NCBI GenBank assembly: GCA_029260165.1
Contig: JAJDDT010000019.1
Coordinates: forward strand, 1 to 56,996
Source: Phycisphaerae bacterium
GTDB lineage: Bacteria; Planctomycetota; Phycisphaerae; UBA1845
DNA: 56,996 bases
Direction: 5' to 3'
Position numbers and translations under genes: made by a program
Notes under the pieces: generated by a model
What the model was told of the DNA's origin: nothing
The model's input: only the letters and a program-made list of their open reading frames with translations
Database searches by the model: none
In this document: positions 1-56,996 of the stretch, one piece after another
How positions within the stretch are numbered: position 1 is the first letter of the stretch
How the letters are laid out: every line of letters starts with the position of its first letter

Positions 1-203
1 GCTGGACTGAATCCGTCGTCACAAACCGTGCTGCGACAGCAAGTTGCACGTTGCGATTTGGTCCGCCTGCCGGTTGGTGGTGGGGTTTGGAACACTTCGT
101 CGATGGGGTTTCATTCGGACAGAGACGCGAATCAAGAAAACACCGACCGTACGATCCGCGAGTTCATCGGGTTCCCGAATTGGCAAACCGGAGCCGTCGA
201 CCG

Positions 204-473
204 ATGACCGAGCACAGCGAACGCATGCCGATTCACGTGGTGCTGCCCGACGGTGACGGTGGCTACACGGCGTGTCCGGAACTTCTCACCGAGGAAGAAG
301 CCATTCGGTATCTGCGGCTTGATATCGACGGCCCAGGCAATCCGCGTTTGACGCTTCGTTATTACCGGGAAAAAGGCGTGTTGCGGCCAAGTCGTGTAGG
401 GCGTCGACTGCGGTATCGTCGTGTCGAATTGGACCGATTCCTGGGGCTTGTAACGCCGTCCACGGCAGCGTGA
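204..473 (+). CDS. Excisionase/MerR-like winged-helix protein of an integrative element
   Basis: A protein of 89 residues from the ATG at 204; an internal ATG at 225 is a possible alternative. The segment after residue 26 (LTEEEAIRYLRLD, then TLRYYREKGVL and VGRRLRYRRVELDRFL) has the form of a small MerR-type or excisionase-type winged helix, in which a helix-turn-helix is followed by an Arg-rich wing. It lies 124 bp upstream of a tyrosine integrase in the same orientation, the usual place for a directionality factor that binds the attachment site and favours excision. It could instead regulate transcription of the integrase. The fold is inferred from sequence pattern only, and no clear ribosome binding site precedes either start. 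Confidence 0.65.
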   Translation: MTEHSERMPIHVVLPDGDGGYTACPELLTEEEAIRYLRLDIDGPGNPRLTLRYYREKGVLRPSRVGRRLRYRRVELDRFLGLVTPSTAA

Positions 474-597
474 ATCTGAGTTGAATATCTCGCTGAGAAC
501 TGGTAGCTCGTCTGGGTCGGCACGGTGATTAGGGCTGGTTACGAATTCGTTGATGCCGAACGGTCAAACGCAACCACAACACAAAGGATACGAACGA

Positions 598-1851
598 ATG
601 AAGACGAAGGTGATTCTGCTGCACGATCCCCGCAAGAGGCTGCCGTACGTTGTTCGCTGGTACGGCAAATTCGATCCGGCCATCGGCAAACAAAAACGCT
701 ACGGCAAGTCGTTCGAGTTGAAAAAAGACGCCGAACGATTCAAGACCAGCAAACAGGCCGAATTCAACAAGGGTGGGCGTCGTGACCGTCCAGTCGATAT
801 GACGCTCGGCCATTTCTGCGAAAAGTACATGCAGCGACGCCGACACGAATGGGCGGAAAAAACGCGATTGGCCGTTGAAGACCTCTGTAATCGATTCGTC
901 GCGTACTTCGGATGCGAGGCATCCCTGGCGGGGATCACACCGGATCGAGCCGCCGCATTCTGGTCGGATGCAAAGAAGGTCGATTCCCGTTGTCCGGGTG
1001 CCGAGTTGAGCAAATCCTCACGCAACGGCCTGCTTCGTTATTCTCGGACCATGTTTCGGTACGCCGTCACATGGGGCGATCTGGTCGCCAATCCGTTTGC
1101 CGAGATCAAACTGATTCGCGTCGGCAGAAAAAACCGACGGAAATGGCACTACATCACTCCGGCGGATTACTTTGGTCTGCTGAGGGTTGCCCCGACGCTG
1201 CGATGGAAAGTTTTCTACGCTGTCGCGTATACGTCCGGTGCCCGATTGGGTGAGCTGGTCAATCTCACCGAGGCCGACATCAACCTCAAAAAAGGTGTGC
1301 TGCGGATCGCGGACCGACCTGGCACCAATCAACTTCCACCGTTCAATCTCAAGGACCACGAAGAACGAATGGTGCCGCTTCCGCGTCACGCAATCAAACT
1401 TGTTCGTGGTTGGATCAAGCAAAGAGATTCAGCGTCACCGCTGTTGCTGTTGAGTACCGAACGATTCCACCACGTCCGACAACGGTGGATCGAATGCCAG
1501 AAAACCGGCAAGCCGTGGCTCAACGACTATATGACCAACAACCTGATTCGTGACATCCGAACGCACGCGAAGTGGGCGGGCATTGAGCTCGATGGCTCGC
1601 TCACCCTTCACTGCTTCCGAAAATCCGCAGGACAAAACTGGGCTCAGCATCTTCCGATGAACGTCGTGAAAGAGCTGATGGGTCACGCGGATATCAGCAC
1701 CACCGCGGAGTTCTACACGATGGTCGGCGAGGAGCACGAAGCGAAGGCCCAGTGGGTGACCGAGGCGATGATTTTGGACGCCGCCAAAAACAAAAAGGAC
1801 GCCCGTTGGACGCCAGGGCTGCAAATCGACCGGATTCGCAAGGTAGGATAG
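598..1851 (+). CDS. Tyrosine recombinase (integrase) of a tRNA-Lys-associated element
   Basis: A 417-residue site-specific recombinase of the phage-integrase family. The ATG at 598 is preferred because AAAGGA lies 9 bases upstream; a longer reading from a TTG at 550 adds 16 residues without support. The N-terminal part (about residues 1-65) resembles an arm-binding/AP2-like beta domain (VVRWYGKFDP), followed by a SAM-like core-binding domain. Catalytic residues visible are R216 (SGARLGEL), H338 and R341 (LHCFRKS), H363 (MGHAD) and the nucleophile Y373 (EFYTMV). The gene ends 47 bp from the 3' end of a tRNA-Lys gene, so it probably integrated there, with the rest of the element extending leftward out of the window. 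Confidence 0.9.
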   Translation: MKTKVILLHDPRKRLPYVVRWYGKFDPAIGKQKRYGKSFELKKDAERFKTSKQAEFNKGGRRDRPVDMTLGHFCEKYMQRRRHEWAEKTRLAVEDLCNRFVAYFGCEASLAGITPDRAAAFWSDAKKVDSRCPGAELSKSSRNGLLRYSRTMFRYAVTWGDLVANPFAEIKLIRVGRKNRRKWHYITPADYFGLLRVAPTLRWKVFYAVAYTSGARLGELVNLTEADINLKKGVLRIADRPGTNQLPPFNLKDHEERMVPLPRHAIKLVRGWIKQRDSASPLLLLSTERFHHVRQRWIECQKTGKPWLNDYMTNNLIRDIRTHAKWAGIELDGSLTLHCFRKSAGQNWAQHLPMNVVKELMGHADISTTAEFYTMVGEEHEAKAQWVTEAMILDAAKNKKDARWTPGLQIDRIRKVG

Positions 1852-1897
1852 CAGTGCGGAAGGACGTAACGTTTTATAACACAAAGAGATGTGGGAT

Positions 1898-1970
<73 letters not shown>

Positions 1971-2016
1971 TCGTCCCCCTTTTACCAAACCGCCCGATCA
2001 CCGTCAACCAGCCGCC

Positions 2017-2586
2017 TTATTCCGGTTCGTGGCTCAACGCCTCCCCGCACTCCGGACAGCGCCCCGATTCGTTGCCCGTGAGGTCGTATGTGCAGTTCGT
2101 GCAGACCGTCTGGTTGAGAACCCGTTCGATTTCAAGGTTTGTATAACAACCGTACCAAACCGGCCGGAATCCGGACCGCTCAAGTCCACGGTACACATCC
2201 AGGAAAACGCGACTTGCGACGAACAGTCCGAACAATGGTACTAGGGCAAAGAAGCCCCATACTACTGCCTCCACCGAATGTCGCCCCCAAGCGGTATTGA
2301 GCAGGACAACCGAGACGGCGATGGCTACATGACAAAGCGTCAACGACGCGATACCCACCCACATGATATCAAACCGATTGAAATGGCCTGGAATGATCGA
2401 AAGGCCAATGATTGCCAAGAATGCCGCGAAGAGAATCCAGACAGCGTTGTAGCGTCGGGCCAGCACACGAATGTCCCCGACCTGGGCTTGTAGTGCTTCA
2501 AGCCATTGCTGTTGCGTAGGCTTTTCCTGCTCCAGCGATTTGAACCACTTGTCTGACTTCTTGAACCAGACGTCCAACTTTCCCAT
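2017..2586 (-). CDS. Three-TM membrane protein with C-terminal zinc ribbon
   Basis: A 189-residue protein. The ATG at 2586 is chosen because AGGTG sits 6 bases before it, overlapping the stop of the upstream gene; a GTG at 2595 immediately after that stop would add three residues. It has a charged N-terminal helix (residues 1-45), three membrane segments (about 48-67, 75-96 and 108-128), then a cytosolic-type zinc ribbon with C162, C165, C177 and C180 (CTNC..YDLTG..CPEC). The same CxxC-YxLTG-CPECG signature occurs in the protein at 9673-11025. It is directly downstream of, and probably translationally coupled to, the exported CxxCH protein gene. I do not recognise a specific function; a structural or sensing role at the membrane is possible. 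Confidence 0.75.
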   Translation of the reverse strand: MGKLDVWFKKSDKWFKSLEQEKPTQQQWLEALQAQVGDIRVLARRYNAVWILFAAFLAIIGLSIIPGHFNRFDIMWVGIASLTLCHVAIAVSVVLLNTAWGRHSVEAVVWGFFALVPLFGLFVASRVFLDVYRGLERSGFRPVWYGCYTNLEIERVLNQTVCTNCTYDLTGNESGRCPECGEALSHEPE

Positions 2587-2595
2587 CTTCGTCAC

Positions 2596-3387
2596 CTATT
2601 TCTCAGCGTGTACAGGTTCAAACCCGGCGCCGTTATTCCTGCGGGATCTCAGGTGTTTTTTGAGTTGTTTGACGAGATCGCGCGGCGGGGTGTCGGTCTT
2701 GTCGGCGGGATGGTGAAACGTTGTGATTTCGTCCCAGTCTTTCACGCGATCCTTGTCGGCGTCGGTGCGGCGGGATTTTTTCAGGCGGATAAGGATGTCG
2801 TCTCCGGTGTCGCTGGATTTTTTGCGGCGACGCCTTGCTTTTCCGGAACCGCGATTTTGACGATCAGATTTCCCGGAATCGTGGTTTTTGAGTGACTCGC
2901 CGAAGGCATTGTGTGGTGCACGTTCCCGGCCTGGCTGGGGAAAGGCGGCGACGGATTCGTGGCAGAGTTTGCATGTGATCACACGTTCGATGCGGGAGTG
3001 GGTGTCGTTGCGGTCGTTGCCGGCGGATGGGCTGGTGCTCGCAAGGATTTCGATCCAGTTGGCGATCCCGTCGCCGTCAATGTCGATGCGGTCGGATGAC
3101 TGTTGCTTCTGTTCGTCCGATGCCGTCAGGCTTGGGGATCCCTCAAATGCACGCACGCGGGCCTGGATGGATTCGTCGTCGCCTTCGTCGGCGATGTGCT
3201 GCCCGTAGGTTGTCAGGGTGGGGCCTGCGCTGTCGGTGTGGCAATCGGTGCAGCGGATGTTTTGGGTGATCAGCTCGAATTTGAGGCTTTCGAAATGGAT
3301 CGGCTTGGCGAAGACGGATTGGCTGACCATCCAGGGTGCAATCAGGACTATGAGGGCAATGAGGCCGATTCCGGTGGTGCGGGACAT
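2596..3387 (-). CDS. Exported CxxCH (c-type haem motif) protein with calcium-binding-like loops
   Basis: A 263-residue protein with a signal peptide (residues 1-27, ending VFA). Two haem-attachment motifs are visible: C46-C49-H50 (CTDCH) and C139-C142-H143 (CKLCH). Each is accompanied by a DxDxDG-type loop (DIDGDGIANW near 102-111, DADKDRVKDW near 210), like EF-hand or thrombospondin type 3 repeats. The region between and the C-terminus are rich in Lys, Arg and Asp. The start is supported by AAGGAG 6 bases upstream. It is probably a periplasmic low-complexity cytochrome c or electron-transfer protein; haem loading is inferred from the motifs. The ATG at 3387 lies under a plausible promoter at 3420-3449, and the downstream gene at 2586 follows with no gap. 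Confidence 0.75.
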   Translation of the reverse strand: MSRTTGIGLIALIVLIAPWMVSQSVFAKPIHFESLKFELITQNIRCTDCHTDSAGPTLTTYGQHIADEGDDESIQARVRAFEGSPSLTASDEQKQQSSDRIDIDGDGIANWIEILASTSPSAGNDRNDTHSRIERVITCKLCHESVAAFPQPGRERAPHNAFGESLKNHDSGKSDRQNRGSGKARRRRKKSSDTGDDILIRLKKSRRTDADKDRVKDWDEITTFHHPADKTDTPPRDLVKQLKKHLRSRRNNGAGFEPVHAEK

Positions 3388-3688
3388 TGGAGGCTCCTTA
3401 TGAGACGTTCGAGCCCGGCATCGTAGGCAGGACGGTCGTGGGCGGTCAATGGTGATAATCTGGGCATATTGGCGGAAATGGCAAGGCCTGGGGCATTTGG
3501 ATGGAGTCGTTACCCGCGTTCGGTCGATGAAAGTGGGGAGATTATCGGACAGTTTCCCGTTTTGGTCAGGTTGCTAACTTCATCGGTGTCCCATCGAAGC
3601 CGATGAGACACGGGTCGTCCGGCTTGCTGATGCGGAAGTACGTTCGTTCGTGTTGGCGGCTATTTGCGAAATTGTCCGGCTATCAACC
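3388..3688. other. Intergenic region between divergent genes
   Basis: 301 bases separate the exported CxxCH gene (minus) from the propeller lipoprotein gene (plus). Apart from the minus-strand promoter candidate at 3420-3449 I see no RNA gene, repeat or short ORF with a ribosome binding site. The + strand promoter for the lipoprotein was not clear by eye. Confidence 0.5.
3420..3449 (-). promoter_or_regulatory. Sigma-70-like promoter candidate for the CxxCH operon
   Basis: On the minus strand TTGACC and TACGAT are separated by 18 bases. The predicted start would leave a leader of about 25 bases containing the AAGGAG ribosome binding site. Identified by eye only. Confidence 0.4.
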
Positions 3689-4858
3689 ATGAATCGAAAG
3701 AACCTGGCAAAATTGTGCCGAATCGGGCTGTTGACGTTCGCTGTTATCGCAGCGGGTTGTTTTCAGCAGCGGTCATCCAAGCCATCGACTGTGATGGTCG
3801 TTCGTCAGTCTCCCAAGCCTGCGTTGGCGGCTCGGCGGGATGCTCAGGTGACGTTGTTCGGGGGTTTGCCGCGACGTGGCGAGGGCGGGTTCCGTGGTAG
3901 GGCGATGGGTTCGATGTTGCAGCATTCGTTTGCCCGCGAAGGGGCGGATTTCGATATTCGGCTGGATCGCAGCGGGGAGCGGTTTGTCTTTTCGTCGACG
4001 CGTCACAGTCCGAATCCGGATATTTACATCAAAAGTGTGGATGGGACGGCGGTGACGCAGTTGACGCTGGATTCCGCGGCTGACCTGCACCCGCAGCTTA
4101 GCCCTGACGGGAAATATCTGGCGTTTGCGAGCAACAGGACCGGAAACTGGGACATTTGGGTTATCGGACTTGGGGGTCAGAAGCCGATTCAGGTCACCAA
4201 TTCTCCGATGGACGAGATGCATCCGAGCTGGTCGCCGGATGGGAGTCGGATTGTTTATTGTGCGCGTCCTGCGATGACGGGTCAGTGGGAGCTGTGGATA
4301 GCACCTGCGCAGAAAAATGCGACACCGACGTATATCGGGGTTGGGGTGTTTCCGGAGTGGTCGCCGGTGGATGACACGATTCTGTTTCAGCGATCGCGTC
4401 AGCGTGGGAGTCGGTGGTTCAGCGTCTGGACGGTGCAGTTGATTGGCAATGAGCCTCGGTATCCGACGGAATTGGTGGCGAGTGCTGATTTTGCGGCCAT
4501 TCTGCCGTCGTGGAGTCATGACGGGATGCAGATTGCGTACACGACGGTTTCGAGCGTTCCTGATACGGATCCTGAGTTTGGCGCGATGTTTGAGCGTGCG
4601 GACATCTGGGTTGTTGATTCGGACGGTGGGAATCGGATTCGGTTGACGGATGGACTGACGCAGAATTTCGGACCTGCGTGGTCTCCGGACGGCAGGGTTT
4701 TCTTCACAAGCTCGCGCAGTGGCCATGAAAATATCTGGAGTGTGTTGCCGTCGACTGCTCCTGCGTCGGATCCGCCGATGACGGGTGTGGTGCGTCGTCA
4801 ACAATTGCGGCGGGGTATTCGGACGGTGTCCGATGGTCCGTCGGCCGGCGAGAAATGA
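3689..4858 (+). CDS. TolB-like beta-propeller lipoprotein (PD40 repeats)
   Basis: A 389-residue protein from the ATG at 3689. The N-terminus is a lipoprotein signal with lipobox VIAAGC (C24). Residues from about 75 onward carry repeated WD40-like/PD40 blades of the form SPDGKYLAFASNRTG-WDIWV, SWSPDGSRIVY, SWSHDGMQIAYTT and AWSPDGRVFFTSSRSG. These resemble the C-terminal propeller of TolB, but the TolB N-terminal domain is missing, so this is a TolB-like propeller anchored to a membrane, not TolB itself. Partner binding at the cell envelope is the likely role. It is followed after 127 bp by another lipoprotein gene that could use the same transcript. Confidence 0.8.
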   Translation: MNRKNLAKLCRIGLLTFAVIAAGCFQQRSSKPSTVMVVRQSPKPALAARRDAQVTLFGGLPRRGEGGFRGRAMGSMLQHSFAREGADFDIRLDRSGERFVFSSTRHSPNPDIYIKSVDGTAVTQLTLDSAADLHPQLSPDGKYLAFASNRTGNWDIWVIGLGGQKPIQVTNSPMDEMHPSWSPDGSRIVYCARPAMTGQWELWIAPAQKNATPTYIGVGVFPEWSPVDDTILFQRSRQRGSRWFSVWTVQLIGNEPRYPTELVASADFAAILPSWSHDGMQIAYTTVSSVPDTDPEFGAMFERADIWVVDSDGGNRIRLTDGLTQNFGPAWSPDGRVFFTSSRSGHENIWSVLPSTAPASDPPMTGVVRRQQLRRGIRTVSDGPSAGEK

Positions 4859-4985
4859 ATGATGATAAATCGTGTTGCCTTTGTGTTGATCGTTAAGGCG
4901 GCGTGGCGATTAGACGATGAGAGTTGAGTAGCAAGGTCCGTGTACGGAGTGCGGAGCACTTCGGGGCTTTTGGAGAGGATCACGG

Positions 4986-5699
4986 ATGATCCGGTTGGGT
5001 TTTGTTCTGATGGCGGTCGCGATGTTTGGCGGCTGCGTTGAGAAGCGTGTTGTTGAGCCGGTGATGCTGGTGAACGACACATGGGGCCCGATGAAGATCG
5101 CGGTTGCCCCTGCGTTGAATCAGAGCGGCTCGGCTGATGTGGACCTCAATCGGGTCGGGGACCTGATGGCCAGTGAATTGAGCTACGTTGAGAACGTGGC
5201 GGTGATTCCGGTTAATCGTGTTCTCGCGGCGTTGGTTGATCAGGGTCGAACTCGAATTGAGTCGCCTGGTCACGCGTTGGAGATTGGGACGATATTGGGT
5301 GCGGACGCCGTGTTGGTGTTTGCGATTACGGAGTATGACGCATATGAACCGATCGTTGGCATCACAGCACAACTGTATGGCCGAACAGGGTATCGGACAG
5401 CTTCATACGATCCGGTCGCGGAATCAAGACGCGCCTCGCCAGGTGGGTCCGGAAACGGATTCAGTCCGCTCGCGCCGATCGCGCAAACGGGACAGGTTTT
5501 CAACGCTTCGCACGAATGGTTGTGCGAGGAAATTAAGCGATTCGCTTCTGTTCGATCCGCCGACGCTCGTGCGTTCCATTGGCGGAAGTACGTTGCGAGT
5601 CAGCAATACTTTCTCCGGTTCTGCTGCCACCAGACGATTCGTTCGTTAATTGGAATAGAACCACAGGAGGAGGCGTCTTCGGCCGATAGGTTGGAGTAG
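4986..5699 (+). CDS. Small lipoprotein related to CsgG/LpoB-type envelope proteins
   Basis: A 237-residue lipoprotein: MIRLGFVLMAVAMFGGC gives a lipobox with C17. Residues about 35-125 follow the alternating strand/helix pattern of the CsgG/LpoB/TolB-N-like fold (MKIAVAPALNQSG, DLMASELSYVENVAVIP, GTILGADAVLVFAITEYD), meaning a domain that builds a small alpha/beta unit at the outer membrane or cell wall. The last 100 residues are less regular and include several Arg and Ser. A GGAGAGG sequence precedes the ATG at 4986. The family call rests on pattern, so the function (envelope assembly or activation of a wall enzyme) is inference. A 69-residue gene starts 4 bp after its stop. Confidence 0.6.
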   Translation: MIRLGFVLMAVAMFGGCVEKRVVEPVMLVNDTWGPMKIAVAPALNQSGSADVDLNRVGDLMASELSYVENVAVIPVNRVLAALVDQGRTRIESPGHALEIGTILGADAVLVFAITEYDAYEPIVGITAQLYGRTGYRTASYDPVAESRRASPGGSGNGFSPLAPIAQTGQVFNASHEWLCEEIKRFASVRSADARAFHWRKYVASQQYFLRFCCHQTIRSLIGIEPQEEASSADRLE

Positions 5700-5703
5700 A
5701 ACG

Positions 5704-5913
5704 ATGATGAGTGAAACGAGACAACTGTCACTGGTGAAAGGCGAAGAGCGGTATGTATTCCGTTATACGTCAGGCACCGAAGCTACGGTCATCGACGCGT
5801 TTGCGACGATGGCTTCGGACCGGTCGAGTCAGTTTGACTGGTTTGATGCGGCAGTGTTGAGTTATCAGATGGGCCGACGTTTGGAGAAGGAACTCGACAG
5901 AGTCGCCATGTAG
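5704..5913 (+). CDS. 69-residue conserved-looking hypothetical protein
   Basis: A small acidic protein of 69 residues (LVKGEERYVFRYTSGTEATV, then DRSSQFDWFDAAVLSYQMGR, ending in a charged helix). GGAG lies 8 bases before the ATGATG start, and the gene begins 4 bp after the lipoprotein gene, so it is very likely co-translated. No signal peptide, membrane segment or known motif is visible. The composition (balanced hydrophobic and charged residues) looks like a folded cytoplasmic protein and not a spurious frame. Function unknown. Confidence 0.65.
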   Translation: MMSETRQLSLVKGEERYVFRYTSGTEATVIDAFATMASDRSSQFDWFDAAVLSYQMGRRLEKELDRVAM

Positions 5914-5957
5914 GGCGGCCGGCCGGTTGGTTTTTGTGCCATAGGATTGTGTGACAG

Positions 5958-5985
5958 AAAAAAGGCATCGTTGGCCCGAGATGCC
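5958..5985 (-). terminator. Intrinsic terminator-shaped hairpin reading on the minus strand
   Basis: GGCATC/GATGCC with a 10-base loop is followed on the minus strand by six T residues (5963-5958). Outer GACAG/CTGTC arms lie beyond the T run. The nearby genes are all on the plus strand, so it would stop antisense transcription coming from the recombinase gene. Confidence 0.45.
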
Positions 5986-6055
5986 CTGTCGATAAGCCGA
6001 TTTTATGGCGGGATGTTAGTCGTGCGGGGAATCGCCAAAGCACGGTGATGCGAAT

Positions 6056-7066
6056 ATGAGTCAAAATGCCCTAGTCACCGAGTTCCTGAACTACCTCAAC
6101 TTTGAGAGGCACTTCTCGCCACACACTGCCAAGTGTTACGGCGCTGACCTTGCACAGTTCTGTGCGTTTTTGGTTGGCGAGATTGGTGGTGGAGCGAGTC
6201 AGCCTGCTGCAACCGCGGCGCCGTCCCTTGGATTCAGTGCGGGACAAAGCGTCAGCAACCAGCAGGCGGCGACAGCCGTGGTGCCCAAGGTTGACATTCG
6301 ACAACGAATGCTCGCGGTTGCGACGGAGGACGTGAAGTCATTCCTTGCGTTTTTGAACCAGCAGAATTACTCGAAGTCGACGACTGCGAGAAAGCTGGCA
6401 ACGCTGCGGAGTTTCTACAAGTTCTGTGTGCGTCGCAATTTCATCGAGAGCAATCCGTTGACGTCGATTCGGATGCCCAAGCAGGACAAGCGGTTGCCCA
6501 AATTCCTGGAAGTGGAAGAGGTGACCCGCCTTTTGCAGACGCCCGATGACAACACGCTTCTGGGTGCTCGCGACCGTGCGATGCTGGAGGTGATGTACTC
6601 GACGGGGATTCGGGTCAGCGAGCTTGTCGATCTGAATATTGACGACGTCGATTTTGACGGTCAGATTGTCAGTATTCGCGGCAAGGGCAAGAAGCAGCGG
6701 AATTCGCCGATCGGTCCGACCGCGTTGGGTGCGATTCAGCGATACACGGAAATGCGCAAGGCTGATCCGCGTAATGCATCGTTTGATGCGATCGCAATGT
6801 TTGTGAACAAGCACGGTCAGCGGCTTAGCACGCGAAGTGTTCGCCGGAAACTGGACAAGTACCTGCAGATTGCCGGTCTTGATCCGTCGATCTCGCCGCA
6901 CACGCTGCGTCACAGTTTTGCGACGCACATGCTCGACAAGGGTGCGGACCTGCGGAGTGTGCAGGAATTGCTCGGTCACCAGTCACTATCGACGACGCAG
7001 ATCTACACACATGTGACGACGGAGCGCATGAAAAAAGCGTACGAGGATGCTCATCCGCGGGGGTAA
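6056..7066 (+). CDS. xerD: XerC/XerD-type tyrosine recombinase with a linker insertion
   Basis: A 336-residue recombinase; the usual Xer length is near 300. The N-terminal SAM-like DNA-binding domain starts TEFLNYLNFERHFSPHTAKC and is interrupted at about residues 42-84 by an Ala/Gln/Ser-rich stretch. The helix bundle then resumes (DVKSFLAFLNQQNYSKSTTA). Catalytic residues are R186 (TGIRVSEL), the Lys in GKGKKQR, H282 and R285 (PHTLRHSFA), H308 (LGHQS) and Y317 (IYTHV), all intact. It would resolve chromosome dimers at dif with FtsK. The C-terminus cannot tell XerC from XerD with certainty, and a second Xer gene is not in the window. A strong terminator follows at 7108. Confidence 0.88.
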   Translation: MSQNALVTEFLNYLNFERHFSPHTAKCYGADLAQFCAFLVGEIGGGASQPAATAAPSLGFSAGQSVSNQQAATAVVPKVDIRQRMLAVATEDVKSFLAFLNQQNYSKSTTARKLATLRSFYKFCVRRNFIESNPLTSIRMPKQDKRLPKFLEVEEVTRLLQTPDDNTLLGARDRAMLEVMYSTGIRVSELVDLNIDDVDFDGQIVSIRGKGKKQRNSPIGPTALGAIQRYTEMRKADPRNASFDAIAMFVNKHGQRLSTRSVRRKLDKYLQIAGLDPSISPHTLRHSFATHMLDKGADLRSVQELLGHQSLSTTQIYTHVTTERMKKAYEDAHPRG

Positions 7067-7107
7067 CCGCTCGCGGCTTGCGATAAATCAAAAGGGTGCA
7101 CGGCTCC

Positions 7108-7151
7108 TGGCCACGATGTTCATCAAAGAGCGTCGTGGCCAACGCCTTTTT
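7108..7151 (+). terminator. Rho-independent terminator after the Xer gene
   Basis: Perfect nine-base arms TGGCCACGA/TCGTGGCCA (7108-7116 and 7133-7141) enclose a 16-base loop and are followed by a run of five T at 7147-7151, 42 bases after the recombinase stop codon. Confidence 0.75.
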
Positions 7152-7310
7152 ACGCGTGTTGTACTGTCTCATGCCTGCTGCTGTCGTTCCGATAAGCAAT
7201 CCATATCCCCGGAAATAACCGTCCTATAACCTATATCGCGCAATATTGGCTTCTATTGATCTGTCCGTTTGGCTACCATTGAACGGAGGATCGGGGGAAG
7301 GAAGCCAATC

Positions 7311-8174
7311 ATGGGTCGGGTTCTGACGTTTTGTGTATTGCTGGGTGTTGTGGTCTGTTCGGGTTGCGGGTTGAGTGTTTGGCCTTTGCCGGGTACGAAT
7401 CGTGCGCCGTTGATTCTGACGGCGGATATCGGAGAAACGGCTGACGGGAAGTTGTTCATCAGGGCGAGCATACATGACCCCAATCAGGATGACCTTGAGA
7501 TTGTCCTGGAGCAGATCAACGGTCCGTTCGCGCTTCGGCGGATGGATCGTCGAATCGGTGGGTTGCTGCAGGCGGAATTTGAGCCGACCGAGGCGGGGTT
7601 TTATGCGTTTGAGCTGACGGTCGGTGATGGTGAGTTTGAGACGGCGATTGAGTTGGGAATGCGCGTTGGGAACGATGATTCCGTTGACGACGTGGATCGT
7701 GACGGGTTGGCGGTGCGACTTCCACCGACCGGGGTTTTTCCGATTCGGTTGTCCGGGCAGGTGTTGGCGGATGAGGGGTTGGCTCCTTTCGCCCTGGATG
7801 GTGAGTTGGTGATTCTGGCGGACGGGCTTGATGGGGTGGCGGTTGAGCTGCGGACGTTTTCAGTGCCTCGCGGGACGTTGGCGTCGCCGGGGTCGGTGAC
7901 GCTGAGCACGCAGGACGTCGATGGCGTTCTGCTGGACGTGTTTTTGTTTGACAACGAGTTGGTTTTGGTTGGTCCGGTTGCGTTGCGAAGATCGCCGGGT
8001 CGTTTCAAGACGGCGGAGTTTCGGGCGGGCGGGTTTGATGTGGTCAGCGCGGTGGTTCGGGTTGAATTCGCGGGCGACGGCGTTCGGGGTACGGTCGCAT
8101 TGTCGTCGAACGAGGTGCCGATTGATCTGCTGCCCGACGTGGCTGCGTATTTTGCCCAATTCGTGAGTCGGTAG
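7311..8174 (+). CDS. Lipoprotein with PKD/Ig-like domain, function unknown
   Basis: A 287-residue lipoprotein from the ATG at 7311, with GGAAGG upstream. The lipobox is VVCSGC (C19). Residues about 28-125 read as an Ig-like/PKD beta-sandwich (RAPLILTADIG, SIHDPNQDDLEIVLEQ, EAGFYAFELTVGDGEFE), of the kind that uses a xDPDxD loop and a VxDG strand. The C-terminal half is beta-rich and has two acidic stretches. No catalytic residues are evident. It is likely a surface-attached or periplasmic structural protein. Its stop is 9 bp from that of the convergent beta-helix gene. Confidence 0.65.
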   Translation: MGRVLTFCVLLGVVVCSGCGLSVWPLPGTNRAPLILTADIGETADGKLFIRASIHDPNQDDLEIVLEQINGPFALRRMDRRIGGLLQAEFEPTEAGFYAFELTVGDGEFETAIELGMRVGNDDSVDDVDRDGLAVRLPPTGVFPIRLSGQVLADEGLAPFALDGELVILADGLDGVAVELRTFSVPRGTLASPGSVTLSTQDVDGVLLDVFLFDNELVLVGPVALRRSPGRFKTAEFRAGGFDVVSAVVRVEFAGDGVRGTVALSSNEVPIDLLPDVAAYFAQFVSR

Positions 8175-8183
8175 CGTCGGTCG

Positions 8184-9593
8184 TTAGGGTGCAAACACGC
8201 GTTGGAACGCACCGTAGCTGAGCAGGTTGACGGTACAGTTCCCGTTGAAGAAGAACGCCTGGCAGCCGGCGAGACTGGGGTCGTTGGCGCAGTCCTGCCA
8301 CCCTTGCCAATCGTTGATGTTGACAGCGCGATCGCATGTCCAGTCTCCGATACCGAATTCGTACGCACCCATATCGATTTGGTTGCAGAGGACGCGGGTG
8401 TGTTGCTCGAGGTCGGTGTCGTCGCAGGCGAAGGCGTCGGTGGGGTCTCCGGCGTTGATGGCTGGCGAGGTCGGCGACAGTTTCAGCGAATTGGCGGCGA
8501 ATTCGGGATCGTCGGTGATGTTGTCTGACCATTCGAGCGTGGCATTGTTGACGGTGACGCCGGGTTGACCGTCTTCAACCGTGCTGTAGCTGACATTCAT
8601 GGTCGAGTTGAATCGAACGTGGAGCTGGTTTCCATCGTTGGCGACGTTGCCCCGGAAAATGGAATTGACGATGAGCAGGTCGCTGGAACTGGTGGCGTAG
8701 ATGCCGCCGCCGCGACCGCCTGCGGTGTTGTTTGCAAGGGTACAGTTGACGACATCGACGCTTGATCCGTTGTTGTAGATGGCTCCGCCGTGCGTGTTTG
8801 TGATCAGTTCAAAGGTGAAATTGTCGGTAAAAATTGAATTTGTATAAGTGGCGTTGCTGTTGTTGTTGTAAACGGCTCCACCGCATTGGTCGCCCTCGTT
8901 GCTGATGAATCTGCAGCGGGCGATGTTGGCGGCGCTGCCGTCGCGGTTGTAGATGGCTCCGCCGAAATCGGCGCTGTTGTTCGTGAAGGTGCAGTCGGCG
9001 ACGTTGGGGCTGCTGTTGTTGACGTTGTACATGCCCGCGCCGTCGAACGTGGCGGCGTTGTCGCGGAAGATGCAGCGACGGGTTGTTGGGCTTGCGTTGT
9101 CGTTGAGCATTCCTGCCCCCCGGCGATCGTCGCTGCCGCCGTCGGCCTGTCCTCCTTCAATTGTGAATCCGTCGATGACCGTTGTGGCGGAGACGTTGGT
9201 GCATTGGACGACGTGCAGGACGTTGTCATCGCGGTTGGAGAATTCCGGGCCATCGTTGTCGAGCAGGTCGCCGCTGAGAATGGTTTCGTTTGCATTGGGA
9301 CGGGCCTGGTTTGCTGCGGATTCTTTTCCGTTGAAACCGCCGAGCAGTTGCACGCCGTTGGGGATGATGAAGGAGGCGTCGATGTCGGCGGGTCGATAGG
9401 CACCGCTCGCGACCCAAATTTCGTCGCCGTATTCGGCGATGGTGAGGGCGTCCTGAAGGTCATTGAAAGCGGTTGCCCAGCTCGATCCGTCGCCACCGAC
9501 GGCGTCGTCGTCAACGTGGTATACGGTTTGTGCGGATATGTGCGTCGTGAGTGCCGCCAGAGCGGCGATGATCAGAAATCGAGATACCTGCAT
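8184..9593 (-). CDS. Secreted right-handed beta-helix protein with dockerin-like C-terminus
   Basis: A 469-residue exported protein. The ATG at 9593 is chosen because GGAG lies 6 bases upstream, within an upstream ATG (9605). The signal peptide ends at about THISA. The mature start TVYHVDDDAVGGDGSSWATA and the following block (LQDALTIAEYGDEIWVASG) are typical of the CSLREA/Pmp-type parallel beta-helix. Asn-rich coils then repeat (GAGMYNVNNSS, GGAIYNRDGSA, GGAVYNNNSNA, GGAIYNNGSSV, GGGIYATSSS). The end (GIGDWTCDRAVNINDWQGW..FQRVFAP) resembles the degenerate dockerin-like module of planctomycetes. It is probably a surface adhesin or polysaccharide-associated protein. A good promoter lies just upstream. 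Confidence 0.8.
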   Translation of the reverse strand: MQVSRFLIIAALAALTTHISAQTVYHVDDDAVGGDGSSWATAFNDLQDALTIAEYGDEIWVASGAYRPADIDASFIIPNGVQLLGGFNGKESAANQARPNANETILSGDLLDNDGPEFSNRDDNVLHVVQCTNVSATTVIDGFTIEGGQADGGSDDRRGAGMLNDNASPTTRRCIFRDNAATFDGAGMYNVNNSSPNVADCTFTNNSADFGGAIYNRDGSAANIARCRFISNEGDQCGGAVYNNNSNATYTNSIFTDNFTFELITNTHGGAIYNNGSSVDVVNCTLANNTAGGRGGGIYATSSSDLLIVNSIFRGNVANDGNQLHVRFNSTMNVSYSTVEDGQPGVTVNNATLEWSDNITDDPEFAANSLKLSPTSPAINAGDPTDAFACDDTDLEQHTRVLCNQIDMGAYEFGIGDWTCDRAVNINDWQGWQDCANDPSLAGCQAFFFNGNCTVNLLSYGAFQRVFAP

Positions 9594-9630
9594 GGGATGC
9601 TCCATTCACGCCATTGTGACGTAGGATGTA

Positions 9631-9659
9631 AGTATAGAAAGATCGATCAGGTTAATCAA
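9631..9659 (-). promoter_or_regulatory. Sigma-70-like promoter for the beta-helix protein
   Basis: On the minus strand TTGATT and TATACT are separated by 17 bases, 38 bases upstream of the chosen start codon. Both boxes are close to consensus. Confidence 0.55.
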
Positions 9660-9672
9660 CGCGGTGGCGTGT

Positions 9673-11025
9673 TTACTCTGCGTCGTGATTCAAATCGGAT
9701 TCGAATGGGATGTTCTCGAAGATCAGTTCGCCGTTCCAAATCTCAAAGACGTCGACCGTTTCGCGGGCACGCTTTTCACTGCTGCGGAGGATCAGGTCGA
9801 GTGTTTTGGGCAGCACGCCATTGTATTGCACATGATAGAACGTGTTTTGGAGTGGTTCACCTTGTCGCCGAGTGAAGCCGCCTTCTGCGGTCTCCCTGCC
9901 ATCCATGCGAAAAATCACGTCGAACGCGACATTTGTTGGAAGGGGGGCGATACTCATATCGACGCTGATGTGTCCCGCCATCGATTGGCTGGCGTTGAGC
10001 TTGCGGATGTCGATGCAATCGTGAATCTGTTCGGCGAGTTGGGGATTGTCCACCAACTTGAAATAGTCATCCGGCTCCGTTTCGAGGACAGTGAAGTCAG
10101 CGTGACGTCTTATTTCTCTTTGGTGGCGGAGGGTGCTGGCAGGGGTGTCGCTGTTGGGACCGGTGTATACATAAAGTGTGGCAACGGTTGTCAAATTGTG
10201 CCTGCCCGGCCCCGGGCAGGCGACGCTTCCGGAGCGACTGATGGTCCCGCCGGTGCCACTGAAAGTTGAACTGCCGACGTCACCTTGTACTTCCATGCCA
10301 TCGACAAGGATTCTTCGATCGTCAATCCGAGTCCACCATGGAACGCCTGGGTTGCGTCCATGCGCCGTTAGCTGGTATGGAACCTTCTCGCCAGGTGCGA
10401 TCTCATGACGCACCTGCAGTTTAGTCTGAATGATTTGCTCGAAAAAAGTATCGGTTTGCTCTTGGGACAATCGCTGCCTGAGATGGGCGTCACCGAGAAA
10501 ATCGACGCAATCGGAGAGCACGAAGTTTACCGTGCCCCTTTCGGGGCGGCTTTGTTCTTCCAGGCAAACGGTAACGAGTTTGTTGTGGTGTTCCGGTGAG
10601 AGTTGGGTTGTTTTGGTGCGGCGGTCCAATTCAAACCATGCTCCGCGTGCGGTGGCTTGGGTTGTGGACTGAAGGTCATCGATGACCCACGCGGTGGGTT
10701 TGAGGCGATACCAATTGGCCTTGGTCAGAAAACGCGGAGCTGCGAGAAGTATCGGAAGAATGCAAAGGGTGCCCACAATGATCAAGCCGATGCGTTTCCT
10801 GCGTTGTCCTGTGACGATGTGATTGGCTGTGAGCAGTTGTCCGCACTCGGGACAGTTTTCGCTCGTCAATCCCGTCAGATTGTAGTCACATTCTCGACAG
10901 TGCGGGGCGTCGCCGCGCCGCGGAGGCCAAAGCCCCCGCTTAAGCAGAAGCATTCCCAGGACCGCCAGTGCGGGCAATAGCCAGACGAGTGAGGCTGCTA
11001 CCGATAGTGCGCAAATGGCATTCAC
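9673..11025 (-). CDS. Membrane protein with N-terminal zinc ribbon and large extracytoplasmic domain
   Basis: A 450-residue protein. A first membrane segment (about 8-28) precedes a zinc ribbon with C43, C46, C58 and C61 (CREC..YNLTG..CPEC), and a second membrane segment is at 78-97. About 350 residues follow with many beta-strand-like stretches, hydrophobic/charged alternation and no recognised catalytic motif. The ribbon matches that of the protein at 2017-2586, so the two share a module with otherwise different domains. The topology implies a ribbon loop in the cytoplasm and a C-terminal domain outside. Function unknown. On the minus strand it follows glyS by 96 bp, with a strong hairpin between. 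Confidence 0.7.
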   Translation of the reverse strand: MNAICALSVAASLVWLLPALAVLGMLLLKRGLWPPRRGDAPHCRECDYNLTGLTSENCPECGQLLTANHIVTGQRRKRIGLIIVGTLCILPILLAAPRFLTKANWYRLKPTAWVIDDLQSTTQATARGAWFELDRRTKTTQLSPEHHNKLVTVCLEEQSRPERGTVNFVLSDCVDFLGDAHLRQRLSQEQTDTFFEQIIQTKLQVRHEIAPGEKVPYQLTAHGRNPGVPWWTRIDDRRILVDGMEVQGDVGSSTFSGTGGTISRSGSVACPGPGRHNLTTVATLYVYTGPNSDTPASTLRHQREIRRHADFTVLETEPDDYFKLVDNPQLAEQIHDCIDIRKLNASQSMAGHISVDMSIAPLPTNVAFDVIFRMDGRETAEGGFTRRQGEPLQNTFYHVQYNGVLPKTLDLILRSSEKRARETVDVFEIWNGELIFENIPFESDLNHDAE

Positions 11026-11046
11026 GCGTCCAGCATAACCGCGCGG

Positions 11047-11069
11047 GTTGCTCTCCGCGAGGAGGCAAC
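11047..11069. other. Stable hairpin with GCGA tetraloop between glyS and the zinc-ribbon gene
   Basis: Arms GTTGC + CTCC and GGAG + GCAAC form nine base pairs with one bulged base and a GCGA loop. No T-run follows on the minus strand, so it is not a classic terminator for glyS. It could pause or protect the end of the glyS transcript. Confidence 0.4.
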
Positions 11070-11121
11070 AGTTTTCGATGGCGCTGGTCTATCGCAAAGT
11101 GATGCAACGAATCTGCAAAAA

Positions 11122-12783
11122 TTAGATACTCAGTTTTTCGCGGAGGAAATTCCCGACGGATTCCTTGCTGATGCGGGTTTGTTCTCCGGTGTCGCGGTCT
11201 CGGACGGTGATGGTGTTGTCCTCTTTGGTTTGGCCATCGATCGTGAAGCAGTAGGGCGTTCCTGCTTCGTCCATGCGGGCGTAGCGTTTGCCGATCGATT
11301 GTTTGGAATCGAACTGCGCGGGGTATAGTTTTTTGATTTCGCGGAAAATCGGCTCGGCGATTTCGGGCATGCCGTCCTTGGCGACCAATGGGAAGACGGC
11401 GGCCTTGATCGGCGCGAGGCGGGGATGGAATCTCATGAATTCCGGACTCGGGCGTGATTCGTCCACGGTGTAGGCTTCGCAAATCGTGGCGAGAGTGAAA
11501 CGATCCGCGCCGGCGGATGGCTCGATGACGTGCGGAACGTATTTGGCTTTTCGCTCGTCGTCGTAGATGGAGAAGCCATCCTCCTTGCCCTTGGCGTGTT
11601 TGCCGTGTTGCGAGAGATCGTAACAGCCTCGGTGCGCAACGCCTTCGAGTTCCTGCGTTTCGTCTGAGAAGGGGAACAGGTATTCGATGTCGGTGCAGGC
11701 TTTGCTGTAATGGGCGAGTTCGTCGCCTTCCTGCTGACGGGGGCGGAGTTTGTCGCTCTTGATGTTGAGGGATTCGTACCACTTGATGCGCACGTCTCGC
11801 CAGAATTCATACCATTCCATTGGCGTGACGTCGTCGTCGGTGCAGTGTTCCTCGGGTGTGCAGAAGAACTCGATTTCCATTTGTTCGAATTCGCGTGAGC
11901 GGAATGTATAATTCCGCGGGTTGATTTCGTTGCGGAATGACTTGCCGATCTGTGCTATTCCGAAGGGAATTCTCACGCGCGACGAATCCATCACGTTCTT
12001 GAAATTTGCGAAGATGCCTTGGGCGGTTTCAGGGCGGAGGTAGGCGATACAGGAAGCATCTTGAAGTGCACCAACATATGTTTGGAACATCAAGTTGAAC
12101 TGTCGAGGTTCAGTAAGTTCCCCGTTACAACGTGGACATCGATATTTGGAGGTTGAGTCAAGAAGAACGGGTACTTGGCGGTATGAGAATTGCTCGTTCT
12201 TGTCGGAGGTAAGGATGCCCAAGGATCCGGAACCTCCTGCTGCGTATCCGCTGATTGTTAGAGCCTCAAACGTCGGCTTCTTTATTCGTAGCGCACTGCA
12301 TATTTGCTTCGTGTATTCCTGTGGGTCAGAGAAATGATCCTCGGCGAGGATATCTGCCTTAGGTTCTACGTCTTCGAGATGGCTCCGTAAGTCATCAATA
12401 GTCTTTGGTACTGAGTTGATCTGTCGAATGACTAGCCTTGAAAACTGGTCCGCCCTAAACCGAGCCTTGCATTCTTTGCAGTCCACCATCGGATCGCTAA
12501 ACCCCCCGACATGCCCACTCGCTTCCCAGACCTTGGGATTCATGATGATGGAGCAGTCGACGCCGACCATTTGGAATTCCTTGCCGCGTGGGCCTATGGG
12601 TGGATTTTGGACCATGTCGTTCCACCAAGCGTCCTTGATGTTGCGTTTGAGTTCGGTGCCGAGTGGGCCATAGTCCCAGAATCCGGCGATGCCGCCATAG
12701 ATTTCGCTGGACTGAAAGATGAATCCGCGTCGTTTGCACAGGGCGACGATTTTTTCCATCACGGCTTTGGTGTCAGTGGCCAT
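11122..12783 (-). CDS. glyQS: Glycyl-tRNA synthetase, single-chain alpha2 type
   Basis: A 553-residue class II enzyme that charges tRNA-Gly. The ATG at 12783 is preceded by AGGAA at 8 bases; the frame stays open far upstream but has no conserved residues. The N-terminus has the family block SEIYGGIAGFWDYGPLG and QMVGVDCSII. Motif 2 is seen as GKSFRNEINPR, followed by REFEQMEIEFF; motif 3 lies in EPSAGADRF. The C-terminal anticodon-binding domain includes APIKAAVFPL. Two Cys pairs (C102/C105 and C216/C219) form a zinc ribbon around an insertion of about 110 residues. The DNA of this insertion (about 12100-12480) is clearly poorer in G+C than the rest of the gene. Confidence 0.95.
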   Translation of the reverse strand: MATDTKAVMEKIVALCKRRGFIFQSSEIYGGIAGFWDYGPLGTELKRNIKDAWWNDMVQNPPIGPRGKEFQMVGVDCSIIMNPKVWEASGHVGGFSDPMVDCKECKARFRADQFSRLVIRQINSVPKTIDDLRSHLEDVEPKADILAEDHFSDPQEYTKQICSALRIKKPTFEALTISGYAAGGSGSLGILTSDKNEQFSYRQVPVLLDSTSKYRCPRCNGELTEPRQFNLMFQTYVGALQDASCIAYLRPETAQGIFANFKNVMDSSRVRIPFGIAQIGKSFRNEINPRNYTFRSREFEQMEIEFFCTPEEHCTDDDVTPMEWYEFWRDVRIKWYESLNIKSDKLRPRQQEGDELAHYSKACTDIEYLFPFSDETQELEGVAHRGCYDLSQHGKHAKGKEDGFSIYDDERKAKYVPHVIEPSAGADRFTLATICEAYTVDESRPSPEFMRFHPRLAPIKAAVFPLVAKDGMPEIAEPIFREIKKLYPAQFDSKQSIGKRYARMDEAGTPYCFTIDGQTKEDNTITVRDRDTGEQTRISKESVGNFLREKLSI

Positions 12784-13219
12784 TGGGCTGTTCCTGATGC
12801 TCAGGGTGTCTGTCCGTCCGAAAAGCGATGCACGTTGTACCAAAAACGTCGCGAATCGCCAAAATTTCACCGGCGCTCGATTGGGAACGGGGGCGACGGT
12901 CGATTTTATCGGCACCTCGAGGCGGAGGCGATTTTCGGGTCGTTTTGGGCGGTTGGCCTGGATATGATGAATTGACGGTGACGGGGAGACCCGCCACGGT
13001 TTGGGATTGGAAACCCTGGGGGAAGATTCATGTGGCGTTTCAGGTTGAATCGATATTTGGGACCGAAGATTCGGATCGGGTTCCTGGCGTTCATGTCGTA
13101 CGCAGCTCTTTGCTAGCGGACAGGCAACGACAGGTGACTGAATTGTAATCATTCCGGCGGGACGCACGGTGGGGAGCGTCCGGCTGGTTTTTTTTGTGCG
13201 CGGAGCGGGGCGGTGGACT
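12784..13219. other. Intergenic region upstream of glyS
   Basis: 436 bases between the fur-family gene and glyS, both on the minus strand. Frames are open in several registers but none has a convincing start and ribosome binding site. I saw no T-box-like sequence, repeat or clear promoter. The only certain element is the AGGAA ribosome binding site of glyS at its end. Confidence 0.5.
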
Positions 13220-13684
13220 TCAGGAGTAGGATTGGGAGCATTCCCCGCAGATTCCGGAAACCTGAAAGCGGTGGGAGACGGGTTTGAATCGGTGTTGCTC
13301 GGCGATTTTGGTGCGGAGTGCCAATACGTCTTCATTGGGAAATTCGACGATTCTGCCACATCTTGCGCAGACCAGATGGTCGTGGGTCTGCTCGCCGAAA
13401 CACTGTTCGTAGTAGGATTGCTTCACATCGAATCGGACCTCCTTGAGGATGCCGCAATCGACGAGCAGGGGAAGGGTGCGGTAGATGGTCGCTTTTGCGA
13501 CGCGCCGGCCTTTCTGATGCAGGCTGAAGAGGAGCTGCTCGGCTTCAAAGTGCTCATTGATGCTCAGGACGGCTTCGAGAATCTGTTGGCGGGGCGCTGT
13601 GAATCGGATGCCGCGTGACTTGAGGAAGTCGCGGAAGTGGTCTTCGGCGGTGACGGGTGGGTTGTCGTGTTTATTCGGCGGCAT
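13220..13684 (-). CDS. Fur-family metal-dependent repressor
   Basis: A 154-residue regulator. The ATG at 13684 gives the normal Fur length; there is no strong ribosome binding site, and a longer reading to 13759 lacks family features. The winged helix is at about residues 15-90 (RFTAPRQQILEAVLSINEHFEAEQLL read in segments, then AKATIYRTLPLLVDCGIL). The dimerisation/metal domain has THDHLVCARCGRIVEF and CGECSQ, so a structural CxxC...CxxC zinc site is present with the regulatory His residues. It could be Fur, Zur or PerR; the sequence alone does not settle which metal or peroxide it senses. It stands alone, upstream of glyS and divergent from metK. Confidence 0.85.
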   Translation of the reverse strand: MPPNKHDNPPVTAEDHFRDFLKSRGIRFTAPRQQILEAVLSINEHFEAEQLLFSLHQKGRRVAKATIYRTLPLLVDCGILKEVRFDVKQSYYEQCFGEQTHDHLVCARCGRIVEFPNEDVLALRTKIAEQHRFKPVSHRFQVSGICGECSQSYS

Positions 13685-13854
13685 GAATCGGTCGACCCGA
13701 ATTGGGGTTTCTCCAGTACTGGCGCATGGCATTCTACTGCGAAACGGGATTGTTGGCACGTCAGGCGGAGCGGTTCGCGCTTGTCGGGTCGGTGGAAACC
13801 GCTTAGCATGACGGGATTACATTGAAAAGGGCATTTCACGAGGAAGGATGAGTC

Positions 13855-15036
13855 GTGTTTAGCAAGGACAACAATCGGCGGTGCATGTTTACGTCTGAAT
13901 CGGTTTCCATGGGCCATCCCGACAAGGTGGCTGACCAGATTTCCGACGCTGTTCTGGACGCGATGCTCAAGCAGGACCCGATGTCGCGTGTCGCCTGTGA
14001 GACGATGGTCTCGACGGGGATGGCGGTAGTGGCGGGTGAGGTGACGACGAAGGCGTATGTGGAGATTTCCGACATCGTTCGCGACACGATACGCCGGATT
14101 GGTTACACGTCCGGGGATATGGCGTTTGACTACGAGTCGTGCTCGGTGTTGACGTCGATCAAGCGGCAGTCCGCCGACATTGCGATGGGGGTGGACAACG
14201 AGGGGGCCGGCGACCAGGGCATGATGTTTGGTTTCGCGTGCAACGAGACGCCGGAGCTGATGCCGCTGCCCGTTCACCTTGCGCACAGGCTGGTGGAGAA
14301 ACACGCCGAGGTTCGCGAGGCGGGGACGATTCCGGGATTGAGGCCTGATGCGAAATCGCAGGTCACGGTGGAGTATGAAGGATTGCAACCGGTTCGGGTT
14401 GACACGCTGGTGTTGTCCACGCAGCACGATAAGTCGTGGAATGATCGGCAGGATCAACTCAAGCAGGAAATTATCAAGCATGTCCTCAAGCCGGTGCTCG
14501 GCGACTGGTGGAATGACGATGTCGTCGTGCACGTCAATCCGACGGGTCGTTTTGAGATTGGCGGGCCTCACGGTGACGTGGGACTGACCGGGCGGAAGAT
14601 TATTGTTGATACCTATGGTGGTCGCGGGCGTCATGGGGGTGGTGCGTTTTCGGGCAAGGATCCGACGAAGGTGGACCGGTCTGCGGCGTACATGGCTCGT
14701 TATATTGCCAAGAACATTGTGGCTGCCGACCTGGCGGACGTTTGTGAGGTTCAATTGTCGTATGCGATTGGTGTGGCGGAACCGACGAGCGTGTTGGTCA
14801 GCACGGAGGGGACCGGCCGGGTCGATGAGCAGGTGATCGCCGACGCCGTTCGCGAGCATTTCCCGCTCACGCCTCGGGGGATCATTGAGCATTTGAATTT
14901 GCGGCGTCCGATCTATCGTGAGACAGCTTGCCATGGTCATTTCGGTCGCACGGGTGACGGGTTTACCTGGGAGAAGACCGACAAAGTCGAGGCGCTGGCT
15001 GAGCTTTCCAAGGGGACGGCTGCCACGAGTGCTTAG
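13855..15036 (+). CDS. metK: S-adenosylmethionine synthetase
   Basis: A 393-residue cytoplasmic enzyme that makes SAM from methionine and ATP. It begins with GTG at 13855, placed 7 bases after AGGAAGG; the in-frame ATG at 13885 would lose the first strand. Signature blocks are [20 protein letters not shown] (methionine/ATP site, His and Asp), [10 protein letters not shown] (the ATP loop) and [16 protein letters not shown] (the conserved GGGAFSGKD block). It ends with the expected C-terminal domain. A 7-bp inverted repeat lies in its leader (13769-13803). Its SAM is used by methylases including the EgtD encoded at 51365-52372. Confidence 0.97.
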
Positions 15037-15078
15037 CATCGAATTGCGATTGGCCGGTGGCTGGGGAGTTCGCCGACG

Positions 15079-16836
15079 ATGGAAAAGGATTGGATCGTCA
15101 ACCCAGCCTGGTCGGACCGGGACGTGGCGGCGGGGCGATGGGGTGTGTCGCCGCTGGTTGCGCAGGTCATGTACAATCGTGGCGTCGGACTGGCTGATGA
15201 CCATGCGGGGTATCTTTCTCCCCAACTGGCTGATCTTTTTCCGCCCGACATGTTGCCCGGATGTCGCGAAGCAGCCGTCCGTATCGCGAAAGCGTGCTGC
15301 GACGGTGAGCGGATTGTCATTTATGGTGATTATGACGTCGATGGCATGACTTCCGTCGCGATTTTGTGGCGTGTGCTGACCCTGGCGGGCGCCAACGTCA
15401 GTTTCTACATTCCGCATCGACTGGAGGAAGGCTACGGGATCAACGTTGAAGCCATTCAATCGTTGATCGCCGACGGTGCTCGGTTGATTGTCTCGGTTGA
15501 TTGTGGTGTGACGGCTGTTGAGGCTGCCCGTGTCGCGCGTGAGAGCGGCGTCGAACTGATTGTTACCGATCATCATCAAGCTGGCGCGGAACTACCGGTT
15601 GAGACGATCATGGTTCATCCCGGATTGGATGGGACCTATCCCAATCCGGATTTGTGCGGGGCGGGGGTCGCGTTCAAGCTGGCGTGGGCGATTGCCCAGG
15701 AGCTATCGGGGTCGGAGAAGGTGACCGACGCGTATCGCATTTACTTGCGCGACGCGCTGTCATTGGCTGCGTTGGGGACGATCGCCGATGTTGTGCCGCT
15801 GATTGGGGAGAACCGCATTATTGCACGACATGGATTGGCGTTGATTCCCCGCTCGCCGTTCGTCGGATTGCAAGCGTTGATCGAGTCCGCCGGTTTGGCT
15901 GGCAGCAGGGTCAGCAGTTACGACGTTGGTTTCAAATTGGCACCGCGGTTGAACGCGGTGGGTCGGATGGGACATGCTCGATTGGGGGTTGAATTGCTGA
16001 CCCGCGCGACGGCGGATCGTGCCCGTGAAATCGCGCTCTACCTGCAGGACCAAAACAGGGCCAGGCAATCCACGGAACGAAAGTTCACGATCGAAGCAAA
16101 GGAGTTGGCGGAAAAAAGCGGGATGACAAAAGATTCATCGCGGGCAATCGTGTTGGCGCGGGAAGGGTGGCATGCGGGCGTCATTGGAATCGTGGCTTCG
16201 CGCCTTGTTGATGCCTTTCATCGACCGACGGTGATGATCGCGCTCGACAACGGTTCGGGGCAGGGGTCCGCTCGCAGCGTTCCCAATTTTCACATGACCG
16301 AAGCTTTGTCAAAATGCGGTGAACACCTGCGTACATTCGGGGGGCACGCACAGGCAGCCGGCTTGAGAATTGACACCGATCGTGTCGGCGATTTTACCGA
16401 ACAATTCATCGACCATGCCAACAACACGCTCACGCATCGGGATTTGCGCGAAAAGTTGCGTCTCGATGCGGAGGTTCGATTCGGTGATCTCGATATGTCT
16501 TCGACCGAAGCCCTGCTCGGTCTGGGGCCATTCGGTCATGGTCATTCCACGCCGAGATTCACAACCGATTGGGTTGATCTGGCGGCGGAGCCTCGCGTGG
16601 TTGGAAAAACCGGATCGCACCTGCAGGCAACGTTTTCCGATGGCAGGTCGGTTCTCAAGGCCATCGCATTCGGCAAGGGCAAAATGATCGATGATCTGAA
16701 ACAGCATCGCCGCTGCAAGGTCGCGTTTGAACCAATGATCAACGAATTCAACGGACGACGGACGGTCGAAATGCAGGTCATTGACCTTCAATTTTCCGAC
16801 CTTCAATTTCCTGCAAATCGGGACAACGAAACATGA
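15079..16836 (+). CDS. recJ: Single-strand-specific 5'-3' exonuclease RecJ
   Basis: A 585-residue DHH-family nuclease for mismatch repair and recombination. Motif I is VIYGDYDVDGMTS, with metal-binding Asp residues; motif III is the DHH box in TDHHQAG. Further blocks are GAGVAFKLAW, PRLNAVGRMGHA, and the DHHA1 portion GWHAGVIGIVASRLVD and TFGGHAQAAGL. Its stop overlaps the start of the M28 peptidase gene as ATGA, so the two are translationally coupled. G versus C bias switches inside the gene near 16.2 kb, although the frame and the motifs on both sides are intact. Confidence 0.95.
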   Translation: MEKDWIVNPAWSDRDVAAGRWGVSPLVAQVMYNRGVGLADDHAGYLSPQLADLFPPDMLPGCREAAVRIAKACCDGERIVIYGDYDVDGMTSVAILWRVLTLAGANVSFYIPHRLEEGYGINVEAIQSLIADGARLIVSVDCGVTAVEAARVARESGVELIVTDHHQAGAELPVETIMVHPGLDGTYPNPDLCGAGVAFKLAWAIAQELSGSEKVTDAYRIYLRDALSLAALGTIADVVPLIGENRIIARHGLALIPRSPFVGLQALIESAGLAGSRVSSYDVGFKLAPRLNAVGRMGHARLGVELLTRATADRAREIALYLQDQNRARQSTERKFTIEAKELAEKSGMTKDSSRAIVLAREGWHAGVIGIVASRLVDAFHRPTVMIALDNGSGQGSARSVPNFHMTEALSKCGEHLRTFGGHAQAAGLRIDTDRVGDFTEQFIDHANNTLTHRDLREKLRLDAEVRFGDLDMSSTEALLGLGPFGHGHSTPRFTTDWVDLAAEPRVVGKTGSHLQATFSDGRSVLKAIAFGKGKMIDDLKQHRRCKVAFEPMINEFNGRRTVEMQVIDLQFSDLQFPANRDNET

Positions 16837-18194
16837 AACAAGCTTGGTATGTTGGCACCATGGTATTCCCGTTCCTGTTGATCGGGTGCGTCACCGGGCA
16901 GCGCGATCGGCTTGACCCGGACATTCAGGCCATGGTGCGCGACATCAATCCGGATCGGATCGAATCGCACATCAACACGCTCGTGGGTTTCGGTACGCGC
17001 AACACGATGAGTGATACCGAAAGCCCGATCCGTGGAATCGGAGCTGCCCGCCGCTGGATTCGCGATGAATTCAAACGAATATCCGCCGCCAATGGCGACC
17101 GTCTCGTCGTTGAAATGGATGGCTATCATCAGGAAACAGACGGCAAACGCATCGTCAAGCCGGTCGATATTCTCAACGTGTTGGCCACCCTCCCGGGATC
17201 GCAACCCGAGTCCAGGGAACGCGTTTATGTGGTGAGTGGCCACTACGATTCGATCTGCTCGAATCCGTCCGATTATGAGCATGACGCACCGGGTGCGAAC
17301 GATGATGCCAGCGGAGTGGCCGCCGTTCTTGAAATGGCGCGGGTCATGTCGAAATACGAATTCGACGCCACCATCGTTTTCATGGCGGTCGCTGGTGAGG
17401 AGCAGGGTCTGATGGGTTCGTCGTATCAGGCTCGAAAATCCCGTGAGCAGGGCGACAACATCGAAGGCATGTTTACCAACGACATCATCGGTAATTCCCT
17501 GTCCGCGCATGGGAAACGCGACCGCGACCATGTCCGTGTTTTTTCGGAGAACGTCCCGCTGTCAGAAACGCCGAAGCAGGCGGAGATACGCAAGCGCATC
17601 GGTAACGAGCATGATTCCGCTGCCAGACAGCTCGCCCGGTCCATTGACCGCGTGTGCGATCAATATGTGCCAGGGTTCGATGTTGTGTTGATCAATCGCC
17701 TCGATCGCTTCCTGCGCGGTGGCGATCACAAATCGTACGCGTTGGCGGGTTATCCGGGTGTTCGATTCACCGAGATGAATGAAAACTACCGCCATCAACA
17801 TCAGAATGTCCGCGTGGAAGACGGCGTCCAATACGGCGATCTGCCCGAGTTCGTCGATTTCGCCTACACCGCCAACGTCGCTCGCGTCAACGCAGCCTCC
17901 CTTGCAACACTTGCTCGCGCTCCCGCCCCTCCGAAAAATGTTCGCGTTATTGTCGCGAAACTGGCCACCGACACCACGCTCCGATGGAACGCGAACACCG
18001 AGTCGGACCTCGCGGGTTACGACATTTTGTGGCGTGAAACGACATCACCACAGTGGCAGTCGTCCAAACGTGTCGGCAGGGTTACCGAGTGCACGTTGCC
18101 CCTTTCCAAGGATAACTATATCTTTGGCGTGGCTGCGATCGACCGCGAGGGGCATCGAAGCCGAGCGGTTTACCCATTGCCCGCCAAACAGTGA
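16833..18194 (+). CDS. Secreted M28-family zinc aminopeptidase with fibronectin III domain
   Basis: A 453-residue lipoprotein (lipobox LLIGC, C19). The M28 fold carries its metal ligands at H137 (SGHYDS), D157 (GANDDASG) and the E189-E190 pair (AGEEQGLMGS), with later Asp and His ligands in the MFTNDIIG and the DHKSYALAGYPG segments. The last 90 residues (APPKNVRVIVAKL..TTLRWNANTESDLAGYDILW) form a fibronectin type III domain. It is likely an extracytoplasmic aminopeptidase that releases N-terminal residues from peptides. Start and recJ stop overlap by 4 bp. A second M28 lipoprotein with different accessory domains lies at 21354-23342. Confidence 0.9.
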   Translation: MKQAWYVGTMVFPFLLIGCVTGQRDRLDPDIQAMVRDINPDRIESHINTLVGFGTRNTMSDTESPIRGIGAARRWIRDEFKRISAANGDRLVVEMDGYHQETDGKRIVKPVDILNVLATLPGSQPESRERVYVVSGHYDSICSNPSDYEHDAPGANDDASGVAAVLEMARVMSKYEFDATIVFMAVAGEEQGLMGSSYQARKSREQGDNIEGMFTNDIIGNSLSAHGKRDRDHVRVFSENVPLSETPKQAEIRKRIGNEHDSAARQLARSIDRVCDQYVPGFDVVLINRLDRFLRGGDHKSYALAGYPGVRFTEMNENYRHQHQNVRVEDGVQYGDLPEFVDFAYTANVARVNAASLATLARAPAPPKNVRVIVAKLATDTTLRWNANTESDLAGYDILWRETTSPQWQSSKRVGRVTECTLPLSKDNYIFGVAAIDREGHRSRAVYPLPAKQ

Positions 18195-18222
18195 CGACCC
18201 GGGTGGGTGGAGTCGGAGAAAG

Positions 18223-18681
18223 ATGATGGCCAATGCTGAGATTGTGCGCGTCGGCCCCGGTGAGTACGGGCTGGTCTGCGACATCTACAATCAGATTTTT
18301 GTTCCACCGGTGGAGCTAGGCTACTTCGAGAAACGCCTGGCGTCGCACAAGGATTCGCTCTGCCTTGTCGCACAACTCGACGGTCAGCCTGCGGCGTTTC
18401 TTTGCGGCTATGCTCTGCGACCGACCACGTTTTACAGTTGGCTTTGTGGCGTGCTGCCGGATGCGAGACGCATGGGTGTCGCAGGGCAACTATTCGAGGC
18501 GGAGCACGCGTGGGCGGCTGAACATGGTTATCAGATGTTGAGGCTCGAATGCAACAACAAGTCTCGCCCCGCCCTGCAGCTTGCCATCGCGCATAATTAC
18601 GACATTGTTGGTATTCGCTGGGACGTGCGAAGCGCCAACAATCTCGTTATTTTTGAAAAAGTGCTCGACGACAGCGTGTAA
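18223..18681 (+). CDS. GNAT-family N-acetyltransferase
   Basis: A 152-residue protein from ATGATG at 18223 (GGAG upstream). It has the GNAT layout: beta1 (AEIVRVGPGEYG), the long strand LCLVAQLDGQPAAFLCGYAL, the acetyl-CoA loop DARRMGVAGQLFEAEHAWA (R/Q-x-x-G-x-G/A type) and the terminal strand-helix RLECNNKSRPALQLAIAHNY. It would move acetyl from acetyl-CoA to an amine of unknown identity. It lies 28 bp after the M28 peptidase and may share the recJ transcript. Confidence 0.85.
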   Translation: MMANAEIVRVGPGEYGLVCDIYNQIFVPPVELGYFEKRLASHKDSLCLVAQLDGQPAAFLCGYALRPTTFYSWLCGVLPDARRMGVAGQLFEAEHAWAAEHGYQMLRLECNNKSRPALQLAIAHNYDIVGIRWDVRSANNLVIFEKVLDDSV

Positions 18682-18726
18682 CTCCGAAGAAAAAGCAGGA
18701 CACGGTCCGCCGGCGACGCGGCAAAA

Positions 18727-21228
18727 TCAGTTCATTCCCAGGCGCTGACGGTACTTGGCGCACTGTTCGCCGTCGCAGAGTTCGTCAAACGCGGCGATCG
18801 CCATTGTGGCTACGTCAGCGCGTCCCTGATGTCTCAGAACCATGGCTGTGACGTAGAAGGGCCAGGGATTCTCGGGATGCGCGCTCGCGAACCGTTCCAT
18901 GTCCCCCAACAGGCGCTCCAGTGCATCGGGCGGATCCAACCGCGAGGTATCCAACAATGACGAGACGGTCGTGACCGTCGATTCCGCGTCGTGATTGCGA
19001 AGTGCACACAACACGCGCGACAATCGAAACAAATCTGCATATGGTTCGGAAACGCTGTCAACCGGACACGGACAATCCATCGAGGCGTCGTGCGAACCCG
19101 TCGTGCAGGACTGAACCTGAGCGTACGTTCGCCACGCGGTCCATCCATCGTCATCTGAAAGTACGCGCGACAATGCCTCCGCAGACAGTGTCGGCCGTCC
19201 AATCGTCACGGCAAAATCGTGATACGCGATCTGATAGACCAGGTTCTGCTCGAATTGTTTCAACCCCTGACCATAGACGCGATCAGCCCGCGACACGTCG
19301 CCCGCACGATGATACACATTCGCAAGATTGAGGTAGGCCGTCATGTTGTGCGGGTCGTCCCGAATCGCCCGGTTGTAATGACCCACCGCCCCCGACGTAT
19401 CGCCCATCCGGTCCAGTGCGACAGCCAGATTCGTCCGCGCGACGCTGTTTTCCGGCATCCAACTCAGTAGCTCCACGAGTCTGTCCGCCGCTTTCTGATG
19501 CTGCCCGTCTCCCATATCCATCTCGGCGAGCGCAAGATGAGCGCGTACATCGTAGGCATTGTTACGCAGCACCTGCCTGTAGATGGCACGGGCCCTGGTG
19601 GGTTGACCCTCGTTCCGGTACATATCCGCCAACGGCAGCAGGCCGGGGTTATAGAACGGCATGATTTCAGCCGCTCGCTCGTAGTTCTCGATGGCCTCGA
19701 TCGTCCGGCCCGCAGCCGCCAGGACCTGTGCCAGCCTCGAATAGCACTTGCCATAATCAGGTTTGTGTGCGACGGCTGCCCGCAGCGTTTCGATGGCATC
19801 GTCGATTCGCCCTAGTCGAAACTGCGACATCCCGACAACCTGAAACACCTTGTGGCCCATCTCGTCGCGATGGTGCTCCAGATCGCGAATCGCCACGTCG
19901 ATGGCGTCTTCGTATTGACCTTGTCGATATCTCGCCCATGCGGCGGCCTCGTAAACACCGGGTTCGTCGGGAAAACAAATCGCGATGCGGTCCGCGGACG
20001 CGATGTTGTCGTGGTAGAACTCAAGAGCATGCCAAAGACCCACCAACAGACAGGCTGAGACCGCCAACGCGATGGCCAACGCGCCGCGCCGAGCAGCGAG
20101 CGCGTTTTTCGTCAGGCGACCGACGGCCCAAACGATCCCAACACCCGCCAACCAACAAAGCCCGACATTCGGCAGGTACACATATCGGTCCGCAGCCAAC
20201 GCGCGCCGTGCGGGAAAGAACGGCAATGTCGGACCCACCGCCACCATGAACCATACCAGCGCCAACACCGGCACCCACGTTCGGCGGACGCACCCCAACA
20301 CCAGCGCCCCAACCATCAACACCGTGACCAACGCTGTTAGAAAAGTCGGATCCCCAAACCCGACGCCGTCGGACGGCGGATACCACGGCGATAGTCCGAC
20401 CGGTGCAACGAAATGCCGGAAATACTGCCCCAAAGCAAGCACGACGTTCACAATCGGCGGCCCGGACATTTCATCCTCCGCCCGTGTAAACATCTCCCCG
20501 CTGGTGTAAATATTGAGCACCGCAAACGAAATCGTCACCGCGGTGACCACACCCCACATGAGCCACCAACTCCGCACGGGCCATCTTCGCCGCACCAATG
20601 GAAAAATCAAAAGCAGGAACGGAATGGACAGACTGACCTTGCTCATGTGCGCTGACAGCACAAGAATCAGCACCAACCCGGCGCGAGCCAACGTCCGCCG
20701 ATCCGAGAAGCGATCGAACGCGACGAGCGAAGAGAGAGTGAACAGCGTACTCAGCATCATCATCCGACCGTTGAGCCAGCCTATCGGCTCACCGGCCAGT
20801 GGATGACAGGCAAACAGGATCGCAGCCACGAACGACGCTGTTGCATCGCGGCTGAGACGTTTGACCACGAAAAAGACGAGCACGGCATTCAACGCGTGCA
20901 GCAGGATATTCGTGAAATGGAACACCCACGCCCCAGCCTGACGACCTTCCGGGATCGGTAGAAGCCCCAGTTGTTTGATGATCGCAAAATCAATCTGGAA
21001 GCTCAGCAGCGGGATGGGTTGATACAGATCGCGATGGACGATCGTGAACAATTTCACCGCGTGTGCGAACGACGGATGATTGACCAGAACGTGACTGCGG
21101 ACGAGGTGATAGTCATCACCACTGAGAAACCCGCCGTGGATCGAAGGCCAACCCGCCAACAGCCCGACACCCAACAAGATCAGACAAATGACTGGAGTGG
21201 GAATGGTTTTTCCGTCTTTTGTGCTCAT
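18727..21228 (-). CDS. Large membrane protein with TPR domain, TMTC/glycosyltransferase-like
   Basis: An 833-residue protein. Residues about 1-410 hold some ten or more membrane segments, beginning with a helix at 12-29 and the loop FLSGDDYHLV, in which the paired acidic residues recall the D-D/E-D site of GT-C glycosyltransferases and TMTC proteins. Residues about 430-690 are tetratricopeptide repeats (YRQGQYEDAIDVAIRDLEHH, RLGRIDDAIETLRAAVAHKP, AAGRTIEAIENYERAAEIMP). A C-terminal all-helical part follows. Such proteins either glycosylate exported proteins or organise envelope complexes; the acidic pair favours transfer from a lipid-linked sugar, but this is inference. It is convergent with the acetyltransferase gene. 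Confidence 0.75.
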   Translation of the reverse strand: MSTKDGKTIPTPVICLILLGVGLLAGWPSIHGGFLSGDDYHLVRSHVLVNHPSFAHAVKLFTIVHRDLYQPIPLLSFQIDFAIIKQLGLLPIPEGRQAGAWVFHFTNILLHALNAVLVFFVVKRLSRDATASFVAAILFACHPLAGEPIGWLNGRMMMLSTLFTLSSLVAFDRFSDRRTLARAGLVLILVLSAHMSKVSLSIPFLLLIFPLVRRRWPVRSWWLMWGVVTAVTISFAVLNIYTSGEMFTRAEDEMSGPPIVNVVLALGQYFRHFVAPVGLSPWYPPSDGVGFGDPTFLTALVTVLMVGALVLGCVRRTWVPVLALVWFMVAVGPTLPFFPARRALAADRYVYLPNVGLCWLAGVGIVWAVGRLTKNALAARRGALAIALAVSACLLVGLWHALEFYHDNIASADRIAICFPDEPGVYEAAAWARYRQGQYEDAIDVAIRDLEHHRDEMGHKVFQVVGMSQFRLGRIDDAIETLRAAVAHKPDYGKCYSRLAQVLAAAGRTIEAIENYERAAEIMPFYNPGLLPLADMYRNEGQPTRARAIYRQVLRNNAYDVRAHLALAEMDMGDGQHQKAADRLVELLSWMPENSVARTNLAVALDRMGDTSGAVGHYNRAIRDDPHNMTAYLNLANVYHRAGDVSRADRVYGQGLKQFEQNLVYQIAYHDFAVTIGRPTLSAEALSRVLSDDDGWTAWRTYAQVQSCTTGSHDASMDCPCPVDSVSEPYADLFRLSRVLCALRNHDAESTVTTVSSLLDTSRLDPPDALERLLGDMERFASAHPENPWPFYVTAMVLRHQGRADVATMAIAAFDELCDGEQCAKYRQRLGMN

Positions 21229-21353
21229 TTCGCGACATTCTACGCGCCAGTTGCGATCCTGTCAGACCCGTTCGCCCTGGCCCTTTCCGTGGCTGACGCT
21301 ATCATCGCACCGGCGAATCGCGACGAAAACATTCGGTATTGGAGAAAGACAAC

Positions 21354-23342
21354 GTGAAACGACTCAACATGCACTGTTCAACGTCCATGGCACTCTTCCT
21401 GGCACTCCTCCTGGCTTTGGCAGGTTGTGAGAGCAAGACGCAGTCAATCGTCACAATGCAACATCGCGCCGCCCCGAAAACAATCGTATCCAAACCCGCC
21501 CCCGCACCGTCGGTTGCACCGGCGCCACAACCACCCCCGACACCTGTCCCGCACGCGCAGACCGTCGCAACGTCGATTCCCTCGCCCGGTGCGAAACCGC
21601 GAAGCCAGCACGATCTCAAGGTCAACCCCGACGATTTTCTGGCCCATATTGCCGTCCTGGCTGACGACGCCATGGGTGGTCGTGGTATTGGCTCGCGAGG
21701 TATTGACCAGGCCGCCGCCTACATCGCCGGGCAATTCGCGCTTCTGGGTATCGCACCCGGTGGGGACGACGGCACCTATTTCCAGGAATTCGAGGTCTCC
21801 ACCGGTGGTCGGCTCACCGATGACCACAAGTTCGATGTCACCGGCATCGAGTCCACGCCCGAGCGACGCGCCGATTTCACACCGTTCGGGTTTTCGAGCA
21901 ACGACGCATTCGACGGCGAGGTTGTTTTCGTAGGCTATGGCCTGGTCAACGACGAAAAGAATCACGACGACTACAAGGACGTGGACGTCTCTGGAAAAGT
22001 TGTTCTCATGCTCCGCCGCGAACCACCAACGTGGGCGGAGTCGGGTCGGACAACGCGGTTGGCGACATTCCAAAACAAAATCTACACCGCCAAGGAGAAG
22101 GGTGCCGCAGCTGTGCTGATCGTCAACCGAATCGCGGAAGATCGCGAGGACCGTCTCATGGGCTTCCGAGCGCAGCGTGGAGCATTTGGCCTGCCCGCGT
22201 TTCACATCACACAAAAACTGGCGGAACAAATGCTCGCCTCAGGTGGCGCTCGCAACCTGAGCGCGTTGCAGTCCGCCACCGATCAAAGCCAACCCGTCTC
22301 GACGAGTCTGGCGGGTGTTCACCTCGCCGGTCGCGCCGGCGTCGAAAAAACGGTCACACGCGAGCGCAACGTGCTCGGATTGATCCCCGGTGACGGGCCT
22401 CTCGCCGATGAATACGTCGTCATTGGTGGACACTACGATCATCTCGGCAAAGCTGCGACCATGGGCATGCTCCGCCAGGACCAGAGTGACAGCGAACCAC
22501 GCATCCACAACGGAGCTGACGACAACGCCTCGGGTACCGCAGGTGTGATCGAATCGGGTCGCATCCTCATGAGCCGCCGTCCGCTAAAACGCAGTATCAT
22601 TCTCATGGCGTTCAGCGGCGAGGAAACGGGCCTGCTCGGGAGCAAGCATTACGCCGACAACCCCGTCTTCCCGTTGGAAAACACGGTGGCCATGCTCAAC
22701 ATGGACATGATCGGCCGATTTGACGAAGAGAAAAACACCGTCCAGATTTTTGGCACCAGGGCAGCCGAAGAATTTGAAACATTGATCGCCCAACATGTCG
22801 AAGCGGTCGGCATGAATCTTCGCGGCGACGAAAGTGCGATAGGCCCAAGCGACCACACGTCGTTTTATCGGAAAGAGGTTCCGGCGATGCACATCTTCAC
22901 GGGCCTGCATCAGGACTACCACCGACCGGGCGACGACGTGGAAAAAGTCAACGCCGACGGTGGAGCACGCGTGACCGATCTCGTGGCTGCCATGGCCTAC
23001 GACATCGCTCAACGCGACAACCGCGTGACGTATCACGAAGTCAAAGCCCGTGCACAGGTGGGAAGCACCGGCAGACCACGCGTGGTGATGGGTGTGATGC
23101 CTGGTTATGCGGGCAACGATGATACCGGCCTGGTGGTTGACGGGGTTACCGATGGAGGCCCAGCCGAAAAATCCGGGATGCAGGGCGGAGACACCATCAC
23201 CCGAATCGGCGACGCCGGCGTGAAGAATATCTACGACTACATGGGTGCGTTGCGTAACAGAAAACCAGGGGACGTCATCAAGGTGATCGTTCGCAGAGAC
23301 GACAAGGATGTTGTCCTCGACATCACACTCGGCGGTAGATAA
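21354..23342 (+). CDS. Secreted M28-family peptidase with PA and PDZ domains
   Basis: A 662-residue lipoprotein. The GTG at 21354 is chosen for a GGAG 9 bases upstream; the ATG at 21369 is the alternative. Lipobox ALAGC (C25) is followed by a Pro/Ala-rich linker (about 35-75). The peptidase is split by a PA domain (about 170-300). Ligands are H360 (GGHYDHLG), D389 (NGADDNASG), E423-E424 (GEETGLLGS), then a later Asp (NMDMIGRF) and His (PSDHTSFY). A C-terminal PDZ domain spans about 570-660 (GLVVDGVTDGGPAEKSGMQG). It probably degrades or trims exported peptides. A short hairpin at 23357 separates it from the convergent TldD-like gene. Confidence 0.92.
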   Translation: MKRLNMHCSTSMALFLALLLALAGCESKTQSIVTMQHRAAPKTIVSKPAPAPSVAPAPQPPPTPVPHAQTVATSIPSPGAKPRSQHDLKVNPDDFLAHIAVLADDAMGGRGIGSRGIDQAAAYIAGQFALLGIAPGGDDGTYFQEFEVSTGGRLTDDHKFDVTGIESTPERRADFTPFGFSSNDAFDGEVVFVGYGLVNDEKNHDDYKDVDVSGKVVLMLRREPPTWAESGRTTRLATFQNKIYTAKEKGAAAVLIVNRIAEDREDRLMGFRAQRGAFGLPAFHITQKLAEQMLASGGARNLSALQSATDQSQPVSTSLAGVHLAGRAGVEKTVTRERNVLGLIPGDGPLADEYVVIGGHYDHLGKAATMGMLRQDQSDSEPRIHNGADDNASGTAGVIESGRILMSRRPLKRSIILMAFSGEETGLLGSKHYADNPVFPLENTVAMLNMDMIGRFDEEKNTVQIFGTRAAEEFETLIAQHVEAVGMNLRGDESAIGPSDHTSFYRKEVPAMHIFTGLHQDYHRPGDDVEKVNADGGARVTDLVAAMAYDIAQRDNRVTYHEVKARAQVGSTGRPRVVMGVMPGYAGNDDTGLVVDGVTDGGPAEKSGMQGGDTITRIGDAGVKNIYDYMGALRNRKPGDVIKVIVRRDDKDVVLDITLGGR

Positions 23343-23356
23343 TCGCTGCACCGAGG

Positions 23357-23371
23357 CGGGACATCGTCCCG
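23357..23371. other. Short hairpin between convergent genes
   Basis: CGGGAC/GTCCCG with an ATC loop, 14 bp after the M28 stop and 14 bp before the end of the TldD-like gene. It may help end transcription from both sides, but has no T-run. Confidence 0.35.
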
Positions 23372-23384
23372 ACTTCAGGTTCGG

Positions 23385-25088
23385 TCAATCCACCTGTGTG
23401 CGTGCCACCGGATTCTCCAGAATCGGCGGCCTGTCGAAGTCGCGATCGATTTTGGCAAGGTCAAGCTCGTCGAACAGCATCGCCGGTGCGACAATGGTCG
23501 TCCCACCATTGCCGCGGGTGTTCAACACATAAGGCTTGTCACCGACCGCCAGAATCCGTTTGAATGCTTTCAGGTCGATCCGCGCGATTTCCGCGCCACG
23601 CACCAGCTCTTCCCGACCGTCCACATAAACCTTGTACATTTCCAGGGGAACCGTCGATCCGCCGCCACGAAATCGCCCACCGCCCGGATTGGAAACACTC
23701 CCCAGCGACGCAATCCGCAACGCAAAATCCAATCCCTCGTCACTCGCTGTCTCCAAAAGCTCGTCACGAAGCTCCGCCGCACTCGAGGTATTCTCTGCCG
23801 ATACGATCAAACAAGCGGAAGATGCCCGCGGAGCAAACGCCCCCCGGCCATGGCCCGTCGATTTCCCCGACGATTTCGATGGATTGCGTGACAAGACCAG
23901 TTTTTTCAGTCGTCCACCCTTCACGAGTTCCACCCGCGACGCCTTCACCCCCTGATCGTCGTAGTCATATTGACCCATCACCTGCTCGCCGTGGATCGTT
24001 TCCAGCGTGGGATCATCGACGACATCCAGGAACCGCGGCAGAATTCGTTTGCCAATCCTGCTCTCAAAATCATTCGGGTCACTGCGACTTCCCACCGGTC
24101 GCTGCCCGCCGGCAAACCGCCGCGCAAAGCTCCGCCGAAACACATTCCCCGCAGCAGCAGCCTCGAACAACACAGGACCCGTGTACGATTCCAACAGTGG
24201 TGCCTTGCCCAACTTGACCAATCGATCACACAACTCGCGACACTGGTCCGTCATTTCCGAAACCGAAGGCAGGTCCTTCAATGTACGCCGATGAATGGTG
24301 ACCGAGTCCGACAACTCCATCCCGTCCTCCGCCTGAATCGACGCAGTCACCGAAACCGTCACAAGCGAACCAGCCTGCCGTATCCGCGTTCCTTCGGTGT
24401 TCACGAGGTAATTGTTTCCCGCGGTCATCGAGACGTTGACGTTCGAATTCTTGATCTGCCCAAATTCGCGAAACACCGCCGACAACGTCGTTGCCAATGA
24501 CCGCAACGCCGCCAAATCCACGTCCACCTCGGACCGCTCCTCAAACGAAACGACCGCTTTCTCCCTGGAAAAATCGTCAGGATTGTCCTCGATCACGACA
24601 CTTTCCATAAACGCCCGCTTCCGCTCCAGGGATTCGACAACACCCTTGTAATCGCGATCCGTCATCCACCAGATCGCCTGCCGAATAGCCGTGTAGTCAT
24701 CCTCGATTGCGATGGGCGAAAATCCGCCGAACCTTCCGAACCCACCAAAGCGGTCCGCAAAGTTCGTGTTATCCAACTCGTACGAACCCACGCGCGCGTC
24801 GACGCGAAGGCGCCGGTTTCGTACCTCGCCTTCGTCCGCCACCGCCCCGAGATCCGCCGACACGCCCGCCGACGCGGTGTCCGACATCGCGTATTCAATA
24901 AAATAAGGCCTCGCCAAATCCTCGATGAGGAGCTTCTCCCTGCTTCGCTCGAGTTCATCGACCATCGCCCGCAGGACGACATCTTTCTTCATTTCTCCCG
25001 CAAGATCATCGCTCGCGCGAACAGACGACCAACTCGTTATTGCAACAACCGCCAACGTCAATATCGTGTATCTCATAAACCGCATCAT
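23385..25088 (-). CDS. Exported TldD-like protein lacking the HExxxH zinc motif
   Basis: A 567-residue protein with a signal peptide (about residues 1-25, ending near VRASD). The ATG at 25088 has GAAGGA at 6 bases. It aligns along its length with the neighbour at 25164-26873, including ARPYFIEYAMSDT, EAAAAGNVFRR, RILPRFLDVVDDPTLETI, GQYDYDDQGV and LSRNPSKSSGKSTGHGRG, as a TldD/PmbA-family protein. The HExxxH of the partner (HEIFGH) is replaced by RSFARR at residues 319-324, so the catalytic zinc cannot bind in the usual way. The pair therefore resembles cytoplasmic TldD (active) plus TldE (inactive), though exported. The gene follows its partner after 75 bp. Confidence 0.85.
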   Translation of the reverse strand: MMRFMRYTILTLAVVAITSWSSVRASDDLAGEMKKDVVLRAMVDELERSREKLLIEDLARPYFIEYAMSDTASAGVSADLGAVADEGEVRNRRLRVDARVGSYELDNTNFADRFGGFGRFGGFSPIAIEDDYTAIRQAIWWMTDRDYKGVVESLERKRAFMESVVIEDNPDDFSREKAVVSFEERSEVDVDLAALRSLATTLSAVFREFGQIKNSNVNVSMTAGNNYLVNTEGTRIRQAGSLVTVSVTASIQAEDGMELSDSVTIHRRTLKDLPSVSEMTDQCRELCDRLVKLGKAPLLESYTGPVLFEAAAAGNVFRRSFARRFAGGQRPVGSRSDPNDFESRIGKRILPRFLDVVDDPTLETIHGEQVMGQYDYDDQGVKASRVELVKGGRLKKLVLSRNPSKSSGKSTGHGRGAFAPRASSACLIVSAENTSSAAELRDELLETASDEGLDFALRIASLGSVSNPGGGRFRGGGSTVPLEMYKVYVDGREELVRGAEIARIDLKAFKRILAVGDKPYVLNTRGNGGTTIVAPAMLFDELDLAKIDRDFDRPPILENPVARTQVD

Positions 25089-25163
25089 CGGGGTTCCTTC
25101 ATCTGTCTCAAAACCAGTCATTGGATTCGTCACGCACGATTGGGTCCGGTGAAATCCTTGGGT

Positions 25164-26873
25164 CTATTTTGAACCCAGGGCGACCGGTGCCTTCAAAATC
25201 GGAGGCCTGTCCTGGGCTTTCTGTTTCTTTTCGATCTCAATCTGCTCGACCAGAATGCTCGGCGAAATCGCCGATACCGGAACGCTGCCGGACTCCGCAC
25301 CGCAGATACCATTGAACACGCCCGCATCGTCCGCCGTCGCCAAAATCCTTGAAAAACAGGTCAACGGCGTCCCAACCACATCAACGCCACGCACCAACTC
25401 GTCCTCCCGACCATCGGCATACACCCGGTAAACGATGATCGGCAACACCTTGAATGCTTGCGGACCTCGCCGACGCGTCGTGGTGAATCCACCGGAAATG
25501 TCCTCGAAAATCAGCCCGTAGTCCTTGCCTTGTTTCTTACACTCTCCGATGAGCATCTTGCGAAGCTCGGCAAATGGCACCTGTTTCGTCGATTCAATAA
25601 TCAGATTTCCCTGACGCGCGACGATGGGCAAACCGGGTTGACGACGACCATGACCATTCGATTTGGTAAACCCGCGCGTCGGCGATCGCGACAACAAAAA
25701 CGTCTGCAGAATTCCGTCATCAACCAAATGCACCGCCTGACCCTGGATGCACTCCTCGTCGTAGAGGTAGTGGCCATTCAACTCAATCCGGCCAAACTTC
25801 TTCAGCGACGGATCATCCGTCACGCTCAAAAACGTCGGCAACACTTCCTTTCCTATCTTCTTGGCAAACGTCTGACCCTCATCAACATCCTTCTGCCGAT
25901 GCCCCTCGATGCGATGCCCGAAAATCTCGTGGAAAAACACCCCGCTCGCGCGATTCATGAAAATGGCCGGACCCGTGTACGGTTCCACCACCGGGGCTTC
26001 CCGTAGCGCTTCCAGTTCCCCGATCAATTGCTTAACCGCCGCCGATACCGTTGCGTCATCCGGCAATCCATCGGGTGAATGAGCGTCAAACGACGAATAT
26101 TGAAACAATTCCATCCCGTCATCGGCAATGGTCGACGCCTGGATTCCAACGCGCCACCAACCCCGACCAAACTGCAGTCGGGACGCCTCGGAATTGACCG
26201 CCAAACGATTCGTCACCCGACCCGTCAGCGTCACGCTCGAATTGTAAATGTTCGGATGGTCGCGAAACGCTTGTGACCACTTCTTAACACGCTTTCCCCA
26301 CAATCCGCGATCCACCGACTGGTCAGCCAACGCCCCGATGAACACCTCCGAATCCTCGCGAGAGAAATCGTCCGACAGATCCTCTTCCTCAACCTTGACC
26401 TTGATGTTTGCCCTGACCTGCGCCAAACGCTTCACCGCCTCCTTGAATGCCCTGTCCGTCGAAAGCCACAACGCATGTCGCGTCGCCAATGGATCACCGT
26501 TCAACGGCAACGACGTTCGACCACCGAACATGCCCGGCCGACCACCAAACCCCTGTCCACGAATCTGGTGCGAATTGTCCATCGAGTAGTCACCGCAACG
26601 CACGTCGGCGTCCAGCAACCGGTTGTGCGAATCGTTGTCATAAATCAACGCACCCAGCGTCGCGCCAATCGACACCGTCTGCTCATCGGTCACCGCGTAC
26701 TGCAGGAAATAAGGCTTGCTGCCGTCCGGCGTTTCGAGCTTCTCCATGGACAGCTTCAATTCGCTCTCCATAAGACCCAACAAAGGATGTTCGTCCGCCG
26801 CCTCAGCCACCCCCACGCTCAGGAGGCCCACCACCAACAACAAACCCAACCACAACCCTGGTCGATTCAACAT
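25164..26873 (-). CDS. Exported TldD-family metallopeptidase with intact HExxxH
   Basis: A 569-residue protein with an N-terminal signal (WLGLLLVVGLLSVGVAEAA). The ATG at 26873 follows GAGGTG at 5 bases. Domain 1 (about residues 30-300) is the TldD N-terminal fold. The zinc motif is H315-E316-I-F-G-H320 followed by RIEGHRQKD, in the TldD context GVFFHE. C-terminal blocks are KEVLPTFLSVTDDPSLKKFG, GHYLYDEECIQGQ and TFLLSRSPTRGFTKSNGHGR, with final LVRGVDVVGTPLTCFSRILA. TldD normally acts in the cytoplasm with TldE on peptides such as modified RiPP precursors; here both partners carry export signals. Substrate unknown. Confidence 0.9.
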   Translation of the reverse strand: MLNRPGLWLGLLLVVGLLSVGVAEAADEHPLLGLMESELKLSMEKLETPDGSKPYFLQYAVTDEQTVSIGATLGALIYDNDSHNRLLDADVRCGDYSMDNSHQIRGQGFGGRPGMFGGRTSLPLNGDPLATRHALWLSTDRAFKEAVKRLAQVRANIKVKVEEEDLSDDFSREDSEVFIGALADQSVDRGLWGKRVKKWSQAFRDHPNIYNSSVTLTGRVTNRLAVNSEASRLQFGRGWWRVGIQASTIADDGMELFQYSSFDAHSPDGLPDDATVSAAVKQLIGELEALREAPVVEPYTGPAIFMNRASGVFFHEIFGHRIEGHRQKDVDEGQTFAKKIGKEVLPTFLSVTDDPSLKKFGRIELNGHYLYDEECIQGQAVHLVDDGILQTFLLSRSPTRGFTKSNGHGRRQPGLPIVARQGNLIIESTKQVPFAELRKMLIGECKKQGKDYGLIFEDISGGFTTTRRRGPQAFKVLPIIVYRVYADGREDELVRGVDVVGTPLTCFSRILATADDAGVFNGICGAESGSVPVSAISPSILVEQIEIEKKQKAQDRPPILKAPVALGSK

Positions 26874-27034
26874 GTCCGCACCTCGATCCAATACGCAATG
26901 GAAAACCATTTGACACTTCACACTCGCCGCATTGTACGCGCGCAAAAATATATGGAAACAGAGAATTTTCCGATTTGCCACGACGAATGACCCTTTTTGT
27001 TGTGCGAAATTGTCGGACGCCGCGCGAGTCGTGC

Positions 27035-27811
27035 TTACGGTTTATCCACCGGAATGTGAAATGCGTCCAGAAGATACGCCCGATCCAGCCGTGAAACCTC
27101 GTAGAGAATCAGTGACTCGATCTGACGCGAATAAAGATTCAGACCACTGCCCGACGGCAACGACTGACCCTTGTGCGTTTCTGAATCGACAAACACGACG
27201 ACTTCCTCGCCATCCACCTTCGCTAACAGATAAGTCGTTTTGTCCGAAATGATGCTCGCATAGGACATCCCGATCGATTGGATATTCGACGGCAGGTTTC
27301 CCAAAACCAGCGGTTGCCCAAAACGCTTCTCAAACCTTCCGGAAAACTCCGCATCGTCCCTGCAAACCCACAGAGGCTCAAACCCGCGCGCAACCTCCGT
27401 CCGATACGCACCCGCCATCGTGCTGTAGTCCGCTGCCACGTTCGATTCCGAAAAACGCGCAAACCGAACCCCCGCAAAAACGCAAATCCCAATCGCGGCA
27501 GCCAACCCCAACCACTGACGTAGCGGTGAATGTTTCGTCCCGGCAGAACCGGCCGTCGGAACGACACGCAAATCAGTCGCATCAGCCTCGGTTTCCACGG
27601 TCGCCCAATCCGGTAATCGCGACATCAACCGCTCCGTCGGCGGCGGGGGAAACAAACGGCGGATCGACTCGTCAATCGTCCGCTGCTTTTCCACCTCAGC
27701 CATCAACCCCGGATTGTGATCCAGCTCCCGCTCGAACGCCTCACGCTCAACTGCGTCGAGCTGATCATCCAGATACGCGTCCAGACTGTCCGATTTTTCC
27801 TCAGTCGTCAT
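27035..27811 (-). CDS. Anti-sigma factor (membrane-anchored) without the zinc-binding HxxxCxxC
   Basis: A 258-residue protein. Residues 8-50 form the helical N-terminal anti-sigma domain (LDAYLDDQLDAVEREAFERE), but where the ZAS family has HxxxCxxC this protein reads LDHNPGLMAEVEK, with H32 kept and both Cys absent. One membrane segment at about 100-117 is followed by a periplasmic domain of 140 residues (about 118-258) including an aromatic-rich part. It starts inside the sigma gene: ATGA overlap of 4 bp. It would hold the sigma factor at the membrane and release it on an extracytoplasmic signal. The two TldD-like genes lie downstream on the same strand. Confidence 0.8.
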   Translation of the reverse strand: MTTEEKSDSLDAYLDDQLDAVEREAFERELDHNPGLMAEVEKQRTIDESIRRLFPPPPTERLMSRLPDWATVETEADATDLRVVPTAGSAGTKHSPLRQWLGLAAAIGICVFAGVRFARFSESNVAADYSTMAGAYRTEVARGFEPLWVCRDDAEFSGRFEKRFGQPLVLGNLPSNIQSIGMSYASIISDKTTYLLAKVDGEEVVVFVDSETHKGQSLPSGSGLNLYSRQIESLILYEVSRLDRAYLLDAFHIPVDKP

Positions 27812-28446
27812 CGCTTTTCTCTCGCCCCGCTTCGTTCGGGACCATCGTCACCCGCCCCCGAAAGCCGCTGCCGCAACAAACGTCGTGTCCGGTGGACGTG
27901 GCTCATCGCTGTCCCCGCCGGTATGCCCAGCAACTCCGCGATCCGGGCGTAATCCATTCCCTCCAGCGTTCGGAGCAACAGACACGCCCGCGCCACCTCA
28001 CCCACGTCCTCCAACGCCTCACGCATCGCATCGTCGAGTCCAATACCCGATTCGACCGCGCTGCTCATTGACACCGTTCGACCTCTGTCAGAAGCCAGTT
28101 GCTCGACGACCTGGCTGTCCAGTCCCGCGGGACGACGCCTCGATTCCCTCCGACCACGGTTCAGCGCGACGAAACGCACCATCTGACCCATCCACGCCGC
28201 AAATCGCGTCCCCCGCTCGAATTGATCCAGTTTCCCGAGTGCCAAAACCGCCGCCTCCTGAACAACATCCTCCGCCAGGCTTGCGTCACCAAGCACCCCG
28301 ACCGCCACGCCCCAAAGCGCACGCGCCGACGCCCGATACTCGATCGCAAACTCAGCCGGACTCAAAGGCTCCGAACTCCGGATCATTGAATTCGATCCAC
28401 TGGCTTGCGACTCCTTCTCGCCGATTTGTCGCTCCCACTCGATCAC
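27808..28446 (-). CDS. ECF-type RNA polymerase sigma factor
   Basis: A 212-residue factor from the GTG at 28446; an ATG at 28386 (192 residues) is an equally possible start and neither has a strong ribosome binding site. Region 2 is seen as FAIEYRASARALWGVAVGVL, DASLAEDVVQEAAVLALGKL and TRFAAWMGQMVRFVALNR (the -10 recognition helix). Region 4 is ARIAELLGIPAGTAMSHVHR, with the helix-turn-helix for the -35 box. Its overlap with the anti-sigma gene indicates one transcript. The next genes downstream on that strand are the exported TldD-like pair, likely targets, although I could not identify an ECF promoter in front of them. Confidence 0.92.
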   Translation of the reverse strand: MIEWERQIGEKESQASGSNSMIRSSEPLSPAEFAIEYRASARALWGVAVGVLGDASLAEDVVQEAAVLALGKLDQFERGTRFAAWMGQMVRFVALNRGRRESRRRPAGLDSQVVEQLASDRGRTVSMSSAVESGIGLDDAMREALEDVGEVARACLLLRTLEGMDYARIAELLGIPAGTAMSHVHRTRRLLRQRLSGAGDDGPERSGAREKR

Positions 28447-28491
28447 AACACCGCCTGCTTATGTGTCCGGTTTCCCGAAAATTGCAACCTT

Positions 28492-28527
28492 GGGCAGGTT
28501 TCAATCACCTCAAGAACAACCCTGCCC
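28492..28527. other. Inverted repeat in the divergent region upstream of the sigma gene
   Basis: GGGCAGG (28492-28498) and CCTGCCC (28521-28527) form a perfect 7-bp repeat separated by 22 bases, in the 158-bp region between the sigma gene and the sorbosone-dehydrogenase-like gene. It could be an operator or part of an RNA structure. Confidence 0.35.
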
Positions 28528-28604
28528 GAAACGACGGCGTTCCCGTAGAATCCCGTTCGAGGACAGATGATACCGGAAAAACCATTTAAATCGGACATAA
28601 TTCC

Positions 28605-29918
28605 ATGACAGCAAGGAAGTTAGCGTCAATTCACCTCGTCGCGGTTACCTGCGGAATCATAACGATCAATTGTACACCAACCACAACATTACCGCCCAAT
28701 AGCCCGAACATACCCACCGTCACCCTCGAAAAAATCGCCGCGAATTTCACCTCGCCCGTCGCCCTTGCTTCGGTACCCGACGGCTCGGGACGAAAACTGG
28801 TCGCAGACCAGATCGGCGAAATCCACGTTCTCAACGGCACCGGCATCAACACCGAAACCCCATTCCTGTCACTCCGCGACCGCATGGTCACTGTCATTCC
28901 CCCGTTCGACGAACGCGGTTTGCTCGGACTCGTCCTCCATCCCGATTTTAGCAACAACGGTCGCCTTTTCGTCTACTACTCCACACCGTTATCAAACGAC
29001 GACCCCACCGGTTTCAACCACAAATCCCGCGTCGCCGAATTTCTCGTCTCAACCGACAATCCCGACCACGCCGACCCCGACTCCGAACGCGTCATCCTCG
29101 ACATCCTCCAACCCCAGTCCAATCACAACGCAGGACAACTCGCCTTCGGACCCGACGGCATGCTCTACATCGGCACCGGTGACGGCGGATCAGGTGGCGA
29201 TCGCGGATTCGGACACAATCCCGACATCGGCAACAGCCAGGACACCACCACCCTCCTCGGGAAAATCCTCCGCATCGACATCGACCGCGACGAACCCTAC
29301 GCCATCCCCGCTGACAACCCGTTCGTCAACGATCTCAACGCCCGCGACGAAATCCACGCCCTGGGATTGCGAAACCCGTGGCGATTCTCATTCGATCGCG
29401 ACACAGGCCAACTCTACGTCGGCGACGTAGGCCAAAACGCAATCGAAGAGGTCAGCATCGTCTCCGCCGGCGACAACCTCGGCTGGAACATCAGGGAAGG
29501 CAACGCCTGCTTCAATCCCGCAAACAACTGTCCCATCACCGACGAGAAAGGCCAAAACCTCGTCGCCCCGATCATCACCTACCCCCACAACGCAGCCACG
29601 GAACCCACTGGTTCATCCGTTATCGGTGGATACATCTATCGAGGTCACACCATCAGCGCATTAACAGGCCGGTACATCTTCGCCGATTTCAACGCCGGTG
29701 TTGGCGGCAGACTCTACATCGCCACGCGCGACACAACGTCGCAACAATGGACCGTCGAGGATCTGCCCATCACAAACAAACCCAACGGCAGACCCGATTT
29801 CACCATCCTGTCTCTGGGTGAAGACGCCGCCGGCGAGTTGTATGTTCTCGCCGGCACCGGCGACGTCTACCGAATCGTCAATCCCAATGTAGCGTCACCC
29901 CTCGTGGGTGACGAGTAG
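28605..29918 (+). CDS. Exported glucose/sorbosone-dehydrogenase-like beta-propeller
   Basis: A 437-residue exported protein of the PQQ-dependent soluble glucose dehydrogenase (GSDH) family. The signal peptide is residues 1-22; C23 might be lipidated, but the site (TINC) is a poor lipobox. Motifs include the start of the propeller (IAANFTSPVALASVPDG), EIHVLNG, RGLLGLVLHPDF, the catalytic-type H174 in NHNAGQLAFGPDG followed by YIGTGDGG, and the R256 loop GLRNPWRFSFD. Substrate is probably a sugar or polyol; PQQ use is inferred from the family. Its last residues (VASPLVGDE) and stop codon are encoded by a palindromic repeat. No ribosome binding site precedes the ATG. Confidence 0.88.
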   Translation: MTARKLASIHLVAVTCGIITINCTPTTTLPPNSPNIPTVTLEKIAANFTSPVALASVPDGSGRKLVADQIGEIHVLNGTGINTETPFLSLRDRMVTVIPPFDERGLLGLVLHPDFSNNGRLFVYYSTPLSNDDPTGFNHKSRVAEFLVSTDNPDHADPDSERVILDILQPQSNHNAGQLAFGPDGMLYIGTGDGGSGGDRGFGHNPDIGNSQDTTTLLGKILRIDIDRDEPYAIPADNPFVNDLNARDEIHALGLRNPWRFSFDRDTGQLYVGDVGQNAIEEVSIVSAGDNLGWNIREGNACFNPANNCPITDEKGQNLVAPIITYPHNAATEPTGSSVIGGYIYRGHTISALTGRYIFADFNAGVGGRLYIATRDTTSQQWTVEDLPITNKPNGRPDFTILSLGEDAAGELYVLAGTGDVYRIVNPNVASPLVGDE

Positions 29919-29920
29919 GC
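29888..29920 (+). repeat. REP-like palindromic repeat, copy A
   Basis: TGTAG followed by arms CGTCACCC/GGGTGACG (29893-29900, 29906-29913) around a 5-base loop, then AGTAGGC. The arms encode the last residues of the upstream protein and the stop codon lies at 29916-29918. Near-identical copies occur at 39280 and 52575-52656. Confidence 0.75.
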
Positions 29921-30019
29921 AAAAAACCGTTGAGTTTACCAAGGATGACAAGAGGCAGAACCAATTCGAGACAAGATGCAAGCCCCTGACGCTTCGATTG
30001 GGCACCGAGCCTTCTCGCT

Positions 30020-31477
30020 CTATTTCCCCCCCGTCAACGCCGACACAGATTCGGGGGCAACCCCCGATTCCGCGTCCTCCAACGAAGCCCCGTCATCCGC
30101 CTCAACAAACGCCCCCGCAATCACCTCCGCCACCACCCGATGCCCCGCCGGCGTCCAATGATGGTCGTAGGCGAAATAGGCATGTACCCCATCAGCCACC
30201 GCATCGCGCAATGCTTCCGTCGTCGAAACAAACGCAACATCATTCGACGCGCACCACGACCGCACCACCCGCTCCCGGGCGTCAAGGTTCTCGAACAACA
30301 TCCGCTCAAACACATCCGCGGCTGGAACCCAATCGCTCCGCATTCCCGCAATCTGCTGCATTTTCTCGATCGGCAACCGACCCCGAACCAACGGCAGCAC
30401 CACATGCGCCTTCGTCGGAGCAAACGCCATTGTCAGCTCCAACCCCTTCGCATCGCAGGCTGCCCGGATTTCGTCCAGATACCCCTTCGCCCGCAACCAC
30501 GTCGGACCAATCTCAAACAAATCCGCCGACTGACTATGCTCAAGCAGCGCTTTGGGACCAAACGCATACGGATGCGACCCCGCACCCTCAGGCACCATCA
30601 ACGGCAACCACGAAAACAATTCCACAAGCTCAGGATCGGGTGGCCTCGTTGCACCACCCGGCCAACCCTGGATCACGCGATCGAGCGTCATGCGAATCGG
30701 CGACCGATCCGCGTATTGCGACAACCGTTCCCAAATCGAAGGATGCTCGGGCCCCAACTCCCGCTCAGCCGTTCGAAAATCGTTCCCTTCATAGATCATG
30801 CAAATGACGTGTTCGGACCCCAGTGACAAACCGTGTTGACGCAGTGAGGCCAAATAATGCACAGGTCCATAACCGGTCATCCCAAGGTTGTAGACACGCT
30901 TTCCGGTCGTCCGGGCAAACAACGTGGTCCAAACATTGTCGTTGGAAACGTTGGATCCCTCGGTAAAAGAATCACCAAGTGTGACCACCTCGTACGACGA
31001 TTGCACATCCACATTGCGATACCCACGCTCGTCTGCGGTCAGTGTGCACGAAACGGGCTGATGTCCCGGCGGTGCCTTCGCTGCCCAACCCGACGTTGGA
31101 ACGTCCGAAAACTCATACGTCCACGTTCGATTTGGTGGGCGGTGAAACGCAAGATCGTCATACACATACGTTGGCGTCACAATCCGTCGCAGCGCGAAAT
31201 CCGCCAACAGCAACGTCGGTAGGGCGACCATCAACAACGCGACCACCCGAAACCACCGCCGCCGGTAGGTTTCGCGCGTTTTCGCCTGATCGATGTACAA
31301 ACCCACGATGGAAAGAATCACCACGCCAAGGATCCAGCCGAAATGCGTCTGCGAGTATCGCCCCAGGATGACCGTCCTGTCGTGCGCGACGAGATGGCTG
31401 ACGTTGCTCGGAATCGCAATCAGCAAACCGTTTGCAATGACCACAGCGGACAGGAAAAACTTCTGTCGCAGATTCAT
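30020..31477 (-). CDS. Membrane-anchored SGNH/GDSL hydrolase or acyltransferase
   Basis: A 485-residue protein. Two to three N-terminal membrane segments (about 8-28, 45-65 and 75-97) anchor a periplasmic SGNH domain. Visible blocks are TLGDSFTEGSNVSND (block I, nucleophile Ser), NLGMTGYGPVHYL (block II Gly), IYEGNDF (block III Asn) and the catalytic pair in FAYDHHWTPAGH (Asp-x-x-His near 445-455). Proteins of this layout (AlgJ/PatB/SGNH-anchored) add or remove O-acetyl groups on surface polysaccharide. The start lies inside the stop of the upstream membrane glycosyltransferase-like gene (ATGA, 4 bp overlap), supporting a joint role in building an envelope glycan. Confidence 0.8.
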   Translation of the reverse strand: MNLRQKFFLSAVVIANGLLIAIPSNVSHLVAHDRTVILGRYSQTHFGWILGVVILSIVGLYIDQAKTRETYRRRWFRVVALLMVALPTLLLADFALRRIVTPTYVYDDLAFHRPPNRTWTYEFSDVPTSGWAAKAPPGHQPVSCTLTADERGYRNVDVQSSYEVVTLGDSFTEGSNVSNDNVWTTLFARTTGKRVYNLGMTGYGPVHYLASLRQHGLSLGSEHVICMIYEGNDFRTAERELGPEHPSIWERLSQYADRSPIRMTLDRVIQGWPGGATRPPDPELVELFSWLPLMVPEGAGSHPYAFGPKALLEHSQSADLFEIGPTWLRAKGYLDEIRAACDAKGLELTMAFAPTKAHVVLPLVRGRLPIEKMQQIAGMRSDWVPAADVFERMLFENLDARERVVRSWCASNDVAFVSTTEALRDAVADGVHAYFAYDHHWTPAGHRVVAEVIAGAFVEADDGASLEDAESGVAPESVSALTGGK

Positions 31478-33054
31478 CGTGACCCCGCCTCGTTGTCTGC
31501 GTCAATCGTGACGATTCGCTGCACCCCGTTGGCGAAAAAATCGAGTTGCTTGTTGCCCCACGCATTCGTGTATCCACCCATCTTCCGCCGCGGTTGACCA
31601 AGAATGTATTCGATCCCCATCTCGTCCCAATACGCGTTCATCGTTTTCCCGCCTCGCAAAACAGCGACAATATCATTGTTCGCCAACCCGTCCAGATTGA
31701 TGACGACAAGGTTGGGCGTGTAATACTGCATGATCCCGCTATGCCAGCACCCGATACGCGTTCCCATCGGTAGGTTCTTTGCCAACCGCTGCACCGCAAC
31801 CAGATTGGCTGACTGATCCCTGGATCGTGGATGGAGCAGGTTGCGCGCAAAGACCGCGCCCGACTCGACGACAACCAGGGCAATGAGCACGGGCATCATC
31901 CGCCTCGCCAAACCCGCCAACCGATTCGTCGCCAACCCCGTCCAAATCTGCGAAAACGCACCCGCCGTCACCAACGTCAGGCAAACCAGCGCAGGCACGT
32001 AATACCACGTTCGAGGCCTGTCAATGAACAACGCGTACGCGACCCCCAACCCCAAAGGCAACACCCACAAAACATGCAGGAACAACGTCCGCGAACCATC
32101 CTCCAATCGTCGGCCCGCGAACAGCAGCACCAGCCAGCCACTCAACGTCCATTTCAACGCCGGCACCTTCACAAGACATTTTCCGGCATACGCAATCCAC
32201 GTTTCCCCAGCCTGCAACATATCGCCCCAAAAACCATGTTCGGCCCGCACCCCCGCCCGCCACAACTGCTTCACGACCGCGCTACCCTGCAACGACCCAC
32301 CCGTTTCCCGATACGCAATCCACCACCAGACGCTCAACATCCCCACCGCAACAACGCACATGATCCCAACACCCATCAAGCGTCGTCTCACATCGCCAAT
32401 CGACCGGGAAGACAGAAACACCATCGCAAGCGGCGGTAGCAGGGCAATCGAGTCCGTCCGCGCCCAATGCGTCAATCCAAGCGAAACCCCCAACAGCAGG
32501 AACGATCCCATTCCGACCGAACCCTCCGCCCCCCGCAGCATCCATATCGCCATTCCCAAACTGACCGACAGGCACAACCCGTAAACCGCCCCCTCAAGCC
32601 CCGTCGCACCAATCAACACCCCATGCGGATTCGTCCACCAGCACAAGGCAGCCGCCACCCCGCCAGCCACTCCCCACCACGTCTTCGCCGCCCAATACAA
32701 CACCCCACCCGTCAGCGCAAAACAAACCCCGTTCAGCACAATCGCCTGCCGCACAAACCCATCCAGCGAAGGTTCCGTCAGCCAACGCAACCCCGCCAAC
32801 AGGAAACAATACAACGGATGAAAACCCGTCGTCTTCGTCAGCCCGTCCGCCGACAAACCTTCCCCACAGGCCACATGACTCGCAATATTGAAGTAGTAGT
32901 AGGCGTCGTCCGAGAGATGCTGGACGATGTACGCACGAGAACCGAGCATGAGCAGCGTCGGCAATCCCACGCAAAACAGGACCGCCACCCCGCAGAGAAC
33001 ACGCGTCGGGTGCTTGATCCTCTGGTAGGATACCCCGGTATCACGCCCGGTCAT
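31474..33054 (-). CDS. Polytopic GT-C family glycosyltransferase-like protein
   Basis: A 526-residue membrane protein. The ATG at 33054 is preferred; a GTG at 33060 adds two residues. About ten hydrophobic segments occupy residues 15-400. An early loop QHLSDDAYYYFNIA with adjacent Asp residues (D-D at about residue 45) and the following HVACGEGLS match the first extracytoplasmic loop of GT-C transferases (ArnT/PMT type), in which that acidic pair binds the metal or the lipid-sugar donor. The C-terminal 120 residues are soluble. It forms a two-gene operon with the SGNH protein (4 bp overlap), so the sugar it transfers may be acylated. Confidence 0.78.
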   Translation of the reverse strand: MTGRDTGVSYQRIKHPTRVLCGVAVLFCVGLPTLLMLGSRAYIVQHLSDDAYYYFNIASHVACGEGLSADGLTKTTGFHPLYCFLLAGLRWLTEPSLDGFVRQAIVLNGVCFALTGGVLYWAAKTWWGVAGGVAAALCWWTNPHGVLIGATGLEGAVYGLCLSVSLGMAIWMLRGAEGSVGMGSFLLLGVSLGLTHWARTDSIALLPPLAMVFLSSRSIGDVRRRLMGVGIMCVVAVGMLSVWWWIAYRETGGSLQGSAVVKQLWRAGVRAEHGFWGDMLQAGETWIAYAGKCLVKVPALKWTLSGWLVLLFAGRRLEDGSRTLFLHVLWVLPLGLGVAYALFIDRPRTWYYVPALVCLTLVTAGAFSQIWTGLATNRLAGLARRMMPVLIALVVVESGAVFARNLLHPRSRDQSANLVAVQRLAKNLPMGTRIGCWHSGIMQYYTPNLVVINLDGLANNDIVAVLRGGKTMNAYWDEMGIEYILGQPRRKMGGYTNAWGNKQLDFFANGVQRIVTIDADNEAGSR

Positions 33055-33156
33055 CAACACAAAACGCCCCCGTCACGTTACCACCTGCACACAACGAGTA
33101 GGCAATGTAACGCACGTCGGACGCATCCGCCAACGCTGCCACAGACACGCAACCGA

Positions 33157-33225
33157 TTAGTTAAAAAACAAAATCAGGTCGAGAATCTGAAAAATCAAAT
33201 CCAGAATAAGCTGAAACAGGTTCAT
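33157..33225 (-). CDS. 22-residue hydrophobic peptide with internal repeat
   Basis: A minus-strand ORF of 22 codons from the ATG at 33225 to a TAA at 33157, with AAGGAG placed 7 bases upstream. The peptide is M-N-L followed by FQLILDLI and FQILDLIL, then FFN, so eight-residue blocks repeat with one deletion and the two Asp are seven residues apart. The result is a hydrophobic helix with a weak polar stripe. A promoter-like sequence (TTGTGT-17-TAGGAT) lies at 33256-33284. Such peptides can be type I toxin-like, membrane regulators or leader peptides; 102 bp separate its stop from the start of the GT-C gene on the same strand. Nothing in the window identifies a partner RNA. Confidence 0.5.
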   Translation of the reverse strand: MNLFQLILDLIFQILDLILFFN

Positions 33226-33255
33226 GGACAGTCTCCTTATAACCACGCCCGATGC

Positions 33256-33284
33256 ATCCTAGTCCCCGCAGAGTGTCCACACAA
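33256..33284 (-). promoter_or_regulatory. Promoter candidate for the 22-residue peptide
   Basis: TTGTGT and TAGGAT separated by 17 bases on the minus strand, with the expected start about 24 bases before the ATG at 33225. Moderate match only. Confidence 0.3.
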
Positions 33285-33438
33285 GCAGCACAATCCCAAA
33301 CCAAACCCACAACCAATCCATCCAGACACACAGGATTCCATTCACCGCCAATTTCCATAAGATAATCGCCAACCCGTGCGGATGCGTCGGACAACGACCG
33401 TCGTCATATCCGTGTCGGGCGATATGGAAGAATGCACC

Positions 33439-35235
33439 ATGCTGATCGCCGCCGTCCCTGGCTCTGGATTGCTCTTCGGACTGATGCTCATCGCGGGCAT
33501 CACCGGTGCCTTTGCCGCGCGATGGGTCCACGTCCCACGCGTCGTCGGGTTCCTCCTCAGCGGCGTCGCCCTGCGCGCCTGCCTGCGCTACACTCTCCAC
33601 TCCGATGACCTCGACATCAACCACGCGCTCAGCCACTCCGCCATGCCCCTGGCAGCCATTCGCGATCTTGCCCTCGGAATGATCCTCTTCAAGGTCGGCA
33701 GCGTCTTTGAAAAAAAGAAACTCCAAACCGTCGGAAAATCCGTCGCCAGGATCAGTCTCACAGAAACGACCCTCTCCTTCCTCCTCGTCATCGTCGGATG
33801 CACGGTCGTGACAATCATCGCCGCCACCACCGGCGACACACCCTTCTCCGACCAACTCGTCCTCTGCGCACTTCTCGCCGCCTCCGCCATCGCCACCGCA
33901 CCAGCCGCAACCCTCTTTGTTCTCCAGGAATACGAAGCCAGGGGACCCATGACCGACCGCATCCTCGCCATGGTCGGTTTCAACAACATCATCTGCATCG
34001 TCGCATTCTTCACCCTGTTCATCACCCTGACCGCAACGGGCGTCATCGTCTGCACAGGCAGCATCGCCGCAACACCATGGATGACCCTCTTCTCGCTGAC
34101 CGTCGGCAGTGTCGCACTCGGCGTCATCGGCGGAGCCATCCTCATCATCGCCCACGGCAAACTCCCACTGGCTGAAACCCTGCTCGTTTTCTTCGCCATC
34201 TTCCTCGTCCTCGGCGCCGGCGAATCCTGGTTTATGGATCATCTCTCCGTCGCATACAGTTTCCTGCTCACCACCCTTGTCATCGGTGCCGTCTTCGCAA
34301 ACGTCGCCGTCGACTCCGAAAAACTCAAATCCACCATCAACACCGTCGGCACACCCATCTATGCTGGATTCTTCGTCCTCGCCGGATTCAAACTCCACGT
34401 CGACGACCTGCTGAAAATGGGACTGCTCGGCGCAACTTATGTCCTCTGCCGTACCACCGGAAAATACCTCGGCGTCAAACTCGGCGCGCGATGGACACCC
34501 CATTCCGATACCGCCACCGCCTCCCTGGGCTCCGCCATGCTCTGCCAGGCTGCCGTCGCCATCGGACTCGTCGCATTTGTTGAGCAACACTGGAAAAGCC
34601 CGCTCGCTGCAACCTTCGGCACCATCATCCTTGGCAGCGTCGTCGTCTTTGAATTGGCAGGACCCCTCCTCCTCAAACGCAAAGTCGTCGCCTGCGGCGA
34701 GGTCAAAGCCATCACCCTCCTGAGACGCGGAAATACCCCAGCCGACGAACCCGCCGTCACCACCAACACCATCCGCGCCATCATCCGACTCGTCATCCCC
34801 CAAAAAGCGGGCAGGTCCACAGCCCCGCAAATCCTGACGGTGGAATACGTCATGCGCGGCAACATCCAGCTCATCCAGGCCGCCGCCACCTTCGACGAGG
34901 TCCTTCATTTCATCGAGAAAACCGATTATGGCCACTTCCCCGTGGTCCACGCCGGCGGACAATTTGCGGGAATGATCCACATGTCCGAACTCCGCGACCT
35001 CATCTACGACCCCGCACTGCGAGACCTTGTCACCGCCATCGACCTCACCGACAACACCGCCTCCGTCGTCGCCAGAGACGTCCCGCTCGAAAGCATTCTT
35101 TCCGAATTCGCAAAAGCCAACGTCAGCATCCTCCCGGTCGTCGAATACGTCGGCAGTCTGCACATCGTCGGTGTCGTCGAGGAAAAAGACGTCCTCCGGG
35201 CATTGCACACCACCCAAAACACGAAAAAGCCATAA
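33439..35235 (+). CDS. CPA2-family cation:proton antiporter with C-terminal CBS pair
   Basis: A 598-residue membrane protein; the ATG at 33439 follows GGAAG at 8 bases, while ATG 33424 and GTG 33376 are upstream options. Twelve or so membrane segments (about residues 10-400) show the antiporter fold: HVPRVVGFLLSGV with the following LSHSAMPLAAIRDLALGMIL, then ASAIATAPAATLFVLQEYEA and FNNIICIVAFF. After a linker at about 420-470, two CBS domains (about 470-590) carry EVLHFIEKTDYGHFPVV and SILPVVEYVGSLHIVGVVEE, which often bind adenine nucleotides to gate transport. It lacks the KTN/RCK domain of KefB. It could exchange Na+ or K+ for H+ across the inner membrane. Confidence 0.85.
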   Translation: MLIAAVPGSGLLFGLMLIAGITGAFAARWVHVPRVVGFLLSGVALRACLRYTLHSDDLDINHALSHSAMPLAAIRDLALGMILFKVGSVFEKKKLQTVGKSVARISLTETTLSFLLVIVGCTVVTIIAATTGDTPFSDQLVLCALLAASAIATAPAATLFVLQEYEARGPMTDRILAMVGFNNIICIVAFFTLFITLTATGVIVCTGSIAATPWMTLFSLTVGSVALGVIGGAILIIAHGKLPLAETLLVFFAIFLVLGAGESWFMDHLSVAYSFLLTTLVIGAVFANVAVDSEKLKSTINTVGTPIYAGFFVLAGFKLHVDDLLKMGLLGATYVLCRTTGKYLGVKLGARWTPHSDTATASLGSAMLCQAAVAIGLVAFVEQHWKSPLAATFGTIILGSVVVFELAGPLLLKRKVVACGEVKAITLLRRGNTPADEPAVTTNTIRAIIRLVIPQKAGRSTAPQILTVEYVMRGNIQLIQAAATFDEVLHFIEKTDYGHFPVVHAGGQFAGMIHMSELRDLIYDPALRDLVTAIDLTDNTASVVARDVPLESILSEFAKANVSILPVVEYVGSLHIVGVVEEKDVLRALHTTQNTKKP

Positions 35236-35362
35236 CGCCGTTTTGAATCCGGTATAGTGCCACCATCTCTGTGAAGCCCGGTCTGTCGCGCATCCGATTG
35301 TGAACGTTTCGCCATGTTCAGCTTGGCCCCTGTCGGCCTGTCCATTACACTCTGACGAGGTT

Positions 35363-35386
35363 TTCGGCGACAGGTTCGGCGACAGG
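35363..35386. repeat. Tandem 12-bp direct repeat upstream of the GT4 gene
   Basis: TTCGGCGACAGG occurs twice head to tail at 35363-35374 and 35375-35386, just before the ribosome-binding region. It may be a regulator site or a slippage product. Confidence 0.4.
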
Positions 35387-35407
35387 TGTTGAAGGGAGCT
35401 TCGTCTC

Positions 35408-37684
35408 ATGAGCGACAACACGTCCGGTTCGGTGGCGATGATCGGTTCCTATGTTCCGCGCAAATGCGGGATTGCGACGTTTACGTTCGACCTGTCATGC
35501 GGGCTGGCGGAATCGGTGTACAATCGACCGCTTGCGGGCGGCGGGCCGATCGGCGTGGTTGCGCTGAATGATCTCGACGAGAAGTATGACTACGCCGGCG
35601 AGGTTGTTTTCGAGCTTCGGGATCATGCAAAGGAAGCCTATCGTGAGGCGGCGGACTTTCTGAATCAAAGCAAGTTTGAGGTCGTCTGCGTTCAGCATGA
35701 ATACGGGATCTATGGTGGAGACTGTGGCGACTATTTGTTGGCGTTGACGGATCGACTGACCAAGCCGGTGGTGACGACGCTGCACACGGTGTTGGCTGAC
35801 CCGAATCCCTCGCAAAAGCGCGTGCTCAAAGCGCTTGCGGATCGGAGCAGTGCGCTGGTGGTGATGGCTCACCGGGCCTATCGCATGCTCGAGGATGTTT
35901 ACGGCGTGCCACCGTCGAAGACGCACCTCGTTCATCATGGTGTTCCCGACGTCCCATTCGGCGACACCGAGCCGTTCAAGGGGCGATTCGAAGTCGCGGG
36001 CAGGCCGACGATTCTGACGTTCGGTCTGCTGAGTCCGGGCAAGGGTATCGAAATGATGCTCGACGCGCTGGCGAAGGTGAAACCGGATTTTCCGAACATC
36101 GCCTACATTGTTCTTGGCGCGACACATCCGGGGGTTCGGCGGGAATCCGGGGAGGCCTATCGTATTTCGCTGGAGCAGCGTGCGATCAGACTGGGTATCG
36201 CGGAGAACGTCATCTTTCACAATCGCTATGTGTCGCTGGATGACCTGTGCGAGTATCTGCGGGCGGCGGATTTGTACGTCACGCCCTATCGCAATCGAGA
36301 TCAGATCGTGTCGGGGACACTAGCCTACGCGCTGGCGACGGGGCGGGCGATTATTTCGACGCCTTATTGGTACGCCGAGGAATTGCTGGACAACGGGCGC
36401 GGCCGACTGGTCGGTTTTGAGGATGTGGACGCGTTGGCCAATCAGGTTCGCGAACTGTTGCGTGATGACAACGCTCGGTTGAAGGTTCGCAAGGCTGCGT
36501 ATGAATTCGGTCGCCGGATGACGTGGTCATCGGTGGCAAACCAATACCGCAACCTGTTCGACAAAGCCAGGGAAGACAGGAAAACGCTGTCGGCCGACGC
36601 GATGACTGCTCCAACGAAGATGCGGTTGTCACTACCGGAGGTTCGGATTGATCATCTCTATCGCATGACGGATGACACGGGATTGCTGCAACACGCTATT
36701 CACGGGACGCCCAACCGTCACCATGGTTACTCGATCGACGACCAGACACGCGGAATGATTGTGTCAGCCATGTACCATCGCCTGTTCAGGGACAGGAACG
36801 TCCTGGGGCCTTTCCACACCTATCTTTCGTATGTGCATTATGCGAAGCGTGAAGATGGGTTCTTCCGGAATTTCATGTCGTTTGATCGGCGGTGGCTTGA
36901 GGACGAAGGTGACAACAGTGATGCGCAGGGGCGGGTAATGTGGGCAACGGGCTATTCTGTGACGCATCCACCTGATCGGCAGTCGCGGATGCTGTGTCGC
37001 AAGCTGTTCCTGGGCTGCGTTCCGCTGTTCGACGACATCCATCATGTTCGATCGTTGTCGTTTGCGATTCTTGGTTGCCATTACTTCCTTCGTCATGAAT
37101 CGGATACGACGCAGGTCGAACGGTTGATGCGCCTGGCTGCTGATCGAATCATGCAACAGTATACGGAACACGAGGGGGACAATTGGCCCTGGTACGAAGA
37201 CGTTGTCACCTACGCAAACGCGCGCGTTCCGCAGTCGCTGGTTCTTGCGGGATTGCAGTTCGGCGATACCGACATGATCGCACGCGGGGTTCGGATGCTG
37301 GATTGGCTGCTGGAAGTGCAGACCGGCAGGGAAGGGTATCTGTCCCTGATCGGGAATCGTGGGTGGCTTTCGCGTGGCAGCGACCGGGCGGAGTATGATC
37401 AGCAGGCGATCGAGGTGGCTGCCCTGGTCGGTGCCTGTAAGGCGGCATATCGCGCGACGGGAAATGTGCGTTACCTGAACGAAATGCGACGGTGTTTTGA
37501 CTGGTATCTGGGTGCCAATGATCAACATGTGCAGGTGATCGATTTTGCGACGCACGGGTGTCACGACGGATTGACCCCCGACGGTGTCAATCTGAATCAG
37601 GGGGCAGAGTCGCTGTTGGCCTGGCTGTTGTCGCTGCTGACCATGCACGAAATGCAAACGGGTGAACCCATCACGGCTGGTTGA
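35408..37684 (+). CDS. Family GT4 glycosyltransferase with helical C-terminal domain
   Basis: A 758-residue protein with AAGGGAG upstream. Residues 1-390 are a GT-B transferase: N-terminal strand VAMIGSYVPRKCGIATFTFD (conserved among GT4), acceptor-side VCVQHEYGIYGGDCG and TLHTVLADP, and the donor-side LTFGLLSPGKGIEMMLDAL with VTPYRNRDQIVSGTLAYALA (the E/D-rich donor site around the RDQIVSG loop). Residues about 400-750 form an alpha-helical toroid-like domain (HHGYSIDDQTRGMIVSAMY, GRVMWATGYSVTHPPDR, ENEG-like blocks). Such two-domain proteins are found in capsule or mannan synthesis in many bacteria. It transfers a nucleotide-sugar-derived residue; the acceptor is unknown. It stands alone. 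Confidence 0.85.
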   Translation: MSDNTSGSVAMIGSYVPRKCGIATFTFDLSCGLAESVYNRPLAGGGPIGVVALNDLDEKYDYAGEVVFELRDHAKEAYREAADFLNQSKFEVVCVQHEYGIYGGDCGDYLLALTDRLTKPVVTTLHTVLADPNPSQKRVLKALADRSSALVVMAHRAYRMLEDVYGVPPSKTHLVHHGVPDVPFGDTEPFKGRFEVAGRPTILTFGLLSPGKGIEMMLDALAKVKPDFPNIAYIVLGATHPGVRRESGEAYRISLEQRAIRLGIAENVIFHNRYVSLDDLCEYLRAADLYVTPYRNRDQIVSGTLAYALATGRAIISTPYWYAEELLDNGRGRLVGFEDVDALANQVRELLRDDNARLKVRKAAYEFGRRMTWSSVANQYRNLFDKAREDRKTLSADAMTAPTKMRLSLPEVRIDHLYRMTDDTGLLQHAIHGTPNRHHGYSIDDQTRGMIVSAMYHRLFRDRNVLGPFHTYLSYVHYAKREDGFFRNFMSFDRRWLEDEGDNSDAQGRVMWATGYSVTHPPDRQSRMLCRKLFLGCVPLFDDIHHVRSLSFAILGCHYFLRHESDTTQVERLMRLAADRIMQQYTEHEGDNWPWYEDVVTYANARVPQSLVLAGLQFGDTDMIARGVRMLDWLLEVQTGREGYLSLIGNRGWLSRGSDRAEYDQQAIEVAALVGACKAAYRATGNVRYLNEMRRCFDWYLGANDQHVQVIDFATHGCHDGLTPDGVNLNQGAESLLAWLLSLLTMHEMQTGEPITAG

Positions 37685-38101
37685 TGGTGATTGAGGATGT
37701 CCCTGCCGCGGTATGTTGGCCATTGTCGGATGGACCAACGAGGGAGCTGGGGAGCTGCCGTGACGTGCCGTGCTAATAGATCGTAACTGCTTATGGGACA
37801 GGAAACTAAAGCAATACGGAGCTGGGTCTTGCGGTGGGGGCGTTTGACCCGGGTTGTCGGTTTTTTCATTCGCGGATATGTTGCGGGTTCTGCTGGAGGG
37901 TGTCGTTGGGGAGTCCCGGCGGCGATTTTGGCGGGCCGCTTCTATTGGGACGGCATCCGTTCCTGAGCGTGATTGGCCTGTGATCGTTTCCGCGTGTGAA
38001 TGCGGGCGGTGATGGCTGATATCCTCTTTTTTCGGCGGCGAAAATGGTCCGTTTGGCGTGGATTCCCGATTTTGGGGGTCTTCCGGGAGGAGTGACCGCA
38101 C
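37685..38101. other. Intergenic region before the pyruvate dehydrogenase genes
   Basis: 417 bases between the GT4 gene and pdhA. A 57-codon frame at 37793-37966 has no ribosome binding site and was not accepted. GGAGGAG at the right end is the pdhA ribosome binding site. I see no RNA gene, repeat or clear promoter. Confidence 0.45.
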
Positions 38102-39199
38102 ATGCCTCGCAGGAATATCAAAATTGAGACCAGGGTCGAGTATTTGTCGATTCTCGATGACAGGGGAAGGGTCGATACGGCGTTGGAGCCGAAGCTGGAC
38201 GGTGATCTCCTGCTGTACATGTATCGGATGATGCTGTTGACGCGTCGTCTGGACGAACGGTTGTTGAATTTGCAGCGTCAGGGTCGGATTGGGACGTACG
38301 CACCGATTCGCGGGCAGGAGGCGGTTCAGATCGGGTCGGTGGTTGGGCTTCGCAAGAGTGACTGGACGGTTCAGGCGTTTCGCGAGCCTGGGGTTAGTTT
38401 GCATCGTGGTTGGTCGATCAACAGGATTATCAAATTCTGGGGTGGTTATGAGGAGGGGTGTGCGGTGCCTGAGGGTGTGAATGACACGCCGATTGCGGTG
38501 CCGGTGGCGTCTCAACTACCTCATATTACGGGCATCGCGTGGGGGATGAAGATCAGGAAAAAGGATGATGTCGTCGTTGGGTTTGTGGGTGATGGCGGGA
38601 CGTCGGAGGGCGATTTTCACGAGGCATTGACGTTTGCGGGGGTGTTCAAGGTGCCTGCGGTGTTTGTGATTACGAACAATCAGTGGGCGATATCGATTCC
38701 GCGTCACAAGCAGACCGCGTCGAAGACGCTGGCCCAAAAGGCGGTTGGTTATGGGTTTGACGGGATTCAGGTGGATGGGAACGACGTTTTGGCGGTTTAT
38801 GTGGCGGTTCAGGAGGCGGTTGACCGTGCTCGTGCGGGGAAGGGTCCGACGTTGATCGAGGCGGTGACCTATCGGTTGGCGATGCACACGACGGCGGATG
38901 ATCCGAAGAAATATCGATCGGACGAGGAAGTGAAAAAGTGGGAGAAGCGTGATCCGGTTCCGCGGTTTGAAAAATATCTGCGGGACAAGGGCGTGCTGGA
39001 TGACAAAACGGTTGCGGAGCTTGAGGAGGACATCGCGGAGCGGATCAGGAAGGGTGTGGCTGAACATGAAGCGACGCTGGATGTGAATCCGGTCGAGTGT
39101 TTTGATTATCTGTACAACGAGGTTCCGGCGGAGTTGGAGGATCAGCGGGCGGAGTTTGCGGCTGCCTTGGAGCGAGAGGGTGTCGGGACGGGGGACTGA
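38102..39199 (+). CDS. pdhA: Pyruvate dehydrogenase E1 component, alpha subunit
   Basis: A 365-residue thiamin-diphosphate enzyme subunit. The ATG is preceded by GGAGGAG at 9 bases. The N-terminal helix (LLLYMYRMMLLTRRLDERLL) and GRIGTYAPIRGQEAVQIGS match E1-alpha. The ThDP motif spans GFVGDGGTSEGDFHEALTFA to VFVITNNQWAIS (GDG...NN). The phosphorylation-loop-type region (HTTADDPKKYRSDEE) follows. With the E1-beta subunit it decarboxylates pyruvate and transfers the acetyl unit to the E2 lipoyl group. The gap to pdhB is 207 bp and contains palindromic repeats, which is unusual for subunits needed in equal amounts. Confidence 0.95.
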   Translation: MPRRNIKIETRVEYLSILDDRGRVDTALEPKLDGDLLLYMYRMMLLTRRLDERLLNLQRQGRIGTYAPIRGQEAVQIGSVVGLRKSDWTVQAFREPGVSLHRGWSINRIIKFWGGYEEGCAVPEGVNDTPIAVPVASQLPHITGIAWGMKIRKKDDVVVGFVGDGGTSEGDFHEALTFAGVFKVPAVFVITNNQWAISIPRHKQTASKTLAQKAVGYGFDGIQVDGNDVLAVYVAVQEAVDRARAGKGPTLIEAVTYRLAMHTTADDPKKYRSDEEVKKWEKRDPVPRFEKYLRDKGVLDDKTVAELEEDIAERIRKGVAEHEATLDVNPVECFDYLYNEVPAELEDQRAEFAAALEREGVGTGD

Positions 39200-39279
39200 C
39201 GTGGTTGGCCGTGATGTTGAGTTGGAAGGTTTTGCATAGGACGACGTGTTTGGAGGCAGGGGGGATTGGTTGGTTTTCC

Positions 39280-39306
39280 CGCCACCCACAAGGGGTGACG
39301 CTACAT
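39280..39306 (-). repeat. REP-like palindromic repeat, copy B
   Basis: In reverse orientation to copy A: on the minus strand TGTAGCGTCACCCC, then TTGTGGGTGGCG. The arm change A-T to G-T pairing is tolerated. It lies in the pdhA-pdhB gap. Confidence 0.7.
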
Positions 39307-39320
39307 TGTTTCCGTCTCGC

Positions 39321-39337
39321 ATGTGGGGTGGCGCTAC
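39321..39337 (-). repeat. Half-copy of the REP-like repeat (C)
   Basis: On the minus strand GTAGCGCCACCCC, then ACAT, matching the left half of copies A and E, 15 bases after copy B, in the same orientation. A third fragment (GGGTGACGAG, 39367-39376) resembles the right half of copy A. Confidence 0.45.
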
Positions 39338-39406
39338 GGCGGAGATCACCGGTCCACGAGTTGTCAGGGTGACGAGTCGCGACTACGAGAAGTAAGAGGA
39401 ATTGCG

Positions 39407-40387
39407 ATGGCACAAATGAACATGGTCAAGGCGATCAACCTGGCTCTTCGCGAGGCGATGACCGAGGACGACGGCGTTATTCTGCTGGGCGAGGACATCG
39501 GTCAGGATGAGGGCGTTTTTCGTGTGACCGAGGGATTGATGAAGGAGTTTGGTGAGGAACGGGTGATTGACACCCCGCTTGCCGAAGGGGCGATTGTGGG
39601 TTGTGCGGTGGGGATGGCGTTGTATGGGTTGAAGCCTGTCTGCGAGATGCAGTTTTCGGGGTTCGCGTATCAGGCGTATCATCAGATTGAAGGTCATATG
39701 TCGCGGTATCGGAACCGCACGCGTGGGCGGTACAACATGGGGATGGTGATTCGGATGCCTTATGGTGGGGGTATACGGGCGATCGAGCATCATAGCGAGT
39801 CGCGTGAGGCGTTGTATGCGCACAATCCCGGGTTGAAGATGGTGATTCCGTCGGGTCCGCGGAATGCGCGGGCGTTGTTGATCGCGTCGATTCGGTCGTT
39901 GGATCCGGTGATTTTTTTCGAGCCCAAGGGGATCTATCGGGCGTTTCGGGAAGAGGTGCCTGACGAGGTCGAGACAATGCCGATTGGTCGTGCGGTGGTT
40001 GCACGCGAGGGGAGTGACATCACGCTGATCAGTTATGGTGCGATGCTGCGTCCGACGATGGAAGCGGCGGAGGATTTGTCGGAAGAGGAAGGTGTGTCGG
40101 CGGAGGTGGTGGATCTGCTGACGGTGTCTCCGATGGATACGGAGACGATTGCCGGTTCGGTGGCCAAGACGGGTCGGGCGGTGGTGATTCATGAGGGGCC
40201 GAGGACGTGTGGGGTGGGGGCAGAAGTGACAGCGCGGTTGATTGAGAAGTCGTTTTTCCACCTTGAGGCTCCGATTCGACGGATAACCGGATACGACGTA
40301 CACTTTCCGTACTTCGCGAGTGAGCAGGCGTTTTTGCCGAACGCGGAGCGGATCAGGCATGCTGCCCGTGAGACGTTGGCGGTCTAA
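39407..40387 (+). CDS. pdhB: Pyruvate dehydrogenase E1 component, beta subunit
   Basis: A 326-residue subunit. The ATG at 39407 follows GAGGA at 6 bases. Blocks typical of E1-beta are INLALREAMTEDDGVILLGE, RVIDTPLAEGAIVGCAVGMA, CEMQFSGFAYQAYHQI, PYGGGIRAIEHHSES and DPVIFFEPKGIYR, with C-terminal VSPMDTETIAGSVAKTGRAV and HEGPRTCGVGAEV. It forms the E1 heterotetramer with the protein at 38102-39199. The E2 gene follows after 76 bp. Confidence 0.95.
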   Translation: MAQMNMVKAINLALREAMTEDDGVILLGEDIGQDEGVFRVTEGLMKEFGEERVIDTPLAEGAIVGCAVGMALYGLKPVCEMQFSGFAYQAYHQIEGHMSRYRNRTRGRYNMGMVIRMPYGGGIRAIEHHSESREALYAHNPGLKMVIPSGPRNARALLIASIRSLDPVIFFEPKGIYRAFREEVPDEVETMPIGRAVVAREGSDITLISYGAMLRPTMEAAEDLSEEEGVSAEVVDLLTVSPMDTETIAGSVAKTGRAVVIHEGPRTCGVGAEVTARLIEKSFFHLEAPIRRITGYDVHFPYFASEQAFLPNAERIRHAARETLAV

Positions 40388-40463
40388 CGGGATCGAATCG
40401 GGCGAATCGGGATTGAAATGATGGTCGGTGGACAGGTTGGCGCGTTTTGGCGGAGACGCAGTG

Positions 40464-41822
40464 ATGGCAGTTGATTTTAAGCTTCCGGACCTTGGCGAGG
40501 GCATCACTGAGGCGCAGATTGTGCGTGTGATGGTCAACGAAGGTGATCCGGTTTCGGAAGATCAGAGTTTGTTCGAGGTTGAGACGGACAAGGCGGCGGT
40601 GGAGATTCCGTCGCCACATGCCGGGGTCGCGATCAAGGTTCATGTAACGAGTGGCCAGACGGTCAACGTGGGCGATGTGATGATTTCGTTTGAGGGCAAC
40701 GGGGCTGCCGCTGCACCTGAGAAATCTGCACCTGAGAAAAATAAGGGAGCGGATTCACCGACAGGGTTAAGAGCAGAACAAAAGACACCCGCTGATGATC
40801 CGACGCCGTTGGCTGTCTTAACACGCGGTGGATCAGCCGCGAAGCGAACAACCGCCCCGGCTGCCCCGGCTGTTCGCAAACTGGCCCGCGAGAAGGGCGT
40901 GGATATTGACGCGATCGCGGGCAGTGGTCCCGGCGGTCGTGTGGTCAGGGCGGATGTGGAGACGGCGTCGCGCGGTGGTGGTGCGGCAGTGTCGGGGCAT
41001 TCGTCATCGCCGGCACCATCCGGTGGTGTGTCGGCTCCCAGTGGGGCGGTTGCTCCGGCAGCGGTTTCCCAGCCACCTTTTGCTCCACCCGCAGCGGCGG
41101 GACCCCCACCCGGACAGGTGGATCAGGACAAGTGGGGAACGATTCGTCGGTCGCCGTTGTCCCAGATTCGCAAGACGATTGCGAATCACATGACGCGATC
41201 GGCGTTTACGGCGGTGCATGTAACGCACATCGACGAGGTGGATGTAACTGAGTTGGAGCGCTTGCGCAAGCAGTATCGCCGGGAGACGGGGCAACGTGTG
41301 ACGGCGATGGCGTTCGTCATGCGCGCGTTGTGCAACGCGTTGAAAAATCATTTTGTGTTCAACGCGTCCATCGACATGGAAACCGAGGAGATTGTCTACA
41401 AGGACTATATCAATATCGGTATCGCAGTGGATACGTCTCGTGGGTTGGTCGTGCCCAACGTTCGCAATGCAGATCAATACAGCGTTGGCGGGTTGGGGTA
41501 TCAATTGTCGCTGATCGCCGAGAAGGCGCGGAATGTGAATTTTGCGGTTGATGATCTTCGTGGCGGGACGTTTACGATCACCAATGTTGGTGCGTTGGGT
41601 GGGATGTTCAGCACGCCGATCATCAATTATCCGGAGGTGGCTATTCTCGGTTTGGGGCAGTCCAAAGAGAAGCCTGTCGTGCGTGATGGCGAGATCGTGG
41701 TGCGGACGATGATGCCGTTCAGTTTGGCGTTTGATCATCGGATTGCGGATGGTGCACAGGCGGCGCGGTTCTGTGCGGAGTTGATGGGTTATCTACAATA
41801 TCCGTTGACCTTGTTGATCTAG
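40464..41822 (+). CDS. pdhC: Dihydrolipoamide acetyltransferase (E2)
   Basis: A 452-residue protein. The ATG at 40464 has GGAG at 8 bases. One lipoyl domain spans residues 1-80, with the lipoylated K43 in VETDKAAVE. An Ala/Pro-rich linker follows. The peripheral subunit-binding domain is at about 132-168 (VRKLAREKGVDIDAIAGSGP). A second flexible Pro/Ala linker leads to the catalytic trimer-forming domain (about 225-452), with IRKTIANHMTRSAFTAVHVT and the active-site H425 in FDHRIADG. It takes acetyl from E1 and gives it to CoA. Only one lipoyl domain is present. It could also serve a branched-chain or other 2-oxo acid complex. Confidence 0.94.
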   Translation: MAVDFKLPDLGEGITEAQIVRVMVNEGDPVSEDQSLFEVETDKAAVEIPSPHAGVAIKVHVTSGQTVNVGDVMISFEGNGAAAAPEKSAPEKNKGADSPTGLRAEQKTPADDPTPLAVLTRGGSAAKRTTAPAAPAVRKLAREKGVDIDAIAGSGPGGRVVRADVETASRGGGAAVSGHSSSPAPSGGVSAPSGAVAPAAVSQPPFAPPAAAGPPPGQVDQDKWGTIRRSPLSQIRKTIANHMTRSAFTAVHVTHIDEVDVTELERLRKQYRRETGQRVTAMAFVMRALCNALKNHFVFNASIDMETEEIVYKDYINIGIAVDTSRGLVVPNVRNADQYSVGGLGYQLSLIAEKARNVNFAVDDLRGGTFTITNVGALGGMFSTPIINYPEVAILGLGQSKEKPVVRDGEIVVRTMMPFSLAFDHRIADGAQAARFCAELMGYLQYPLTLLI

Positions 41823-41850
41823 TTTTTCCAGTCGAAGGGCGAACAATCAG

Positions 41851-43242
41851 ATGGTGGTAGGCGAGTTTACGCAGGAGGCGGACCTGCTGGTAATCGGTGG
41901 TGGTCCGGGCGGGTATTCCGCGGCTTTTCGGGCGGCGCGAGCTGGTATTGCGACGACGATTGTCGAGGAGCGAGGTCTCCTGGGGGGTGTTTGTCTGCAT
42001 TGCGGGTGCATTCCATCCAAGACGCTGTTGCATGTGGCTGAGTTGTTGCACCTGGCGGACCATGGAAGAAATTTCGGGATCACGTTTGGCAAGCCGAAAA
42101 TCGATCTGGACGGTGTTCGCGGGTGGGAGAACAAGGTTGTTGACAAGCTGTCGCGCGGGTTGGGGTCTGTTGCGAAAAAGTTGTCGATCGAGGTGATCAA
42201 GGGTCGCGCGACGTTTGAGGATTCAAAAACGGTTGCGATTTCCGGGGGCGAGGTGTCGCGGGTCAAATTTAGGAAAGCCATCGTCGCGACGGGATCGTCA
42301 CCGGTGTTTCTGAAAGGGATTCAGCTCGATCATCCGCGTGTGATGGATTCGACCGGCGCGTTGGCGTTGGAGGATGTTCCGAAGAAGCTGCTCGTGATCG
42401 GCGGCGGTATCATCGGTTTGGAACTGGGGCAGGTCTACGCGTCGCTCGGCAGTGAGGTGACTGTCGTTGAGATGTTGGACACGCTGATTCCCGGTTGCGA
42501 TGCGGACCTTGTCAAGCCGTTGGCCAAGCGTTGCGGGAAGATGTTCAAGGATATTTCGCTCGGGGCCAGGGTGGTGGGGATGAAGGAGAGCGGCAAGGGG
42601 ATCGCGGTGCAGTTCGAGGGCGACAAGGTACCGGCTGAGACGAAGTTTGATCGCGTATTGGTCTCGGTGGGGCGTCGACCGAATACGAACGGGTTGGGGC
42701 TTGAGAAAACAAAAGTCGAGGTCGATCGCGGGTTCATCAGGGCGGACGCGCAGTTTCGGACGGGCGACCCGAAGATTTTCGCGATTGGCGATGTGATCGG
42801 CAACCCCATGCTCGCGCACAAAGCCATCCACGAAGGACAGGTTTGTGCCGATGTAATCGCGGGCAAAGACGCCGTTTTCGACCGCCGGACGATTCCCTCC
42901 GTGGTGTTCACCGATCCTGAAATCGCCTGGTGCGGCCTGACCGAGGCTGATGCGAAGCGTGAGGGCAGAAACGTTTCCGTGAAGAAAATGCAATGGGTTG
43001 GTTCGGGACGGGCGGTGGCGATCGGGCGAACGGACGGGATGACGAAAATCATATTTGATGCTGAGACGGACCGCGTGCTGGGTGTGGGGATCACCGGTCC
43101 GCATGCCGGTGAGATGATCGCCGAGGGATGTCTCGCCATTGAAATGGGTGCGGTGGCGACGGACCTGGCTGAGACGATCCATCCGCATCCGACGCTGAGT
43201 GAGATGATCGGCGACATCGCGGGCGGGGTGTCCGCGCACTAG
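41851..43242 (+). CDS. lpdA: Dihydrolipoamide dehydrogenase (E3)
   Basis: A 463-residue FAD flavoprotein that reoxidises the lipoyl group of E2 with NAD+. The N-terminal FAD motif is LLVIGGGPGGYSAAFRAARA. The redox pair is C48 and C53 in VCLHCGCIPSK; the family usually has Asn-Val or similar between them, while here C51 adds a third Cys. The NAD-binding GxGxxG is LLVIGGGIIGLELGQVYASL. The second FAD block is FAIGDVIGNPMLAHKAIHEG, and the catalytic base is in IHPHPTLSE. It ends 54 bp before tilS. Confidence 0.95.
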   Translation: MVVGEFTQEADLLVIGGGPGGYSAAFRAARAGIATTIVEERGLLGGVCLHCGCIPSKTLLHVAELLHLADHGRNFGITFGKPKIDLDGVRGWENKVVDKLSRGLGSVAKKLSIEVIKGRATFEDSKTVAISGGEVSRVKFRKAIVATGSSPVFLKGIQLDHPRVMDSTGALALEDVPKKLLVIGGGIIGLELGQVYASLGSEVTVVEMLDTLIPGCDADLVKPLAKRCGKMFKDISLGARVVGMKESGKGIAVQFEGDKVPAETKFDRVLVSVGRRPNTNGLGLEKTKVEVDRGFIRADAQFRTGDPKIFAIGDVIGNPMLAHKAIHEGQVCADVIAGKDAVFDRRTIPSVVFTDPEIAWCGLTEADAKREGRNVSVKKMQWVGSGRAVAIGRTDGMTKIIFDAETDRVLGVGITGPHAGEMIAEGCLAIEMGAVATDLAETIHPHPTLSEMIGDIAGGVSAH

Positions 43243-43296
43243 CGATTTTGTGTTTTTGGGTTCTGCTGATCGGGGCGATTTTCATCGGAGAGTGAG

Positions 43297-44760
43297 ATGA
43301 CGCCTGGTTTTTCGATCCGGGCGCTGGCTGACGCGGTTGCAGAGGGCGATCTGTTCGACAGCGATGCGACGGTGGTCGTGGGTGTGTCGGGCGGACCGGA
43401 CTCGATGGCGTTGCTGCACGGTTTGTGTGCGCTGAATCACGAGCAAGGTTTCAGTCTTCAAATTCACGTCGCCCACGTCAACCACATGTTGCGCGGGTTC
43501 GAGGTGGAAAAGGACGTCGCGTTCGTTCAGGCGGCGGCGGACAGTCTGGGGCTGCCCTGCTCGGTGCATGCGTGCGACGTCGCGTCGATGGCCAAGCAGC
43601 GAGGCCAATCGGTCGAGGAGGCAGCACGCGAGGAGCGGTATCACTTTTTCGAACGCGTGTGTTTGCAGATCGGGTCGCAGCACGCAGCCGTCGGCCATCA
43701 CTCGGACGATCACGCCGAGACGATTCTTTTCCGGATTCTTCGCGGGACAGGGCTTCGCGGTTTGGGAGGCATTCCGGTTCACCGACCCATCAGCCCGATG
43801 AGCGATGTGCGAATTGTCCGTCCATTGTTGCGATTCTCGCGGGCACAGATTGTTGAATTTCTGTCAGATCGAGGCGTGCCTTATCGCGAGGATCGGACGA
43901 ATGCGTCGACCGAGCCAATGCGCAATCGGATACGTCATCTGATCCTGCCGCAACTCGAAGCGGAGGTGAACCCGCAGGTTCGCGACGCGTTGATCCGTTT
44001 GGGTGAGCAGGCGCGGTGGGTGGAGGAGTATCTGAATGAAACCGCGCAGCGAACGCTTGAGACGCTGATCATCAGTCGAACGGATCAGTCGTTGACGTTG
44101 AACGCTGCGTCGTTGGGGCGAAAGAGTCGTATTATTCAGACCGAGTTGGTGTGGCGGTCGGTGGCGGTGTTTGAAATTGGTCAGCAGGATTTGGCGTTCA
44201 CGCACATCAAGGCTGTGCTGGATTTGATTGCTGATCCTGCCAGTGGCAAGCAGTTGTCGCTGCCGGGCGGGATGACCGTGTCGAAGTTGTACGACCGATT
44301 GATTTTTTCGATGCCGACCGATCAGCCTCGCGAGTCGATCGCGCCGGACGTTGTGCTGCATGTGCCGGGGGTGACGCGATTGCCGGTTCGTGGGATGGAG
44401 ATTTCGTGCGAATGTCGAGACCTTGAGGCGGGTGAACTGGAAGCGTGGCGACGGGAGGAGCATCTGTTCGAGCAGATGATCGATCTTGAAAAGGTGCATT
44501 TACCGCTGATCGTTCGGGCGCGTCGTCCGGGGGATCGGTTTGGGCCTCTTGGCGCGCCGGGGTCGAAAAAACTGTCGGAATTCCTGATCGATGCGAAAGT
44601 CACGCCGGCGGAGCGGAAACGCGTGGCGGTTCTTTGCGATCAGTGGGGGCCGATTTGGATCGTTGGTCATCGAATCGATGAGCGGGTCAAGCTATCCAGG
44701 CCGTCAACGCGGGTGTTGTGCATCAAGGTCCAACCGCTTGATCATGGCGATGGGGGATGA
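43297..44760 (+). CDS. tilS: tRNA(Ile)-lysidine synthetase
   Basis: A 487-residue enzyme that converts C34 of tRNA-Ile(CAU) to lysidine so that it reads AUA. GGAG precedes the ATG. The PP-loop ATPase is VVVGVSGGPDSMALLHGL with the following VNHMLRG, then EEAAREERYHFFERVC and AVGHHSDDHAETILFRILRG. The C-terminal domain includes RARRPGDRFGPLGAPGSKKL. It is an essential enzyme in most bacteria. The following gene starts within its last codons (ATGA, 4 bp overlap). Confidence 0.95.
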   Translation: MTPGFSIRALADAVAEGDLFDSDATVVVGVSGGPDSMALLHGLCALNHEQGFSLQIHVAHVNHMLRGFEVEKDVAFVQAAADSLGLPCSVHACDVASMAKQRGQSVEEAAREERYHFFERVCLQIGSQHAAVGHHSDDHAETILFRILRGTGLRGLGGIPVHRPISPMSDVRIVRPLLRFSRAQIVEFLSDRGVPYREDRTNASTEPMRNRIRHLILPQLEAEVNPQVRDALIRLGEQARWVEEYLNETAQRTLETLIISRTDQSLTLNAASLGRKSRIIQTELVWRSVAVFEIGQQDLAFTHIKAVLDLIADPASGKQLSLPGGMTVSKLYDRLIFSMPTDQPRESIAPDVVLHVPGVTRLPVRGMEISCECRDLEAGELEAWRREEHLFEQMIDLEKVHLPLIVRARRPGDRFGPLGAPGSKKLSEFLIDAKVTPAERKRVAVLCDQWGPIWIVGHRIDERVKLSRPSTRVLCIKVQPLDHGDGG

Positions 44761-45995
44761 TGTTGACCGAAAAACATTCTGCGTCGCGTTGGCCTGGATG
44801 GGTTGTGGCGGCGTTGTTTTTGATCGCGTTTGCGACGCGGGCGTTGTGGTTACTGGTTGACGTTGGTCGAACGGGGGATTTCAACGCGCTCGAGTTTCCC
44901 GATGAGCGGGACTATTGGCAGTTGGCGAGTTCGTTGACAGCCGGGGACGGACTGGTCGGCGAGCATGGATATCGAGCGCTGCGGATGCCGTTGTATCCGT
45001 GGTTGTTGTCCATTGTTGCAAATCTGAAGTACGGCGTGTTCCTGGCCAGGCTGGTCCAGTGTGCGATGGGCGCGCTGTCGAGCGTGTTCGTTGCGAATCT
45101 CGCGCGGCGGTTGGCGGGGCCGATTGCGGGCGTGCTGGCAGGCGTGCTCGTCGCATGTGATCCGTTCCTGATTTTCTTTTCATCGCTTCTGTTGACGGAG
45201 ACGTTGTCGGTGACTTGCCTGACGGCGTTTTGGCTCGTTGGGTGGAATGACGGTCGGAAGTTAGGGTGGCGGCGATGGTTGGCGGTGGGGTTGTTGGCTG
45301 GTCTGAACGTCTACGCTCGCGAGTCGTCGTTGGGATTGTGTGTCTTGTGGATTGCGTACTTGTCTGTCCGTGACGGGTTGCGGTGGTTTTCGTTCGTGGG
45401 CGGATTGATGTCGGTCGTGGTTATTTTCGCGCTGCTGCTGCCCTGGGCGATGCGTAACGAGCGTGTGACAGGGCGTTGGTGTTTCCTGACCAACCGGGGT
45501 GGTATTTCGCTGTACGACGGCGTGGGTCCGCAGGCGACCGGGGCCAGCGATTTGGCGCAGGTCAAGCAGATGTCAGCGGTTCGGGGATTGGATGAAGCTG
45601 CCTGGAATGACCATTTCATCGATGCGTCGATCGAGAGCGTGCGGTCCGATCCGTGGAGGGCGTTATCGCTCGTACCGAAAAAGATCGCCCGAACGTGGAA
45701 CCCGATGCCCAACGCGGAAGGGCATGTGTCGTGGTTCAAGCGGGCGGTCGGACTGATCTGGAATGTGCCGATTTATTTGTTGTGCGCATTCGCGATCCGG
45801 CGATGGCGGAGCGTTGGCGGACGGGTTGTGATAGCCCTGTTGCTCCCGGCGGCATATGTCACGGTGCTGCATTCGGTGTTCGTGGGCAGCCTGCGTTATC
45901 GACTACCCGCCATGCCGATGATCGAGGTGCTGGCTGCCATCGTGCTGGCGGAAATCATTCGTCGAAAAGCGTGTCCTGCTCGGGTGCGTGGTTGA
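44757..45995 (+). CDS. GT39/PMT-like polytopic glycosyltransferase
   Basis: A 412-residue membrane protein. About ten hydrophobic segments begin at residue 12. The first loop contains FPDERDYWQLASSLTAGDGL (the D-E/D-x-x-Y acidic motif of ArnT/PMT-type GT-C enzymes) and RALRMPLYPWLLS. A second GT-C transferase-like protein lies at 31474-33054. It overlaps the end of tilS by 4 bp, so it is co-transcribed, though the functional link is not obvious. Its 3' end overlaps the convergent nrdR gene by 41 bp. Confidence 0.8.
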   Translation: MMLTEKHSASRWPGWVVAALFLIAFATRALWLLVDVGRTGDFNALEFPDERDYWQLASSLTAGDGLVGEHGYRALRMPLYPWLLSIVANLKYGVFLARLVQCAMGALSSVFVANLARRLAGPIAGVLAGVLVACDPFLIFFSSLLLTETLSVTCLTAFWLVGWNDGRKLGWRRWLAVGLLAGLNVYARESSLGLCVLWIAYLSVRDGLRWFSFVGGLMSVVVIFALLLPWAMRNERVTGRWCFLTNRGGISLYDGVGPQATGASDLAQVKQMSAVRGLDEAAWNDHFIDASIESVRSDPWRALSLVPKKIARTWNPMPNAEGHVSWFKRAVGLIWNVPIYLLCAFAIRRWRSVGGRVVIALLLPAAYVTVLHSVFVGSLRYRLPAMPMIEVLAAIVLAEIIRRKACPARVRG

Positions 45996-46455
45996 TGGCG
46001 CGGTCGCGGACGTTCTGGATCTCGTCGATGAATTCGTCCACGTCGCGATAAATGCGGTAAACGCTCATGAATCGTACATACGCGACCGAATCAATATCCC
46101 GCAATCGGCGGATCAGGTATTCTCCGATTTGCTCGCTGGTCACCTCGCGATCGTGGTTTTGAAAGATGTCGCTCTCAAGTTCGTCGACGAGCCGATCGAT
46201 CTCCTCGCCGGTCACCGGTAGCTTGTAGCAGGCGTGGCTGATCCCATCGATAATTTTGGCGCGGTCATAGGGCACGCGCGAACCTTCGCGCTTGATGACC
46301 GTGAGGCGAAGCTCCTCTTCGAGACGCTCCTTGGTCGTGAATCGCCGACGACAGGCTTCGCACTGACGTCTTCGACGAACAACCGCACCGCCTTCGGTCA
46401 GGCGTGAGTCAATGACGCGGTCCTTGTCGATTTCCTTGCATGATGGGCAGCGCAT
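45955..46455 (-). CDS. nrdR: Transcriptional repressor NrdR
   Basis: A 166-residue regulator of ribonucleotide reductase genes. The ATG at 46455 has GGAG at 5 bases. It starts with the zinc finger MRCPSCKEIDKDRVIDSRLT and completes it with QCEACRRRFTTKE. An ATP-cone follows from about residue 45 (VIKREGSRVPYDRAKIIDGI). It senses ATP/dATP levels and represses nrd genes. No nrd gene is in the window. A TTCAAA-17-TACAAT promoter lies at 46493-46521. Confidence 0.95.
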   Translation of the reverse strand: MRCPSCKEIDKDRVIDSRLTEGGAVVRRRRQCEACRRRFTTKERLEEELRLTVIKREGSRVPYDRAKIIDGISHACYKLPVTGEEIDRLVDELESDIFQNHDREVTSEQIGEYLIRRLRDIDSVAYVRFMSVYRIYRDVDEFIDEIQNVRDRAINHAPEQDTLFDE

Positions 46456-46492
46456 AACAACTCCATATCGTACGGCTCGCACGGTCACCCAC

Positions 46493-46521
46493 ATTGTACA
46501 GTGTTGTCGTCAGATTTTGAA
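46493..46521 (-). promoter_or_regulatory. Promoter candidate of nrdR
   Basis: TTCAAA and TACAAT separated by 17 bases on the minus strand, 38 bases before the nrdR start. The -10 lies in ACACTGTACAATGTGG, which is only loosely like the published NrdR box pattern. Confidence 0.4.
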
Positions 46522-46552
46522 CGCAACAAATCGGGGTTTCGCTATTGGCCTG

Positions 46553-47545
46553 GTGACCGATCACGTCTACGTTACCGCGATGCCAACGTGGATGAACAAA
46601 CGGACTGTGGGCGATTTCTCGCTCGTGGGGTACAGCCTGGCGGGCGAGGAGACGGTCATCGGACTGCCCGAGCTGAACGTCTGTTTCGACATCGGTCGGG
46701 CACCGCGCGAGGTGATCCCCATCGACAACGTCTGCATCTCGCACGGGCACATGGATCATGCGGCTGGTCTGGCGTACTACTTCTCACAGCGTGGGTTCAT
46801 CGGAAACGGTCCGGGACGTGTGCTGATTCACGAGAGTCGTGCGCGGCAGATCCAGCAGTTGATGGCCATCTGGAGCGAAATCGAGGGGCATCACGCGCCC
46901 GGAACGGTCGAGTCTGTCGTCGGTGGACAGGAAGTGCGCCTGCGACGGGACCTGTTCATTCGCGTCTTTGACGTCGATCACGGCGCGGGCGCGGTTGGGT
47001 TTTCCGTGATGGAACGGCGTCACAAGCTCGATCCGCAGTTCGCCGGTTTGACCGGCCCGCAACTCGTTGCCCTCAAAAGGAAGGGTATCGAGATTCAAAA
47101 AAACATCGACGTACCGCTCGTGACGTACTGCGGTGACTCCGCCGTCGGTGATTTTCTCGACCTTCCACATGTGCGGGATGCGAAACTATTGCTGATCGAG
47201 TGCACGTTCTTCGATCGCGAACATTTGCAGCGTGCACGCGTCGGGCGGCACATCCATGTGAGCGATTTTCGAGGAATACTCGATCGTGTTCGCAACGAAC
47301 ACATCGTCATCACCCACGTCACAAGACGGACCGATTTTCGCTCCGCCAGGAGAATTCTCACCGATTCGATCGAGCCGGCGGATATGGAACGCGTTTCATT
47401 CCTGATGGAACGTCCGTCTCGCCGGCAGGATCGGCCACAGAGAAACCAATCGGAATCACCGCAACATACGGAACGCGAACAGCAGAAATCCGCAGAACGC
47501 GAACGACAGGCACCGGCTGATCCCCATCGCCCGCGATCCGGTTAG
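46553..47545 (+). CDS. MBL-fold metallo-hydrolase (RNase Z-like)
   Basis: A 330-residue protein from a GTG at 46553; an ATG at 46580 is the alternative, and neither has a strong ribosome binding site. The metal site is ISHGHMDHAAGLAYYF (HxHxDH), with later His in DVDHGAGAVGFSVM, TYCGDSAVGDFLDL (Asp bridging the metals), and FDREHLQRARVGRHIHVSDF. A His near ITHVTRRTDF completes the set. The layout resembles tRNA 3'-processing RNase Z. The C-terminal 45 residues are charged and Gln/Arg-rich. Its stop codon overlaps that of proA by 4 bp (convergent). RNase Z is the best guess; other MBL hydrolases cannot be excluded. Confidence 0.7.
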   Translation: MTDHVYVTAMPTWMNKRTVGDFSLVGYSLAGEETVIGLPELNVCFDIGRAPREVIPIDNVCISHGHMDHAAGLAYYFSQRGFIGNGPGRVLIHESRARQIQQLMAIWSEIEGHHAPGTVESVVGGQEVRLRRDLFIRVFDVDHGAGAVGFSVMERRHKLDPQFAGLTGPQLVALKRKGIEIQKNIDVPLVTYCGDSAVGDFLDLPHVRDAKLLLIECTFFDREHLQRARVGRHIHVSDFRGILDRVRNEHIVITHVTRRTDFRSARRILTDSIEPADMERVSFLMERPSRRQDRPQRNQSESPQHTEREQQKSAERERQAPADPHRPRSG

Positions 47546-48786
47546 CGGAATTGCCCGTCACCCACCACGACGAATCGTTGGGTGGTCAGTTCCTCCAGGC
47601 CCATCGGTCCGTAGGCGTGGATTTTCGACGTGCTGATCCCGATTTCCGCGCCCAGTCCGAGTTGGAAGCCGTCGTTGAAACGCGTGGAGGCGTTGACGAT
47701 GGTGCAGGAGGACTGAATGCGGCTTGTAAACGTGGCAGCCGTCGCGGTGTTCTCCGTGATGATCGCATCAGTGTGGTTGGATCCGAACTGCTGAACGTGC
47801 TCGATGGCAGCGTCAAGGTCCGAAACGACCCGGACAGCCATGATCAGATCGAGGAATTCCGTTCCCCAGTCGTCGGATGTCGCAGGAACAACCTGCCTGG
47901 CGCGTCGGCAGACGGCCTCATCACCGCGCACCTCAACACCCTCCGATTGCAATCGCTGGACAAGCTGCGGGATGAAACCGTCGGCGATGTCTTCGTGAAC
48001 AAGAACCGCCTCCGCCGCGTTGCAGGTCGCAGGCGCGGAGGTCTTGGCTGTCACGCAGATATCGAGCGCCCTGGCGACGTCCGCATCCCTGTCGACAAAA
48101 ATGTGGCAAACCCCGTGGAAATGCTGCACCATCGGAATACGCGAATGCTCATGGACGAACCGGATCAGTTCGGTCCCACCACGTGGAATGACCAGATCGA
48201 TAAACGCGTCCAATCCCAGAAGCGTCCTGATGTCATTGCGATCCGACGTCGTCAACAACGCCAGCGACGCTGTCGCAAGATCGTGATCCCGCAAACAATC
48301 GTGCGCGATGGCTGCCAACGCCTCGTTGGACCGTTGGGCTTCCCTGCCACCCTTGAGAATGCACGCATTGCCCGCCTTGAAACAGAGCGCAAACGCATCA
48401 ATGGTCACGTTGGGCCGGGCTTCGTAAATCATCATGATCACGCCGATCGGACAGCGAACGCGCCGAACGCGAAGCCCGCTGGGAACGTCATATTCGCGGG
48501 TGACCTGACCGATCGGATCGGGCAGCGCCGCGATCTGTCGCAGACCGTCAGCCATCTGACCGATCGCATCGCCGCTGAGCGTCAGACGTTTCAGTTTCGG
48601 CCCGGTAATACCGGTCTGCGTCGCCGCATCGAGATCACGCTGATTGGCTCGGACGATCGTGTCCGACTCGGTGTCGATCCGATCTGCCAACGCATTCAAC
48701 ACGGTATTCTTCGCATCGGTCGACGCGATGCCCAAATCGGAGGCGGCCCGTTTGGCTGCCTGTGCGGTATCAATCATCACGCTCAT
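47542..48786 (-). CDS. proA: Gamma-glutamyl phosphate reductase
   Basis: A 414-residue NADPH enzyme of proline synthesis, making glutamate-5-semialdehyde. The N-terminus is AAKRAASDLGIASTDAKNTV. Typical blocks are VRRVRCPIGVIMMIYEARPN, CFKAGNACILKGGREAQRSN, DLVIPRGGTELIRFVHEHS, HFHGVCHIFVDRDADV and the catalytic Cys in TSAPATCNAAEAVLVHEDI. The end has NASTRFNDGFQLGLGAEIG. Its start overlaps the proB stop (ATGA), so kinase and reductase are translationally coupled, fitting the channelled intermediate between them. Confidence 0.96.
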   Translation of the reverse strand: MSVMIDTAQAAKRAASDLGIASTDAKNTVLNALADRIDTESDTIVRANQRDLDAATQTGITGPKLKRLTLSGDAIGQMADGLRQIAALPDPIGQVTREYDVPSGLRVRRVRCPIGVIMMIYEARPNVTIDAFALCFKAGNACILKGGREAQRSNEALAAIAHDCLRDHDLATASLALLTTSDRNDIRTLLGLDAFIDLVIPRGGTELIRFVHEHSRIPMVQHFHGVCHIFVDRDADVARALDICVTAKTSAPATCNAAEAVLVHEDIADGFIPQLVQRLQSEGVEVRGDEAVCRRARQVVPATSDDWGTEFLDLIMAVRVVSDLDAAIEHVQQFGSNHTDAIITENTATAATFTSRIQSSCTIVNASTRFNDGFQLGLGAEIGISTSKIHAYGPMGLEELTTQRFVVVGDGQFR

Positions 48787-49937
48787 GGTCGGACCTCGCC
48801 ATCACACCAGACGACCATATCGCCACGGTGAATAATCTCGTCAACATACTCGTATCCCAAAACCTTCTTGAATTCAGATCGTTTTCGTCCACGCATTCGC
48901 TCGATCTCCTCCGACGAATACGACACCAGCCCCTGCGCGACAGTTGCATTCGATGCGTCGTTGACATCCACACGGGCACCCATCGCGAACCGCCCATCCA
49001 CCCCCGTCACACCGGACGGCAGGAGACTGGCACCCCGTTCGAGCAACGCCTTTTTGGCACCGTCATCAACACGAATCGTCCCGCGCGATTTGGTTCGAAA
49101 CACGATCCATCGCTTGCGCGCGGACAATTTGTTCGCCTGCGGAACAAACAGTGTGCCATGTGCTTCACCCCCGACAATGCGCTGCAAAAGTCCGGGAACA
49201 CCCCCGTCGGCGATGATCGTTGGAACACCACCCCGGCTTGCAATCTGCGCAGCCCGGATCTTCGCCCCCATCCCTCCGACCCCCGTCACACTTACCGATC
49301 CGGTCACATGCCGCTCGATCGCGGACCCCACACGCACCTCGCGAATAACCTCATCCGTATCCTGATCCAGAACACCCGGCACCGTGCTGAGGATAATCAG
49401 AAGCTGTGCGGAAACGACGTTGGTCACCATGGCTGCCAAATGGTCGTTGTCACCAAGCGTCGCCTGCTCGTCAGCGAGCGGATCGTTCTCATTGATGACC
49501 GGCACGACACCCTTGTCGAGCAGAAACTGCAACGCGTGTCGCGCGCTCAGGAATCGCCGACGATTCTCAATGTCATCCTCCATCATCAACAACTGAGCCA
49601 CCTGAATGCGGTGTTTATTAAATGCCTTGGCCAGTGTCGTCATCAGGCGGTATTGCCCGACACACGCAGACGCCTGCCGACGAATAACATTGGTCGGCGG
49701 ACGTGTGAGTCCCAGAGCAGCGTGCCCCGCCGCTATCGCTCCCGATGCAACAAGAACGACCCGGAAACCCCGGTGAACCAGAACCGTGATGTCGTGCGCA
49801 AGGTCGGCGATCGCTTTCGGTCGCAGCTTGCCCTTACCCGAAATAACGCCGCTGCCGACCTTGACCACGATGCACTCGATACCGTTCAGGTCGACCAATG
49901 ATTCAGTTTTCGTCCTGCTCTTTTTGCCAGCCACCAC
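48783..49937 (-). CDS. proB: Glutamate 5-kinase with PUA domain
   Basis: A 384-residue kinase that phosphorylates glutamate for proline synthesis. The gene starts with tandem GTG codons at 49937/49934 after GGAG. The kinase domain begins CIVVKVGSGVISGKG and includes RVVLVASGAIAAGHAALGL, VGQYRLMTTLAKAFN, VPVINENDPLADEQATLGDN and TGVGGMGAKIRAAQIAS. The C-terminal PUA domain is at about residues 285-375 (GTIRVDDGAKKALLERGASL). It is the first gene of proBA. It follows egtB after 80 bp on the same strand, so one transcript with the ergothioneine genes is possible. Confidence 0.95.
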   Translation of the reverse strand: MVAGKKSRTKTESLVDLNGIECIVVKVGSGVISGKGKLRPKAIADLAHDITVLVHRGFRVVLVASGAIAAGHAALGLTRPPTNVIRRQASACVGQYRLMTTLAKAFNKHRIQVAQLLMMEDDIENRRRFLSARHALQFLLDKGVVPVINENDPLADEQATLGDNDHLAAMVTNVVSAQLLIILSTVPGVLDQDTDEVIREVRVGSAIERHVTGSVSVTGVGGMGAKIRAAQIASRGGVPTIIADGGVPGLLQRIVGGEAHGTLFVPQANKLSARKRWIVFRTKSRGTIRVDDGAKKALLERGASLLPSGVTGVDGRFAMGARVDVNDASNATVAQGLVSYSSEEIERMRGRKRSEFKKVLGYEYVDEIIHRGDMVVWCDGEVRP

Positions 49938-50017
49938 AACGCTCCGTCAATCAACTTGCGAGCAAGGTAAGCGCTGCGCGACGACTTGTCATGACATTCG
50001 TGCCAAACTGATCGCGT

Positions 50018-51322
50018 TTAGCGAGCCAGTCGAATACCGGAAAACTGCCAGCGCGCGGAAGGCTGGAAAAAATTGCGGTAAGTATGGCGAATATGCGACG
50101 CCGGCGTGACGCACGATCCACCACGAAGAACGAATTGATTGCACATGAATTTCCCGTTGTATTCGCCTATTGCTCCGGGCGGCGGTTGATAACCCGGGTA
50201 TCCAATATACGGACTGGAGGTCCACTCCCAGACATCACCATACATCTGTTGAGGCATCCGGTCGCCGGGACGTTCCACAGCCGACACCGGATGGAAAAGA
50301 CCACCCTCGACAAAATTCCCACAGGCCTTGACGTCGGCCGTTGCAATTTCCCACTCCGCCTCACGCGGCAGGCGACACCCACGCCAGCGGGCAAAGGCAT
50401 CCGCCTCAAAATAACTCACATGACAAACCGGCTCGTTGGGATCAATGGACCGCCTGCCGGACAGCGTGTACGAAACCCGGTCGTCACCCTCACGAAACCA
50501 ATACAACGGAGCCGTCCACCCACCCGACCTGACCGCCTGCCAACCCTCCGAAAGCCATAACTGAGAATTCTCATAACCCCCGTCAGCCATGAACTCCATG
50601 TATTCACCGTTCGTAACAGGTCGTTTGGCCAATTCAAACGATTCGAGAAACACCCGATGTCTCGGAAATTCATGGTCGTAGCCAAATCCACCGCCCGCAT
50701 GTCCGATCCAGTAAAGACCCTCCGGATAATCGCACCAACCCATCGAAATCGTGGCAGATTTCGACATGGGCAGCCTCTTACAATAGACAGGGAGAATCGG
50801 GTTTAGCGAGAAGGCGTTCTTGATATCAGTGAGTATCAACTCCTGATGTTGCTGTTCATGATGCAGACCAATCTCAATTGTCCTGACTAAATCGTCCGAT
50901 AATCTGGACGTCGATCCCAACAGTTCCCGCATCATCTGATCGACGTGCAAACGATAGGCGTCGATGTCCGCCATCGCTGGCCTTGAAAGCACGCCTCGAT
51001 CGGGTCGCGGGAATTGCGCACCAACCGCGTTGTAATAGGAGTTGAACAAATAGTAGTAGTCCGGATGAAACGGTTTGTAATTATCAACAGTCTCTGCGAG
51101 AACAAACGTTTCAAAGAACCAGGTCGTGTGCGCCAAATGCCATCGCGTCGGACTGGCATCCGGCATCGACTGAATGACGCAATCCTCCGGGCAAAGCGGC
51201 GCACAAAGACGCCGGGTCGCCTGTCGAACATTTTCGTATGTTCCTCGAATGTTCTTCGGTTTGCGAGGTCCCGCACTCTTGAGATCAGACGTCTTCTCGG
51301 CAATACGACAGTTGAAAATCAT
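50018..51322 (-). CDS. egtB: Ergothioneine biosynthesis sulfoxide synthase EgtB
   Basis: A 434-residue non-haem iron enzyme that joins hercynine to a cysteine-containing thiol with O2. GGGAG lies 7 bases before the ATG. The DinB-like N-terminal domain gives the iron ligands in RWHLAHTTWFFE (H62/H65 region) and HHEQQHQELI (HxxxHxE). The C-terminal FGE-sulfatase-type domain spans about 175-434 (FGYDHEFPRHRVFLESFELA, EPVCHVSYFEADAFARWRGC, GDVWEWTSSPY, FVLRGGSCVTPASHIR). The substrate hercynine comes from the EgtD encoded just upstream, 42 bp away. No egtA, egtC or egtE homologue is visible. Confidence 0.93.
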   Translation of the reverse strand: MIFNCRIAEKTSDLKSAGPRKPKNIRGTYENVRQATRRLCAPLCPEDCVIQSMPDASPTRWHLAHTTWFFETFVLAETVDNYKPFHPDYYYLFNSYYNAVGAQFPRPDRGVLSRPAMADIDAYRLHVDQMMRELLGSTSRLSDDLVRTIEIGLHHEQQHQELILTDIKNAFSLNPILPVYCKRLPMSKSATISMGWCDYPEGLYWIGHAGGGFGYDHEFPRHRVFLESFELAKRPVTNGEYMEFMADGGYENSQLWLSEGWQAVRSGGWTAPLYWFREGDDRVSYTLSGRRSIDPNEPVCHVSYFEADAFARWRGCRLPREAEWEIATADVKACGNFVEGGLFHPVSAVERPGDRMPQQMYGDVWEWTSSPYIGYPGYQPPPGAIGEYNGKFMCNQFVLRGGSCVTPASHIRHTYRNFFQPSARWQFSGIRLAR

Positions 51323-51364
51323 TGTTCGGCTCCCGAAATGGTTCTCAATTGTTTCAGCAATCGT

Positions 51365-52372
51365 CTAACTGGGTTTGAACAGGTTCAACGAGAAGCGGCG
51401 CTCGTCGTCAAACCACTGGGCGGCCTTCTCCATACCGCTTCGAGCGGCCAACGCATCGATATCATCGAGCGAATATTTGTGTGAATTTTCAGTGTGAATC
51501 GACTCGCCCTGCTCAAAGGAAACGGTCAGGTCCAGATCGCGAATGTGCACCTCTTGCGACACGCGACTAACCTGATACATCTCGACGCGACCAATTTCAC
51601 TGTTATAAATGACCTTGTAATCAAAAGCATCAACGTCGAAGTCTCCACCAAGTTCCCGATTGATGCGCAACAGAAGATTCTGATTGAATCGCCTGGTGAT
51701 CCCCGCGTTGTCGTTGTAGGCATTTCTCAATATCGCCGCGTCCTTTTTCAGGTCAATGCCCGCAAGGACGCGATCTTCGTCGTCCATGTTTTCGCGAAGC
51801 AGCGTTAGAAAATCAGCAGCCACGTCCCGCGTCAGATTCCCGACGCTCGACCCCAGCCAGAGCATGCACGTTGGGCCGTCGATTTCGTCGTGAACGAATC
51901 GAAGCCCGTCATTGTATTCCCCCGCGAATCCGGTCACATTGAGTTTTGGAAACATGTCCAACAGGTCATTGGCAGCATTTGTCAACATCTCGGTGGATAT
52001 GTCAATCGGAACATAATGGACCTCGTCGAATTCGTCTGACAAAGCCCTGAGAATGATGCGCGTTTTCACCGAACTCCCGCTGCCCAACTCGACGATCGTG
52101 GGACATTCGTCAAACATGCGTCCAAGCTCATGCGACCGGTCCTCGAGGATTTGTGCTTCGGCACGCGTGAGATAATATTCCGGCAACGCGCAGATTTTCT
52201 CGAATAACACCGAACCGGGTTCATCATAAATAAATCGGCAGGAGAGTCGTTTCGATGTCGAAGTCAGGCCATCGCGAACGTCAGCCGCAAAGTCGTCCAG
52301 ATCGCTTGTTGCGTCAGTACCGCAAAGAGTAAGCCGTTGCGTATCATGTAGAATCATGTCATGTAGAATCAT
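51365..52372 (-). CDS. egtD: L-histidine N-alpha-methyltransferase EgtD
   Basis: A 335-residue SAM-dependent enzyme that trimethylates histidine to hercynine. The ATG at 52372 is one of two in a tandem 15-base duplication (52343-52372); neither has a clear ribosome binding site, and the frame is open further upstream. Family blocks are DFAADVRDGLTSTSKRLSCR, FIYDEPGSVLFEKICALPEY, YLTRAEAQIL, the SAM-binding VELGSGSSVKTRIIL, YVPIDISTEM, LWLGSSVGNL and AYNDNAGITRRFNQNLLLRI. It is followed by egtB, an operon order expected for ergothioneine synthesis. Upstream, 320 bp away, is a KamA-family gene with inverted palindromic repeats between. Confidence 0.93.
   Translation of the reverse strand: MILHDMILHDTQRLTLCGTDATSDLDDFAADVRDGLTSTSKRLSCRFIYDEPGSVLFEKICALPEYYLTRAEAQILEDRSHELGRMFDECPTIVELGSGSSVKTRIILRALSDEFDEVHYVPIDISTEMLTNAANDLLDMFPKLNVTGFAGEYNDGLRFVHDEIDGPTCMLWLGSSVGNLTRDVAADFLTLLRENMDDEDRVLAGIDLKKDAAILRNAYNDNAGITRRFNQNLLLRINRELGGDFDVDAFDYKVIYNSEIGRVEMYQVSRVSQEVHIRDLDLTVSFEQGESIHTENSHKYSLDDIDALAARSGMEKAAQWFDDERRFSLNLFKPS
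52343..52372 (-). repeat. Tandem 15-base duplication at the egtD start
   Basis: On the minus strand, ATGATTCTACATGA followed by one variable base occurs twice in succession, encoding MILHD twice. Both copies start with ATG, so there are two equivalent potential starts. Confidence 0.7.
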
Positions 52373-52574
52373 GGTTAGGTTGCGGATGTGGGTATTAACC
52401 ACGTCTCCGCGCTGGTGAAGGTGGGAATTGTCAAGGGGAGGAATTGTAGCCGACGATACCGCATTCGTCAAGCGATTCAATTTTACTGCTCATTTGGCCC
52501 TGGTGACGCCCTCAGTCTGCGGATGCACGACAGAATCGGCGGGCATGATTGTGATGTTCTGCAGGTGCCCATTC

Positions 52575-52600
52575 TGTAGCGTCGCCCCTTGTGGGCGGCG
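52575..52600 (+). repeat. REP-like palindromic repeat, copy E
   Basis: TGTAG followed by arms CGTCGCCC/GGGCGGCG. Relative to copy A (CGTCACCC/GGGTGACG) the A-T pair has become G-C on both arms, a compensated change. Forms a head-to-head pair with copy F, 30 bases away. Confidence 0.75.
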
Positions 52601-52630
52601 CGATTGCAAACAGACGTCGTCTCGCGTTCC

Positions 52631-52656
52631 CGTCACCCACGAGGGGTGACGCTGCA
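52631..52656 (-). repeat. REP-like palindromic repeat, copy F
   Basis: Inverted relative to copy E and ending 37 bp from the kamA stop; arms CGTCACCC/GGGTGACG are identical to those of copy A. Copies E and F bracket a 30-base spacer. Confidence 0.75.
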
Positions 52657-52693
52657 ACGATCAGTGACACGCCGCCGAAATCGTCGTGCACCC

Positions 52694-53878
52694 TCAGTCC
52701 GCTGCAATGTTGCAGTATTCGCCCTCGGAAAACGGCGTGTATTCAAACCCATCCGCCGGCTCAAGCTGATCAAGCCAGTATGCCGAATCGTCACGCTTGA
52801 ACACCATCAGCTTTCCGCGCAAATGCGCATGCTTCGCTCGATGATAACGCAGGAAAATGTAGTTATCGTCGATCGCCAACACCTCCACCTTGCCCGTTTC
52901 GTGCGACATCACAAAACGTGCACGACAAGCCAGCCCCGAACCACGCCGGATCGTTTCGTTGAAAATCTCCCAACCACGAACCAGTGGCGTTTCGTAAGGC
53001 TCATTACCCGCCGTCGGTCGCCCCTGGAAAAGATAATAGGGCGGACAACCGATGTTCGACAATTCTTCATACATCTCAGCCAACACATCCGGATCGTCGT
53101 TGATACCCTTGATGAGCGGACACTGGTTCACGCAAATCAGGCCGTTCTTCAGACAGCACGCAATTCCGTCAATGGCAGGCTTGGTAAGTTCGCGAGGATG
53201 GTCAAAATGGGCCATCAGGTAAATGCGTTTCTCTTTGGTGGAATAGGTCCGGAACGTCTTCTGAAGTTCCTCGTCTCGCAAGACACGCCAGGGATCAAAC
53301 GCGGGCATCTTGCTGCCAAGGCGGATGATTTTGACGTGTGGGATCTCTCGAAGCGCTGCGATGATCTCCGTGAGCCGACGCGTGCTCATCAGAAGCGGAT
53401 CACCACCGGTGAGCAGAACGTTCGATATCTGCGGGTTTTCCCGTATATACGCCAGGCCCGTGGATACGTCGTTGGTCACCTCGTCATTTTCGTCCATGAA
53501 AAGCCGTTTTCGAAAACAATAACGACAATAGGCTCCGCAAACCTCGTTGCACAACAGGAGGACGGTATCCGGGTATTTGTGCTGCACCCCGTGCGCGACG
53601 GTCACCGATTGCTCGTTGCTCGCGTCCAGATTGCCCCATTCATTCAGCTCTTCTTTTCGTGGAATGATCAGCTGCTTGATGGGATCGTTCGGATCGTCCC
53701 AGTCAATCAACCCCAGGTAGTAGTCGTTGGCTCGGAAAACGAATTTTTCGGTGACTTTCTCCAGGATGGCGCGATCCTCGGGCGGAATATTCGGGATTTT
53801 GTCCAGTGCACGGATGTACCTGACCCGTTGATCGGCAGTCGCCGTCGCTACCTGCGGAACCACACCCCTGATCACCAT
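52694..53878 (-). CDS. KamA-family radical SAM aminomutase
   Basis: A 394-residue radical SAM enzyme. The ATG at 53878 has a strong GGGAGG ribosome binding site at 5 bases. The iron-sulfur motif CxxxCxxC is C114-C118-C121 (VCGAYCRYCFRKRLF). Other blocks are NVLLTGGDPLLMSTRRLTEI, KIIRLGSKMPAFDPWRV and GCPPYYLFQGRPTAGNEPYE (the KamA/EpmB PLP and substrate-side segments). The C-terminus contains the PLP-site-associated strand VEVLAIDDNYIFLRYHR. It could act as a lysine 2,3-aminomutase or as an EpmB-like enzyme; EF-P and EpmA are not in the window, so the substrate is open. Confidence 0.82.
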   Translation of the reverse strand: MVIRGVVPQVATATADQRVRYIRALDKIPNIPPEDRAILEKVTEKFVFRANDYYLGLIDWDDPNDPIKQLIIPRKEELNEWGNLDASNEQSVTVAHGVQHKYPDTVLLLCNEVCGAYCRYCFRKRLFMDENDEVTNDVSTGLAYIRENPQISNVLLTGGDPLLMSTRRLTEIIAALREIPHVKIIRLGSKMPAFDPWRVLRDEELQKTFRTYSTKEKRIYLMAHFDHPRELTKPAIDGIACCLKNGLICVNQCPLIKGINDDPDVLAEMYEELSNIGCPPYYLFQGRPTAGNEPYETPLVRGWEIFNETIRRGSGLACRARFVMSHETGKVEVLAIDDNYIFLRYHRAKHAHLRGKLMVFKRDDSAYWLDQLEPADGFEYTPFSEGEYCNIAAD

Positions 53879-54114
53879 GGTCACCTCCCTTGCATTGGTT
53901 GCTGTTCTGCCCGATCGACGTACCAGACATGCAGGCCGGCGGGATTGACGAACCGACAGGCTCGCGTTTCCGCCGACATCCCGACCACCTCCATTTTACA
54001 CCGAAGCTGTGAGAATCACCAGCCGGAATTGACCCCGGCAGGATCAGCGGCACCTCGATTCGCGTTAACTATTTATAAATAATGTAGTTATGGTGGTACC
54101 GGTGCAGGCGTGAG

Positions 54115-54528
54115 TCAGCCCCGGGTGACCATGAAAACCGTATCAGGTAGCGGAGCGAGGGCGGAAATGATCTGTTCCCAGGACGGGCCGCCATCAGCGA
54201 TCTCAGGTTTGGGAAGAAGGGTTTTTCTGTCGCCGACGATGTTGGCGAGCTGTTTGGCACTGCGCGAAATGATCGCCAGATCCGGGCCTGACCATTGATA
54301 CTGCTTGATCGGGAAAGAAAGCAGATCGGGTCGGATTTCGTGGACATGGTTTCCGCGAGCGACGATCAGTCTGCCGAGATCGCCCGCCAATCCCGCAAAT
54401 TTGTCAATCGCCTCGACCGCGATTCCAATGTCGAGAATCGCGTTTCCCTCACCGTCGGTGGCACCGTGCGTGAGGATGCAGCGGAATTCCGCGGGTTCGA
54501 TCCAGAAACTACAGGCCTTTTCAATCAT
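54115..54528 (-). CDS. Small macro-domain-like protein
   Basis: A 137-residue protein from the ATG at 54528; no strong ribosome binding site. The order of elements resembles the ADP-ribose-binding macro-like family often annotated on phages and plasmids: an N-terminal strand (CILTHGATDGEGN), the core VARGNHVHEI, SFPIKQYQWSGPDLAIISRS (similar to the SFPTKxHWRxPSDLxLIxxS pattern of that family), then LPKPEIADGGPSWEQIISAL (similar to LPRPGCGxGGLxWxxV). The Gly-rich binding loop of macro domains is replaced here by PEIADGG, so nucleotide binding may be altered. Assignment is from recalled patterns. It is 237 bp upstream of the KamA gene on the same strand. Confidence 0.4.
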   Translation of the reverse strand: MIEKACSFWIEPAEFRCILTHGATDGEGNAILDIGIAVEAIDKFAGLAGDLGRLIVARGNHVHEIRPDLLSFPIKQYQWSGPDLAIISRSAKQLANIVGDRKTLLPKPEIADGGPSWEQIISALAPLPDTVFMVTRG

Positions 54529-54718
54529 GGGCGACGTCCAATGGGGTTCTCGGTGCCAATCTCCCGGGTATTATCGGGGATTGGTTGGGTCGTGCTTTAC
54601 AAAGCCCGTGCCAAAGAGGGTCCGATAAGCCAATTTCCTGGCCAAAGAACGCAATTTCACAGGTGTCGGTCGTCCCAAACAGGCTATCGTGGGGCGTCGA
54701 GGCTGGAAATGCGTCGAA

Positions 54719-54791
54719 TGAGGGCGGCAGGACTCGAACCTGCGACCAGCGGCTTAAAAGGCCGATGCTCTACCGACTGAGCTACGCCCCC
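54719..54791 (-). tRNA. tRNA-Lys(TTT)
   Basis: A 73-base cloverleaf on the minus strand: acceptor GGGGGCG/CGCCCTC with one G-T pair, anticodon loop CTTTTAA (anticodon TTT, Lys AAA/AAG), T-arm CGCAGGTTCGAGTCCTGCG and discriminator A. CCA is not encoded. The outermost anticodon-stem position is unpaired (T opposite C), and the other four pairs are canonical. Its sequence differs from the tRNA-Lys(CTT) at 1898-1970 in acceptor and anticodon stems. Confidence 0.97.
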
Positions 54792-54899
54792 ATAGGGATT
54801 CGAGCGTATGATGGTTGCAACCTGTCCGGTGGTCAAGCAGGGCGGATAGATGTGCGGCGTTGAATATGTTGAGCAGTTGTCGGGTTGTGAGGCAATGTC

Positions 54900-55823
54900 G
54901 TGCGTGAGTCGGAACTCCTTTCGTGGCTTGAGGATGCGTTCCCATCGCGGGGTGGGGTTCGTCTTGGGGTCGGGGACGACATGGCCATCGTGACGGTCGG
55001 TGGGCGTGAATTGCTGCTGACGGCGGACATGCTGCTGGATGGGGTGCATTTTGACAGCGAGACGCACGGTTTGGCGGAAATCGGATACAAAGCCATCGCC
55101 TGCAGCCTGAGCGACTGTGCGGGGATGGGGGTGAAACCGGTGGCAGCCACCGTGTCGTTGGCGTTGCCCCGGCGTTGGCAGATGGTGGATTCGGAGCAGC
55201 TTTTTGGCGGGATGCGTGGGGTGGCGGAGCGGTTTGGATGCGCGATTGTGGGGGGGGATACGACAGCGTGGGACAAGCCGTTGGTGATTGATGTGGCCAT
55301 GGTGGCCGAGCCTTTCGAGACGCATGACCCTGTGTTGCGGAGCGGGGCGGTCGTGGGGGATCGTCTTTTTGTGACCGGCAGACTGGGTGGTAGTCTGTTG
55401 GGACGGCATCTTCAGTTTACGCCGAGGGTTATGGAGGCGCAGGTGCTGGGAGAGCGGTTGGGGGCTGATCTTCACGCGATGATGGACCTGAGCGATGGGA
55501 TTTCGACCGATCTGCCGCGATTGTGCGACGCGTCAGGTATCGGGGCGAGGCTTGACGAGGGATTGCTGGGGGAAGTGGTGAGTGCGGAGGCATCGCGGAT
55601 GGCGAAACGGGACGGGCGGAGCGCGATGGAGCATGCGTTGTGTGACGGGGAGGATTTTGAGTTGTTGCTGGCCGTCGAGGGGAATGTGGATGTGGCGGAG
55701 GTGTCCGGTGTGGCGGTTTGGCCTGTGGGTGAAATTGTGTCGAGCGAGGTTGGAGTGGTGATGTGCGGGACGGACGGCGTGGATCGTGTTGTTGGGGCTG
55801 GTGGGTTTGAGCATCTGACGTGA
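54900..55823 (+). CDS. thiL: Thiamine-monophosphate kinase
   Basis: A 307-residue enzyme that makes thiamine diphosphate. It starts with GTG at 54900, 7 bases after GAGG. Blocks of the PurM/ThiL fold are LGVGDDMAIVTVGGRELLLT, TADMLLDGVHFDSET (metal-binding Asp), GYKAIACSLSDCAGMGVKP, GCAIVGGDTTAWDK, DRLFVTGRLGGSLLG and MDLSDGISTDLPRLC. It feeds cofactor to the pyruvate dehydrogenase E1 encoded at 38102-40387. It overlaps the next gene by 4 bp (GTGA). Confidence 0.95.
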   Translation: MRESELLSWLEDAFPSRGGVRLGVGDDMAIVTVGGRELLLTADMLLDGVHFDSETHGLAEIGYKAIACSLSDCAGMGVKPVAATVSLALPRRWQMVDSEQLFGGMRGVAERFGCAIVGGDTTAWDKPLVIDVAMVAEPFETHDPVLRSGAVVGDRLFVTGRLGGSLLGRHLQFTPRVMEAQVLGERLGADLHAMMDLSDGISTDLPRLCDASGIGARLDEGLLGEVVSAEASRMAKRDGRSAMEHALCDGEDFELLLAVEGNVDVAEVSGVAVWPVGEIVSSEVGVVMCGTDGVDRVVGAGGFEHLT

Positions 55824-56278
55824 ACAGTGGTGAATGGGTCATTTTGAGTGATTCGCCGTCGCGGACGCGGGAGATCGGTCGGCGGATTGGTGCGTTGCTG
55901 ACGCATGGGACGTGCGTGGCGCTTGTGGGGCAGTTGGGGGCGGGGAAGACGGAGATGGTGAAGGGGATTACGTCCGGTGCGGGGGTGGCGGACGACGTTG
56001 TTGTGAACAGCCCGACGTATGTGATAGTCAATGAGTATCCGGGGCGATTGTATATACATCATATCGATGCGTATCGGCTGGGTGGTGCGGAGGAGTTGGA
56101 AGCCGTCGGGATTGACGAGATGTTGTCCGGGGAGGGGGCGGTATTGATTGAATGGGCGGACAGGGTATCGGATTTACTACCGTCGGATTGTTTGCATATT
56201 TCGATAGAGCACGCCGGTGGCGATGAGAGACGGATCAGGGTTCGCGGCCCGCGACGGTTCGCACCAATTCGGGGTTAA
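55820..56278 (+). CDS. tsaE: tRNA threonylcarbamoyl-adenosine ATPase TsaE
   Basis: A 152-residue P-loop ATPase for t6A37 modification of tRNA. It starts with GTG at 55820 inside the stop of thiL. The Walker A is VALVGQLGAGKTEMVKGI, followed by NSPTYVIVNEYPGRLYIHHI (the switch with His and Asp) and VLIEWADRVSDLLP (Walker B-like). Length and order match the family. It would work with TsaB, TsaC and TsaD, which are not in the window. Confidence 0.95.
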   Translation: MNSGEWVILSDSPSRTREIGRRIGALLTHGTCVALVGQLGAGKTEMVKGITSGAGVADDVVVNSPTYVIVNEYPGRLYIHHIDAYRLGGAEELEAVGIDEMLSGEGAVLIEWADRVSDLLPSDCLHISIEHAGGDERRIRVRGPRRFAPIRG

Positions 56279-56290
56279 TAACAATCGGTT

Positions 56291-56996
56291 CTATTCAGTT
56301 GTATCAAATATGAGTTGGAAGTCGGCGAAGTCTTTGAAATCCACATCACCATCTTGATCCATATCGGCCCATGTGCAACCGGGGCCTGAATTCGTGTTCG
56401 GCCCGCCGTTGTTGAGACATTCATCAAAGTAAAACAAGTCGCGGGTGTCGATGTCGCCCTCGGAGTCGAAATCCCCCGACCCGGGGGTTGGTATATCACC
56501 CCAACGAATGTAGTCCCATTCGGTGACGCTGTCGACAAAAACAGATCTTGCACGAAAGGCTAATTCGGGTGAAGAAGATGGATACGGCCCCTCCGGCGTG
56601 CCCTCGTCTACAAGCACATCATCAATAAAGAGAAAATATTCATTGACACCATACTGCTCCAGCCGGTATGTGTGTGGCATGTCCGGTTCGATGTCGAAGA
56701 ACGGGATGGGGAGATCGGTGTCACGAAAAAACTTGGCTTGATCAGCCGCGATGACGAATGAATAGTTCGTCGGCCCGAAACTGCCCGCTGCAATCGCGGC
56801 TGGGGCACTGAAGGGGATTTCAGAGCGGTCGCCCGTTGTTTGCATCCTAAACTCAAGAAAGAATGTTTCAAATCCAATGAATTGCGTAATTGGCTTACGA
56901 AAACTCGACGCTTGCCCCTCAGGAGGGGTGACATCCAGGCAAAGTTCGACTTCCTGGAGAAACATACCACCTTCGATCCACTCTTTCGTCTCGCAG
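56291..56996 (-). CDS. Partial secreted protein with LamG-like domain and dockerin-like C-terminus
   Basis: The C-terminal part of a protein; the reading frame is open to the right edge of the window, so the N-terminus and signal peptide lie outside. The visible part has a LamG/concanavalin-like beta-sandwich pattern (FFLEFRMQTTG, FDIEPDMPHTYRLEQYGVNE, DYIRWG), followed by a dockerin-like tail of two DxDxDG-type repeats (SGDFDSEGDIDTRDLFYF and DMDQDGDVDFKDFADFQLIF). The tail is similar in style to that of the beta-helix protein at 8184-9593. It is likely a surface or extracellular-matrix protein, possibly with sugar-binding ability. Confidence 0.7.
   Translation of the reverse strand, partial: CETKEWIEGGMFLQEVELCLDVTPPEGQASSFRKPITQFIGFETFFLEFRMQTTGDRSEIPFSAPAAIAAGSFGPTNYSFVIAADQAKFFRDTDLPIPFFDIEPDMPHTYRLEQYGVNEYFLFIDDVLVDEGTPEGPYPSSSPELAFRARSVFVDSVTEWDYIRWGDIPTPGSGDFDSEGDIDTRDLFYFDECLNNGGPNTNSGPGCTWADMDQDGDVDFKDFADFQLIFDTTE

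Follow-up and report, generated by a model that had tools for sequence, protein, structure and literature searches.

Results

Two adjacent genes for TldD-like proteins

The window analysed here is a stretch of 56,996 nucleotides from the genome of a Phycisphaerae bacterium (contig JAJDDT010000019.1 of assembly GCA_029260165.1). A reading made from its sequence alone had claimed two adjacent paralogues with the layout of TldD, both with signal peptides, one keeping and one having lost the catalytic motif. Both open reading frames are present (Table 1), and a match to the Pfam domain PmbA_TldD_3rd (PF19289) in each product confirms the family. We refer to the two products as the active and the inactive chain.

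Table 1. Features of the gene pair, in window coordinates
Feature	Positions	Strand	Basis
Active chain, 569 aa, TldD-fold metallopeptidase-like	25164..26873	(-)	ORF, ATG at 26873; PF19289 match
Active-chain signal peptide, 25 aa, ending AEA/AD	26799..26873	(-)	Reading of the N-terminus; kept in relatives
HEIFGH metal/catalytic motif (H315, E316, H320)	25914..25931	(-)	Aligned with HEAVGH (262-267) of E. coli TldD
Cys524, predicted third metal ligand	25302..25304	(-)	Aligned with Cys454 of E. coli TldD
Inactive chain, 567 aa, pseudoenzyme paralogue	23385..25088	(-)	ORF, ATG at 25088; PF19289 and PF19290 matches
Inactive-chain signal peptide, 25 aa, ending VRA/SD	25014..25088	(-)	Reading of the N-terminus; kept in relatives
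RRSFAR, in register with HEIFGH, without metal ligands	24120..24137	(-)	Alignment

PF19289 matched the active chain with 92.2 bits and the inactive chain with 69.6 bits (cut-off 22), and the central domain PF19290 was found in the inactive chain only, with a score of 21.9 bits that lies just above the cut-off of 20.9. The first-domain profile, PF01523, matched neither chain in the Pfam search, and neither reached the curated cut-off of the NCBIfam TldD or PmbA equivalogs; against NF040952 (cut-off 635) the active chain scored 59 bits and the inactive chain 40.3 bits. By their Pfam matches both chains belong to the TldD/PmbA domain family, so the fold is one already known. BLAST aligns the two chains with about 33% identity (259-271 bits), a similarity far above that of either to TldD or TldE. 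The best PDB sequence match of the active chain is E. coli TldD (E 3.2e-9), and that of the inactive chain is TldE/PmbA (1e-6 with the profile), not TldD. A search of the whole genome (4.43 Mb on 119 contigs, with a listed completeness of 100%) found no PF19289 protein beyond these two chains.

The numbering H315, E316 and H320 given by the sequence-only reading for HEIFGH is correct. At the corresponding site of the inactive chain it had reported RSFARR; the loss of HEIFGH stands, but the residues in register are RRSFAR, one residue earlier. In alignment with E. coli TldD, Cys524 of the active chain sits in NGICGAES, and the inactive chain has no Cys at the matching position. The metal-binding residues of TldD and their loss in TldE are described by Ghilarov et al. 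2017 (PMC5810440). A gap of 75 bases separates the stop of the active gene from the ATG at 25088, which is preceded by a ribosome-binding-like GAAGGA and is probably the start of the inactive chain; an in-frame GTG lies upstream of it, at 25133. Both N-termini read as classical signal peptides, as claimed, and those of relatives agree.

Distribution and gene order

To follow the pair in relatives, we searched PF19289 in the genome of the window and in 39 others. Matches were found in 31 of the 39 and, judging by the pattern of matches, the pair is present in 24 (20 of 23 genomes of the same family and 4 of 16 others of the order), six of which carry two copies. We fetched 28 pairs from 23 genomes, leaving out the 24th carrier (G020), whose genes lie on separate contigs. 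The order is the same in all 28, with the inactive gene following the active one on the same strand; the active gene is split in one of them (L048) and the inactive gene is cut by the contig end in another (L050).

A scan of species genomes with a profile of the active chain returned at least 514 loci encoding a relative, and the named loci discussed below are the best 80 of these, many of them on the same contigs as the 28 fetched pairs. The inactive gene follows the active one in 74 of the best 80. Two of the remaining six are fused (L125 and L148), two run off the contig end (L104 and L110) and two are partnerless downstream (L107 and L109). No inactive gene was found in the approximately 6 kb downstream of the active gene in these last two. 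In both genomes an inactive-type gene lies farther off: L172 is on a different contig, and L176 is on the same contig some 9.5 kb away. Spacing in the 74 loci, measured between stop-to-stop frames, is mostly an overlap or at most 140 bases, with 265 bases in L154 and 789 bases in L097. Absence of the pair from relatives, which had been named beforehand as an argument against it, is contradicted by this near-universal order and by the two fusions, and its recurrence also excludes an oddity of a single genome.

The organism titles of the best 80 of at least 514 loci are mostly Planctomycetota, Phycisphaerae included, and Acidobacteria, followed by Verrucomicrobia, Aminicenantes, Zixibacteria, Cloacimonadota, Eisenbacteria, Calditrichaeota and Gemmatimonadota. 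Single titles of Gammaproteobacteria, Alphaproteobacteria, Cyanobacteria and Archangium belong to metagenome-assembled genomes that may be misnamed or misbinned. Such titles are fallible: L079 is titled Alphaproteobacteria, yet it corresponds to a genome of the window's own family (G004). In a sample of 293 further genomes of the phylum, 10 gave strong active-type matches (>700 bits); beyond the window's family, then, the pair has a patchy distribution. Viral carriage was set aside, as no relative turned up when viral contigs were scanned for the active chain. Among plasmid records 31 gave distant matches, all with less than 60% identity and with less than 80% of the query covered.

Motif retention and natural fusions

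Once truncated chains and near-copies had been removed and the split active gene (L048/L101) left out of alignments and counts, 102 distinct full-length active chains and 90 inactive ones were available. All 102 active chains have HE[IV]FGH together with the Cys motif, and neither HExxxH nor the Cys motif is found in any of the 90 inactive ones. Mean column identity in the 28-row alignments is 68% for the active and 54% for the inactive chains. The TldD/TldE (PmbA) heterodimeric metalloprotease is MEROPS family M103 according to PMC10885120. Features of that superfamily are found here: both chains have the C-terminal PmbA_TldD domain, and the active chain has HExxxH with a distant Cys. As in the TldD/TldE heterodimer, the partner, presumably of the same fold, lacks the metal ligands.

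Three natural fusions join an active and an inactive half in one frame: L125, titled Acidobacteria and beginning at a contig end, L148, titled Eisenbacteria, and L165, from the window's phylum. In all three the halves are joined by a short linker, and the second signal peptide is absent. In a 45-row tree (see below) their halves fall in two separate clades, beside different neighbours and at three positions, which points to three independent fusions. These fusions are the strongest sequence evidence that the two chains work together.

Two related systems

Six relatives (G003, G009, G010, G013, G016 and G019) carry the window-type pair together with a second TldD/TldE-like set. This set belongs to a Tat-type pair of the same order (L060-L068) which, like the window's, combines an active TldD-like chain with a TldE-like partner; its genes are adjacent in G003, G009, G010, G013, G019 and G021 and apart in G016, G026 and G036. 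It differs in having the classical Pfam domains (checked in L061). By our reading its active chain begins with a twin-arginine and lipobox-like N-terminus (the Pfam TAT_signal profile stays below the cut-off in L061), and its partner has no signal in 9 of 9 cases by the rule described below.

The window pair has its nearest relatives in a solo TldD-like subfamily of Planctomycetota (L166-L171), whose members can be aligned along the profile of the pair and carry HEA[ILM]GH and a Cys before (G/V/Y)AESG. Unlike the pair, it is encoded by a single gene, with no inactive-type gene in the stretches fetched, and none of its six members has a signal peptide by the same rule. The solo subfamily seems to be cytoplasmic.

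Export signals

Export was assessed with a home-made rule requiring a positive n-region, a 10-residue hydrophobic core, and small residues or a lipobox. Among the named loci, 67 of 77 active and 70 of 74 inactive chains passed; the two fusions were scored as misses, the wrong half or a contig end having been examined. As a control, an internal stretch of the same proteins passed in 1 of 79 active and 2 of 70 inactive chains, and no TldE-like partner (0 of 9) or solo relative (0 of 6) did. Signal peptides by this measure are thus found in the chains of the pair more often than chance would give. As only 2 of 8 Tat-type active chains passed, the rule is no general test of export. The lack of a signal peptide on either chain that marks the cytoplasmic TldD/TldE is, by this rule, not a feature of the pair, and export of both chains would place the pair outside the cytoplasm.

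Phylogeny and origin of the inactive chain

A quick tree of the fetched pairs, from which the truncated inactive row of L050 was dropped, divides the family into three subclades. The two chains fall in matching subclades in 27 of 27 complete pairs from the window's order, and therefore the pairs have been copied as units. The main tree holds the 45 rows left after thinning 13 of 58. In it the pair and the solo subfamily lie on one side of a branch with 100/100 support, apart from the TldD-like and TldE-like rows. Active chains and inactive chains each form a clade (100/100 in both cases), and the union of the two as closest kin has only 83/73 support.

Forcing the inactive chains to group with TldE cost 47 log units and was rejected by the AU test (p 0.0014), with the caveat of long branches, which the test shares with the tree (E. 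coli TldE has 2.72 changes per site). Placing the active chains and solo relatives with TldD also cost 47 log units and was rejected (p 0.0008). Uniting the active chains with the solo relatives cost 2.6 log units and was not rejected (p 0.24). Under this model, the first of these rejections means that the inactive chain is not TldE. That its best PDB match is nevertheless TldE/PmbA we read as loss of the same residues, a point on which the long branches leave doubt.

The tree, the AU test (within its long-branch caveat) and the signal rule with its controls together lead us to reject the objection, foreseen earlier, that the inactive chain is in truth an orthologue of TldE whose signal was wrongly predicted. 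The dead subunit seems, from these sequence comparisons, to have arisen independently of TldE. The sequence-only reading had proposed that a duplicate of TldD took over the inactive role; the duplication holds, but its source was not TldD itself and is placed instead in an ancestor of the separate clade.

Structure models

We modelled the window pair with AlphaFold as one chain of 1137 residues, the stop being read as glycine, from an alignment of 32 rows, 16 of which contain both chains. The model has a mean pLDDT of 86 and a pTM of 0.83, a score for the chain as a whole; the linker, which contains the second signal peptide, and some short loops have low pLDDT. Modelling of the natural fusion L148 yielded a pLDDT of 87 and the same pTM of 0.83. 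A pTM at this level, in a model made of two equally large domains, suggests that these are set in a defined way relative to each other. Together with the three fusions, the single-chain models point away from the prediction, raised earlier as a possible refutation, that the chains do not bind.

The active half superposes on E. coli TldD (5njc_C; VIA Z 38.0, rmsd 3.0 over 443 residues, 16% identity, model residues 1..526), and so has the overall TldD fold, N-terminal half included, despite the lack of a PF01523 match. The TldD and TldE structures listed all fall on the active half of the model; MHC-like and capping-protein chains (Z at most 6.1) were set aside as common arrangements. In the alignments two positions differ from E. 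coli TldD, D272 being replaced by His and K456 by Ala. According to PMC5810440 these residues tether the clamp, and the replacements suggest that the clamp is held differently here.

Gene neighbourhood

The neighbours of the pair in the window are syntenic only within the genus (L032 and L075, which are one contig), and on this ground we rejected the idea that the pair works as a unit with the ECF sigma/anti-sigma genes upstream of it or with the M28-PDZ peptidase downstream. Four other loci gave weak family-level matches to some of the neighbours. No neighbouring gene in the window or in the loci compared names a substrate. An LptF/LptG-type open reading frame, related from locus to locus, lies downstream in 14 of the 79 loci with flanking frames, all with titles of Acidobacteria groups; for 13 of these we place it some 430 bases or less from where the inactive gene ends (Pfam was run on two). 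Its presence fits an envelope setting, no more. Promoter-like sites (3, against a shuffled mean of 1.6, sd 1.3) and terminator-like sites (9, against 6.3, sd 2.8) were near the shuffled means.

Discussion

The pair, we think, probably makes up a heterodimeric metallopeptidase of the TldD/TldE kind that is exported by Sec, works outside the cytoplasm and has a pseudoenzyme subunit with an origin of its own. The signal-peptide-like N-termini, the wide occurrence of the pair and its separate clade lend support to the proposal of an extracytoplasmic counterpart of TldD/TldE made from the sequence alone. The sequences themselves, the signal-peptide-like N-termini, the kept and lost motifs, the linkage, the fusions and the separate clade are observations; metal binding, heterodimer formation, peptidase activity and the substrates we infer. 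The pair resembles E. coli TldD/TldE in the fold of the active chain along its length and in having HExxxH with a distant Cys in one chain and none in the partner. It differs in the signal-peptide-like N-termini of both chains, in the adjacency of its genes, in a dead chain that is not a TldE orthologue by the AU test, and in an N-terminal region that PF01523 does not match, besides the two altered clamp positions.

Sec would export both chains from the cytoplasm. By analogy with TldD/TldE, both would fold around a hollow core with metal in the active chain only, one metal being held by H315, H320 and Cys524 with E316 as the general base. The inactive chain, having lost all ligands, would close the hollow chamber, so that only unfolded peptides could reach the site; ends of such peptides, again by analogy, may enter and be clipped. 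A likely job would be the clearing or trimming of unfolded peptides in the periplasm. The dead subunit would have come from a duplication within the pair clade, or in a common ancestor with the solo subfamily, rather than from TldE.

Each chain might instead form a homodimer, with the inactive one serving on its own as a binding or inhibitory protein. According to PMC5810440, TldE crystallised alone is a homodimer, and a homodimer of Sulfolobus TldD was reported to be active; Planctomycetota also have the active-only solo subfamily. Set against this are the near-universal linkage of the two genes, the three fusions, the matching subclades and the pTM of 0.83 in the single-chain models, and we consider separate homodimers unlikely.

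Clamp residues unlike those of TldD would also suit a complex that is a hydrolase of another kind, for example an N-deacetylase or amidase acting on the envelope or on an exported small molecule. We regard this as quite unlikely, as the metal ligands and general base are kept in all 102 active chains, the model tracks TldD along its length, and the loci clustered show no biosynthetic neighbour that is conserved from one phylum to another.

Very unlikely, in our judgement, is that the chains are exported orthologues of TldD (active) and of a divergent TldE (inactive), brought to resemble each other by co-evolution or shared export: the best PDB matches would agree, but the chains are far nearer to each other than to TldD or TldE, belong to a single clade apart from both (100/100; AU p 0.0014 and 0.0008), and coexist in six relatives with a second TldD/TldE-like set, whose classical Pfam domains were checked in one.

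Returning to the exported heterodimeric peptidase with its own pseudoenzyme, we found no paper on exported TldD pairs in open-licence PubMed Central, and for TldD/TldE itself, a conserved protease, the general function is said in PMC5810440 to be still elusive. We give about even odds to a broader picture, in which a chamber built of a live and a dead TldD/E chain evolved twice, once as the cytoplasmic TldD/TldE and once as an exported lineage spread over several phyla. The exported form would act in the periplasm as a 'pencil sharpener' for unfolded peptides that has so far gone unrecognised; its two chains would have been joined into one at least three times, and its solo relatives may resemble the one-gene ancestor.

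What emerges is a genuine and widespread exported form of the TldD/E design. Its status as a pair and as a clade of its own is well supported; its function we infer. A distinct exported clade has thus been hidden among proteins matched only by a general Pfam domain. If the active/dead pair is indeed exported and independently derived, it would be a natural repeat of the TldD/TldE design in another compartment, raising the question of which envelope peptides need such a pair. It would also make the use of a dead subunit testable, with two origins and natural single-chain fusions to compare.

Gene neighbourhood of the exported pair

In the window, synteny of the ECF sigma and anti-sigma-like genes with the pair extends only to a genome of the same genus, and one of the two M28 peptidases contains PA and PDZ domains. 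An LptF/LptG-type gene follows the pair in L133 and 13 other loci, all titled as Acidobacteria groups. Close to the pair in five loci (L092, L093, L094, L097 and L117) lies a related ORF resembling PP-loop ATP-binding proteins, which, judging by eye, we take to be LarE-like; for that of L117, Pfam returned matches to QueC and NAD synthase alone, all below the cut-off.

Features near the exported pair and in further TldD-like loci
Feature	Location	Strand	Remark
ECF sigma factor and anti-sigma-like protein	window 27035-28446	-	directly upstream of the active gene, same strand
Two M28 peptidases	window 16833-18194 and 21372-23342	+	close to the pair
LptF/LptG-type gene	L133:7163-9520		one 786-aa protein, two matched stretches
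Second TldD-like set, example	L061:1629-4667		
Active gene split into two ORFs	L048:7642-9336		same contig as L101

Other TldD-like proteins

The split of the active gene in L048/L101 may reflect sequencing error or decay. Relatives in the window's order also carry a second TldD-like set (L060-L068), whose active chain begins with a twin-arginine signal and a lipobox-like stretch. Its TldE-like partner lacks a signal and perhaps crosses via Tat while bound to the active chain. One genome of this order has an additional pair (L069, G028:C151), in which a HEAFGH motif is present and the partner is very diverged. The closest kin of the exported pair is an active-only, solo TldD-like subfamily of Planctomycetota (L166-L171), apparently cytoplasmic and possibly homodimeric.
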